Source: Piscirickettsiaceae bacterium
GTDB lineage: Bacteria > Pseudomonadota > Gammaproteobacteria > Nitrosococcales > Methylophagaceae
Direction of reading: 5' to 3'
Assembly: GCA_024685975.1 (NCBI GenBank)
Contig: JAIBDZ010000011.1
Location: 1 to 47,857, forward strand
DNA: 47,857 nucleotides
Position numbers and translations under genes: made by a program. Of this stretch, positions 1 through 47,857 are shown piece after piece. Under the pieces are notes generated by a model that was not told the origin of the DNA, made no database searches, and saw only the letters and a program-made list of their open reading frames with translations. Position 1 is the stretch's first letter, and every line of letters begins with the position of its first letter.

Positions 1-574
1 AGATAGCCGCGCCAACAACAACAATTGCTGCACCAGCTTGAACTGTGCTTTGGATTGTATCTTTATTGATACCACCGGCAACAGAGATTTTAACATCCAT
101 GCCTAAGCCAGCGATCATTTGAAGATCAGCAAAAGGTGTTTGACCTGCAGCTTGTGCGTCAAGACCAGTGTGAACACCGATGATTTGAGCACCGTTTGCA
201 ACAGCTTCTTTAGCAACAGCAGCTTTATCTTCAACACCGATTAAATCGATTTGAGCTTCTGCGCCGTTAGCGTTAGCAGCTTTGATAACACCTTTGATTG
301 TAGCCATGTCAGAAGCACCTAATACTGTAGTGATGTTACCACCAGCTTCAAAGAAAGGTGTTGCTTCGTATTCACCAGCATCCATTGTTTTAAGGTCAAC
401 AAGGATTTTTTTATCAGGGTGAGCAGCTTTTAATGCTTTAACAAGCTTAAGGCCGTTATATTTGATACATGGTGTACCAATTTCTAAAATATCGACATAA
501 GGTGCAACTTGTTCTGCTAAAGCCATTGTTGCGTCGAAATCTAGAGAATCTAGAGCCATTTGGATTTCTGCCAT
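1..574 (-). CDS. hps: 3-hexulose-6-phosphate synthase, copy 1 (3' end cut by window)
   Basis: The enzyme condenses formaldehyde with ribulose 5-phosphate to give hexulose 6-phosphate, the fixing step of the RuMP pathway in the cytoplasm. The minus strand is open from ATG 574 to the window edge, about 191 codons, and reads MAEIQMALDSLDFDAT at the start and DLKTMDAGEYEAT in the middle, the phosphate/metal-site region of the HPS/KGPDC family. It is very similar to the full copy at 2625-3266. The start at 574 is preferred because AGGAG lies 7 nt upstream; an ATG at 580 is too close to that site. The stop codon lies outside the window. It has its own promoter and is separated from transaldolase by a terminator. 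Confidence 0.93.
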   Translation of the reverse strand, partial: MAEIQMALDSLDFDATMALAEQVAPYVDILEIGTPCIKYNGLKLVKALKAAHPDKKILVDLKTMDAGEYEATPFFEAGGNITTVLGASDMATIKGVIKAANANGAEAQIDLIGVEDKAAVAKEAVANGAQIIGVHTGLDAQAAGQTPFADLQMIAGLGMDVKISVAGGINKDTIQSTVQAGAAIVVVGAAI

Positions 575-629
575 TTTCATACTCCTAAAGTAGTGATTTT
601 TTGATAGTCACGTCTATGCGCGATGTGGA

Positions 630-659
630 ACTATAGTTTACCTATTGGATCAATGTCAA
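630..659 (-). promoter_or_regulatory. Sigma-70 promoter of hps copy 1
   Basis: On the minus strand, TTGACA (654-659) and TATAGT (630-635) are separated by 18 bp, about 55 nt upstream of the hps start. The -35 is a perfect consensus. This fits strong expression of a central assimilation gene. Inferred from sequence only. Confidence 0.6.
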
Positions 660-673
660 TTGACGCCAAGAGA

Positions 674-715
674 TAAAAAAGTCAGCCCAAGTAACATTAA
701 GTTACCTAGGCTGAC
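674..715 (-). terminator. Rho-independent terminator after tal
   Basis: Arms GTCAGCC (681-687) and GGCTGAC (709-715) pair around an inner stem of AAGTAAC against GTTACCT. On the minus strand the hairpin is followed by a T run (675-680). It separates tal from hps copy 1. Confidence 0.75.
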
Positions 716-739
716 GATTTCGTACAGTATACTAAACGC

Positions 740-1723
740 TTATGCTTCTAGTTCTGCTAAACGGTTTGCTAATAACTCTTCTAAAGAAGCAAGTGCTTTT
801 GCGAAGCCATCAATACCTTCTGCTAATTTTTCTGTTGCCATTGGATCAGCAGTATGCATTTCTTCAAAGACTTCTTTTGTCATGTCGATGCGAGTGATAT
901 CAGCAGTTTGAGCTGCAGAGGCATCTAATTTACGTGGTAAGTCACCTTCAGTTGATTTTAACTCATCTAATAGTCCAGGTGAGATAGTTAATAAATCAAC
1001 ACCAGCTAATTCAGTGATTTCACCTAAGTTACGGAAGCTTGCGCCCATAACTTCAGTTTGTAAACCAAATTTCTTGAAGTAGTTGTAGATGTTAGTGACT
1101 GAAACAACACCTGGATCTTCAGCTGCTGGGTATGAATCACGACCAGTGTCTTTTTTGTACCAGTCTAAAATACGACCAACAAATGGTGAGATTAATTGAA
1201 TGCCGTTTTCACCACAAGCTACAGCTTGGTGTAAACCAAAGACTAAAGTTAAGTTTGTGTGGATATTTTCTTCTTCCAACACTTTCGCAGCCATGATGCC
1301 TTCCCATGTTGCTGCGATTTTGATCAGGATACGGTCACGTGATACGCCTGCTGCTTCATATTGAGCGATAAGGTCACGGCCTTTAGCAATAGTAGCTTCA
1401 GTATCATAAGATAAACGAGCATCAACTTCTGTTGAAACACGGCCTGGAACGATTTCAAGAATCTTAAGACCAAATGACACAGCTAAACGATCGAAAGCCA
1501 ATGTAACGACTTCACTTGCATCGGCATCAGCACCTACGGTGTCACGAGCGCCTTTTAATGTGTCATCAACGATAGCTTGATATTGTGGCATTTGAGCTGC
1601 CGCAGTAATCAAAGATGGGTTGGTTGTGGCATCACGTGGAGTGAATTGTTCGATAGCTTGGATATCACCTGTATCGGCTACCACAACGGTCATTTCTTTT
1701 AGCTGATCAAGTAGATTTGCCAT
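740..1723 (-). CDS. tal: Transaldolase
   Basis: Moves a dihydroxyacetone unit between sugar phosphates. In a RuMP methylotroph it serves the rearrangement branch that regenerates ribulose 5-phosphate. The 327 aa product has the length of the TalB type. Visible family blocks are DATTNPSLI (31-39), the Schiff-base lysine K135 in [10 protein letters not shown], and the phosphate-site region [12 protein letters not shown]. The start at 1723 opens [20 protein letters not shown], as in the family. A possible -10 (TATACT, 1781-1786 minus) lies about 60 nt upstream. It sits between two hps genes, which supports a pathway role over a general pentose-phosphate one. Confidence 0.96.
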
Positions 1724-1837
1724 ATAAAAGTACCTTTTAAAAAGTTAAAAAAATCTGCCACATTCAATAGTGAAGGGCAGAGTATAGCGAAAAAGAATGG
1801 AAATACGTTTAATCGTCTCTTTACGATTAATGGGTTT

Positions 1838-2434
1838 TTAACTGTGCGCTAAGATGTAGCGGGCTACGCCAGTTAAAGAGTTTGTTTGTTTATTTTGGAT
1901 ATAACGCGCAACGCCTGTCATTGGCTTATCTAAATTTTTAATGTAGCGCGCAACACCGGTTAGCGGTTTATCTAAATTTTGAATATAACGTTCAACACTT
2001 GTGGCAGACGACGTTGTTGTTTGAGCTAAATTACGAATATAGCGTTCAACACTCGTCACACCATGACAACGTGCTACTTTCTTTTGAATATATTGTTCGA
2101 CAGAAGTCATATTCTGATTGCTAGCAAGCTGTTTCTGAATATAGCGTTCAACACCTGTCATTGCTGTTTCTTGTGTTTCAAGTTGAGCAATATACTGAGC
2201 TACTCCAGTCATCATAGCCTCAGTTTTTTCAGTCACAGTATTCACTGCTTCTTGTAATTCTTCGACAATAGTGTCGACAGCCTCATGGGCAGTATCTGCC
2301 ATGCTTTTTTCAGCAGAAGGTGTGGATTTAGTTTGAGTTGCTTGTGTTTGTTCCGCTGAATCTTGTTGTGATTTTGAACAAAATAAGCCGTTGAATAAAC
2401 TGCAAATCGATGAAAAAAAGCCTTTCTCACTCAT
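1838..2434 (-). CDS. Unrecognised protein with eight TGVxRYI-type repeats
   Basis: I do not recognise this 198 aa protein. Residues 1-20 hold hydrophobic patches and two cysteines (C11, C19). Residues 21-74 are polar, rich in Q, T, S and E. Residues 75-198 are eight copies of T[GS]V[AE][RQ]YI, with the threonines at 76, 93, 110, 127, 145, 159, 173 and 188, so the spacing runs 17,17,17,18,14,14,15. The last copies share an NLDKP linker. No clear signal peptide, nuclease, kinase or membrane domain is visible. It lies between hps copy 2 and tal on the same strand, with a gap of 190 bp upstream and 114 bp downstream. A perfect 8-bp hairpin (1809-1830) follows the stop but has no T run. A scaffold or multivalent binding role is only inference. 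Confidence 0.8.
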   Translation of the reverse strand: MSEKGFFSSICSLFNGLFCSKSQQDSAEQTQATQTKSTPSAEKSMADTAHEAVDTIVEELQEAVNTVTEKTEAMMTGVAQYIAQLETQETAMTGVERYIQKQLASNQNMTSVEQYIQKKVARCHGVTSVERYIRNLAQTTTSSATSVERYIQNLDKPLTGVARYIKNLDKPMTGVARYIQNKQTNSLTGVARYILAHS

Positions 2435-2573
2435 GGGAGTTACCTTTGATTATTTGATATTTATTCTATTGTTTAATGGAATAAAAAAAACCATTTTACT
2501 ATGTTTTGTAGTGTTGTGGAATGCTAGCAGCCGATTATGACTGATTGATGATCGTTTGTCAGGGAATAACCAT

Positions 2574-2599
2574 AAAAAAAGGCGAGTGAAACACTCGCC
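2574..2599 (-). terminator. Rho-independent terminator after hps copy 2
   Basis: GGCGAGTG (2581-2588) pairs with CACTCGCC (2592-2599) around an AAA loop. On the minus strand it is followed by seven T (2574-2580). It lies 25 bp past the hps stop, so the repeat-protein gene is probably transcribed separately. Confidence 0.85.
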
Positions 2600-2624
2600 T
2601 TCTTTCATTTTCTGGCTTTAAAAA

Positions 2625-3266
2625 TTAAGCAGCATCAACTAATGCGCGTAATTCTTTAGCTGATTCTGCTGGAGAATCTGCACCGTAGATAGCAGCACCA
2701 ACAACAACAATTGTTGCACCAGCGCGAACAGTATCTTGGATTGTATCTTTGTTGATACCACCAGCAACAGAGATGCGAACACCTAAGTTAAGGTCTGCAA
2801 CCATTTTAAGATCAGCAAATGGTGTTTGACCTGCAGCTTGTGCGTCAAGACCAGTGTTAACACCGATGATTTGAGCGCCGTTAGCAGCAGCTTCAGTTGC
2901 ACATTTCGCTTTATCTTTAACACTGATTAAGTCGATTTGAGCTTCAGCATTGTTAGCATTAGCTGCTTTAATAACGCCGCCCATTGTTGCTTTATCAGAT
3001 ACACCTAATACTGTGCAGATGTCGCCGCCTGCTTCGTAGAAAGGTGTTGCTTCGTATTCACCAGCATCCATTGTTTTAAGGTCAACAAGGATTAATTTTT
3101 CTGGGAATTTTGCTTTCAAAGCTGTAACGAGTTCTAGACCGTTATATTTGATGCAAGGTGTACCGATTTCTAAGATGTCAACATAAGGTGCTACTTGCTC
3201 TGCAAGTGCGATTGTTGCATCAAAATCTAGAGAATCTAAAGCCATTTGAATAAGTGCTTTTGCCAT
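2625..3266 (-). CDS. hps: 3-hexulose-6-phosphate synthase, copy 2
   Basis: Complete 213 aa formaldehyde-fixing enzyme of the RuMP pathway (HPS/KGPDC family, a TIM barrel that uses Mg). Visible blocks are MALDSLDFDAT near the N-terminus, EIGTPCIKYNG, DLKTMDAGEYEAT (catalytic/metal region) and the C-terminal phosphate-binding stretch SVAGGINKDTI with GATIVVVGAAIYGA. Start 3266 has AGGAG 9 nt upstream. It is highly similar to copy 1 and shares with it at least one 55-nt identical block (353-407 and 3039-3093). It has a strong promoter upstream and a terminator downstream, so it looks like a single-gene unit. A 6-phospho-3-hexuloisomerase partner is not in the window. Confidence 0.96.
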   Translation of the reverse strand: MAKALIQMALDSLDFDATIALAEQVAPYVDILEIGTPCIKYNGLELVTALKAKFPEKLILVDLKTMDAGEYEATPFYEAGGDICTVLGVSDKATMGGVIKAANANNAEAQIDLISVKDKAKCATEAAANGAQIIGVNTGLDAQAAGQTPFADLKMVADLNLGVRISVAGGINKDTIQDTVRAGATIVVVGAAIYGADSPAESAKELRALVDAA

Positions 3267-3329
3267 GTTGACATGCTCCTAATTAAGTAAAAATAGTCAA
3301 TTGTATACGCTGAAATTACGCCGGAAGAC

Positions 3330-3357
3330 TATATAGTAATAGCCTGTTTGATGTCAA
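3330..3357 (-). promoter_or_regulatory. Sigma-70 promoter of hps copy 2
   Basis: On the minus strand, TTGACA (3352-3357) and TATATA (3330-3335) have a 16-bp spacer, about 65 nt upstream of the hps start. It resembles the copy 1 promoter in having a perfect -35. Confidence 0.65.
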
Positions 3358-3457
3358 TTTTATCGCGTAATTATTTAGTGAAATTAAGGTCATTATGGCT
3401 GGACAGAGGCGTTTATCCTATGCCAAGCTGTGAGCTTTTTATGGCGCTTGGTGTGAA

Positions 3458-4288
3458 ATGACAAAAATTGATAACTTGTCTGGTTTGATTATTGATATGG
3501 ATGGTGTGTTATGGCATGGAAACCAAGCAATGGTGGGATTGGTTGATTTCTTTTCTTGTTTGCGTGAACAGGCGATACCGTTTGTATTAGCGACCAATAA
3601 TGCCAGTCTGACCCAGCAACAATATATTGATAAACTCGCCCAAATGGGAGTAACAGTTTTGGCCAAAGAGGTACTGACATCAAGTATGGCAACTGCGACC
3701 TATCTGGATGAGCATTTTCCCAAAGATAAGCGCCGCGCTTATGTTATTGGTGAGGCAGGGTTAACCGAGCCATTGCAAGCGGCAGGATTCACATTAACCG
3801 ATGTATATGAAGTCAATGGCAATGGTGACGCCGTTGGCGCTGATCTTGTTGTGTCTGGATTGGATAGGACGTTGACGTGGGATAAATTATCGACAGCGAC
3901 ATTACATTTGAATCAAGGTGCTGCATTTTATGCGACCAATTCAGATAGTACATTGCCGACAGAGTTAGGCGATATGATGGGCAATGGTGGCACTTTAGCA
4001 GCGCTGGAAGCGGTGACAGGTCAAAAACCAATCAGTATTGGTAAACCGGAACCCATTTTGTATCAACAAGCATTATCGGTGTTAGGGACAACGGCGGATA
4101 ATACGGTCGCGATTGGAGATCGATTAAATACGGATATTTTGGGTGCTGTAAAGGCTGGATTGCGGAGTATTTTGGTGTTAAGTGGTATTTCTGATCGAGA
4201 TGAACTGGAACACATAGATTATGCTCCGACATGGATAATGCAGGATATTAATGACATTACTGCTATTTTGCGAAATAACAGACATTAA
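3458..4288 (+). CDS. HAD-IIA (NagD-like) phosphatase
   Basis: A 276 aa cytoplasmic haloacid-dehalogenase-superfamily hydrolase of the NagD/phosphoglycolate phosphatase type. Motif I is DMDGVLW with D13 (nucleophile) and D15. Motif II is ATNNAS, the motif III lysine lies in SIGKPEP, and motif IV is GDRLNTDILGA. The cap sits between motifs II and III, as in subclass IIA. The substrate cannot be read from sequence. It is followed after 21 bp by dhaK in the same direction, so a sugar- or triose-phosphate substrate linked to dihydroxyacetone metabolism is a reasonable guess. No clear Shine-Dalgarno precedes ATG 3458, but the reading frame matches the family start. Confidence 0.85.
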   Translation: MTKIDNLSGLIIDMDGVLWHGNQAMVGLVDFFSCLREQAIPFVLATNNASLTQQQYIDKLAQMGVTVLAKEVLTSSMATATYLDEHFPKDKRRAYVIGEAGLTEPLQAAGFTLTDVYEVNGNGDAVGADLVVSGLDRTLTWDKLSTATLHLNQGAAFYATNSDSTLPTELGDMMGNGGTLAALEAVTGQKPISIGKPEPILYQQALSVLGTTADNTVAIGDRLNTDILGAVKAGLRSILVLSGISDRDELEHIDYAPTWIMQDINDITAILRNNRH

Positions 4289-4309
4289 CGTTAACGTGGA
4301 GAAAAAGTC

Positions 4310-5293
4310 ATGAAAAAATTAATGAATGATGCTGACGATTTATTATTGGACAGTTTACGCGGCTTTGCACAAGCACATAAAGACGTTGTGCAATTAAATG
4401 AACAGCCTTTATTCGTCAGTCGCCGCCAAGCAGCTAAAGCGGGCAAAGTGGCTTTAGTCTCGGGTGGTGGGGCTGGTCATGAACCGTTGCATACCGGTTT
4501 TGTCGGCCAAGGCATGTTAGATGCCGCTTGTCCCGGACAGGTTTTTACTTCACCAACGCCAGATCAAATGTTGGCCGCAGCAGAAAGTGTTGATCAAGGG
4601 GCTGGCGTATTATTTATTGTCAAAAATTATGCTGGTGATGTGATGAACTTTGAAATCGCAGCCGAAATGTTTGATGGTGAGAATGCCTCAGTTTTAGTCT
4701 GTGATGATGTGTCATTACCCAAAACCCATAGTACTGGGCGGCGCGGTGTTGCTGGGACATTGATTGTCGAAAAAATAGTCGGGGCTGCTGCTGAGAATGG
4801 CGACGATCTTGCGACTTGCCAAGCATTAGGCACACAAGTTAATCAACAAACAGCGTCGATGGGCGTGGCATTGACGAGTTGTACGGTGCCAGCATTAGGT
4901 CGCCCGACGTTTGATATCGCTGAGGATGAAATGGAAATGGGCGTCGGCATTCATGGTGAACGTGGGCGTGAGACGGTTCCATTGGCATCAGCGAAAGAGA
5001 TTGTGGCGGATATCGCTCAAACGATTGAGTCTGAACTGGCCTTAAGTGCTGGTCAACAAGTGTTATTGCATGTGAATGGCTTTGGCGGAACACCCGCCAT
5101 GGAGCTCTATGCGGTTTATGAGATGGCTGCGAAATACCTTGCTGAACGCAATGTTGAGGTTGTCCGCTCATTAGTCGGTAACTATACAACGTCACTGGAT
5201 ATGGCCGGGTGCTCTATCACTGTAACAGTGATGGATGAGATGTTATTGAAATTGTGGGATGCCCCAGTACAGACTGCCAACCTACATTGGTAG
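4310..5293 (+). CDS. dhaK: Dihydroxyacetone kinase subunit DhaK
   Basis: Binds dihydroxyacetone covalently for phosphorylation to DHAP. The 327 aa protein has the substrate-binding signature GVGIHGERG with H215, the histidine that forms the hemiaminal with the ketose. It also has GGGAGHEPLH with H57 and KNYAGDVMNF with D110, matching the E. coli DhaK pocket residues. The start has AGAAAAAG-type purines and matches the family start. It is probably co-transcribed with the HAD gene upstream. The nucleotide-binding subunit gene dhaL lies convergently 5 bp past the stop instead of in the same operon. No DhaM, HPr or EI gene is visible, so the phosphate donor (ATP or PEP) is not settled here. Confidence 0.94.
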   Translation: MKKLMNDADDLLLDSLRGFAQAHKDVVQLNEQPLFVSRRQAAKAGKVALVSGGGAGHEPLHTGFVGQGMLDAACPGQVFTSPTPDQMLAAAESVDQGAGVLFIVKNYAGDVMNFEIAAEMFDGENASVLVCDDVSLPKTHSTGRRGVAGTLIVEKIVGAAAENGDDLATCQALGTQVNQQTASMGVALTSCTVPALGRPTFDIAEDEMEMGVGIHGERGRETVPLASAKEIVADIAQTIESELALSAGQQVLLHVNGFGGTPAMELYAVYEMAAKYLAERNVEVVRSLVGNYTTSLDMAGCSITVTVMDEMLLKLWDAPVQTANLHW

Positions 5294-5298
5294 CGATG

Positions 5299-5928
5299 TT
5301 AAGGTTTAGACAATTCTTTGGTGATGGCACAAATAATGAGCTGACTGGTTTTTGCTCCTGCATCAATATGCCCAATAGCGCGTTCTCCTAAGAAGGAGGC
5401 GCGGCCTTTGGTGGCAATCATACTTTTAGTCGATAACATGCCTGCGATGGCTTGCTCTGATAAGTTGTTGAGTAAATATGCGTACTCAATACCATTGTCA
5501 TTATCATCTTTGAATCGGTTGGCAACGGGAATCAACGTGTCCAACATGGTTTTTTCACCTAGATTGGCTTTACCTCGTTGCTTGACTGCTTCGACGCCTT
5601 GGCTAAACATGTCCGATGCCGTGTTTCGATCCATGGTTTTATCTTTGGCGGCTTTTGCCATGCTGATAAATAGCGTGCCATAAAGCGAACCTGACGCACC
5701 GCCCATGGTTGACATGAGTACCATACCTATCTTTTTTAAGGCATCAGACCAGGTTTCAGCTTCGCCTAACTCTGTTTCTATTGCTTTTAATGCGGTTAAT
5801 CCACGTTGTAGGTTCACAACGTGATCTCCATCACCGATAGCGCGGTCTAGCTCTGCGACTTCATCAGCATTGTCAGTAATCACTTCTTGAATGGCATCAA
5901 GAAATCGAGGTATTAACGCAGTCGTCAT
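5299..5928 (-). CDS. dhaL: Dihydroxyacetone kinase subunit DhaL
   Basis: Nucleotide-binding subunit that works with DhaK. The Mg-nucleotide motif LDRAIGDGDHVVNLQRG keeps the three aspartates of the family D-x4-D-x-D pattern. GGASGSLYGTLF is the second phosphate loop. The usual DHG after the aspartates is DHV here. The open frame begins at a GTG at 5940, but that codon directly abuts its AGG. ATG 5928 has AGGG about 11 nt upstream and is preferred, giving 209 aa. The gene is convergent with dhaK, so the two subunits need separate promoters. With no dhaM near, an ATP-dependent two-subunit kinase is possible but unproven. Confidence 0.9.
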   Translation of the reverse strand: MTTALIPRFLDAIQEVITDNADEVAELDRAIGDGDHVVNLQRGLTALKAIETELGEAETWSDALKKIGMVLMSTMGGASGSLYGTLFISMAKAAKDKTMDRNTASDMFSQGVEAVKQRGKANLGEKTMLDTLIPVANRFKDDNDNGIEYAYLLNNLSEQAIAGMLSTKSMIATKGRASFLGERAIGHIDAGAKTSQLIICAITKELSKP

Positions 5929-6031
5929 ATTGGATGTCACCCTATTGTCACAATGTCAGTATTATTCATTAATTTTGATGAATAAAAAAGCCTTAGCGCT
6001 TCTTTTTGTGATTTGTTAAAAAATAGGTCAT

Positions 6032-6068
6032 AAAAAAGCCATGATCTAAAAGATCATGGCTTTTTTTA
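6032..6068 (-). terminator. Strong terminator of the VPxPA-CTERM gene
   Basis: AAGCCATGATCT (6036-6047) pairs with AGATCATGGCTT (6051-6062) around AAA. A runs and T runs flank both sides, so it can act in both directions. Its AGCCATGA core recurs in the terminator at 9717-9751. Confidence 0.88.
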
Positions 6069-6086
6069 TATTAAAACGGCGTTAAT

Positions 6087-6707
6087 TTAAGCGGCGTTTT
6101 TTGCTTTACGTCGCATGCCCATAAAACCTAATAATGCTGGTGCGAATAATAAAGCCGCAGCAGGGACGGGAACTGCATTAGGCATATTCGCAGCAGTAAA
6201 ACTCATATTATCCCAGAGCATGCCTTCAATGGTTACTGAAAGCGGCGTGAAAAACAGAATGCTGAAAATGGGTTGTGAAGAAGAGGCTAATAATGGGTGA
6301 TTATCGGTGCCAGTTGATGTACCAAACTGTTCGTCAAAATCAAGTAGGGTACCGACAGCATCATATGCTTCGATACGAGCACCATTGGCGCCAACATTTA
6401 ACGCTCTAATGCTAAAATCGGTAATACCAAAATCAAACGTAGCAACGATAGGGTTACCTACTTTAGGGCTATAAATATCTTGTCCGGCATCGCCGTTGCT
6501 CACTAATTTCAACCCACCTGCGCCTACAAGCGCTTCGTCTGGAGAAATAAAGTCATCGTAACGGGCGTTAGAAAAGTTTACACCTAGCGCACTATATTGA
6601 TTGGTGATTGATTGGCCATCAAGACCATCATTAAAGTCGATTGTTGTGGCATTAACATTGAAGCTGGCGGCTAAAAGCGCCGTTAGTAATATGATATATT
6701 TTTTCAT
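6087..6707 (-). CDS. Exported VPxPA/PEP-CTERM protein
   Basis: A 206 aa protein of unknown role. It has a Sec signal peptide (MKKYIILLTALLAASFNVNA) and a C-terminal sorting signal: VPVPAAALLFAPALLG, a short hydrophobic helix, then the basic end MRRKAKNAA. This is the VPLPA/PEP-CTERM type recognised by exosortases. The body (about 20-180) is rich in beta-type segments, starts TIDFNDGLDGQSI and resembles other secreted beta-sandwich PEP-CTERM proteins. The open frame extends upstream to 6752, but ATG 6707 has AAGGA 8 nt upstream and begins the signal peptide. No exosortase gene is in the window. Confidence 0.88.
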   Translation of the reverse strand: MKKYIILLTALLAASFNVNATTIDFNDGLDGQSITNQYSALGVNFSNARYDDFISPDEALVGAGGLKLVSNGDAGQDIYSPKVGNPIVATFDFGITDFSIRALNVGANGARIEAYDAVGTLLDFDEQFGTSTGTDNHPLLASSSQPIFSILFFTPLSVTIEGMLWDNMSFTAANMPNAVPVPAAALLFAPALLGFMGMRRKAKNAA

Positions 6708-7001
6708 GTCATTTTCCTTTGAGTTAGAAAATGCAACCCAGCCATCTTTCAATACTCAATACAAAGACCCGTGGTTTTCCGTCACTTGATTCACATCATG
6801 GTTGGCTTTAGTTAATTAATATAGACTGTTAAATTATTAACAACCTGAAAATAATTTAGCATATAAAATAGTTAAGGTATAGCAGTGATGATGGCCTATA
6901 GATTGAATAAAGGCCACTTATGACTGAGCTTTATTTAATCCCCACTGTTTTTGCTGTTAAATGGTTTAAATACGTTGTTTATATAGGCATCAGAGGAGAC
7001 T
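6708..7001. other. Intergenic region, about 294 bp
   Basis: AT-rich spacer upstream of the VPxPA-CTERM gene and downstream of the TPR gene. It presumably holds the promoter of the former. I looked for a sigma-54 (GG-N10-GC) element and found none. There is a loose GGCC repeat pair (6894-6914) after the TPR stop, too weak to call a terminator. No small ORF stands out. Confidence 0.5.
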
Positions 7002-8663
7002 TTATTCCGCTGATTGTGCACAAAAACAAGATGCACCGATAACACGATCGGCTCGTGCTTCTGCTAAGGCTAATCGTTGCGTGATTAATCGACCCTCAGC
7101 GGTCTCTTCTAAGCCTTTGGCAACTAAACAATCATTTAAACCTCGTAAGCTCCAAACATTGTCCGGATGAATTTGTGCTCGGTTTAAGTTGCCGCCAAGT
7201 CCGAGATCTTCACGGTAGACGGTTTCAGCTTCATCAACGCGACCTTGTTCAAACAACAATGCGCCCAAGGCATGGCGGGTTGGCTGCATCCAGCCCCAAG
7301 GTTCATCGTAAGGTAGCGCGTCTTCTTTTTCGATAGCATCACGTAAATGTTGGAAAGCAACATCATAGTTGGCTTTACGATATTCAATCTCACCTGCAAG
7401 CATCGATTCTGCGACTTCCAGTTGTTGATGGCAGGTCACATTATGTAATAACCGAGATGGCGGCATACGATCGCGGGCTGCCAAGAAATGGGTTTGCTGT
7501 TGTTCGGCTTCGGTGACTTCGCCACGAGCGGCATGGGCGACGCCTTTTGCATAGTGCAGTGTCGCGGTAAGGTTGGCGAATAGTTCGCTGTCTTCTGGGA
7601 GGGGCTCTGCGATGATTTGTTGCCAACGGCCAAAGCGAATTAAAACATGTACCCAGACGGCTATATAAGCTTCAAAATAATCAGCGAAAGGGGGAGAGTC
7701 GATACGTAAGAAATCTTCGGGCGTGACGGTGACCAGTTCACGTGCAGCCGCCCAAGCGGGTTCAAACTGACCTAAGAACATCGCGCCATAAGCGGCGAAG
7801 TGATAATTATGTAAACGGTAACCGCTATAGAAGGTATAGAGTCCGTTTCGTTCTAATGCTTTCCTATCGGCTTTAATTGCTTGTTGATTCCAATGCAAGG
7901 TGTTGTGATAGTGACCGCATTGGATATCGATATGTGTCGCCATGTGAATCAAGTGCCCAGCATCGGGTACTAATGTGCGAAGGGCATCCCCTGCTTTTAA
8001 TGCTTTTTCAGGGAAAGGGGACATTTCCATTAAATGCACGTAAATATGTAGAAGACCGGGATGTTGCATCGCTTCAGGGTGATCTTTGAATGCCGATTCG
8101 AGTATGGATTGGGCGGCTAAGGTATCAGCTCCCTCAGCAGGTTCGCCAGTGGCAATATTCCACATCAGCCAAGGTGTTTGATTCATGATGGCTTCAACAT
8201 AGATCATCATCACATCTAAATCATTTGGATAGGTTTCGTGAACGACTTTCATGGTATGAGCAAAGTCGTCGTTCCAGCTACGCATGATATCGATTTCAGT
8301 TGGGTCACGTTGTGGATAACGCTGTGTTAAGGCTTCAATCAAGGCACGTTCAGCTGGACTGGTATTCTCAATCAGCGCCATTGCCGCTTGTGTTGCATCG
8401 TAAGCGATAGCAAGGGAGTCGCGGCGCATATTGTCATCTCGCAACTGCCAAGGCATATTGTAGTTTGGCCCTGCGGCATAAGCGATACCCCAATGGGCCA
8501 TGGCGCAATTGGGATCGGCTTCTAATGCTTTAGTAAAACAGGCGATGGCTTCGTCGTGAAAGTAGGAGTAACACCAAACTAAGCCGCGATTAAACCACAA
8601 TTGTGCTTCTGTTGATGTTGTCGTTACCTGACGTTCATAAACATCGATATCGTAGTAATCCAC
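7002..8663 (-). CDS. Large TPR-repeat protein of unknown function
   Basis: About 553 aa, soluble, no signal peptide. The first TPR-like pair is clear near the N-terminus: WFNRGLVWCYSYFHDEAI followed by CFTKALEADPNCAMAHWGIAY. Further helical repeats follow, including one near LGALLFEQGRVDEAETVYRE. The C-terminus has a CFC pair. TPR proteins scaffold protein contacts; no catalytic motif is seen. Start choice: the frame opens at 8720 and has an ATG at 8684 without a Shine-Dalgarno. GTG 8663 has GAGGAG 6 nt upstream and is preferred, but 8684 cannot be excluded. It is flanked by long non-coding stretches and looks like a single-gene unit. Confidence 0.8.
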   Translation of the reverse strand: MDYYDIDVYERQVTTTSTEAQLWFNRGLVWCYSYFHDEAIACFTKALEADPNCAMAHWGIAYAAGPNYNMPWQLRDDNMRRDSLAIAYDATQAAMALIENTSPAERALIEALTQRYPQRDPTEIDIMRSWNDDFAHTMKVVHETYPNDLDVMMIYVEAIMNQTPWLMWNIATGEPAEGADTLAAQSILESAFKDHPEAMQHPGLLHIYVHLMEMSPFPEKALKAGDALRTLVPDAGHLIHMATHIDIQCGHYHNTLHWNQQAIKADRKALERNGLYTFYSGYRLHNYHFAAYGAMFLGQFEPAWAAARELVTVTPEDFLRIDSPPFADYFEAYIAVWVHVLIRFGRWQQIIAEPLPEDSELFANLTATLHYAKGVAHAARGEVTEAEQQQTHFLAARDRMPPSRLLHNVTCHQQLEVAESMLAGEIEYRKANYDVAFQHLRDAIEKEDALPYDEPWGWMQPTRHALGALLFEQGRVDEAETVYREDLGLGGNLNRAQIHPDNVWSLRGLNDCLVAKGLEETAEGRLITQRLALAEARADRVIGASCFCAQSAE

Positions 8664-8930
8664 GGCATGCTCCTCGTTAAACATGACTAGAACTCTATTC
8701 GGTAGGTGAGTAAAAGGCAAGGTGAGTAATTATACGATCTTGACATAATTAATCCGTTCTTCACTTGAGCTATGACATCTAACCGTGTTGACGAAAGGGG
8801 GGTATTAGAACTTTAAATAAAGCAGACAGTCATTCTTAAGTAGGCTTGGAAAGTCAATCAATGTCGGATTTGAGTTGATGGAACAATTCGGGCTCTTTTA
8901 TTTGTTCGATTACAGACACCAAGAGGCTCT

Positions 8931-9710
8931 ATGAGAATTCCCGTTTTACTGTCGTTTTTGTCCACACTACTTTTCAGTCATTCTATTGTTGCTGACGAAA
9001 TGGTGGGCTCCAGTACCATAGATGCACCACTAGGCAAACCAAAAGTGATTATTTTTGATGTTAATGAAACGTTACTTGACTTAGAGGCCATGCGCCAGTC
9101 TGTTGGTCAGGCATTGGGCGGTCGCGAAGACTTGTTGCCATTATGGTTTTCAACTATGTTGCATCATTCTTTAGTGGTCTCAGCTGTTGAGGATTACGAA
9201 AGTTTTGGCAGTATCGGTGTCGCTGCTTTACAAATGGTGGCAGAAATACACCATATTGATATTAGTCAGGAAGAGGCTAAAACAGCTATCTTAACGCCAT
9301 TACGCTCATTACCGGCACATGCCGATGTTGCAGAAGGCCTAGCAAAATTAAAAGCGCAAGGTTATACCTTGGTCACGTTAACAAATTCGTCTTCTAAAGG
9401 TGTTCATTTGCAGCTAGAGAATGCAGGATTGAGTCAATATTTTGATGCGAGTTTAAGCATCGAGTCTGTCGGTGTTTTCAAACCGCATTTGAGGTCGTAT
9501 CGATGGGCACTTGAAGAGCTAGGTATCAGTGCTGATGAGGCTTTAATGGTCGCAGCACATGGTTGGGATATTGCCGGTGCAAATAAAGCGGGATTACAAA
9601 CCGCTTTTGTACGCCGTACTGGTAAAGTGCTTTTCCCCCTTGCAGAGCAGCCAGATTATGATGTGGCCAATATCAAGGATTTGGCGAATACATTAACTAA
9701 ATTTCGATAA
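8931..9710 (+). CDS. Exported haloacid-dehalogenase type II-like protein
   Basis: A 259 aa HAD hydrolase resembling (S)-2-haloacid dehalogenase. Motif I is IFDVNETLLD (nucleophile D), motif II is TLTNSSSKG, the lysine lies in VFKPHLRSY, and motif IV is VAAHGWDIAGA. These fit the type II dehalogenase group, although its S-x-N positions are A-x-H here, so true dehalogenation is uncertain. Unusually, the protein starts with a Sec signal peptide (MRIPVLLSFLSTLLFSHSIVA), placing it in the periplasm. AAGAGG lies 4 nt before ATG. About 210 bp of apparently non-coding DNA (8721-8930) precede it, and a strong terminator follows. Confidence 0.82.
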   Translation: MRIPVLLSFLSTLLFSHSIVADEMVGSSTIDAPLGKPKVIIFDVNETLLDLEAMRQSVGQALGGREDLLPLWFSTMLHHSLVVSAVEDYESFGSIGVAALQMVAEIHHIDISQEEAKTAILTPLRSLPAHADVAEGLAKLKAQGYTLVTLTNSSSKGVHLQLENAGLSQYFDASLSIESVGVFKPHLRSYRWALEELGISADEALMVAAHGWDIAGANKAGLQTAFVRRTGKVLFPLAEQPDYDVANIKDLANTLTKFR

Positions 9711-9716
9711 TGAAAT

Positions 9717-9751
9717 AAAAAAGCCATGACCGAAAAAAGTCATGGCTTTTA
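9717..9751. terminator. Bidirectional terminator
   Basis: AAAAGCCATGAC (9719-9730) pairs with GTCATGGCTTTT (9739-9750) around CGAAAAAA. It lies between the convergent dehalogenase-like gene and the decayed PEP-CTERM gene and shares its stem core with the terminator at 6032-6068. Confidence 0.85.
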
Positions 9752-9774
9752 TTAAAAACGATGCTTATTTAGAA

Positions 9775-10278
9775 TTACGCAGCATTTTTTGCTATACGGC
9801 GGAATCCAATGAGTCCGAACAAGGCTGGTGCGAACAAAAGCAAAGCAGGTGGTAAAGGAACTGGATTTAAGTCTTTATAGACAAGGTAAGCACCATCGTA
9901 CAGTGGGTCAGGCAGCCACCCTCCCTTTGTCAAATGAGCTTGACCTAGTCGATGTGGATCACCTGCGCAATAGATACTGATAGTAACCCCGCCACAATTA
10001 GCCAAGATATCTAATGTTGGCAGGTAAGTCCTGTTTGGCTCGTCTGTTTTTGTTGCACGATAACCTAGAAAAAAGCCTATACCTTCATCGATAGCCGTTA
10101 TACCGAAAATATCAAGGAAACCGGGTGTGTCTTCATTTCTTGTAAAACTTGCGGGTATATCTAGTGGTTGAGGCAATATGCTGTTAGCAAGGTCGATGAT
10201 AGATGCCTCACTGACCCATTTCCAACCGGTTAGATTAACGCCTGTTGATGGAGTACCGACGCAACCTAGTTCTTCTCG
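9775..10278 (-). pseudogene. Decayed VPxPA/PEP-CTERM gene, N-terminus lost
   Basis: The C-terminus is a clear sorting signal: NPVPLPPALLLFAPALFG, then a basic end RRIAKNAA. The same frame runs upstream without an ATG as far as an in-frame TGA at 10279-10281; only a TTG at 10176 could start it. The part before that TTG still reads like a PEP-CTERM body (STGVNLTGWKWVSEAS). No signal peptide is found, so the product could not be exported and sorted. I read it as a remnant truncated at about 10.28 kb, where the accessory region begins. An assembly error or a TGA mutation in a longer gene is the alternative. Confidence 0.72.
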
Positions 10279-10432
10279 TCAGCACAACGCATCCATTTCA
10301 TCCCCGAAAAACTTATCAAGGCCCAATCTGGATAAATTAGTTATGAAGACAAGCGCGTTAGTGAAAAGAAAACTCGACAGAGACTATTTCACGGAACCAG
10401 GTGACAGATCTCAAGCTGAAGGGTCAAAAAGT

Positions 10433-10603
10433 ATGTATTGCAGTGCTAGAACTAAGGCTACAGGCAAACCTTGCAAGCAAAAAGCCATATACGCTAATGG
10501 GAGGTGCAAGTTTCATGGTGGTTGTAGTACAGGCCCACGGACAGAAAAAGGTAAGCAGAAGTCAGCATTAAATGGTTTTAAAAAACGTTTCATTGATATT
10601 TAG
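10433..10603 (+). CDS. Small HGG-STGPRT protein of mobile-element type
   Basis: A 56 aa basic protein, MYCSARTKATGKPCKQKA followed by NGRCKFHGGCSTGPRTEKG. The pattern of two Cys pairs followed by HGG-x-STGP[KR]T is common in small proteins encoded by prophages and integrative elements; the function is not known to me. ATG 10433 is preferred because AAGGG lies 9 nt upstream. The frame is open further up (ATG 10343, and an earlier ATG that would overlap the decayed PEP-CTERM gene antisense), but those starts lack ribosome sites. It marks the left part of the accessory region. Confidence 0.7.
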   Translation: MYCSARTKATGKPCKQKAIYANGRCKFHGGCSTGPRTEKGKQKSALNGFKKRFIDI

Positions 10604-10714
10604 ATATTGAGATGAAATTGCAAAGACAAGCCTCAATCACAAATATATCCACCACTAAAGAGAGTATATTCAATAACTTATTCTATATTGGGAGCTAAGG
10701 ACTCATAAATTCAC

Positions 10715-10796
10715 TTGACAGTCTTGTCGTGCGTGTTAATCTATACCTGTATTTAATTTTACAGGACTCCTGAAGTCCTATTTTATTTTAGAAGGG
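10715..10796 (+). promoter_or_regulatory. Promoter and hairpin leader before the 10803 gene
   Basis: TTGACA at 10715-10720 has a possible -10 TAATCT 16 bp on (10737-10742). The leader then forms a hairpin, AGGACT (10763-10768) with AGTCCT (10774-10779), followed at once by ATTTTATTTT. It sits directly before the ribosome site AAGGG (10792-10796). This looks like an attenuator or an operator close to the start codon. Not tested. Confidence 0.5.
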
Positions 10797-10802
10797 ATTA
10801 TT

Positions 10803-11756
10803 ATGTTTAAGTTTACGAAAAAAGATGCCGAGTTTGCAGCCGTTCAATTTAGCTGTGGTTTATATGAATGGACCCGTAGTTTTACTGGGAGTCCTAATGG
10901 CATCAGTTTTGAAAGAGATGTATTCGTTAGCGGTAAATATGATAGCTCGTTAATTGAAAAAAATAACTTTCGTGATGGTGAGTTCGCTCAGAATATTACG
11001 TCGATATTTGATTTTGCAGAAACAGGTACCTGGCAAGGAGTGAATATTTTTGATGATCAAGAGGTTCTTGAGAATCAATTGGGAGAGATACTGACGCCTT
11101 TGGCTGCCTTTGACGAAGTATTCTCCAAGGACATCGATTTTCAAGAGTATTTCGAGGTGAAAGTTGGATCGCTTTTTATTATTGATATCTTGAGGGACGT
11201 TGTTAACGCGGCATTTGCTCGGTATCGCTTAATCGACGGGACGTTATCGTTAGAAGAGATCGCATTGCTTGGGAATGTAAGCCTCAAAACGGTACAAAAT
11301 GCTGTCAGCTCTAAAAGTAAGGATAGGCTCGTTGTCTCGTCAACGATGACATATAAAGGTGGAAAGTCAGCCATAGATGCTCAAGAAGCCAGACGATGGT
11401 TACTGACAAAGAAAGGCTTCACAGGACCCTATTTCCTTGATGATTTGCCCACTTATGATGAATACCTAACATTAGGTCAGTTTCAACATCATTGTTTGTC
11501 ATTATTAAAAAACGCCGGCCTTGAACTAAGCGATATTAAACAAAAGCTCTCTTGGAGCGATGAGTTGGTCAAGGCATTTACAAACATCATTGAGCAGAAA
11601 GTGAATGATGATTTGAATTTGATTACCCCCTTATTAATTAAGCAATTTGGTGAGGCAGTTAGTTATCCGAAACTAAAGCAATTTGTAACGGAAGGAAGCA
11701 AAATTATTGCTTCTACACTGGCTGAATATCAAGCAACATTATTGTTTAAAGCGTAG
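10803..11756 (+). CDS. Unrecognised 317 aa protein with helix-turn-helix-like segment
   Basis: I do not recognise the family. Residues 1-110 are mixed and acidic. Around residues 148-175 there is a helix-turn-helix-like stretch, SLEEIALLGNVSLKTVQNAV. It is followed by a basic loop and AIDAQEARRWLLTKKGF, an arrangement seen in DNA-binding proteins that read a site with a winged or extended HTH. The C-terminal third is helical with no catalytic motif. AAGGG lies 6 nt before ATG. The next gene starts 18 bp after the stop with its own ribosome site, so the two form one unit. AT-rich composition and neighbours suggest acquired DNA. It could be a regulator, or part of a defence or element-maintenance module. 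Confidence 0.72.
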   Translation: MFKFTKKDAEFAAVQFSCGLYEWTRSFTGSPNGISFERDVFVSGKYDSSLIEKNNFRDGEFAQNITSIFDFAETGTWQGVNIFDDQEVLENQLGEILTPLAAFDEVFSKDIDFQEYFEVKVGSLFIIDILRDVVNAAFARYRLIDGTLSLEEIALLGNVSLKTVQNAVSSKSKDRLVVSSTMTYKGGKSAIDAQEARRWLLTKKGFTGPYFLDDLPTYDEYLTLGQFQHHCLSLLKNAGLELSDIKQKLSWSDELVKAFTNIIEQKVNDDLNLITPLLIKQFGEAVSYPKLKQFVTEGSKIIASTLAEYQATLLFKA

Positions 11757-11774
11757 CAGACTGAGGAGAATAAA

Positions 11775-12068
11775 ATGACAATTAAGTTATCAGAGAAATT
11801 AGCTTTATCTCATATTGGCGGCGTAAAACTATTTCCTGTCATGATGAAAAATAGAGATACCGGAACTGTTGCATATCGATTATCTAAAAGTGGCAATACT
11901 AAGTCTGACAGCATCGAAGTGGTGGATGAAAATGACATGATCTTAAAGGTTACTGAACAAGGCTATGCTGTCCGTGCTCGTACAATCGCTCCAAGTAGTC
12001 AAGGTGGAATTGCAGGGCTTTACAAATTAAATCAACGATCAATTCGCTGTTATTCGTTGAGTCACTAA
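11775..12068 (+). CDS. Small unrecognised protein, second gene of the module
   Basis: A 97 aa soluble protein with no signal peptide or known motif that I can see. Alternating hydrophobic and polar residues (VKLFPVMMKNRDTGTVAYRL) suggest beta structure, and the C-terminal part is basic. AGGAG lies 7 nt before ATG. It lies 18 bp after the HTH-like gene, so joint expression is likely. A role as partner of that protein is inference from position only. The stretch 12069-12280 after it holds no convincing gene. Confidence 0.65.
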   Translation: MTIKLSEKLALSHIGGVKLFPVMMKNRDTGTVAYRLSKSGNTKSDSIEVVDENDMILKVTEQGYAVRARTIAPSSQGGIAGLYKLNQRSIRCYSLSH

Positions 12069-12280
12069 CCTTTTTAGCCCAGCGGAAGGTGGCGCATATA
12101 ACATCCGCAGCCATGCCAAAATACGTCTCTCTAGTAGGGTGTTCTAACACTCGAATTAAGTATTTAAAATAATAATGAGCATTGTTTATCGAATTGGGGA
12201 TGACATCTGGTCTTGTTGTTTTGGGTGAGTGGTCGACGACGGGAAAGACCGTATTTTTAAAATTAAAGGAATGTATTACG

Positions 12281-13057
12281 ATGAGTTGTTTACCTGAGCA
12301 TGGTCAGATTAATTGTATTAAATGCTATATATCATCAAAGGTTGAGTTTGATAAGTCATTGCAAACAAGCCAGGACTGGAGGATTAAAGCTAATCCTCTA
12401 GCATGGGGCAATCCTGAAGCTGAAATTGTCATCCTCGGTTTCTCTAAGGGGCCTACTCAGGATAAGGCTTTAACTACAACAGATTATAATGAAATTGCAT
12501 ATAAAGGTAGTCGTCGGAATGTAGGTAAAATATTAGCGCATATAGGATTGATAGCGAAAGCTGAGCCAGAACAGTTAAAGCTGGAAGTCGATCGAATTAT
12601 TGCTGACAAAGCAGGAAGGTTTCACTTCGGCTCATTAATTCGTTGTACTGTTGAGCAGTACGATGTTGTTAAGGATAAATGGAAAGGCTCGGGTGGTGGG
12701 ATGCTAGATAAATTTGTAGCAACTTCATTTGGTCAAAAAGTAGTTGGTAATTGCATGGAGTCATTTTTAGTTGACCTGCCATCACAGACTAAACTCGTCA
12801 TTATGTTTGGACTAGGATCAAAAGGTAATTACGTTCGAGCAGCCTATCAATTATTTCAAAAAGCAAGACCAGGGAATTGGACAAAAATAAATGATGTGGC
12901 CTATAGCGATGGCATAATCACAGTTGTTCACGTTGAACACTTTGCATCTCAGGGTGCGTTGATTCCGAATTGGTTGGGAGAAAGGGAGCATGAGCGTAGC
13001 CAGTTAGGAAGGCTGGCGCAAGAAGGCGTAAATTTCGGCATGACACAAAGGAAATAG
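12281..13057 (+). CDS. Possible uracil-DNA-glycosylase-fold protein
   Basis: A 258 aa protein not firmly recognised. The order of motifs recalls the uracil-DNA glycosylase superfamily. First comes a glycine-rich motif after a strand (EIVILGFSKGPTQ), then a strand with cysteine (GSLIRCTV), then C-x3-F (GNCMESFLVDLP) leading into KLVIMFGLGSKG, and finally a histidine motif (VVHVEHFASQG) where family 4/5 enzymes have HPS. An N-terminal cysteine group (MSCLPEHGQINCIKCY) could bind metal. The general-base residue is not clear, so activity is uncertain. The open frame begins at a TTG at 12182, but ATG 12281 has AAAGGA 10 nt upstream. It stands alone between AT-rich spacers. Confidence 0.62.
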   Translation: MSCLPEHGQINCIKCYISSKVEFDKSLQTSQDWRIKANPLAWGNPEAEIVILGFSKGPTQDKALTTTDYNEIAYKGSRRNVGKILAHIGLIAKAEPEQLKLEVDRIIADKAGRFHFGSLIRCTVEQYDVVKDKWKGSGGGMLDKFVATSFGQKVVGNCMESFLVDLPSQTKLVIMFGLGSKGNYVRAAYQLFQKARPGNWTKINDVAYSDGIITVVHVEHFASQGALIPNWLGEREHERSQLGRLAQEGVNFGMTQRK

Positions 13058-13234
13058 ATAGATTGGGTAGAGCGTTAAGCTACTCACTAGCTTAATGAAA
13101 TATTCATATCATTGAATATCTCGAAGTCAATGAGTGTGGTAAGTTTACGTTAAGATAAATGCCCGAAGAGCTGACCTGCTTTAATGATGAGAATGATAAG
13201 AAGTTGTACTTCCCAACAATGAAACATTGGCTTT

Positions 13235-14371
13235 TTAAAAGGTAATGGTTCCGGATGGGGTTGTTTTTAACCATTTTTTCCAATCATTTTCAAGTTGTTG
13301 GATTCCACCGTGGTAATGGTTATTTATATACTGGGTCGTATCAAATTTTTGACAATAATTGAGCGCCATCTGATCAAGCATAGATTTCAAAAATTGGCGT
13401 CGTTCACTGTTGATCATTAAATAAAAAAATAGAGACCAGTCGATAGCGTAGTTTAAACCGCTATTTTGGGGATTATTCCATTGTGCATGTGATTGATTAA
13501 AGTGAGCTTGTAAAGGTGGTAAACGGCTCCGTCGTAGTAGTTGAAGGTGCTCATCATTTGTTGCAAAAGAGTAAGTTTGCGCACCCGTGATGACCATTTT
13601 TTCAAAAAAACCAGCCATACCTTCATTAAGCCAGATAGGTATATCACCAAACATGGCTGCAACAATAGCGTGTGAAGATTCATGGAGTGCAATGCGTGTT
13701 ATATGGTTTTTATCACCAACAGCCCAAATAGTCGACTGGTTTAATCGAGGGCTATAAAAACCAGTGGCTTTATTATTTGAACCGGGAGCAACTTGTCTGC
13801 GATATGCATGAAATTGGTTTTTGTCATTAATGAATTTAAGTTTCAGATCTATTTTTCTTAGTTGAGCGACTTTAATAACGTCACTTAGCGTTTTATAAGT
13901 TTTGGTGACCCCAGCTTGAATATTATCCTGTGTGAAAGCAGGCAATTTGGCAAAACGATTATCAATTGAGAGTGTAAAAAAGTTTTCGATATACAATTCG
14001 CGCAGACGTAAGTTCGAGTAACCAGAAGACGGAGGAGTATCACTGATCTGGAGGTGTCCTTTCGTATCAAGCCACTCATAAACATTGTATTGATGGTCAA
14101 TGACATCACTTTTGACTCGACCACAAATGATGGGCCTATCGGCTTCTGAGTACGTCGCTTTTTTATCTTGAGTCTTTTGATGAGCTGTTTGATATATGCT
14201 AGGTAATAAAGAATGAGGAATGTTCAGACCAGATTGTTGAACTGGTTTGGTTATAAATTTATACCATTCATTTAAATGCTTTTTCTGTTGATCATTCGAG
14301 AGAGCCCATAAAAGTATCAAAAAGGCACAAGTCGACGCTACAAAAAGCAATATTCGGCTGAGTGACTTCAT
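13235..14371 (-). CDS. Membrane-anchored HESSH peptidase-like protein
   Basis: A 378 aa protein with an N-terminal membrane helix (about 7-25, LLFVASTCAFLILLWAL) and the rest probably periplasmic. A DUF4124-like segment YEWLDTKGHLQISDTPPSSG lies at about 98-117. A gluzincin-type zinc motif follows: HESSHAIVAAMFG, then the third ligand in WLNEGMAGFFE. This fits the MA clan of metallopeptidases (DUF1570-like). The substrate is unknown. The start codon directly follows the stop of the upstream gene (14372), so translation is coupled. The gene pair diverges from the SMP-like gene across a TGTCCC repeat region. Confidence 0.75.
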   Translation of the reverse strand: MKSLSRILLFVASTCAFLILLWALSNDQQKKHLNEWYKFITKPVQQSGLNIPHSLLPSIYQTAHQKTQDKKATYSEADRPIICGRVKSDVIDHQYNVYEWLDTKGHLQISDTPPSSGYSNLRLRELYIENFFTLSIDNRFAKLPAFTQDNIQAGVTKTYKTLSDVIKVAQLRKIDLKLKFINDKNQFHAYRRQVAPGSNNKATGFYSPRLNQSTIWAVGDKNHITRIALHESSHAIVAAMFGDIPIWLNEGMAGFFEKMVITGAQTYSFATNDEHLQLLRRSRLPPLQAHFNQSHAQWNNPQNSGLNYAIDWSLFFYLMINSERRQFLKSMLDQMALNYCQKFDTTQYINNHYHGGIQQLENDWKKWLKTTPSGTITF

Positions 14372-14743
14372 TTATAACTCATCATATTCAGACAGCAGTT
14401 CATCATGTTCAAGTCGTTCTGTCAGTTTTATTGAGATTTTCTGTAGGCGGCTCGATGCTTTTTTGGAAAGCACACTTTCAGTATCGATATGCTTGTTGGC
14501 AACTAGGTTTAACCTTTTAAAGTCTGGCACTTGTTCTATGATTTGAAGATAACGTTTTAGCTTTTCATTTGGCGTTGATGAACGCTGAAGTTGTTTTTTT
14601 AAGGTTTCTCGAAACTTTGCTTGTTTATTGAGATCATCATCGTCATGGAGCTCGACATAGAGAGCATTAGCTAGATCGTTAAGTGTCCAATTCAGCTTGG
14701 CTTGATAGTTTCTGATCAGCTTTTGTAAATGTTCAGCATCCAT
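14372..14743 (-). CDS. Small helical protein coupled to the HESSH peptidase
   Basis: A 123 aa charged, mostly helical protein that I do not recognise. Residues 18-55 (NWTLNDLANALYVEL and the following helices) could form a helix-turn-helix domain, which would make it a candidate regulator, but the match is weak. ATG 14743 has AGGGA 4 nt upstream, inside a TGTCCC repeat (read on the other strand). The stop abuts the peptidase start with no gap. If it binds DNA, the repeats at 14746-14800 are the natural operator. Confidence 0.68.
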   Translation of the reverse strand: MDAEHLQKLIRNYQAKLNWTLNDLANALYVELHDDDDLNKQAKFRETLKKQLQRSSTPNEKLKRYLQIIEQVPDFKRLNLVANKHIDTESVLSKKASSRLQKISIKLTERLEHDELLSEYDEL

Positions 14744-14745
14744 AC

Positions 14746-14800
14746 TGTCCCTATTTGTCCCTTTCCAATCTGTAGCTTAGTAAATGTCCCAGCGGGGACA
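14746..14800. promoter_or_regulatory. TGTCCC repeat array between divergent genes
   Basis: Two direct TGTCCC half-sites, at 14746-14751 and 14756-14761, are exactly 10 bp apart. A perfect inverted pair TGTCCC-AGCG-GGGACA lies at 14785-14800. The region separates the coupled gene pair (minus) from the small gene at 14827 (plus). It looks like an operator set. The site nearest 14743 also doubles as that gene's ribosome site. Confidence 0.5.
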
Positions 14801-14826
14801 ATCATTAACTAAATAGGATTTATATC

Positions 14827-15033
14827 ATGAAAAATGGAAAAACGACAATGACTAAGGCCGCAGCCGCACGTATTCAATCAGCAGAAGCAAAATCTAATGG
14901 CGGCGGGGTGTCAAAAGGTTCTTTTGCATCAAGAGCACAATCGGCTGCTGCTTCTACCTCACTAAAAAATGCTCCTAGCAAAACCGGGAACCCTTCGGGG
15001 GGCAACAGAGGAAATAATCCGCCTCGTAAATAA
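14827..15033 (+). CDS. Small Ala/Ser/Gly-rich protein, SMP-like repeat
   Basis: A 68 aa basic, low-complexity protein. Two related units, AAAARIQSAEAKSNGG and FASRAQSAAAS, resemble the SMP (seed maturation protein) type repeat also found in small bacterial proteins, and the tail is rich in G, N, P and K. It is probably disordered, and the function is unknown. TAGGA lies 9 nt before ATG. A second in-frame ATG follows seven codons later (MTKAAAARIQS), which is the usual start of similar proteins. It is followed by a strong terminator. Confidence 0.68.
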   Translation: MKNGKTTMTKAAAARIQSAEAKSNGGGVSKGSFASRAQSAAASTSLKNAPSKTGNPSGGNRGNNPPRK

Positions 15034-15045
15034 TTGCTAACTTAG

Positions 15046-15071
15046 ATAGGGCGGTCGTAAGGCCGCCCTAT
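15046..15071. terminator. Bidirectional terminator
   Basis: ATAGGGCGG (15046-15054) pairs with CCGCCCTAT (15063-15071), followed by TTATTATT on the plus strand. It ends the small plus-strand gene and also the minus-strand operon whose last gene stops at 15075. Confidence 0.82.
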
Positions 15072-15074
15072 TTA

Positions 15075-15602
15075 TTATTGGCAGTTAGCAGCGTTAGTTT
15101 CAAACGCATCTAAAAAGCCATCCTCATCTACTTGATAGCGAACATAAGAAATTTCATTCATTGTCTCTTCCATTGCACACAGGCAGAGCGTTTTCTTTTT
15201 GCCATAGGTACTGTATGACATTGGCGCTTTATTATTGCTAACACAAGCATCGATAACGTCATATTCAACATTAAGTGGGTAGCGGTTGTCGGTTATCACA
15301 TACTCCACAAATTGACTCGTCCCGTAGGCCAAAATAGCCAGAATGGCTGCGACTTTATAAGGACTGTGAATTGTTTTTTTAAAGAGCTGATTTGAACAGC
15401 TACTGCAATAGACGATGACATCAACGATATGATTTTTATTCTCAGCCTCGCAAGGACAAGATAAATTTAATATCTCCTCCTCAGCGTCTTGACTTAAATG
15501 CGGTTTTTTTGCTTTAAATGATTGAAATTTACCTTTGATCTTCGAGAGTACCTCTCCTAAATCGGGCGCTTCATCTTTTGCTTCTGCGTCTTTCCGTGAC
15601 AT
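15075..15602 (-). CDS. Membrane protein with paired cysteines
   Basis: A 175 aa protein I do not recognise. The N-terminal 35 residues are charged. CPCEAE (about 49-54) and CSSC (about 71-74) could bind a zinc ion. One membrane helix follows (KVAAILAILAYGTSQFVEYVI). The C-terminal part carries further cysteines (ACVSN, LCLCA, NCQ) and is probably outside the cytoplasm. AAGGA lies 8 nt before ATG. It is the last gene before a terminator, on the same strand as the restriction operon and the nuclease upstream, so it may be read through from them. Confidence 0.68.
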   Translation of the reverse strand: MSRKDAEAKDEAPDLGEVLSKIKGKFQSFKAKKPHLSQDAEEEILNLSCPCEAENKNHIVDVIVYCSSCSNQLFKKTIHSPYKVAAILAILAYGTSQFVEYVITDNRYPLNVEYDVIDACVSNNKAPMSYSTYGKKKTLCLCAMEETMNEISYVRYQVDEDGFLDAFETNAANCQ

Positions 15603-15617
15603 AAGTTTATTCCTTGT

Positions 15618-15689
15618 TTATTTATTAATAATTAACTTTACAATTTGTTTCCAGAGTTTTGTTAAATCAAAAATCAATGATACGTTCAT
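15618..15689 (-). CDS. Possible 23-residue peptide ORF
   Basis: ATG 15689 to TAA 15618 encodes MNVSLIFDLTKLWKQIVKLI plus three residues, an amphipathic, cationic peptide. It has a perfect AGGAG 9 nt upstream. It starts 21 bp after the stop of the nuclease gene and ends 15 bp before the membrane-protein gene. It may be a leader peptide, a small membrane-active peptide, or chance. Conservation is unknown. Confidence 0.35.
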   Translation of the reverse strand: MNVSLIFDLTKLWKQIVKLIINK

Positions 15690-15710
15690 GTGATTTCACT
15701 CCTAAGGTGG

Positions 15711-16799
15711 TTACTCTACTTTCCAAATCTGCTTTAACCGGTTGACGGTATGGTTCCATTTTTGCGCTGTAGGTTTACAAACCGTATTTTGATTGCCGAA
15801 TAAACCCGTTTCACTAAAAGCGTGCTCCCTATCAACGGTATGAAGCCACTTAATCGGAACAAGGTATTCAGCTGTTTCGTCATCCGCTGTTGGATCAAGA
15901 TGTGGGTAAGGCTCAGTCATGGCTGTTTCAAGCAATGTCTTGGCCCCATCAGGTGTTATAAATTGATATCGATCAGCACGACACCGTTCACCAATCACTT
16001 CACCAACACCGACAAAACCTGTCTTGGGAATGTTAACCCAAACCCGATCACCTTCTGAAAGCATAGAAAGTGTTTTGGAGAACCAATTAGCGCCGCCACC
16101 AGAAATAAAACCATATTTTCTTGCCTCCTCCCAGGGTCTATTGTCACCAAAAGAGACATAAAACTCGCCATTCCACGGGCCTTTGGGTGATTTTGATGTA
16201 GCGGGTGTCTGCGTTTCATCAGGTTTAATCATCCAAGCTCGGCTAAGGTAACTGTCACCACCATCTTCAAACGCCGCAAAAAATAAGGCATTGATTGATA
16301 TTTGTGCGAACTCATTTAAGTAGTTAATAATTCGTTCGGTGCTAGGATCGAGTTCGGTTGCGACAACGACCATTTGGTGGCTTTCATTAACGGTAATATC
16401 CGAAAGTGAGATTTTGAATTTAGCTTCAAAAGCTTCATCTAAGGTCGCATAGTCTCGGTTGTAACGTTGAGCGAAATTCAGATAAATATCGACAATCTCA
16501 GAATCCGAAAGATCGGTTACCCAAGATGCATAATCAATCGTTTGTGCAACGACATCACGAGGTGTTTTTTGTTTTTTTAGCTCAATAATGATGACGGTAC
16601 CGTTAGCATCCATCGCCAGTAAATCTATGTATTTATCATAGGCCGTTCTAACTTGCCGACCAATTAATAGCCAATCAGTATTAAGAATAGACATGTCTTG
16701 CATGACTTGCTCTTCTAGTAAGGCTTCATCCATTAATGCCTTTGGTTTTAATCTCTGTGGTGTTTCGCCAATTTTCCAAATACCTTGTTCAATGGACAT
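15711..16799 (-). CDS. NucS-like (DUF91) nuclease fused to a PUA/EVE-like domain
   Basis: A 362 aa protein in two parts. Residues 25-190 are a PD-(D/E)xK nuclease domain of the NucS/DUF91 type, with D59 in YIDLLAMDANG and E73-x-K75 in VIIIELKKQ, then helices as in the family. Residues 208-362 begin PWNGEFYVSFGDN and continue KYGFISGGGANWF and GDRVWVNIPKTGFVGVGEVIGE, a pattern like PUA/EVE-type domains. Some EVE domains read modified bases. Together this suggests an enzyme that cuts DNA or RNA according to a modification, but no activity is shown. It lies 65 bp after hsdR on the same strand with its own ribosome site (AAGGGA). Confidence 0.78.
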   Translation of the reverse strand: MSIEQGIWKIGETPQRLKPKALMDEALLEEQVMQDMSILNTDWLLIGRQVRTAYDKYIDLLAMDANGTVIIIELKKQKTPRDVVAQTIDYASWVTDLSDSEIVDIYLNFAQRYNRDYATLDEAFEAKFKISLSDITVNESHQMVVVATELDPSTERIINYLNEFAQISINALFFAAFEDGGDSYLSRAWMIKPDETQTPATSKSPKGPWNGEFYVSFGDNRPWEEARKYGFISGGGANWFSKTLSMLSEGDRVWVNIPKTGFVGVGEVIGERCRADRYQFITPDGAKTLLETAMTEPYPHLDPTADDETAEYLVPIKWLHTVDREHAFSETGLFGNQNTVCKPTAQKWNHTVNRLKQIWKVE

Positions 16800-16864
16800 G
16801 GTTTATTCCCTTTCACAAATCAGTGTGGTGTAACCCGATAACAATTACGGCTTCGTTCTTACTA

Positions 16865-19800
16865 TTAAACTTTCCCGCCGACACCTTTAAACTTCTCTAC
16901 AAACGCAGCGATTTTTTGAAACACACTCTGTTTCTTGGTTAAGTATTGCGGGTTTAACGGGCTCATCTTGGGCAAAATGCTATTGAGCTCTGTTCCTGCA
17001 TCGCTGGCGTACTCACGTTTGAGTGAAGTGATGATGTAGCGTCGAGCTTCTTCAGCATTCAGGCTTTCTGCGTTAATCAGCGCCTCGGCTTCTCGTTGCT
17101 GCTCAGCCTGGGCGAAAGCAAAAAAGGCTTCGATTACACTGGCTTTATCGCCAATCTGGTCGAGGTCGGTTTGATTGATAAAATCGACCACTAAGCTTTC
17201 TTTAGCACGATTGCCAAGGCTAGCGCGGATGACTCTGCGAACTTCCTCTATCAAATCGGCTTTGCTTTTGATTTTTTTGTTGTGCTCGAAAATCAGTTCC
17301 AGAATGTAATCGAGATTAATTTCTTGGGATTTGAGTAGGTCGACCTCAAACACCACATCATCCCAGTCGATGGTGGATTTTTCTTTTTCTTCTGCCGATT
17401 TTTCACGACGTTGCCAATCGCGTATGTCGTTGTAAGTAGATCGGTAGTCCTGAACCTTACGCTCGGCTGGCAGACGTATCGTCTGTAACTCAGCTAGTTT
17501 TTCATCATCAAGATAATGTTCGGCTTTAAATGCCTCAACCGCATCAGCATCGTTCATATCGACGTTTTGCAAAGCTTTTAGGCTGGCAAATTCGTCGTAG
17601 TTTTGTAGTATGTTTTCAACGCGTAGGTATTCGCCAAAGAGTTTGGCAAAGTCTTTTTTATCTGACTCTTTTTCAATTGTAGAGGGGGCAGGAAAACGCT
17701 GCTCCAGTTCACTGACTACTTCCATAAAACCGCGCCGTGCTTCACCAGTCACCACATCGGTAAAGCCTTCCATGTATTCCTTATAGCTTTTTTCTAGCAC
17801 CACATTTTTGGTGTTTTTATCGCCAAACAGGGTGATGGCATCCACGGTCGCTTTTTCAAGATTGCGAAAGGTAACAATATTGCCAAAGGTTTTAGTCGCA
17901 TCATAAATGCGGTTAGTGCGTGAATAGGCTTGCATTAAACCGTGATAACGTAGGTTTTTATCAACAAACAGCGTATTTAGCGTTGGCGCATCAAAGCCAG
18001 TTAGGAACATGCCCACCACAATCAATAGATCGATTTCTTTGGCTTTAACCCGTTTGGCTAAATCACGGTAATAATCTTGGAAACCTTTGCTATCAACCCC
18101 GAAATTCATTTTAAAGAAACTGTTGTAGTCGGCAATGGCGGCACTTAAGAACTCTTTGGCACTGCTATTCATAGCCGAGACATCAAAGCTCTCATCCAGA
18201 ATATCGCCGACCGCATCTTGCTCTTCATTGGCGGCAAAAGAGAAGATGGTGGCAATTTTAAGTGGTTTGTCATTACCAGCTTGTAAGTTATTTAATGATT
18301 CATAATAGAGCTTGGCGGCATCGACACTGCTCACGGCAAACATGGCATTAAAGCCTTTGGCATTTGCTTGTAATCGATGGGTCTTCTGGCGGTAGTTGCT
18401 CAAAATGTATTGAGATATTTCGCGAATCCGATCGGGGTGTTGTAACGCTTGTTTATTTTCCGCCGCGCTGAGCTTTTTCTCATCTTGTTCGGTTTCGATT
18501 TCCTTAAACTTCGGACGAACATCGTTGTAATCCACTTTGAACTTGAGCACTTTTTCATCACGAATGGCATCAGTGATCACATAGGAATGTAACTCTCGAC
18601 CAAACACGCTGGCGGTGGTGTCGGCACCGAGGGCGTTTTGTGGGAAGATAGGTGTACCAGTAAAACCAAACTGATAGAAGCGTTTGAACTTTTTGTTCAA
18701 GTTCTTTTGTGCTTCACCAAACTGGCTGCGGTGACATTCATCAAAAATAAACACCACCTGCTTATTGTAGATAGGTAGATCACCTTCGCTCTTCATTAGG
18801 TTGTTGAGCTTCTGAATCGTGGTGACGACGATTTTGTTATCGTCTTTATTCAGATTACGCTTTAAGCCTGCGGTACTGTCAGAACCATTGACACTGTCGG
18901 GTGAAAAACGCTGATATTCCTTCATGGTCTGATAGTCTAAGTCTTTACGGTCGACGACAAAAAATACCTTATCGATAAACGCCAATTCTGTCGCTAAACG
19001 TGCAGCCTTAAAACTGGTGAGGGTTTTACCTGAGCCTGTGGTGTGCCAGATAAAGCCGCCGCTTTCTGGTTTGCTCCAGCTTTTAGCGTTATAAGCGCTT
19101 TTAATCTTCCACAAAATACGCTCGGTGGCCGCAATCTGATAGGGGCGCATGACGAGCAGCGTATCGCTCACATCGAACACAGAGTAATGCAATAACACAT
19201 TAAGCAAAGTATTTTTCTGGAAGAAGGTGGCTGTAAAGTCCTTTAAGTCTTTAATTAGGCTATTGTCGGCCTTGGCCCAGTTCATGGTGAAGTCGAAGCT
19301 GTTCTTGTTGCGTTGGGTGGTATTAGCAAAATAGCGGCTATCCGTACCGTTAGAGATCACGAACAACTGTAAATATTTATACAACGAATCTTCGCTGTTA
19401 AAGCTTTCTTTGCTGTAACGGTGTACCTGATTAAAGGCTTCTCGTATGGCCACGCCACGTTTTTTGAGTTCGATTTGTACCAGAGGTAAACCGTTGACCA
19501 GAATGGTCACATCGTAGCGGTTAGCATGCGAACCTGTTTGCACAAACTGCTTGATCACCTGCACTTTGTTGCGAGTGATGTTGTTTTTATCTAGTAAATA
19601 AATGTTTTTAATGCGACCATCGTCAAACACAAAATCGTGAATATAATCATCGTGGACTTTGCGCGTTTTATCGACAATGCTGTCATTGGGTTTATCTAGA
19701 TAAGTTTCCACAAAACGACGCCATTCGCCCTCTAAAAACACCACGTTATTGAGCGTTTGCAATTGCTGGCGAACATTGGCCAGCATCGCTTCTGGGTTAT

Positions 19801-19963
19801 TCAATCCCGGCAGGTATTCATAACCTTGGTTTTGCAGGTCCTGAATCAGCTCGCGCTCCAAAGCCTCTTCGCTCTGGTAGCTGTCCGCCACCTGCCATTC
19901 CTTGGCGTATTTATCGAGTACGATAAAATTGTTCGATTCTGCGATAGTTTTATAGTCAGTCAT
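16865..19963 (-). CDS. hsdR: Type I restriction enzyme, motor/nuclease subunit HsdR
   Basis: Cuts unmethylated DNA after ATP-driven translocation, in complex with HsdM and HsdS. The 1032 aa length is close to EcoR124I HsdR. Nuclease residues D151, E165 and K167 (IELKKRG) sit at the positions known for EcoR124I. Walker A HTTGSGKT ends with K313-T314, and motif II is DECH at 408-411. Further SF2 helicase motifs follow ([25 protein letters not shown]). The C-terminal helical part that contacts the methylase runs from about 860. The start overlaps the stop of the second rhuM gene by 8 bp. All visible catalytic motifs are intact. Confidence 0.95.
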
Positions 19964-20990
19964 CCTTTGACTCCTGTTTTTTGAGCATCTTCTTCACTTC
20001 ACGGTCAAAATCTGACTCAATACGCTGTTGCTTATTAAATTTTTCGTATTCTGTATGGGCTTTTTTCTCTGCCTGTTTGCGGCTCACCGAGCCATATCCT
20101 TCAAGAATCTGATATTCGTTAAAACTAAGAAACTTATTAACGCTGTCGGCAAAACTTTCCATGGTAAAGGTATTGCGTCGTTCAATAATGCCCTCGATGT
20201 AATCAAAAAATGCCGAAACAGTGCGTTCGAGCTTTTTAATTTCAGCTTCTGTTAAGTAGTTTTTAGCTATTGTTGCGTCTGACTTTAATACGCGCCCTTT
20301 CGGTGCGTTTTTATAACTGCTCAGACCCATTAAAGGTTTATTGGCATCGGCTTTGAGTGAAATAATTTCTGCTGCCGTGTGACCGGTAATGGCGAAATGA
20401 AACTTGTCCTGAACATGCGCGTAAAACAAACGTGTGGTGTCTGATTTTTGATCGTAATCAATACTACACTCAGAAAAAATATCAGTAATCTGTTGATAAA
20501 TACGTCGTTCACTGGCACGAATCGAGCGAACGCGTTCGAGTAGCTCTTTAAAATAATCTTTACCAAAAAAACGGCCATTTTTAAGGCGCTCATCATCCAT
20601 GGCAAAGCCTTTGATGATGTAATCCTTGATTAGCGCAGTGGCCCAAATCCTAAACTGGGTAGCTTGCGCCGAGTTAACCCGGTAACCAACTGAAATAACC
20701 GCATCTAAATTGTAATATTCAAGCTTGCGTTTAACCTCGCGCTTACCTTCTTGTTGAACTGTTTCCAAAATGGAAAGAGTTGCTTCGCGCTGTAATTCTC
20801 CAGAATCATAAATATTATCTAAATGCTTAGAAATAGCAGGCACGCCCACGCCAAACAGTTCTGCAATGCGCTTTTGGGTTAACCAAATGGTTTCGCCGCT
20901 GAGTAATACTTCTACTTTAACGTCACCATTGGGCGCGGTATACAGCAGAAATTCGCTGGTTTGGTCACGCAGACTTAGTGTTTTAGCCAT
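19956..20990 (-). CDS. RhuM family protein, second copy in the hsd operon
   Basis: A 344 aa protein of the Virulence_RhuM family (first named in Salmonella SPI-3, function unknown). The N-terminal region has a helix-turn-helix-like stretch, [20 protein letters not shown], followed by [16 protein letters not shown], the family hallmark. A middle domain has [18 protein letters not shown], and a charged helical tail ends the protein. It lies 1 bp after hsdS and overlaps hsdR by 8 bp, so it is tightly bound to the operon. It is only moderately similar to the other copy (22257-23246), so this is not a recent duplication. DNA binding is likely; the link to restriction is inference. Confidence 0.88.
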
Positions 20991-20991
20991 A

Positions 20992-22260
20992 TCAAGCCGC
21001 TACCTCTGAATCTGGTTTAGGAAAGCTCAGCAGTAAATCGCGATAGTATTCGTATTGCTGTTGTCGTAAGGCAATTTCGCGGGGTAAGCCTTCGCTGATA
21101 GAGTTGGTTAATGTGTCGAATTTATCGAGGATGGCCGCGATAAGGGCTTGTTCAGCAAGCGATTTTTCTGCATCGCTAGCATATGGAATGGGAACCAAGT
21201 ATTCCATGATTTTTGGTTTGTTACCACGAGGCATTTTTGCTCCCTTGGCATGTTGCATGTTGTATTCAAAGAATCTATCGTCGGCAAGAACTTGGTATAG
21301 ATATTGAGAAAGAACATCTTTGCTAGTTGGGTGTACCACTAACACATCACCATTAGTCCCGCCTTTACAATCAGCATGCCAAATCTTTTTCAAGTATGGG
21401 CGAATATTCCCAATAAGGATGTCGCCATCGCAGAACTCTGTTGAATTGCCTGAAGTGGGGACATAATTTGACTTTACTTTCCCCTCTCTGTTTTGTAGCA
21501 AGTTGTCAACACCAACATAGTTCGTTTCATCAAGCTGTTCGTAACTAATACGCGTTTTTGAATATTCAGCTACTTCCCCCAATACTTTCCACTCCACTTC
21601 CCCATCTTCAAAACGCAACAACTGGTCGCGATAGTAGTTGTATTGTTTTTTACGCATGCTAAGTTCGGCGGTCAGTTCGGCGGTCAGTTCGGCGGTCAGT
21701 TCGGCGAAGCTGTCCAAAATACGAACGATTTCGGCCTGGATTTCCAGCGATTTTTCTGGGTTATCTGGGCAGGGGATGGGGATTTCTAATTTGTCGATAT
21801 TGTTTGCTTTTAAATACCCCTGACCAGAGTTATTTTTCACAGCGTGAAAATGGCTTTTCATCCGTGGCGAATCAAAGAAGTGCCAAAAGAATCTACAATT
21901 TATCGAATTTTCATCTAGTCGAATTAAGTACATATTTTGACCATAAAACGCTAAATCAGATTCCTTTACCACGGCAACTTCACCGATTGTGCCGATCATG
22001 CTAATCAAGACATCTCCAGCTAGAATCGGCCTATTTCTGGATAATTCAATATAATCTTCACGAGAAATAAATTTCGTTTTATCGAAATTTATATGCCCAC
22101 CTTTAATATTCTTCGATGTGATATAAGGTATTTTTTCGGCATCATTAAATTGTGGGGTTGCTGGCATAATCCAAAATTTGTCTACAACCAATTGCTCCAA
22201 TGGTTTCCATTCCACCTCAACTCCATTCAGCAGCTTTTCCATAAAGCTCATGATACTCAT
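20992..22260 (-). CDS. hsdS: Type I specificity subunit HsdS
   Basis: Selects the two-part DNA target of the type I system. The 422 aa protein has the usual circular layout. The first conserved start NGVEVEWKPLEQL leads into target-recognition domain 1 (about 20-180). A central conserved helix follows with FAEL and three TAEL units and KKQYNYYRDQLL. A second start, EVEWKVLGEVAEYS, leads into domain 2 (about 225-385), then a final helix with RQQQYEYYRDLLL. The TAEL repeat places it in the EcoR124I-like (type IC) group, where repeat number sets the gap between half-sites. The start overlaps the rhuM stop (ATGA). The target sequence cannot be read from the protein. Confidence 0.93.
   Translation of the reverse strand: MSIMSFMEKLLNGVEVEWKPLEQLVVDKFWIMPATPQFNDAEKIPYITSKNIKGGHINFDKTKFISREDYIELSRNRPILAGDVLISMIGTIGEVAVVKESDLAFYGQNMYLIRLDENSINCRFFWHFFDSPRMKSHFHAVKNNSGQGYLKANNIDKLEIPIPCPDNPEKSLEIQAEIVRILDSFAELTAELTAELTAELSMRKKQYNYYRDQLLRFEDGEVEWKVLGEVAEYSKTRISYEQLDETNYVGVDNLLQNREGKVKSNYVPTSGNSTEFCDGDILIGNIRPYLKKIWHADCKGGTNGDVLVVHPTSKDVLSQYLYQVLADDRFFEYNMQHAKGAKMPRGNKPKIMEYLVPIPYASDAEKSLAEQALIAAILDKFDTLTNSISEGLPREIALRQQQYEYYRDLLLSFPKPDSEVAA
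21663..21706 (-). repeat. 12-bp TAEL tandem repeat in hsdS
   Basis: Plus-strand unit GTTCGGCGGTCA occurs three times without mismatch (21663-21674, 21675-21686, 21687-21698), followed by 8 bp of a fourth unit. On the coding strand it gives three TAEL tetrapeptides in the central HsdS helix. Since the unit is 12 bp, gain or loss stays in frame. In EcoR124I and EcoR124II, two versus three TAEL units change the target spacer from 6 to 7 bp. Confidence 0.9.
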
Positions 22261-23246
22261 TTTTGTCGACTCTCTTTTTTAGCCTGTTTTTCCAGTGTGG
22301 CGATGGTGTTTAGATAGTCTTTTTCGACATTGTCGAGGGTTTTGGCTTTGTATTTTTTATGTTCCAGTTTGGCTTTTTTGACTGCTGCGTTGTGTGAAAT
22401 CTTACCGGCATTGTCCAGCACTTGTCGTCCAGTTGAGCTCAGAATGTTGTCGAGTTCACGTACATAGTCGGCCATACGCATTTCACGTTGTTCGATGGCG
22501 TTTAATTCGGCCAAATCAAAATAGGCTGAAACAAGATTGTTTAATACTTTCAATTCTTGTTCGTTCAGGTAGTTTTTAGCAACCATGGCTTCGGCCTGCG
22601 TGGGTTGGTTACCTTTAAAGCTGTTCAGGCCTGCAAAGGGTTTGTCGCTATCGACGCGCAGGTAGATCACTTCTGCGGCGGTGTGTCCGTGGGCGGCGTA
22701 ATGCAATTTGTTTTGTACGATTTTAAAAAACGTCAGGCTGTCTTCGCTATTGGGATTGTAATCACTGGCGGTGGCATATAAGTCGAGTACCTGACGGTAC
22801 ATGACTTTTTCACTAGAGCGAATATCACGAATGCGGTCGAGCAATTCTTTCCAGTAATTGCCGCCCCCCAGATTTTTTAAGCGTTCGTCGTTTAGGGCAA
22901 AACCTTTTTCCAGATATTCTTTCAGCACAGTGGAGGCATAGCGTCGGAATTGGACGCCACGCGGCGAACGTACGCGATAACCTACGGCGAGGATAGCATC
23001 GAGGTTATAGAGTTTGGTTCGATAGCTCTTACCGTCGGCGGCAGTTGTCAAGGATTCCTTGACAACTGAATCTTCGTCCAGCTCTCGATCTTCTATGATG
23101 TTTTTCAAATGTAGGGAGATATTTTGTTTTGTCGCTTCAAACAATTCGGCAATCTGGAGCTGGGAGAGCCAGACAGTGCCGTTGTCGAGCTTTAAATCGA
23201 TTTTGGTTACGCCATCATCGGTGGTGTAGAGGATCACATCACTCAT
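22257..23246 (-). CDS. RhuM family protein, first copy in the hsd operon
   Basis: A 329 aa RhuM family protein. The HTH-like segment is [20 protein letters not shown], and [16 protein letters not shown] is the family hallmark. It is followed by [16 protein letters not shown] (also seen in Bro-N-like DNA-binding domains), [18 protein letters not shown], and a basic helical tail. It overlaps hsdM by 4 bp upstream and hsdS by 4 bp downstream (ATGA junctions), so its translation is coupled to both. The function of RhuM is not known. Its place between modification and specificity genes suggests a role in regulating or modifying the R-M complex, which is inference. Confidence 0.88.
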
Positions 23247-24793
23247 GCCTCATTCCCTTCGATTTCAGCCACAATGACATCAATGTCTTTACGTAACTGA
23301 TCGATTTTGGTCACAGTGGTGTTGAGTTCGGCATTGAGCTTGGTGATATCAATCACTTCGCGGGTATCTTTGGCTTCGACATAGCTACTGACCGATAGGT
23401 TGTAGTCGTTTGCGGCGACCTTTTCGAAAGGCACAGCGTTGGCGAAGTGATCGACGTTTTCTTTGCTATCAAACACCGCCATGATTTGTTCAATATGGGC
23501 ATCGGTGAGGATGTTGTTATTGGTTTCTTTTTTAAATAAACCACTGGCATCGATAAATTGGGTGGTGGTGTCGGTTTTATGTTTGGACAGGACTAAAATG
23601 GTGACGGCAATGGTGGTGCCAAAAAACAAGTTAGGCGCGAGTGAAATGACGGTTTCCACATAGTTGTTATCGACTAAGTATTTGCGGATTTTCTGTTCGG
23701 CACCACCACGGTAAAAAATACCAGGGAAGCAGACAATGGCGGCGCGGCCTTTGCTGGAGAGGTAATTGAGCGCATGAAGAACAAAGGCGAAGTCGGCTTT
23801 GGATTTGGGCGCGAGTACTCCAGCGGGCGCAAAACGGTCATCGTTAATCAGCGTTGGATCATCACTCCCTATCCACTTTACGGAATAGGGCGGGTTGGAG
23901 ACGATGGCATCAAAGGGTTTGTCATCCCCAAAATACGGCTCGATTAAAGTGTTACCCAATTGCATATTAAACTTGTCGTAGTTGATGTTATGCAAAAACA
24001 TGTTCATACGCGCAAGGTTGTAGGTGGTGTGGTTGATTTCTTGGCCGAAGAAACCTTCTTCAATAATATGGGCGTCGAAGTGCTTTTTGGCTTGCAGCAA
24101 TAGTGAACCAGAACCACAAGCAGGATCATAAATTTTGTTCACGCTGGTTTGTTTAAACATGGCAAGTTGGGCTATGAGCTTGGAAACGTGCTGCGGGGTA
24201 AAGAACTCACCACCAGATTTGCCGGCATTGGCTGCGTAGTTAGAGATTAAAAACTCGTAGGCATCGCCGAACAGTTCATTTTCATTGTCTTCAAATTGAC
24301 CAATATCCAAGCCAGCGACACCCTTGATCACGGCAGCCAAGCGGGCATTTTTATCTTTGACAGTATTACCGAGGCGGTTGCTGGTGGTATCGAAATCAGC
24401 AAATAGACCTTTGATGTCTGGCTCTGAGGGGTAGCCATTGGCAGAACTCTCAATGGCGGCAAAGATGGTGGCCAGATCGGTGTTTAAACTTTCGTTGTTG
24501 TTCGCGCCTTTAGCGATATTAGAAAACAGTTGGGCGGGATAGATGAAATAACCCTTAGTTTTAATCGCGTCGTCTTGGATTTCAGGCGTGATCACGCTGT
24601 CTGGTAGTTCGGCGTAGTGAATGCTGTCGTCACCAGCTTCGATGTAGCTGGCAAAGTTTTCACTGATAAAACGGTAAAACAAGGCACCAAGTACGTATTG
24701 CTTAAAATCCCAGCCATCAACCGCTCCACGTACATCGTTGGCAATGGCCCAGATTTGGCGCTGTAAAGCGGCACGTTGTTGGGTACTTGTCAT
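23243..24793 (-). CDS. hsdM: Type I adenine methyltransferase subunit HsdM
   Basis: Methylates adenine in the HsdS target and protects host DNA. It is 516 aa, close to EcoR124I HsdM. An N-terminal helical domain (10-150) is followed by [12 protein letters not shown] (195-206), the S-adenosylmethionine motif DPACGSG (223-229) and the catalytic NPPY (300-303), then a C-terminal helical part that contacts HsdS. The start overlaps the stop of a 53-codon ORF (ATGA). It is the first large gene of the operon, consistent with methylation being made before cutting. Confidence 0.96.
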
Positions 24794-24951
24794 GGTGTCA
24801 TTCCTGTTTTAAGCGATTTTAACTGCGTGTGCCAGTGTCCTCGGACGAAAACGAGCTCATCATTCAATGCGTACTGATACGGTATTTGTTTTTGAGTGTT
24901 GAGTTTGGAGCGAAGATCTTGTTCGTTGCGTGCTTTCTTGTTCAAATGCAT
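24790..24951 (-). CDS. Small ORF translationally coupled to hsdM
   Basis: ATG 24951 to TGA 24790 encodes 53 aa, beginning [20 protein letters not shown] and containing [16 protein letters not shown]. It is basic and soluble, with no motif I recognise. Its stop overlaps the hsdM ATG by ATGA, the same junction type used through the operon, and AGGGACGGA precedes its start. This argues for a real first gene, perhaps a regulator or a leader controlling methylase synthesis. Confidence 0.6.
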
Positions 24952-24980
24952 TCCGTCCCTGAGTCATAATCTAATGACGA

Positions 24981-25010
24981 AATATAGCACCATATATGGA
25001 TTAGAACCAA
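24981..25010 (-). promoter_or_regulatory. Promoter of the hsd operon with palindrome in the spacer
   Basis: On the minus strand, TTGGTT (25005-25010) and TATATT (24981-24986) are 18 bp apart. A perfect 10-bp palindrome CCATATATGG (24990-24999) lies inside the spacer, a good place for a repressor. It is about 30 bp upstream of the first small ORF. Confidence 0.5.
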
Positions 25011-25062
25011 GCTAAGAAAGGTTTGAGGTGAACTTTGAAACATGACCCTGCCATGACCCAAT

Positions 25063-25098
25063 AAAAAAGGCCTAGCAACGTTATATTGCTAAGCCTTT
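25063..25098 (-). terminator. Terminator after tRNA-Phe
   Basis: AAAGGCCTAGCAA (25066-25078) pairs with TTGCTAAGCCTTT (25086-25098) with one mismatch. On the minus strand a T run follows. It ends the tRNA transcript. Confidence 0.78.
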
Positions 25099-25107
25099 GA
25101 ATTTTAA

Positions 25108-25183
25108 TGGTGGCTCGACCTGGAATCGAACCAGGGACACAGGGATTTTCAATCCCTTGCTCTACCGACTGAGCTATCGAGCC
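25108..25183 (-). tRNA. tRNA-Phe (anticodon GAA), CCA encoded
   Basis: The 76 nt fold as a full cloverleaf. The acceptor GGCTCGA pairs with TCGAGCC, the D arm is GCTC/GAGC, and the anticodon arm is AGGGA-TTGAAAA-TCCCT with anticodon GAA. The T arm is CCTGG-TTCGATT-CCAGG and the 3' end is ACCA. Its 3' end faces the accessory block and restriction operon, the usual side for element integration. Confidence 0.96.
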
Positions 25184-25196
25184 ATCAAGGTCGCGT

Positions 25197-25226
25197 ATTA
25201 AACCCTTTTAGGCCTATTGATGTCAA
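25197..25226 (-). promoter_or_regulatory. Promoter of tRNA-Phe
   Basis: On the minus strand, TTGACA (25221-25226) and TTTAAT (25197-25202) have an 18-bp spacer. They are followed by a GC-rich discriminator before the tRNA start, as in stringently controlled stable-RNA promoters. Confidence 0.6.
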
Positions 25227-25281
25227 GTCTGTGTCAGTTTTTGTGTCTGGATAGCGGGGTGACTAGCAGGTTTTAAGGCGG

Positions 25282-26940
25282 TTAATCATGGCCTTTTTGT
25301 TCGGTAAATAATTGTTCTAGTGTTGTATTGTCGAGTATTCGGTGCCATGAGGTATTGTGTGCTGGCAAAGTCAGTTGTTGGAGTATGGTATTGGCATGTT
25401 CTAGGGATTGAATCGGGATCAGCGGCAATTGTTCGATGAGAAATTGTTGGAGTTGTTGCTGGGTTGTTTGAGGTGTCAGCGTTTGCGTGAGTTGTGCGAT
25501 AAGATCTTTCAATGGGCAGTGTGCGAGCAAACTTGGAATATGGTTAATAACGAGCTGTTGGCCGTTGATATGATAATCAAACCCAAGTTGAGAGAGCATG
25601 TGTTGATAGCTTGATAGTAAGGCGACGTCGCTTTCTGTCAGCTTGAATTGTATCGGAACCAAAATGGGCCGCGTGCTGAGTGTTTCGGTCTCGATAGCGG
25701 TTTGAAAAGCCTGTTGTCTTAACTGCAAATCAGCAATCTGTAAATCAAGGAGTGCGCAGTGTGGTTGTTCTAGAATAATATAACGTTCGGCAATCAGTAT
25801 GCTGGGTTTGGGGGCGGCTATTGTGGGTTTGGTTTGTCGTGTAGGTGTACTGCGATAGGAAGCCGCTTGTTCTGAAACGTGTTCTGTTTCTCCAATATGC
25901 GATTGAGATGGGGTTTGGAATAGATCTGTTGTTTCAGCTTCATTGGGTTGGGCTAATAAGGCATCACGAATAGCATTAGTGATAAGGCCATGAATAAGGC
26001 GAGCATCACGAAATCGTACTTCATGTTTTGTGGGATGAACATTGATATCAACACGATCAAATGGCATGGTGAGATAGAGTACAAAGGCGGGATAACGTCC
26101 TTCAGGAATGAGGTCGATATAGGCTTGGCGAATGGCGTGGTTAATAACGCGATCGCGAATCACGCGGCCATTGATAAAGAAAAAATGAATGTCAGTTTGA
26201 GGGCGGTGGCCTTGCTGATTGGCGATCCATCCTGTTAAGTGTAAGTCGTCATACTCTTGTTCGAGATAAAGGCTGTTTTTTAAAAAAGCTTTACCACAGA
26301 TTTTAGCAATACGTTGCTGGCGTTGTTCCAACGTTATTGCTTGGGGTAAGCGTAATTGTTGATTCGCTGACAGTTGGCCAAAAAAGCCTGTATGGAATTG
26401 ACTTAAGGCGAGACGATGAATTGTCGTGGTGATATGGTTGAGCTCTGTTTTCTCACTACGCAAAAAGTGACGTCTTGCAGGGACATTAAAAAAGAGATCA
26501 CGGATAGATATCGTGGTGCCATTAGGGTGGTTGCTGGGCGTAGGTTCAGTCTCTAATGTGAGCTGCCAGCCATGTTCTTGTTCGGCTTGTTTACTGTCTA
26601 AAGTTAATTGTGAGATGGAAGCAATACTTGGCAAAGCTTCGCCACGGAACCCCAAGCTGGCTATTTGACTGAGTTGTTCACTGGAGTTGAGTTTGCTAGT
26701 GGCATGGCGGCTGAGTGCTAATGCAAGATCGTCAGGATGAATGCCGATACCGTTATCTCGGACTTGGATGAGTTTATTACCGGCGTTCTCAATGTGAATA
26801 TGGATCTCTGTCGCACCGGCATCAAGGCTGTTTTCAACCAGTTCTTTGACAACAGATGCAGGACGCTCGATGACTTCCCCTGCGGCAATCTGATTAGCTA
26901 GATGAAGTGGGAGCGCATGAATACGAGTCGGTGACGTCAT
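25282..26940 (-). CDS. mutL: DNA mismatch repair protein MutL
   Basis: ATPase that links mismatch recognition by MutS to strand cutting. It is 552 aa from ATG 26940. GHKL ATPase motifs are clear: KELVENSLDAGA (catalytic E33, Mg-binding N37), DNGIGI (from D62) and GFRGEALPSIASI. HPTKHEVRFRD follows at the end of the N-terminal domain. The C-terminal domain has LLDLQIADLQLRQ where endonuclease-type MutL proteins have DQHAxxE, so it lacks the nicking site, as in the E. coli type. The frame extends up to a TTG at 26979 that would overlap amiB; ATG 26940 fits the family start. It is last in the nnr-tsaE-amiB-mutL operon. Confidence 0.96.
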   Translation of the reverse strand: MTSPTRIHALPLHLANQIAAGEVIERPASVVKELVENSLDAGATEIHIHIENAGNKLIQVRDNGIGIHPDDLALALSRHATSKLNSSEQLSQIASLGFRGEALPSIASISQLTLDSKQAEQEHGWQLTLETEPTPSNHPNGTTISIRDLFFNVPARRHFLRSEKTELNHITTTIHRLALSQFHTGFFGQLSANQQLRLPQAITLEQRQQRIAKICGKAFLKNSLYLEQEYDDLHLTGWIANQQGHRPQTDIHFFFINGRVIRDRVINHAIRQAYIDLIPEGRYPAFVLYLTMPFDRVDINVHPTKHEVRFRDARLIHGLITNAIRDALLAQPNEAETTDLFQTPSQSHIGETEHVSEQAASYRSTPTRQTKPTIAAPKPSILIAERYIILEQPHCALLDLQIADLQLRQQAFQTAIETETLSTRPILVPIQFKLTESDVALLSSYQHMLSQLGFDYHINGQQLVINHIPSLLAHCPLKDLIAQLTQTLTPQTTQQQLQQFLIEQLPLIPIQSLEHANTILQQLTLPAHNTSWHRILDNTTLEQLFTEQKGHD

Positions 26941-26953
26941 GCTAAAACCAAGT

Positions 26954-28297
26954 TTAAGGAATAAATAAGGTGTCACCAATATTGATCATATTACCGTTAA
27001 GGCCGTTATTGCTTTTCAAATCTTGTAGCGTCACTTGGTAACGTTGAGCAATGGTGCTTAGCGTGTCCCCTCTACTGACGATATGCGTTTGCGGGGTTTG
27101 GTTGCCTAATGGTGGATTACGTTGAAAATAATTACGGATCCCTGACATCATGGCTTTGGCCAATTTGTTTTGATGATCGTTACTCTGTAGCTTTCTTTCT
27201 TCATCAGGGTTTGAAATGAAAGCAGTTTCAACTAAAACAGATGGAATATCGGGCGACTTTAAGACAACAAAAGCTGCCGATTCAACATGTTTCTTATGCG
27301 TGTTGCCGACACGTTTCAAGCCAGATAAAACAGTTTCGGCGACTTCCATACTAGCGACGAGGCTGGCTGTTTGTGAGAGGTCTAATAAGACTGAGGCGAG
27401 ATTATCATCTTTATCATCAATACTGATACCTCCAACAAGATCGGCCGCATTTTCCTTGTCAGCTAACATTTGGGCGGCTTCACTACTGGCCCCACGTTGT
27501 GATAATACAAAGACAGAAGCGCCTTTTGCTTGCGGTTTGTGAAAAGCATCAGCATGGATCGAAATAAACATATCTGCTTTTTGTTGGCGGGCTTTTTTGA
27601 TCCGGCCGCGTAAGCTAATAAAAGTATCGGTATTGCGGGTTAAATACGCTCGCATGCCCGGTTCTTTATCAACAAGTTTAGCTAGCTTGCGTGCGATAGA
27701 TAAGACAATGTCTTTTTCTTTTGTGCCTCTTTTGCCAATAGCGCCGGTATCTTTACCGCCGTGACCTGCGTCAATAGCGATGACAAGATCGCGGCGTTTT
27801 TGTGGTGTTGTAATCGTTTTGACGGGTTTTGGTTTGGCTTTGGTGACCGGCGGCGGTGTGATTACTGGCTTGACTGCTGCTGTCGTTGTTTTAACAGCAG
27901 AGTTTGGTTTAGCGTTGTGGTTGAGATCGATAACGATACGATGGGGCACATCGGCATTGGCCGCCAGTTGTTGCACCTTATAATCGGCCTTGTTTTCTAA
28001 ATCAAGGACAACACGTAAGACCTGATTGTCACGTGAAGCGTAACGAATGTTTTTGATAACGGTGCCAGTTAAAGGCGGTATGGTGATTTTTTTATTTTGT
28101 TGTATTTGTTTCAAGTCAAATACAAGACGTTCTGGATTGGATAGACGAAAGTGCGTGAACTCAGTTTGGTTTTTAAGATCAAGAACGAGGCGTGTCGTTG
28201 GTCCGTTTTGAGACAGTCTAATGGCATCAATATTGGCGGCCCATGCCTGACTTACTACGGTAAGAAGTAAGAATAGACTGATAATGAGTCGACGCAT
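26954..28297 (-). CDS. amiB: N-acetylmuramoyl-L-alanine amidase with AMIN and LysM domains
   Basis: Periplasmic enzyme that cleaves septal peptidoglycan for daughter-cell separation. It is 447 aa from ATG 28297, with signal peptide MRRLIISLFLLLTVVSQAWA. An AMIN domain (about 20-130) is followed by a proline/lysine linker, then the Amidase_3 zinc domain with AIDAGHGGKDTGA, KEKDIVLSIARKL, ISIHADAF and VETAFISNPDE. One LysM (SRGDTLSTIAQRYQVTLQDL) closes it. The domain order and length match AmiB. The frame opens at 28351, but AAGGA lies 10 nt before 28297, where the signal peptide begins. It lies 13 bp before mutL in one operon. Confidence 0.93.
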   Translation of the reverse strand: MRRLIISLFLLLTVVSQAWAANIDAIRLSQNGPTTRLVLDLKNQTEFTHFRLSNPERLVFDLKQIQQNKKITIPPLTGTVIKNIRYASRDNQVLRVVLDLENKADYKVQQLAANADVPHRIVIDLNHNAKPNSAVKTTTAAVKPVITPPPVTKAKPKPVKTITTPQKRRDLVIAIDAGHGGKDTGAIGKRGTKEKDIVLSIARKLAKLVDKEPGMRAYLTRNTDTFISLRGRIKKARQQKADMFISIHADAFHKPQAKGASVFVLSQRGASSEAAQMLADKENAADLVGGISIDDKDDNLASVLLDLSQTASLVASMEVAETVLSGLKRVGNTHKKHVESAAFVVLKSPDIPSVLVETAFISNPDEERKLQSNDHQNKLAKAMMSGIRNYFQRNPPLGNQTPQTHIVSRGDTLSTIAQRYQVTLQDLKSNNGLNGNMINIGDTLFIP

Positions 28298-28360
28298 TGA
28301 GAGCATATCCTTAAAATTCAATTGGGTCATATTGTCTGATTGTGGCGTCAAAAAAGCAAG

Positions 28361-28831
28361 TTATGACGGCGCGTCCTGTATGGGTATTTGCTGATAAGCA
28401 CGTTGTCCTTTGTCTGTTAATGCTTGAATCGATATTTGTCGGGCTTTGTCATGATAGGTGAGTGTCAGGTGCCAATCAGGTTGTGGAAGGTAATCTCCTG
28501 CTTGTGATGGCCATTCTATTAAGCATAAGTTTGACGGATTTAAATAATCTTCGAGGCCTAAATAATCCAGTTCTTCTGGGTCAGCTAGACGGTATAAGTC
28601 AAAATGATATACCGTGCAATGTTCGAGTTCATAAGGTTCAACTAAAGTATAAGTTGGACTTTTCACATGTCCAGTATGACCTAAAGCGTGTAGAAACCCT
28701 CGTGTTAACGTAGTTTTCCCTGCGCCTAGTTGCCCTGTTAAGTGAATCGTAAAACCCTCTTTCGGGCATGATGCAGCAAGTTGGGCGCCTAATAATAATG
28801 TGGCTTGTTCATCTGCGAGATTAATTTGCAT
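28361..28831 (-). CDS. tsaE: tRNA threonylcarbamoyladenosine synthesis ATPase TsaE
   Basis: ATPase that supports TsaB-TsaD in making the t6A37 modification on ANN-decoding tRNAs. The 156 aa length is usual. Walker A is GQLGAGKTTLTRGF, then SPTYTLVEPY, the Walker B-like region VYHFDLYRL, and LIEWP near the end. It starts 4 bp after the nnr stop. The position between nnr and amiB is conserved in gammaproteobacteria. Confidence 0.96.
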   Translation of the reverse strand: MQINLADEQATLLLGAQLAASCPKEGFTIHLTGQLGAGKTTLTRGFLHALGHTGHVKSPTYTLVEPYELEHCTVYHFDLYRLADPEELDYLGLEDYLNPSNLCLIEWPSQAGDYLPQPDWHLTLTYHDKARQISIQALTDKGQRAYQQIPIQDAPS

Positions 28832-28835
28832 AGCG

Positions 28836-30320
28836 TTAACGCATCGGGTTTAAAAAATGGCGGACATGGGGCAGCAAGTCCATTGCTAACATGCCTCGCT
28901 CGCCATCTTGTTGGGCTGCTTTATCGCCGGCCAACCCATGAAGGGTGACACCAAGGCAGGCGGCGTCTATTAAAGATAAACCTTGTGCCACTAAGCTACC
29001 GATAATGCCTGCCAAAATATCGCCCATACCGCCGCTGGCCATGCCAGGATTACCATAAGGTGAAAGATGGATCGTTTCTGTACCATCAAAGATGAGTGTG
29101 CCAGCCCCTTTTAGGACGATAACGCCACCATACTGGTGTTGTAATTGTTGCACTGCTTGTACTCTGTCACGCTGAATATCACTACTGGAGCAAGCGAGTA
29201 ACCTCGCGGCTTCGCCTGGATGTGGTGTTAATATCCAATTGGTTCGATACTGCGGTGCTTGAGCAAGTAAATTGAGTGCGTCAGCGTCGATAATAAGTGG
29301 CTGAGGCTGGGTTAAACAAAACTGATATAAATCTTGTGCCCATGCAGATTGACCTAAGCCAGGTCCGATGACGATAGCATTGGCTGCGGTAATGTATGGG
29401 GAAAGATCAGTATGGTGATTGACGCCATGACACATTAATTCTGGGCGAGTTATATTGAGCCATGACGCATGTTGTGGATGAGTGGCAATGGTTGTCAAAC
29501 CAACGCCTGTTCTTGCGGCGGCATAAGAGGCGAGATGGATGGCACCTGACATGCCGGCATCACCACCGACTGTTAATACGTGTCCATAACACCCTTTGTG
29601 ACTGGCTTTATCTCTAGGGTGTAAAAAGTGAACGAATTGTTTGAGATGCGATTGCTTCGCTTTGGGAGGAATTGCATCGTACAGAGCTTCGGGTACGGAT
29701 AAATCATCAAAAAAGACTTTGCCGCTCATTTGAGGACCTTGCCCTGTAAAAAGTCCGAGGTTTAAACCAATAAAGCTGATAGTAGTATGGGCGCAGATGG
29801 CACGCCCCATAACACTACCGGTATCGGCATGGAGTCCAGATGGAATGTCTAATGATAATATCGGTGCGGGGTGTTGGTTAAGCGCATCGATGAGTTGAGC
29901 AAATGGGTCTTCGACCGTTCGAGCTATGCCGGTGCCGAATAAAGCATCAACAATAATATCTGCTGGTGGCAAAATGTCATGATAAGGCGTTAGCGATAGG
30001 CCGGCATCTAACATAGCTTGTCTGGCGGCGGAGGCTGTTGGTGTTAATTTATCGTCAGAGCCTATTTGCATGATCGTGACGTTATACCCTGCGGCATGAG
30101 CTTGGCGAGCGACCTCAAATCCATCACCACCGTTATTGCCTGTCCCTGACACAATTAAAAGCGTGTGCGCGGTTGGCCAACGATGAGATAACAGCGCTAG
30201 TGAGACTTCCCCTGCCTTAGCCATAAGCCATGAGGCGGACAAGCCATATTGCTCGCTGGCAATAGAATCTAAAGCGCGAGTTTGTTCAGCGGTGTAGAGG
30301 TTATCAGGTAACTGTGACAT
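28836..30320 (-). CDS. nnr: Bifunctional NAD(P)H-hydrate epimerase/dehydratase
   Basis: Repairs hydrated NADH and NADPH. It is 494 aa in two domains. The N-terminal YjeF_N epimerase has SGTGNNGGDGFEVARQ and DALFGTGIAR. The C-terminal ADP-dependent dehydratase has the ribokinase-like blocks GGDAGMSGAIHLAS, LTPHPGEAARL, VLKGAGTLIF and GMASGGMGDILAGI. The start codon at 30320 has no Shine-Dalgarno, and the divergent queG starts only 21 bp away. A TATTAT box lies 9 nt before the start, so a very short or absent leader is possible. Confidence 0.95.
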   Translation of the reverse strand: MSQLPDNLYTAEQTRALDSIASEQYGLSASWLMAKAGEVSLALLSHRWPTAHTLLIVSGTGNNGGDGFEVARQAHAAGYNVTIMQIGSDDKLTPTASAARQAMLDAGLSLTPYHDILPPADIIVDALFGTGIARTVEDPFAQLIDALNQHPAPILSLDIPSGLHADTGSVMGRAICAHTTISFIGLNLGLFTGQGPQMSGKVFFDDLSVPEALYDAIPPKAKQSHLKQFVHFLHPRDKASHKGCYGHVLTVGGDAGMSGAIHLASYAAARTGVGLTTIATHPQHASWLNITRPELMCHGVNHHTDLSPYITAANAIVIGPGLGQSAWAQDLYQFCLTQPQPLIIDADALNLLAQAPQYRTNWILTPHPGEAARLLACSSSDIQRDRVQAVQQLQHQYGGVIVLKGAGTLIFDGTETIHLSPYGNPGMASGGMGDILAGIIGSLVAQGLSLIDAACLGVTLHGLAGDKAAQQDGERGMLAMDLLPHVRHFLNPMR

Positions 30321-30341
30321 AGCTTGCTTATAATAGCGTGT
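30321..30341. promoter_or_regulatory. 21-bp divergent start-to-start region with overlapping -10 boxes
   Basis: The gap between the nnr and queG start codons contains TATAAT (30329-30334, plus) and, on the other strand, TATTAT (30331-30336). Each box ends 7 to 10 nt before a start codon, and neither gene has a Shine-Dalgarno. No good -35 elements were found. The layout suggests two leaderless transcripts. Confidence 0.4.
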
Positions 30342-31418
30342 ATGACTAAAAGAAATACAGCCTTATTAATGCCACAATTGCTGGAAGAGATGACTTCTTG
30401 GGCTAAGGATTTAGGGTTTCAGCAGTTAGGCGTGAGTGATATTGATTTATCCAAAACAGAAGCGGCATTAACTGATTGGCTCGCAAAGCATTTCCATGGT
30501 GAAATGGATTATATGGCGGCGCATGGTACAAAGCGGACTCGCCCAGCATTATTAGTGCCTGAGACGGTGAGGGTGATTACATTACGAATGGATTATTGGC
30601 CTGATTCGAACCACGATGCTTGGGATGTGATGGCGGATGACGAAAAAGGGTTTATTTCACGTTATGCTTTAGGGCGTGACTATCATAAATTAATGCGCCG
30701 GCGTTTGGCTAAATTGGCGGAAAAGATTAAGGCTGAGATAGGGGATATGTCTTATCGGGTTTTTTGCGATAGTGCGCCAGTGATGGAAAAAGCCTTGGCG
30801 GAAAAGTCTGGATTAGGTTGGCAAGGTAAACATAGCAATATTTTGAACCGATCGCATGGGTCGTATTTCTTTCTAGGTGAAATTTATACCGATTTGCCTT
30901 TACCTTTAACTGAGGCAACAACAGAACATTGTGGATCGTGTACATCATGTATCGATGCGTGCCCAACGCAAGCAATTGTCGCGCCTTATGTGGTCGATGC
31001 GCGGCGATGTATCTCGTATTTGACGATTGAGTTGAAAGGCGCGATTCCTGACGTTTTTCGGCCGATGATGGGAAATCGTATTTATGGTTGTGATGATTGT
31101 CAGTTAGTTTGCCCGTGGAATAAGTTTGCCCAAGTTACGGTTGAAACTGATTATTTGCCTCGGCATGGTTTAGATTCACCGCAATTGGTGGATTTGTTTG
31201 CTTGGGATGAAACGACATTTCTTTCTCGGTTTGAAGGCAGCCCAATTCGCCGAATTGGACACGAATCTTGGTTGAGAAATATTGCGGTGGCTTTAGGAAA
31301 TGCGCAAAGTAGTGAGGCTGTTTTGACGGCGTTGATGAGCCGCCAAAACCATTCCTCTGAGTTGGTGAGAGAACATGTTCAATGGGCGTTAGTGCAACAT
31401 AAAACTAAGGCAGTTTAA
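30342..31418 (+). CDS. queG: Epoxyqueuosine reductase QueG
   Basis: Cobalamin and iron-sulfur enzyme that performs the last step of queuosine synthesis in tRNA. It is 358 aa from ATG 30342. The N-terminal domain has [12 protein letters not shown] and [20 protein letters not shown]. The two 4Fe-4S groups follow: [16 protein letters not shown] and, later, [11 protein letters not shown] with ARRCISY. A C-terminal HEAT-like repeat ends it. The frame opens at a TTG at 30324, but that would overlap the promoter box; ATG 30342 fits the family. The 3' end overlaps the convergent orn by 14 bp. Confidence 0.95.
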
Positions 31419-31953
31419 TGAGGTGTTCGCGGTAATGCTGTAGCTCTCTGATTGAATCTTTGATGTCATCCATCGCAAGGTGAGATGATTTTTTCTTAAA
31501 ACTCTTCTCGACTGCGGGGGCCCAGCGCTTGGCGAGCTCTTTTAATGAGCTGACATCTAAATTGCGGTAATGAAAATAGGCTTCTAATTCTGGCATGATG
31601 CGAGCCATAAAACGGCGATCTTGGCAGATACTGTTGCCACACATTGGTGACACGCCTGCGGGAACATATTTCGATAGAAACTCAATGGTTTGGCGTTCCG
31701 CTTCTGCTTCATTAGTGACGCTATTTTTGACCCGTTCGACCAAACCTGAACCACCATGTTGACGGGTATTCCATTCATCCATGCCATCAAGTTTTTCATC
31801 GGATTGATGAATCGCGATGATAGGGCCTTCAGCAAGCACGTTGAGGTCACTGTCGGTGACGATGGTGGCAATTTCGATAATTGCGTCGTTATTGGTATCG
31901 AGTCCTGTCATTTCTAGGTCGATCCAAATCAGGTTTTTTCTGCTTTTAGCCAT
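31405..31953 (-). CDS. orn: Oligoribonuclease
   Basis: 3'-5' exonuclease that degrades very short RNAs and pGpG from cyclic-di-GMP turnover. The 182 aa protein shows the DEDDh family: [10 protein letters not shown] (D12, E14), then aspartates in the middle and the final [11 protein letters not shown] block with the conserved H and D. It is convergent with queG, with 14 bp of overlapping 3' ends. A diguanylate cyclase gene lies 2 kb away, but no direct link is shown. Confidence 0.96.
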
Positions 31954-32057
31954 AGTGAATGTCTTTTTATGTACGAAAGAGGGGTGAACTTCTTGCCAGC
32001 GATTGTATCAAACGATAAGCTGCTTAGCATTGTTATGATTTATTTGGTTCAAAGAAA

Positions 32058-33302
32058 ATGAATGGATTTGGTGTGTTATTTATCGTCGTGTTGGTCTTGA
32101 TGACAGCGATTGAGTTGTGGTTGTCATTACGTCAATCTCGTTATGTTTGGCGTCATCGTGATGCTGTGCCGGAAGCTTTTAAGGAGCAAATTTCGTTAGC
32201 AGACCATCAAAAGGCCGCGAATTATACTTTGGCAAAAGGTAAAGTCGGGCGCTTTGAAAATGTCTTTGGCATGTTGGTTTTACTCGGTTGGACATTTGGC
32301 GGTGGTTTGGCTGTGTTGTCTGGGCTTTGGGCTGAGACGGGTTGGTCTGACATGACGATAGGGATTGCCTTTATCCTCAGTTTTTTTGTTATCTCGTCCA
32401 TTATTGACTTGCCTTTTTCGTTATATCGCACCTTCAAACTTGAAGCTGAATATGGCTTTAATCACAGTACGCTTGGCTTGTACTTTTCTGATTTGTTAAA
32501 GCAAATGGTCTTAATGATTGCGATTGGTGCACCGTTGTTGTGGGGCGCGTTGTGGTTAATGGGCAGTGCCGGTGAGTTATGGTGGTTATACCTTTGGGCT
32601 GCATGGATCGGGTTTACGGTCTTGATGATGTGGGCTTACCCTGCTTTTATCGCGCCTATTTTTAATCAATTTACGCCGCTGGAAGATCAAGCATTAAAAG
32701 CGCGTGTTGAAAACTTATTATCGCGTTGCGGTTTTAAAAGCCAAGGTATTTTTGTGATGGATGGCTCGCGCCGTTCAGGACATGGAAATGCGTACTTTAC
32801 GGGTTTAGGCAGTAATAAACGCATTGTTTTTTTTGATACATTGTTAAAAACGTTAAGTGAAGACCAAATTGAGGCGGTATTAGCGCATGAATTAGGCCAT
32901 TTTCGCCGTAAACATGTGATTAAAAATATGGTCGTGATGGCGGGATTAAGTTTGGTGAGTTTGGCGCTATTAGGTTGGGCGATTGCTGAACCGTGGTTTT
33001 ATCAAGGGCTCGGGGTGACAACGCAAAGTCATGCGATGGCTTTGGTGTTATTTATGATTGTGGTTCCTGTTTTTGGTTTCTTTATGCATCCTGTGATGAC
33101 GGCGTTGTCACGCAAGTATGAATATGAAGCGGATGATTATGCGGCGTCGGTGTCTAATGGCGAAGATTTAATTGCGGCTTTGGTGGCGTTATATCAAGAA
33201 AATGCCAGCACATTGACCCCTGACCCTTTGGTGTCAGCGATGTATGATTCACATCCTCCTGCGACATTACGGGTGGCACATTTAGAAGGTAAAACTGCTT
33301 GA
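32058..33302 (+). CDS. M48 family membrane metallopeptidase (Ste24/CAAX protease 1-like)
   Basis: A 414 aa integral membrane zinc peptidase. Several membrane helices (1-20, 71-92, 100-122, 150-170, 175-200) precede the catalytic motif HELGH at 277-281. The third ligand lies in KYEYEADDYA, and two more helices lie between them. It resembles Ste24/CAAX prenyl protease 1 more than HtpX by size and by the N-terminal helices. In bacteria it probably serves membrane-protein quality control; the substrate is unknown. It overlaps the next gene by 4 bp. Confidence 0.9.
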   Translation: MNGFGVLFIVVLVLMTAIELWLSLRQSRYVWRHRDAVPEAFKEQISLADHQKAANYTLAKGKVGRFENVFGMLVLLGWTFGGGLAVLSGLWAETGWSDMTIGIAFILSFFVISSIIDLPFSLYRTFKLEAEYGFNHSTLGLYFSDLLKQMVLMIAIGAPLLWGALWLMGSAGELWWLYLWAAWIGFTVLMMWAYPAFIAPIFNQFTPLEDQALKARVENLLSRCGFKSQGIFVMDGSRRSGHGNAYFTGLGSNKRIVFFDTLLKTLSEDQIEAVLAHELGHFRRKHVIKNMVVMAGLSLVSLALLGWAIAEPWFYQGLGVTTQSHAMALVLFMIVVPVFGFFMHPVMTALSRKYEYEADDYAASVSNGEDLIAALVALYQENASTLTPDPLVSAMYDSHPPATLRVAHLEGKTA

Positions 33303-33580
33303 AAATAGCAACGTGGTTGGTTTTGTTATGCGGTATTGTGCCGTCAGCTTATGCAGCCAATGGTCGAGCCTTGCATGATGCTGCTTGCATGCAATGTCAT
33401 GCAAGCTTGATGTCTGGAAAAGCTAATGCGATCTATACTCGATCAAATAGCAGGATAACATCCAAGCAGCAATTGACTCAGCAAGTGACAGGCTGCATGG
33501 TTGCTGCGGATGTGCAGTGGAAGTCAGAACAAAAACAGGCCGTGATTGATTATCTGGCCAGACAGTTTTATGGGTTTTAG
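33299..33580 (+). CDS. Small periplasmic cytochrome c
   Basis: A 93 aa protein with signal peptide MKIATWLVLLCGIVPSAYA and one heme site CMQCH (30-34). The distal methionine is probably in GCMVAADVQW. The mature protein is about 74 aa, a minimal class I cytochrome. The start is a TTG overlapping the stop of the peptidase gene (TTGA), so it is translationally coupled. The redox partner is unknown. The 3' end overlaps the convergent diguanylate cyclase gene by 4 bp. Confidence 0.86.
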   Translation: MKIATWLVLLCGIVPSAYAANGRALHDAACMQCHASLMSGKANAIYTRSNSRITSKQQLTQQVTGCMVAADVQWKSEQKQAVIDYLARQFYGF

Positions 33581-34614
33581 TTCACGCTGATTTTGTTTCG
33601 TCCAGTTTCTTTAGAGGTATAGAGTGCTTGATCTGCACGGTCGATAAAGCTATTTGCCGTATCGCCTGCTTGGAAGAAGCTAATGCCAATCGACACGGTG
33701 ACAGGCCCTATAATGCTATTGTCTTTTTTATGGCGGAGTTTGGCTTCGCTTAATTCAACACGGATGGTATTAGCGAGTGTCAGCACTTCTTCGCTGCTCT
33801 TGTTAAAGATAATCATGACCATTTCTTCACCACCATAGCGGGCGGCAAGATGTTGTTTCCCAGCATATTTTTTTAATAGCTGTGAGAAATATTGCAGGAC
33901 TTTATCACCCACAATATGTCCCATTGTGTCATTGAGGTGTTTGAAGTGGTCTAGGTCAAATAGAGCCAGTGAGGTATTAAGGGGTTGTTGTTTACAGACT
34001 TTGGTGAGTTCTTGATCAAAACTACGTCGGTTTAATAATCCTGTGAGCCCATCAGTGCGTGAGATTTCTTTGACAATGGCAAGTTCGGATTTGAGTTGTT
34101 CTATTTCTCGGGTTGATTTTTCAAGTTCAGCTTTAAGCTCATGGCTAGTCAGGCTTAAGGTTTGCGTATTCGACAGGATATTCGTAATGATGTGTTTGAG
34201 TTCATTGATATCAGCATAACCATTTAGCATTTCTTGGGTGCCACTCAGGTCTGTTGCACATTCTGAAGCGACAAAGCCGGCTTTGGTGATCTGAGATAAG
34301 GTGTTGTTGACAACGTTTGCGATGCCATTATTAGCTTGTTGTAGCCGTTCTGGCATATCTGAAAGGATGTACTTTTCATACAAGCTTTGTGTGAGTTCGG
34401 TTGTGATGGGAAGTTGGCTATTAAGCCGATTATCAAGTGCTTTTTTCAAAGCAATATTGTCGCCAGAGACATATTCATACCAGACGGCGTAATTGACAGG
34501 GTTAACTGGTGTTTTGTGTTTATTGATTAATGGGATAACACGTCTTAAATTTTCCGATGCTTTTTGAGCGTCATGTTCAGTATAAGCAGGTGGAAATGAC
34601 TTTTGTGCAGTCAT
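33577..34614 (-). CDS. Diguanylate cyclase (GGDEF)
   Basis: Makes cyclic-di-GMP. It is 345 aa and soluble. The N-terminal part has PVNYAVWYEYVSG (37-51), shared with a group of cytoplasmic diguanylate cyclases, then coiled coil (about 135-185). The GGDEF domain runs from about 186 with DGLTGLLNRRSF, then LFDLDHFKHLND and the active site GGEEM (261-265). The RxxD inhibitory site is absent (KQHL at 253-256), so product feedback is probably weak. A spacer of about 245 bp (34615-34859) lies upstream, with a terminator for the next gene and no other feature. Confidence 0.94.
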   Translation of the reverse strand: MTAQKSFPPAYTEHDAQKASENLRRVIPLINKHKTPVNPVNYAVWYEYVSGDNIALKKALDNRLNSQLPITTELTQSLYEKYILSDMPERLQQANNGIANVVNNTLSQITKAGFVASECATDLSGTQEMLNGYADINELKHIITNILSNTQTLSLTSHELKAELEKSTREIEQLKSELAIVKEISRTDGLTGLLNRRSFDQELTKVCKQQPLNTSLALFDLDHFKHLNDTMGHIVGDKVLQYFSQLLKKYAGKQHLAARYGGEEMVMIIFNKSSEEVLTLANTIRVELSEAKLRHKKDNSIIGPVTVSIGISFFQAGDTANSFIDRADQALYTSKETGRNKISVN

Positions 34615-34820
34615 AGTGTTTGTATACCTCAGTAAACAGTTGTTACGCCAGGTGTTGTGTTGTTATCGTTTTATATCCTTATACTTTTCAATACTGTCGG
34701 CGTTGATTTGACGTATTGATGGTTATCTCCTTCAACCTAGTCATTATCGGTTAAAACAAGGTTTTCTTGAACACCTTTTTAAGATGAGCTTGTTTTGGAC
34801 TGTTTGTAAACTTAAAGAAT

Positions 34821-34847
34821 CAGAGGCCTAACACTGCTAGGCCTCTG
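34821..34847 (-). terminator. Terminator after the LplT-Aas fusion
   Basis: CAGAGGCCTA (34821-34830) pairs perfectly with TAGGCCTCTG (34838-34847) around a 7-nt loop, 12 bp past the stop. The T run is weak, so it may depend on the stem alone. Confidence 0.65.
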
Positions 34848-34859
34848 TATTATTTGTCA

Positions 34860-37800
34860 TTACTTACTTTGAGCTAAAGCTATTTTTTTAGCTTGATTAA
34901 AGTCACTTTTACCACTTCCCAATTTTGGAATAGCTTCGACTTCGATAAATTGAGAGGGTGTGCTGAGCGGGCTTAAATCAGTTTTCTTAATGTGTTCTTT
35001 TAATTCAGTTGTGCTTGTTTCTCCTGCATAAAGCAAGACAATCGCTTCCCCTTTTTTATTATCAGGAATACTCGTTGTCAGAATTTCTACTTCAGAAGAG
35101 ATGTTTAAGCTGATTTCAGCTTCTACAGCACCAAGGCTGACCATTTCACCGCCAATTTTTGCAAAGCGGGAGTAGCGATCAATAATGGTGAGAAAGCCAT
35201 CTTGGTCAAGGTGGCCTTTATCGCCTGTTTTATACCAACGTAAACCGTCAATATCGACAATGGCTTGTTGGGTTTTGTCTGGATCATCTAAATATCCTTT
35301 CATGACCTGCGTTCCACCGATCAAAATTAAGCCATCTTCTCCAGCAGGTAATGGTGCGAGTGTATCGGGATTAACAATACGTACACTACTGCCGGGTAAA
35401 GGCAAACCGACGGTGCCTATTTTATGACCGGTTTGAATATGCCAATCGCTTGTTGAAATACGATCTGGAATATTGACGGTGGCTACTGGTGTCGTTTCTG
35501 TTGCACCATAACCTTCATAAATGGTTTTTCCAAATTTGAGTGAAAATTGTTCACGTACTTCTGGGTTGAGCTTTTCGGCACCTGCAACGGTAATACGGAG
35601 TGATTCAAGCATAATGCCTGGAATACGATTATTTTTATTAAATAAGCGTAAGAAAGTGGACGTGCCACAAAAGATAGTTGCCTGATAACGGCTAATGCCT
35701 TTGGCAATATTAACAACATCAGTCGGATCGGGATGGCAAATAGCAGGGATCCCTTCAATTAATGGCATTAATCCCGTCACAGTGAGTCCAAAGGCATGAA
35801 ATAACGGCAAGCTGGCAACGATGACATCATCATGTTCGATATCCAAGACATCAGAAATTTGCTTAATATTCCCCATCATATTTTTATGGCTTAGCATGAT
35901 GCCTTTTGGGGTGCCTTCACTGCCACTAGAGAAAAGTATGGCCGCTGTTTGTTCGTTAGACGTATGGCGACCAAATAATGATTGAATCATTTTTGCAGGC
36001 AAAAAGGTGCTGATTAGAGTCAATATTTTTTCAACAGAGGAAATACATTGATGCAAGTCTTCGAGATACGTTACCTCGGTATTGTCAAAAGCTTGTTCTA
36101 TGGCAATGCCTTTTTGATTGAGCTTATCGACAAAGCGACGTGAGGTATAAATGTGTTTAATGCCTGCTTTTTGAATGGCGGCTTTAATCGTATCGATGGG
36201 AGAGGTGAAATTTAAATTGACCACCGTTTTACCGCACAATAAGGCGGCAATATTGGCAATAATACCGGCACTACTGGTAGGTAATAATAATCCTAAATTT
36301 TGCTCATCATGTTGCTTAAAACGGCGAGCAAAAAGTAATGATGCCGTGAGTGTTTTTCGACGCGTCAACGTACGAACAGTTTGAATATCGGTTAAGCAAG
36401 CGGCTCCGCCATCTTGTTTGGCGCGCTTGATCCAAGCTAACCCTAAATTAGGCAGTTGTTCGACATGTTGATGCCAAGTTTGTATTGATAAATCAAATAC
36501 GGCTTGTTTGACCGTTTGAACATCACTTTCCATAGGCAATGGTTTAGCAAAACCAACAATCACATCACGGCGGATCGCGCGACGGGATAATTGCTGTAGT
36601 TTTTGGCCTGAGCGAGAAAAACGGCTGCCCCATAAACCACGTAGATAAAAAGGTAAGATAATACCGTTAACGCCATCAATACAACGTTCATAGCCTTTTT
36701 TGAACTCACCCAATTGACCATTACGGCTAATAGAACCTTCAGGGAACAAGCAGACAACATGGCCTTGTTTGAGGGCTTGGTTTATCGTGTTTAAGGCTTC
36801 TTTACTACTGCTGCTTGAGATAGGGATGACTTGGAATAAGTCGAGGAACCATTTCAAATACCATTTTTGATAAATGGTTTTATCCATGACAAAGCGAACA
36901 TGGCGAGGACTGGCCATTTGGAGAATAGCCCAATCTAACCAACTAATATGGTTACCGAGTAATAACACCGCTCCTTGTGATGGCATATTTTCAAGGTTCT
37001 GGACATGAACACGGTATCGGCTGGCGAAAAGGGCACCAACAACATAGTGGATCAAAGACTGTGGCAATTTATACACGGTGTAGATAGCGCCTATCGCGGT
37101 GATAATAGCTAAGGTATATAAAATGAACTGACTATGTAGGTCAAGTAGCGCGGAGCATAATGTGCCGACCAAAAAGCTGATCATGACCACATTTTGAACC
37201 CAATTATTACCGGCAAGCACTGTGCCTAATTGTTGGTTTTTAGCTCTAAATTGAATCAAAGCATTCAAAGGAATGATGAATAAACCACCAAAAAGTCCAA
37301 ACATTAAGACCGTTGCCGCGAGTGCAGAGACATTGGACAATTGGGGAAGTAAAAATAAACTGGCCACCATGCCTAAAGCGCCTAGTGGAATTAGGCCGGT
37401 TTCAATGTAATGACGCGAGACCTTACCTGAAATGAAAGACCCGATGATAATGCCAAGCCCAGAACAAGCCAATAAACCTTGCACAACAATCGTATTGTCC
37501 ATTGCGAGTACTTCTTTGGCATAGGCTGGGAATGTCGCTAATACTGCTTGAGACACACCCCAGAAAATAGCCAAGCCAATGATAGACAACCAAATAATGG
37601 GGTCACGTTTAATTAAACGTAAGTTTTGGTGCAATGTTTTGCCTGAGCGATATTGCTGCCAATCGAATTTTGGCTTGGTATTTTGCGGAGCATAATGAGG
37701 TAAGCGCGTTGAGAAATATAACTCAACCAGGCTACCTAAAACCAATAGCCAACCGATGGGTGCGATAATGCGGATGATGTCTTGCTCGGTTTGAAAACTG

Positions 37801-38306
37801 TGTCCTGCTAAGGCATTTTCAAACAATATCGAGAATACAAACATGCCTAATAAAATCGCAATAATCGTTGTGGACTGCACAATACCATTGGCACTGGCCA
37901 ATTGTTCTTTACCAGCAATTTCTCGAATATAGCCATATTTGGCGGGTGAATAAAAAGCGCTTTGAACAGCTAACATGAAGGTCATCGCAAAAGCGACTTC
38001 AAACCATGCAAGGTAATAACACAAGGTAATTAATAAGGTGAGCCCGACGGCGGCGATAGCGGACCAACGCATAATATGTGGTTTTTTAAAGCGATCGGAT
38101 AAATAGCCGGAAGGAGTGAATAATAAGATGAAAGGAAGCAAGATAAGACCATTGACGATGGCAGTGAGCACGATCTGAGTTGATCCGTCATAGACTTTGA
38201 AAACTGTATTTTGAATAATGATTTTATGCCCTAGATCAACAAAGGCATTGAGAAAAATCATGGTGGTAAAAGCCAAAAAACCTTTTATTTTAAGTAGCGA
38301 TGTCAT
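34860..38306 (-). CDS. aas: LplT-Aas fusion: lysophospholipid transporter, acyltransferase and acyl-ACP synthetase
   Basis: Re-acylates lysophospholipids in the inner membrane. It is 1148 aa in three parts. Residues 1-420 are a 12-helix MFS transporter (LplT-like). Residues 430-640 are a PlsC-type acyltransferase with HxxxxD (H453, D458 in GNHISWLDWA) and FPEG (521-524). Residues 660-1140 are an AMP-forming ligase with FSSGSEGTPKGIMLSHKNM, YGATETTP and WYKTGDKGHLD. In E. coli lplT and aas are separate neighbouring genes; the fusion is known in other proteobacteria. It is divergent from the XRE regulator, with about 147 bp between them. Confidence 0.93.
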   Translation of the reverse strand: MTSLLKIKGFLAFTTMIFLNAFVDLGHKIIIQNTVFKVYDGSTQIVLTAIVNGLILLPFILLFTPSGYLSDRFKKPHIMRWSAIAAVGLTLLITLCYYLAWFEVAFAMTFMLAVQSAFYSPAKYGYIREIAGKEQLASANGIVQSTTIIAILLGMFVFSILFENALAGHSFQTEQDIIRIIAPIGWLLVLGSLVELYFSTRLPHYAPQNTKPKFDWQQYRSGKTLHQNLRLIKRDPIIWLSIIGLAIFWGVSQAVLATFPAYAKEVLAMDNTIVVQGLLACSGLGIIIGSFISGKVSRHYIETGLIPLGALGMVASLFLLPQLSNVSALAATVLMFGLFGGLFIIPLNALIQFRAKNQQLGTVLAGNNWVQNVVMISFLVGTLCSALLDLHSQFILYTLAIITAIGAIYTVYKLPQSLIHYVVGALFASRYRVHVQNLENMPSQGAVLLLGNHISWLDWAILQMASPRHVRFVMDKTIYQKWYLKWFLDLFQVIPISSSSSKEALNTINQALKQGHVVCLFPEGSISRNGQLGEFKKGYERCIDGVNGIILPFYLRGLWGSRFSRSGQKLQQLSRRAIRRDVIVGFAKPLPMESDVQTVKQAVFDLSIQTWHQHVEQLPNLGLAWIKRAKQDGGAACLTDIQTVRTLTRRKTLTASLLFARRFKQHDEQNLGLLLPTSSAGIIANIAALLCGKTVVNLNFTSPIDTIKAAIQKAGIKHIYTSRRFVDKLNQKGIAIEQAFDNTEVTYLEDLHQCISSVEKILTLISTFLPAKMIQSLFGRHTSNEQTAAILFSSGSEGTPKGIMLSHKNMMGNIKQISDVLDIEHDDVIVASLPLFHAFGLTVTGLMPLIEGIPAICHPDPTDVVNIAKGISRYQATIFCGTSTFLRLFNKNNRIPGIMLESLRITVAGAEKLNPEVREQFSLKFGKTIYEGYGATETTPVATVNIPDRISTSDWHIQTGHKIGTVGLPLPGSSVRIVNPDTLAPLPAGEDGLILIGGTQVMKGYLDDPDKTQQAIVDIDGLRWYKTGDKGHLDQDGFLTIIDRYSRFAKIGGEMVSLGAVEAEISLNISSEVEILTTSIPDNKKGEAIVLLYAGETSTTELKEHIKKTDLSPLSTPSQFIEVEAIPKLGSGKSDFNQAKKIALAQSK

Positions 38307-38453
38307 AAGTCGTTGTCTCAGTAGTTGTGGTGCTGCTTACTATTCATTGTTTAAGATAGGTTGACGATGTAAAAAGATGAAGTTGCATTATGCCCTGCTT
38401 AAAGTAGCGTTTTATGATACTTTTATTGTTTTATCTAGCTCGGTAAGAGAGTA

Positions 38454-39191
38454 ATGGCGCAAAAAACGCAACTCATTGCAACCTTAAAACAAAGTTTAAA
38501 ATCACATGGTTTGACATATGCTGATGTCGCTAAAACGCTTAATCTATCAGAAGCGAGCGTAAAACGCTTGTTTGCTCAATCCCATTTGTCTTTAGCAAGG
38601 TTAGATCTGATCTGTCAGATGATGGGGATGGAGATATCGGATTTGGTGGCTCAAATGAATCAACAATCTTCGATAAAAGAAGTCAGTCAATTGAGTCATG
38701 ATCATGAGCAAGTCTTAGCGGATGATCCTGCTTTATTGTTAATTGCAGTCTGTGTGCTTAATGGTTGGACTATTGATGATTTAACCAACCATTATCATTT
38801 TACGACGACGCAATGCGTACATTATTTAGCGATGTTAGATAGCATGGGTTTGATTACATTATTACCGATGAACCGGATCCAGCTGCGTATTGCAGTGAAT
38901 TTTTCATGGCGGACAAACGGTCCAATCCAGCACTTTTTTCAACAAAAACTGGCGGCAGATTTTTTTGATACGCAGTTTGATCAACAGCATGAGCAATTAA
39001 TGGTTATTAATGGCATGTTAAGTGACAGTGCGATGGCTATTTTTCAGCGTAAATTAAGGCAATTAGTGGCTGAGTTCGATGAGTTGAACAATGAAGATAG
39101 GAGCCTGCCTTTATCAGAACGAAAAGGCACAACTGTGGTGTTAGCTGCGCGTAACTGGCGTTATGGTTTATTTGACCATTTGAGAAAATAG
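38454..39191 (+). CDS. XRE-type transcriptional regulator
   Basis: A 245 aa protein with an N-terminal HTH (about 8-65): SLKSHGLTYADVAKTLNLSE with the recognition helix SEASVKRLFAQ, then LARLDLICQMMGMEISDL. The C-terminal 170 residues are a ligand- or protein-binding domain without known motifs. It is divergent from the phospholipid-repair fusion, so it may control that gene, which is inference from position. AAGAGAG precedes the start. A terminator shared with trxB follows. Confidence 0.86.
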   Translation: MAQKTQLIATLKQSLKSHGLTYADVAKTLNLSEASVKRLFAQSHLSLARLDLICQMMGMEISDLVAQMNQQSSIKEVSQLSHDHEQVLADDPALLLIAVCVLNGWTIDDLTNHYHFTTTQCVHYLAMLDSMGLITLLPMNRIQLRIAVNFSWRTNGPIQHFFQQKLAADFFDTQFDQQHEQLMVINGMLSDSAMAIFQRKLRQLVAEFDELNNEDRSLPLSERKGTTVVLAARNWRYGLFDHLRK

Positions 39192-39213
39192 GGGCGAGTA
39201 GACTCACCCCTAT
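39188..39213 (-). terminator. Terminator after trxB
   Basis: ATAGGGG and CCCCTAT arms (39188-39213) with an inner GAG/CTC extension. On the minus strand it is followed by TTTTC. It begins within the last codon of the XRE gene, so it may end both convergent transcripts. Confidence 0.65.
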
Positions 39214-39225
39214 GAGTTTGACGGT

Positions 39226-40203
<978 letters not shown>

Positions 40204-40295
40204 TTACCTATTGATGAGTATTTGGTAAAGTATGACACTTATAAAGCTGTGGTAAGATAAGCTGCTAATTTATTGGTGTTACTGGAAATATTACA

Positions 40296-42590
40296 TTGGC
40301 TCAAGCAACACGAGTTTCTAAGAAAAGCAAGGAAGAACCGGTATCAGGCGCGGTAGGCTTTCGACTGCGTGAAGCTGCGCTGATTTTGTCATTGGCGCTC
40401 GCGGCTTACCTTTTATTATCGCTATCTAGTTATCAACCGACGGATCCCGGTTGGTCTACGACGGGTACGAACGATATTGTCGCGAATAAAGGCGGGATTG
40501 TGGGTGCTTGGTTGGCCGATTCTTTATTGTATGGTTTTGGTTTTCCCGCTTATTTGTCGCCGTTGATGTTGGCTTTTAGCGGCTGGTTATTATTCAGCTG
40601 GGGAAAACATGATGACGCCGAAGATGCGGTTCATTTCTGGGTATTAAAATCAGTTGGTTTAATTTTTGCGCTGTCTGCTGCAAGTGGCTTATCTACGTTG
40701 AGTTTAATGCCTTACGCTGGCTTGTTGCCATTGGGCGCTGGTGGCGTATTAGGTGAACTTGTCGGTAATGGGTTTATCACGATTTTTGGCACATCCGGTA
40801 CGACATTACTATTACTAGCCGTTTTGTTAACCGGTATCACCTTATTTACTGGATTATCTTGGTTAATGGTTGTCGATAAAATCGGCGCAATAACATTATT
40901 GTTAGTGCATCATGCGGGACAAAAAATTGCCGAATTACGTGAACAATTTGCGACTAAACAAGCGAAACAAAAACGGGCAGAAGTTTTCAAAGAAAAAAGT
41001 GTGAGTTTGGCTAAACCCGCTAAAGTACGTGTTGAACCTGTTATTGAAGCGCCGGTCGTCAGTCAGCGCGAAGAAGCTGAACGCCAAGTGCCATTGTTTG
41101 AATCTCAAGAAGAGGGGGCAATGCCAGCATTGGCCTTATTAGATATGCCTCAAGCGAGTAAAGGTGGCTATAGCGAAGAGGTTCTGCAAGCGTTATCCCG
41201 TCAACTAGAACTGAAACTCAAAGATTTTGGGGTACAAGTTGAAGTGGTGGAAGTGCAACCAGGCCCGGTAGTCACCCGGTTTGAATTGCAGCCTGCGCCT
41301 GGTTTAAAAGTCAGTCGAATTACTGGCTTAGCTAAAGATCTCGCCAGAGCGATGTCGATTACCAGCGTACGAGTGGTTGAGGTTATTCCTGGTAAACCAT
41401 TAATCGGGATCGAAATTCCTAATGAACACCGAGATATTGTGCGCCTACGTGAGATCTTAGGCTGTGCAGATTATGAAAATAGTAAATCTGCTTTAGTGAT
41501 GGCATTGGGTAAAGATATTGCTGGTCGCCCTGTTGTAGCAGATTTAGAGAAAATGCCGCATTTATTGGTGGCCGGTACAACGGGGTCAGGTAAGTCTGTC
41601 GCTGTGAATGCCATGATTTTGAGCTTATTGTATAAATCAACGCCAGAGCAAGTCCGCATGATCATGGTCGATCCTAAAATGTTGGAATTATCCGTTTATG
41701 AAGATATTCCCCATTTATTAACGCCCGTTGTGACTGATATGAAAGAGGCGGCAAATGCATTACGTTGGTCTGTCGCTGAGATGGAACGCCGTTATCCTTT
41801 GATGGCTGCGATGGGTGTGCGTAATATCACCGGGTTTAACAAGAAGGTGCAAGAGGCGATAGATCGCGGCGAACCGATTGTTGACCCGACAGTAGAAGTT
41901 GTTGCTGGCGAACCTGCACCGACATTGACGCCACTGCCTTTTATTGTAGTAGTAATTGATGAGCTTGCCGACATGATGATGGTGGTCGGTAAACAGGTCG
42001 AAGAGTCTATCGCTCGTCTTGCTCAAAAAGCGAGGGCTGCTGGGATCCATTTGATTTTAGCGACGCAGCGTCCTTCTGTTGATGTTATTACCGGCTTAAT
42101 CAAAGCAAATATTCCGACTCGAATGGCGTTTCAGGTGTCTTCTAGAATTGATTCAAGAACGATTTTAGATCAAATGGGTGCGGAACAATTATTAGGGCAA
42201 GGAGACATGTTGTATTTGCCGCCGGGTTCAGGATTGCCTGAACGGGTGCATGGTGCATTTGTCGATGATCACGAAGTACATAGCGTAGTTAATTTCCTGA
42301 AAAAAAGTGGCCAGCCCAATTATTTGGAAGAAATTACACAAGAACAAAGTGACCCGAGCGCGGGTGGCATTGCCGATGCGAGTGATGGTGAGTCTGATCC
42401 ATTGTATGATCAGGCGGTACAAATCGTGACAGAATCACGGCGCGCGTCGGTATCTGGCGTGCAACGACGATTAAAAGTGGGTTATAACCGTGCGTCACGG
42501 TTGGTTGAAGCAATGGAAGCGGCAGGTGTGGTCTCAGGCATGCAAGCCAATGGTAGTCGCGAAGTGTTAGCGCCACCACCACGAGATTAA
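40296..42590 (+). CDS. ftsK: DNA translocase FtsK
   Basis: Moves chromosome ends during division and activates XerCD. It is 764 aa. Four N-terminal membrane helices (about 25-190), a short charged linker (about 215-290), then the motor with Walker A GTTGSGKS (about 427-434), Walker [14 protein letters not shown], and a C-terminal winged-helix gamma domain ([19 protein letters not shown]) that reads KOPS. The linker is short compared with E. coli FtsK, as in many other bacteria. The start is TTG with GGA about 9 nt upstream; no ATG fits the frame. lolA and rarA follow, the conserved order. Confidence 0.95.
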
Positions 42591-42661
42591 GGCGATGAAC
42601 GCAACTTCATGTCTGTCATGTCGTCTGATTGAGTATCGTTATTCATTTGAAGGAAAGCACT

Positions 42662-43303
42662 ATGTCGGTTAAATCACCGGTCTATTCTATTATCGCTATG
42701 ATATGGTTTTTAGCTTCAAGCGCGACCATGGCCGCCGATAATGCATCCGATAAGCTTGCTGTTTTTGTCCAGTCTGTGGTGACTTTTCAAGCAAAATTCG
42801 AACAAACAGTTTTAAGCGCCCAAGGTGACATCATTGAGGAGGCGCGAGGCCAATTTTTATTAGAGCGTCCAGGAAGGTTTCGGTGGGATTATTTTGAGCC
42901 TTATCCCCAGCATATTGTTGCAGATGGCGAGCGCATTTGGTTTTATGATGTTGATCTTGAACAGGTCACGGTGAAGTCTCAGCAAGAAGCGTTAACCGAT
43001 ACCCCTGCGACATTATTGTCAGGTGATATGTTACCGGAAGAAAAATATCATGTCCGTGATGTGCCATCTGACGATGGTTATCAATGGGTTGAGCTGGTTC
43101 CAAAGCAAGCTGAATCTAGCTTCCAAGTGGTTCGTTTTGCTTTTGATGACGACGGTTTAAAACGGATGGTAATGCAAGATAATTTTGATCAATTTACGCG
43201 TTTAATTTTCAGTGACGTGATTGAAAATGATGAAATCGCACAAGATACCTTTATTTTTACTGCGCCAGAAGGTGTTGATGTTGTTGGTGATGTCGTACCG
43301 TGA
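42662..43303 (+). CDS. lolA: Outer-membrane lipoprotein carrier LolA
   Basis: Periplasmic carrier of lipoproteins from LolCDE to LolB. It is 213 aa with signal peptide (about 1-24, MSVKSPVYSIIAMIWFLASS). Family blocks are FQAKFEQTVLSAQGD, FLLERPGRFRWDY and DGERIWFYDVDLEQVTVK. The frame opens at 42629, but ATG 42662 has AAGGA 7 nt upstream and starts the signal peptide. It lies about 70 bp after ftsK and overlaps rarA by 4 bp. Confidence 0.94.
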   Translation: MSVKSPVYSIIAMIWFLASSATMAADNASDKLAVFVQSVVTFQAKFEQTVLSAQGDIIEEARGQFLLERPGRFRWDYFEPYPQHIVADGERIWFYDVDLEQVTVKSQQEALTDTPATLLSGDMLPEEKYHVRDVPSDDGYQWVELVPKQAESSFQVVRFAFDDDGLKRMVMQDNFDQFTRLIFSDVIENDEIAQDTFIFTAPEGVDVVGDVVP

Positions 43304-44628
43304 GTTTGTTTGAGCAAGTCGATGATTTGAGTCGGCCGCTTGCAGATAGAATGCGGCCTGCTAATTTATCAGGCTATATTGGTCAGCGACATTTACTTGA
43401 TGAAAGGAAACCGTTAAGGCAAGCGATTGAAGGCGGTCAGCCGCATTCGATGATTTTCTGGGGGCCACCAGGTACGGGGAAAACAACATTAGCTAGACTT
43501 ATTGCTGGCTATTGTGATGCGGAATTTATCACCATCTCGGCGGTGTTGGCTGGGGTGAAAGAAGTGCGTGCGGCAGTAGCAAGAGCGCAGCAACTGCAAC
43601 AAGAACAAGGTCGTCGGACGATGTTGTTTGTTGATGAAGTGCACCGTTTTAATAAATCTCAGCAAGATGCTTTTTTGCCTTATGTCGAAGATGGCACTTT
43701 TACATTTATTGGTGCGACGACAGAAAACCCTTCATTTGAATTGAATAATGCTTTGTTATCTCGGGCAAGAGTGTATGTGCTCAAAGCGTTAGATGCTAAA
43801 GATTTACGTGAAATTATTGATCGCGCGATGTCAGATGATAATGTCGGTTTGGCTGATAGGGGCATTACGTTAGATGAGGCATTGAGAGATGTTTTAGCTG
43901 AATCAGCCGATGGCGATGGTCGCCGCGTCTTAAACTTATTAGAAATACTGATTGATTTGGCCGATAGCCAAGGGCAAAAAAGTGTTTCTGAAGAGGATGT
44001 CGCTTCGGTTTTATCTGGCGGTCTTCGTCGTTTTGATAAAGGTGGTGAAGCTTTTTATGACCAAATTTCGGCTTTGCATAAATCGGTACGAGGATCGTCA
44101 CCTGATGCGGCATTGTATTGGTTATGTCGAATGTTAGATGGGGGGTGTGATCCGACTTATCTTATGCGTCGTGTAGTCAGAATGGCGTCAGAAGATATCG
44201 GTAATGCTGATCCTCGCGGCTTGAGAATTGCCTTAGATGCTTGGGAAAGTTATGAAAAATTAGGCCAAGCAGAGGGTGAACTTGCTATTGCACAAGCTGT
44301 TGTTTATCTAGCCTGCGCGCCTAAGAGTAATGCGGTATATAGCGCGTTTAACGCGGCGATGGCGGATGTTCGTGCTAATGGTTCACATGAAGTGCCATTG
44401 CATTTGCGTAATGCGCCTACCAAATTGATGAAAGATTTAGGCTATGCCAAAAAATATCGTTATGCGCATAATGAACCGGATGCTTATGCCGCAGGTGAAC
44501 ATTATTTCCCCGAAGATATGCCAGACCGGCAATATTACCAGCCAGTGGATCGCGGTTTAGAAATTCAGATTAAGGATAAATTGGCGCGATTGCATGCTTT
44601 AGATGAAAAGGCGAGAAAGGTCGAGTAA
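43300..44628 (+). CDS. rarA: Replication-associated recombination protein RarA (MgsA)
   Basis: AAA+ ATPase acting at stalled replication forks. The 442 aa length is usual. Walker A is WGPPGTGKTTLARL (about 54-67), Walker B is LFVDEVHRFNK, and sensor 1 is FIGATTENPSFE. The clamp-loader-like C-terminal domain holds LYWLCRMLDGG and MASEDIGNADP. The start is GTG overlapping the lolA stop (GTGA), so the two are coupled. ftsK-lolA-rarA is a conserved gammaproteobacterial order. Confidence 0.96.
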   Translation: MSLFEQVDDLSRPLADRMRPANLSGYIGQRHLLDERKPLRQAIEGGQPHSMIFWGPPGTGKTTLARLIAGYCDAEFITISAVLAGVKEVRAAVARAQQLQQEQGRRTMLFVDEVHRFNKSQQDAFLPYVEDGTFTFIGATTENPSFELNNALLSRARVYVLKALDAKDLREIIDRAMSDDNVGLADRGITLDEALRDVLAESADGDGRRVLNLLEILIDLADSQGQKSVSEEDVASVLSGGLRRFDKGGEAFYDQISALHKSVRGSSPDAALYWLCRMLDGGCDPTYLMRRVVRMASEDIGNADPRGLRIALDAWESYEKLGQAEGELAIAQAVVYLACAPKSNAVYSAFNAAMADVRANGSHEVPLHLRNAPTKLMKDLGYAKKYRYAHNEPDAYAAGEHYFPEDMPDRQYYQPVDRGLEIQIKDKLARLHALDEKARKVE

Positions 44629-44715
44629 TTCATTCCAAGCGTTACGGAAAGATTGAGCCTTTAATATAAATGTAGTACTTTAGCGTTAGAATTTTGTAAC
44701 ATATACCATGTTAAG

Positions 44716-44741
44716 AAATCTGTGGGTTACCTCACAAATTT
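44716..44741. promoter_or_regulatory. CRP-like binding site
   Basis: TGTGGGTTACCTCACA (44721-44736) matches the CRP consensus TGTGA-N6-TCACA with one mismatch. It is flanked by AAAT and ATTT, as in strong sites. It lies about 75 bp upstream of the VPxPA-CTERM gene at 44811. A CRP/Vfr-type regulator is assumed, not seen in the window. Confidence 0.45.
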
Positions 44742-44810
44742 GTTATTAAGTGTGGATCATTGTCGCAAATGACACGGCTTTAGATAACTCAATGAATTAA
44801 AGGGATTAAA

Positions 44811-45479
44811 ATGAAAAAACTATTATCAGGCGCTGTAGTCGCCGGTGGTTTATTGTCAATGTCTTTTGGGGCAGCGGCAACAACCATATCTTGGACTGAT
44901 TGGCAATCATCAACAAGCAATACTGCGAGCGGTGAATTATTAGCCGGCGGTCAAACAGTCGGTGTCGACTATTCAGGGACAAGTAATCATCATTTTGTAC
45001 AGACGGGTACAGGCACGAATTACTGGAGTGGTCCAGCATACACAAATGGCTCGGTAGATAATGCGCCAACGCCAGCTGAACTTGTTGCTTTGAATACTGG
45101 TGGAACGGTAACAATCAATTTTTCTGAAACTATCTTAAACCCTTACATTGCCATTAATAGCTGGAATGGTAATGTTGTCAATTTTGATACGCCGATTACT
45201 TTTGACAGTATTGGCACAGGTTACTGGGGAACAGGGAGTGTGGGAAGCCAAACCCCGACAGGGTTTACCGGTGTCGGTGAGCTTCATGGCGTTATTTTGT
45301 TGTCAGGATCTTTTGATTCAATTAGCTTTACACATATAGGCGAAAATTGGCATGGTTTTACGATTGGTGTTGAAGGGCTAGCCCCTGTGAGCCAAGTTCC
45401 TGTACCTGCTGCAGCTTTCTTATTTGCTCCAGCATTATTAGGCTTTTTAGGTTTCCGTCGTAAAGTACGCAAAGCGTAA
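44811..45479 (+). CDS. Exported VPxPA/PEP-CTERM protein
   Basis: A 222 aa protein with signal peptide MKKLLSGAVVAGGLLSMSFG and C-terminal sorting signal VPVPAAAFLFAPALLG followed by FRRKVRKA. The body is rich in G, T, S, N and W (ISWTDWQSSTSNTASGELL, NYWSGPAY), typical of a secreted beta-sandwich. The function is unknown. It is possibly expressed under catabolite or related control through the CRP-like site upstream. AAAGGGA lies 7 nt before ATG. The third PEP-CTERM-type gene in the window; no exosortase is nearby. Confidence 0.88.
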   Translation: MKKLLSGAVVAGGLLSMSFGAAATTISWTDWQSSTSNTASGELLAGGQTVGVDYSGTSNHHFVQTGTGTNYWSGPAYTNGSVDNAPTPAELVALNTGGTVTINFSETILNPYIAINSWNGNVVNFDTPITFDSIGTGYWGTGSVGSQTPTGFTGVGELHGVILLSGSFDSISFTHIGENWHGFTIGVEGLAPVSQVPVPAAAFLFAPALLGFLGFRRKVRKA

Positions 45480-45551
45480 CAAGTTATCCGTTTAGGAAGC
45501 TAAACATAAAAGTCGTTCTTCACTGCTTATAGTTGCTAGAGCGTCTTTAGA

Positions 45552-45594
45552 AAAAAAATAGCCCATTCTTGTGTGCAAGAATGGGCTATTTTTG
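45552..45594. terminator. Strong bidirectional terminator
   Basis: ATAGCCCATTCTTG (45558-45571) pairs perfectly with CAAGAATGGGCTAT (45576-45589) around TGTG, with A and T runs on both sides. It ends the convergent genes at 45479 and 45607. Confidence 0.88.
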
Positions 45595-45606
45595 TGATGA
45601 CTGTGA

Positions 45607-46659
45607 TTAATCACATGAGTCAGTCACTTTTTCTAAGGTATTGATACTGATATGAGGCCATTGAGCTCGACTAGGTAGACCATCTTCACGTGGTCGGAAA
45701 AAGTCTAACATCACCACTTGGGAATATTGCAGGCGTAGTTTGCGATGACCATGCTTATCTTTTTCTTTGAGTTCTTGGATCCAAAATGTGGATTTCATGC
45801 TGGCAGGTGCAGCTTGTTGGGTCACAAATGGAATGTTAGCGATACCAGCTGATTGACGTGTTGAGTCAACAGTCAGTGTTGTCGTGCGATGAATATCAAC
45901 ATTTTGGTTTGCAAAACGTAGAATTTCATTCATGTCTCTAGGGTTAAAGCCGGGGAAACCTGCCGCAGTGACATTGCCCAAAAAAGGGTTATCGATAAAG
46001 TGTTTGTATGGCGCAAGATAAGGATCGTCATTGACGTCATAACCTGGTGTAGCAAGATCTTCAAAACGGCCAATAGGTAAACCACTAATAGGTGGGATCT
46101 CAGGCATGCCTTTTTGTTTGGCCGCTGTACCCAATGCTAATACAGCATTACCATGAGGAATGGTCGCTAATCGTGCGACTTCTAATACAGCATCGACAAT
46201 GCCATCGGTCGCTGAAAAATCTTTATCCACTGACTGCAAGTTTTTCATATACAGCCATAACCCTGGTTCATGATGAATGGCAAGACCGGCATCTCCAGCA
46301 AGCCCACTGACAGGAAAATCTTCTGCTACTTGTTGTCGAATAGATTGTTGATAATCGAGAGTGACAGCAAATTGATCGGCTTCATTCTTTTTGCCTTTCC
46401 GTTTTTTGCAGTTTTGAATGACACCAGGAAGCCCTCTATTGGGTACATTATCATCGACGGCAGTGAAGTCGAGGGTTTCATCGTATTGGTTCATTAAAAT
46501 ACGGTAATCAAAGGGGCCGTCGTCGAAAGGGAGAGCGATCATATTCCATCCCGTTCCGACGGCTTGCCATCGACCAGGCAGTAAGCACAGAGGGCCTAAG
46601 TCTTCGTCATGGGTATGGGCTGTACGATAACGTCGTTTATGTTGCGGGTGTTTTGCCAT
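45607..46659 (-). CDS. Possible heme-binding (nitrobindin/FABP-like) protein
   Basis: A 350 aa protein. The N-terminal part LGPLCLLPGRWQAVGTGWNM resembles the start of nitrobindin-like lipocalin folds (L-G-PL-x-x-x-x-G-x-W). The middle has histidines (AIHHEPGLWLYM) and PIGRFEDLATPG, and the end WPHISINTLEKV is beta-rich. I place it near proteins annotated as heme-binding, without certainty. No signal peptide; the N-terminus is basic. ATG 46659 is chosen because GGAG lies 9 nt upstream; the ATG at 46674 overlaps that site. It is a single-gene unit with a long upstream region that carries an inverted repeat. Confidence 0.6.
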   Translation of the reverse strand: MAKHPQHKRRYRTAHTHDEDLGPLCLLPGRWQAVGTGWNMIALPFDDGPFDYRILMNQYDETLDFTAVDDNVPNRGLPGVIQNCKKRKGKKNEADQFAVTLDYQQSIRQQVAEDFPVSGLAGDAGLAIHHEPGLWLYMKNLQSVDKDFSATDGIVDAVLEVARLATIPHGNAVLALGTAAKQKGMPEIPPISGLPIGRFEDLATPGYDVNDDPYLAPYKHFIDNPFLGNVTAAGFPGFNPRDMNEILRFANQNVDIHRTTTLTVDSTRQSAGIANIPFVTQQAAPASMKSTFWIQELKEKDKHGHRKLRLQYSQVVMLDFFRPREDGLPSRAQWPHISINTLEKVTDSCD

Positions 46660-46739
46660 GATTATATTCTCCATAATATGATTGCGTGTCTGCTGTATTA
46701 AGCATCAATATGAACACATCTTGTGTGAGTCATACGCCT

Positions 46740-46772
46740 TATCAATATGCACCGAAAGGGTGCGTATTAATA
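46740..46772. repeat. 14-bp inverted repeat upstream of the 45607-46659 gene
   Basis: Arms TATCAATATGCACC (46740-46753) and GGTGCGTATTAATA (46759-46772) pair with one mismatch and one G-U around GAAAG. It lies 80 bp upstream of the gene and 92 bp after rsmJ. No T run follows, so an operator or a structured RNA is more likely than a terminator. Confidence 0.5.
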
Positions 46773-46863
46773 GGATGTGGACTTTACTCTTGCGTCGCAG
46801 GACAGAACTGTGACGCTGTTCTCATTTATGAATATATGAAATGCTGGAGTGTGACAGGGCGTC

Positions 46864-47637
46864 TTATTGGTTGTCAGTCATCAGAATATCGTAACGGGTG
46901 TTTTTACTTTCAACGCTCGAATGTGGTGGGAGATTATCAATGGGTTGTGCTGATTTTGGGCGTTTGATAACGATTCGTTTTTTTGCGATTTTACGGGCGA
47001 CAGCGAGAATTTTTTGGCTGTCCATATCGGGGCCAATAAGCTGATGGAGTAGCTGCATTTCTTTTTTGACTAAGGCTGATTTTTGTCGGCTAGGGTACAT
47101 TGGGTCAAGGTAAATGACGTCTGGATACTGTTCTGGCGTTAAATATTGTAGATAATGACAAGCATCATCATGAATCAACTGCATATTCTGCGCGATTGGA
47201 CTGGTAACTGGATCGAGTTTGGCCTTGTTTATCGCGGCATCTAATAATATGGCAAGTGCAGGATGACGTTCTATTAAGGTGATAGAACACCCTAATGAGG
47301 CGAGTACAAAAGCATCTTGACCATACCCTGCAGTACAGTCAATGACCGAGGGTGTAGCGCCTTTTTTGAGTCCAATCGCCTTGGCCAGTGCTTGTCCTCT
47401 TCCTCCGCCAAATTGTCTCCGATGCGCTGTTTTTCCCTGTGTAAAATCAAGGGTAAATGGTTTGAGGTGAGTTGGACTGACTAAGTCTATATGTTGCTCG
47501 TGAATGATTAAGCGAACTGTGTGCTCACTCGGTGTTTCCGTATAGTGCAGTTGATATTGCATTGCGATTTGTTGTGCTTTGGCAATTTGCTTAGGGGTAG
47601 CTGGTGACACGATGAGTGGGGATGAGGCAGTAGTCAT
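46864..47637 (-). CDS. rsmJ: 16S rRNA (guanine-1516-N2)-methyltransferase RsmJ
   Basis: Methylates G1516 of 16S rRNA. It is 257 aa from ATG 47637. The methyltransferase core shows VIDCTAGYGQDAFVLASLG (S-adenosylmethionine site), ITLIERHPALAILLDAA, and the catalytic YLDPMYPSRQKSALVKKE, a RsmJ signature. The frame opens at a TTG at 47709, but ATG 47637 fits the family length. There is no strong Shine-Dalgarno. It is transcribed on its own. Confidence 0.93.
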   Translation of the reverse strand: MTTASSPLIVSPATPKQIAKAQQIAMQYQLHYTETPSEHTVRLIIHEQHIDLVSPTHLKPFTLDFTQGKTAHRRQFGGGRGQALAKAIGLKKGATPSVIDCTAGYGQDAFVLASLGCSITLIERHPALAILLDAAINKAKLDPVTSPIAQNMQLIHDDACHYLQYLTPEQYPDVIYLDPMYPSRQKSALVKKEMQLLHQLIGPDMDSQKILAVARKIAKKRIVIKRPKSAQPIDNLPPHSSVESKNTRYDILMTDNQ

Positions 47638-47733
47638 GGTCGATATGAGGTTTCGTGGCTTAAGAAAATGAGATTGTTTGGCAAGGTTTATGTTGGTGGA
47701 ATGACACAATGTATCTAACTTGTCACCTTTTGA

Positions 47734-47857
47734 CTACAAGTTGATTTGACTTAATGCGTCATATTCTTGAGAATTAATGGTTTTTGACTTGTAGTTTTTT
47801 GCTTGGAGGCGCTGGTGCCACTGATAGAAATCAGGGATTTGCACTTTTACCGAGGTG
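47734..47857 (-). CDS. 3' end of an unidentified gene, cut by window
   Basis: One minus-strand frame is open from the window edge to TAG at 47734, about 40 residues including IPDFYQWHQRLQAKNYKSK and ending EYDALSQINL. Composition looks coding, but no family can be named. It runs in the same direction as rsmJ, with about 96 bp between its stop and the rsmJ start. Confidence 0.5.
   Translation of the reverse strand, partial: TSVKVQIPDFYQWHQRLQAKNYKSKTINSQEYDALSQINL

Follow-up and report, generated by a model that had tools for sequence, protein, structure and literature searches.

A family of repeat proteins that is unnamed in Pfam and NCBIfam is linked to formaldehyde fixation in two gammaproteobacterial groups, and the protein described here, REP, is the tip of that family. 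REP is encoded on the minus strand at positions 1838–2434 of the window (the whole 47,857-nucleotide stretch of DNA that we analyzed), and genes of this family adjoin hps in nearly every Methylophaga-type locus that we examined and in most of the hps loci that we retrieved from methanotrophs. We consider it moderately probable that REP serves the ribulose monophosphate (RuMP) pathway as a multivalent docking scaffold anchored at the membrane, and that the client it would dock is most likely 3-hexulose-6-phosphate synthase (Hps).

In the mechanism that we propose, REP would be held at the inner membrane by either an amphipathic N terminus (in Methylophaga and the soluble methanotroph forms) or a transmembrane (TM) helix (in the other methanotroph forms), and its flexible chain would bear 2–19 copies of a ten-residue helix, TGV[AE][KR]Y[IL], in which the threonine would serve as N-cap and V, Y, and I/L would lie on one face. 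Each repeat would dock one enzyme subunit, most likely of Hps. In this way Hps, perhaps together with Hpi, transaldolase (Tal), and transketolase (Tkt), would be packed in a membrane-bound layer or cluster at the site where formaldehyde from the periplasmic methanol dehydrogenase would enter and be fixed before harming the cell. Such a protein would bear on the question of how RuMP organisms keep formaldehyde low with their central carbon flux running through it. Engineers have so far fused Hps and Phi or scaffolded them by hand; a natural scaffold would explain the low formaldehyde and would also supply a tag of about ten residues for synthetic methylotrophy.

Eight copies of a short motif in a protein encoded between hps and tal

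The REP open reading frame, as judged from the ORF list and the family of relatives, starts with ATG and encodes 198 amino acids. A preliminary description of this DNA had reported eight copies of T[GS]V[AE][RQ]YI, spaced 14–18 residues apart behind a polar linker and a cysteine-bearing N terminus, and an exact regular-expression search bore this out, with eight matches at residues 76, 93, 110, 127, 145, 159, 173, and 188 (spacings of 17, 17, 17, 18, 14, 14, and 15). The array that they form spans 119 residues (76–194), however, rather than the 124 originally given. In order, and all on the minus strand, the copies read TGVAQYI (2189–2209), TGVERYI (2138–2158), TSVEQYI (2087–2107), TSVERYI (2036–2056 and 1982–2002), and TGVARYI (1940–1960, 1898–1918, and 1853–1873). 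Chance or a low-complexity artefact does not account for them: none of 100,000 shuffles of REP contained even one copy of the motif, and the reversed motif was found in 0 of 4764 ORFs from methanotroph hps regions, versus 110 for the motif itself. Pairwise comparison of the copies gave a mean of 3.1 synonymous and 1.5 non-synonymous differences in 7 codons. Copies that differ this much are not a fresh DNA duplication, and the excess of synonymous over non-synonymous change speaks for selection acting on the protein motif.

Ahead of the repeats lie a polar linker (residues 21–75; 2210–2374, minus strand), which varies among relatives in the family alignment, and an N-terminal segment, MSEKGFFSSICSLFNGLFCS (residues 1–20; 2375–2434, minus strand), which is predicted to form an amphipathic helix and which we propose as the membrane anchor. 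The hydrophobic moment of residues 5–18 was equaled by just 0.06% of shuffles; that of residues 1–18 was equaled by 10% and is not exceptional. The segment contains two cysteines, of which only the first is nearly invariant in a 27-row family alignment, where the nearly invariant columns are K, S, C, F, F, S, and S in this segment and T, V, E, Y, and I in the repeats.

Four genes share the minus strand in the order hps–REP–tal–hps: hps1 (2625–3266; TIGR03128, 1.7e-71, above the cut-off), whose product is the proposed main client, REP itself, the transaldolase gene tal (740–1723; TIGR00874, 3.2e-139), and hps2 (1–580), which is truncated at the window edge. The position between hps and tal, for which the preliminary description had given no strand, was confirmed with Pfam and NCBIfam on both neighbors. 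No shell protein or Rubisco was found among the named neighbors of REP in the window. At 3458–5940, a HAD-type phosphatase gene and split dihydroxyacetone kinase genes (Dak1, 4310–5293, plus strand; Dak2, 5299–5940, minus strand) flank the RuMP genes, and HAD phosphatase/Dak clusters were found again in most of 26 loci from relatives. Further along (6087–6752, minus strand) is encoded a protein with a signal-like start and the C terminus VPVPAAALLFAPALLGFMGMRRK, which we take to resemble a PEP-CTERM sorting signal.

REP in Methylophaga-type genomes

The genome to which the window belongs (1.62 Mb in 23 contigs, 67.6% complete) contains a second locus, on contig C3, with the order hps–REP–tal–hps–hpi and a different REP, also with eight repeats. 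Matches to REP were found in 31 of 59 relatives' genomes, all in family f1 (which makes up 36 of the 59), and in none of the 23 genomes of other families; in some f1 genomes the match was a long open frame only. Among the 26 relatives' loci that we fetched, REP lay directly upstream of tal in every one (in L059, tal is fragmentary). In 24 of them it also came immediately after hps, the exceptions being L046, in which the contig starts there, and L061, in which hpi stands in between. In 33 named Methylophaga-type loci (a set overlapping with the 26, from records titled Methylophaga, Piscirickettsiaceae/Methylophagaceae, or something less specific), tal followed REP in all 33 and hps preceded it in 32; the remaining locus, L110, begins past that point.

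The layout common to these proteins is a short amphipathic N terminus, a linker, and an array of repeats, with the C terminus usually only a few residues past the last repeat. Repeat number ranged from 2 to 8 among the 27 aligned sequences, and two of the proteins (L060 and L061) had just two repeats.

Related proteins near hps in methanotroph-type genomes

A profile search with REP across a class sample of 369 genomes yielded one strong match outside f1, in genome G288, where two tandem copies of a gene for a protein with 12–13 TGVxKYL repeats stand immediately upstream of hps. A shorter repeat protein with a membrane-type segment is encoded there between transketolase and transaldolase. We sampled 121 genomes of the same order, which we infer to be the Methylococcales and label methanotroph-type because 93 of the 121 contained the pmoA family (PF02461). 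The variant of the motif in this group is TGV[AE][KR]Y[LI]. The exact pattern was present in 83 of these genomes and hps in 92, with at least one match in 80 of the 92 hps-bearing genomes and in 3 of the 29 hps-free genomes. In one of these three (G478), the arrays begin less than 700 bases from two contig ends, so hps may be missing from the assembly. This tally counts as positive G422, the sole f187 genome with any match, whose seven matches (contig C1, ~8131–8956) have the same letters and spacing as seven matches of G408, a genome from another family, and which we therefore read as probable contamination, or else very recent transfer.

For 86 of the 92 hps-bearing genomes (all but G176, G424, G444, G492, G506, and G515, with some genomes contributing one of several hps), we then retrieved the sequence around hps, 100 regions in total, and REP was found within 5 kb of hps in 78. 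By family, the fractions were 49/51 in f169 (the other two regions reach a contig edge), 2/2 in f185, 1/1 in f186, 26/37 in f137, and 0/9 in f187. All 110 of the REP ORFs near methanotroph hps shared the strand of hps. In a hand count over 13 genomes with complete match lists, 73 of 92 exact motif matches lay no more than 10 kb from an hps; G176 was excluded from this count because the hps copies near its arrays are broken by frame changes. The preliminary description had proposed such a search for the repeats, and in both groups they stay near hps, with tal as the direct neighbor in the Methylophaga-type loci. What it had said of the repeat array holds; it had missed the methanotroph relatives, as well as the membrane anchors and the copy in a ChpA-like kinase described below.

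Not every RuMP genome has REP. It was missing near hps from 8 of the 33 fetched genomes of f137, and from all 9 fetched f187 genomes, each of which contained hps; REP is therefore not required for the RuMP pathway. In G415, one hps locus (L227) was without REP and another had it. G462 was negative by our first regular expression, yet a TRV-type TM protein is encoded directly upstream of its hps.

Two candidate membrane anchors ahead of the same repeats

The 108 distinct methanotroph REPs near hps fell into two architectures: 66 had a hydrophobic, TM-type segment before the repeats, and 42 did not. (The former class comprised 50 of 108 when a periplasmic-type regular expression was applied and 66 of 108 without it; we used the 66.) Many of the TM-type proteins have a signal-like start ending in AxA and a periplasmic-type motif such as YPAADFEPxVIYQD, followed in order by the hydrophobic segment, a positively charged stretch, and the repeats. 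Of the 50 REPs with the periplasmic-type motif, 47 were richer in K and R after the hydrophobic segment than before it, and because this puts the positive charge on the repeat side, the repeats are expected to lie in the cytoplasm, with Hps. The 42 segment-free proteins contained 4–19 repeats by exact regular expression, and many start with a short F/L-rich stretch, such as MTTSSLMNSLFGFLF or MANLFERMF, that is reminiscent of the Methylophaga N terminus. Two different anchors may thus have been joined to the same repeats.

The motif tracks hps

In the class sample, hps scored above the cut-off in six of the 369 genomes (G000, which contains the window, G011, G013, G030, G176, and G288). The exact TGV pattern was matched more than once in ten genomes, five of them hps-bearing; in the other five (G083, G133, G179, G268, and G340) the matches were on different contigs. 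More than one match on a single contig was found in five genomes only, all hps-bearing, and the sixth hps-bearing genome, G011, had TSV-type arrays. Arrays were thus present in 6/6 hps-bearing genomes and 0/363 others, in a search that quite different spellings would escape. Weak profile matches in G069, G169, and G254 (E 0.0016–0.009) fell in loci without any ORF containing two copies of the motif. The preliminary description had named, as an outcome that would count against its scaffold idea, homologs lying mostly elsewhere than beside RuMP genes or occurring in non-methylotrophs. The opposite was seen: among the 369 genomes sampled, arrays occurred only in those with hps.

Methane monooxygenase can be set aside as the driver of this distribution. 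In families f179, f184, and f188 (23 genomes), pmoA was present in 16 genomes, and neither hps nor the motif was found. Because genomes with pmoA but without hps were also without the motif, it is hps and not methane oxidation that the motif follows.

REP status follows Hps type

We built a tree of 150 distinct Hps sequences. Of the 22 from loci scored as REP-negative, 16 grouped in one clade (support 0.93), which comprised the f187 sequences together with those of G429, G437, G449, and G465 and was separate from the Hps that are linked to REP in either group. The other six came from G462 (with its TRV-type REP), the second hps of G415, and G456, G485, G497, and G503, the last four on a long branch. 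By these placements, genomes with the other Hps type lack REP, and in the four REP-less genomes that group with the REP-linked sequences Hps is changing fast. The deeper branches were poorly supported (0.37 and 0.20), and ancestry confounds the link to Hps type. At position 108 (in the numbering of the window's hps1 product), Glu was found in 136 of 136 REP-linked Hps sequences and in 26% of 23 others; A142, A191, and S198 also separated the REP-linked sequences. For these comparisons, L196 and L197, whose regions reach contig ends, were removed from the negatives of the residue comparison (they were retained among the 100 regions), and G462 was retained among both the 23 and the 22 negatives. 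E108 might contact the motif's basic residue, which we regard as only a hint, confounded as it is by ancestry.

Hps is the most likely client, as the repeats go with hps and with the type of Hps and not with tal, tkt, or methane monooxygenase. Gene order by itself cannot decide between Hps and Hpi, Tal, or Tkt, and a rather unlikely alternative is that REP binds one of the latter three, or bridges several enzymes, with Hps not being the docking site. In its favor, tal was the direct neighbor of REP in each of the 33 named loci, and in f169 the REPs lie ~2.6–3.5 kb downstream of hps, adjoining tal or tkt. Transaldolase and transketolase are common housekeeping enzymes, however, and no arrays were found in the 363 hps-free genomes; moreover, REP status follows the type of Hps.

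AlphaFold models also bear on the choice between Hps and Tal. We made two runs with read-through chains of one Methylophaga locus (L095), in which the stops were bridged. In both chains each repeat was modeled as a short helix, giving five helices (the N-terminal one and four repeats), with low confidence. The block-mean pLDDT of the repeats was 51–66 in the chain with Hps and 33–39 in that with Tal, compared with ~24–32 and 25–28, respectively, for the junk linker and ~37 and 29 for the N-terminal helix, both of which differed little between the two chains. The comparison therefore leans, weakly, to Hps over Tal, at a confidence for the repeats that is still low with Hps, and it is confounded by the order of the chains (REP last or first) and by the failure as a whole of three of the five Tal-chain models (mean pLDDT 35.7–38.4).

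Other carriers of the motif

The motif also occurs outside REP. In the genome containing the window, a 1,905-amino-acid ChpA-like kinase (contig C10; locus L063, 12742–18459) with Hpt, HATPase_c, CheW, and receiver domains has seven or eight copies of TSVERYI in its linker. Long open frames with the motif were found in 15 genomes of the 59-genome search of relatives, with domains checked in the kinase's own genome. In methanotroph genomes, REP-like proteins were encoded away from hps at L272, L273, L274, L275, L283, L285, and L286. Three of these (L272, 4879–5655; L285, 4861–5628; and L286, 4700–5449) combine a short N-terminal segment and TGV repeats with a conserved Cys/His-rich C terminus of the pattern CQA..GTQC..N.....C..H, possibly a zinc site; the two that we scanned (L272 and L285) had no Pfam match above the cut-off.

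A pure Hps tag does not explain the motif in the kinase and in these hps-distant proteins. One alternative, which we consider improbable, is that the motif is a self-associating or membrane-organizing helix (forming a homotypic condensate or organizing internal membranes) and that its link to hps reflects co-expression only. The many REP forms that share the motif within a genome are what a common homotypic sticker would produce, a ChpA-like kinase could join the same assembly, and PYCO1 shows that repeat linkers can demix alone (PMC10288592). Against self-association stand the Methylophaga-type REPs with only two repeats, and it leaves the tie to Hps type unexplained. Also improbable, in our estimation, is that the motif docks onto a common adaptor and that REP senses or regulates RuMP flux or formaldehyde, which would suit the repeat-filled kinase linker and the Cys/His-rich segments of L272, L285, and L286 but not the lack of any enzymatic or sensory domain in REP in our Pfam and NCBIfam scans, nor a copy number of 2–19, which suits a scaffold better than a switch.

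A docking scaffold can accommodate the additional carriers. In the Chlamydomonas pyrenoid, variants of the Rubisco-binding sticker are described in other pyrenoid proteins (PMC10288592); because the pyrenoid also shares one sticker among several proteins, the extra carriers of our motif are compatible with the scaffold model, though not predicted by it. The preliminary description's idea of a scaffold for Hps or other RuMP enzymes is thus supported in part, by the genomic linkage to hps and tal and the confinement to hps-bearing genomes.

Relation to known scaffolds

Scanning the window's REP against Pfam and NCBIfam returned 24 and 16 families, respectively, at E up to 1, all under their cut-offs. 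For five methanotroph REPs, the nearest family was U1snRNP70_N (with L218), at 23 bits against a rounded cut-off of 23, with no single stretch passing. Phycobilisome linkers (Glr2806 and Glr1262, from the PDB) were considered as relatives and rejected, as they matched at E 0.046 and 0.28, in stretches of no more than 6 bits.

By layout, REP would work like the pyrenoid linkers EPYC1 and PYCO1, an analogy that makes it neither a relative of theirs nor a member of a known scaffold family. The likeness to EPYC1 and CsoS2 drawn in the preliminary description accordingly stands for the arrangement, a flexible chain bearing a multivalent helical motif, and falls for the sequence. Like REP, with its spacing of 14–18, EPYC1 and other proteins with Rubisco-binding motifs carry short helical stickers at even intervals along a flexible chain; unlike EPYC1, REP is bacterial, has another motif and no sequence link that we could find, and has as its proposed client Hps, for formaldehyde, instead of Rubisco. 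The sticker TGV[AE][KR]Y[IL] differs from the Rubisco-binding motif. CsoS2 of alpha-carboxysomes has multivalent repeats on a flexible chain and is encoded beside the genes of the enzyme that it gathers; it additionally binds a protein shell, whereas REP has no Pfam or NCBIfam match to such a family. PYCO1, of the diatom pyrenoid, is a disordered repeat protein whose aromatic stickers bind the carbon-fixing enzyme and which demixes on its own (PMC10288592); its stickers are KWSPR and GTGYNP, compared with TGVxKYL in REP.

Hps and Phi have been fused or placed on synthetic scaffolds with the aim that we propose for REP, namely faster capture of formaldehyde through holding RuMP enzymes close to one another. 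Those are engineered or fused, whereas REP would be a natural, separate scaffold with a membrane anchor. Natural Hps–Phi fusions exist as well (NF041755), and PMC8879981 cites a scaffold-free assembly for the use of methanol. The literature that we searched contained no match to any of six motif spellings and no report of scaffolds, metabolons, or condensates of RuMP enzymes. In the passages that we consulted, papers on the Methylococcus RuMP cluster give hps, phi, tal, fba, and tkt, with REP absent (PMC8527097, PMC517821), and a Methylophaga thiooxydans proteome study names hxlA and hxlB and not REP (PMC6548844).

Soluble REPs correspond in layout to EPYC1, and TM-REPs to the membrane tethers of the pyrenoid. 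Older biochemistry describes the Hps of Methylococcus capsulatus as particulate, to which we give no weight here. How tubules are tethered to the Rubisco matrix of the pyrenoid is a topic of PMC10680556. A more ambitious extension of the scaffold model, which we put forward tentatively and think somewhat less likely to be true than false, is that gammaproteobacterial methylotrophs and methanotrophs build a pyrenoid-like Hps compartment for fixing formaldehyde. It would lie at the inner membrane or an intracytoplasmic one, with soluble REPs of up to 19 stickers as crosslinkers and TM-REPs as tethers, and the periplasmic parts of the latter could face the formaldehyde-making enzymes. If so, bacteria would have their own equivalent of the pyrenoid, which had arisen for formaldehyde rather than CO2, and the pyrenoid's multivalent-sticker solution would have been reached for another carbon-fixing enzyme too. 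Proteins with TGV repeats did not reach the gathering cut-off (70 bits) of the Pfam family Diatom pyrenoid component 2 (PF25195); its weak scores were 18.7 bits (E 0.0024) for a TM-REP (L200, 7015–7605) and 16.7 bits (E 0.0099) for the L272 protein.
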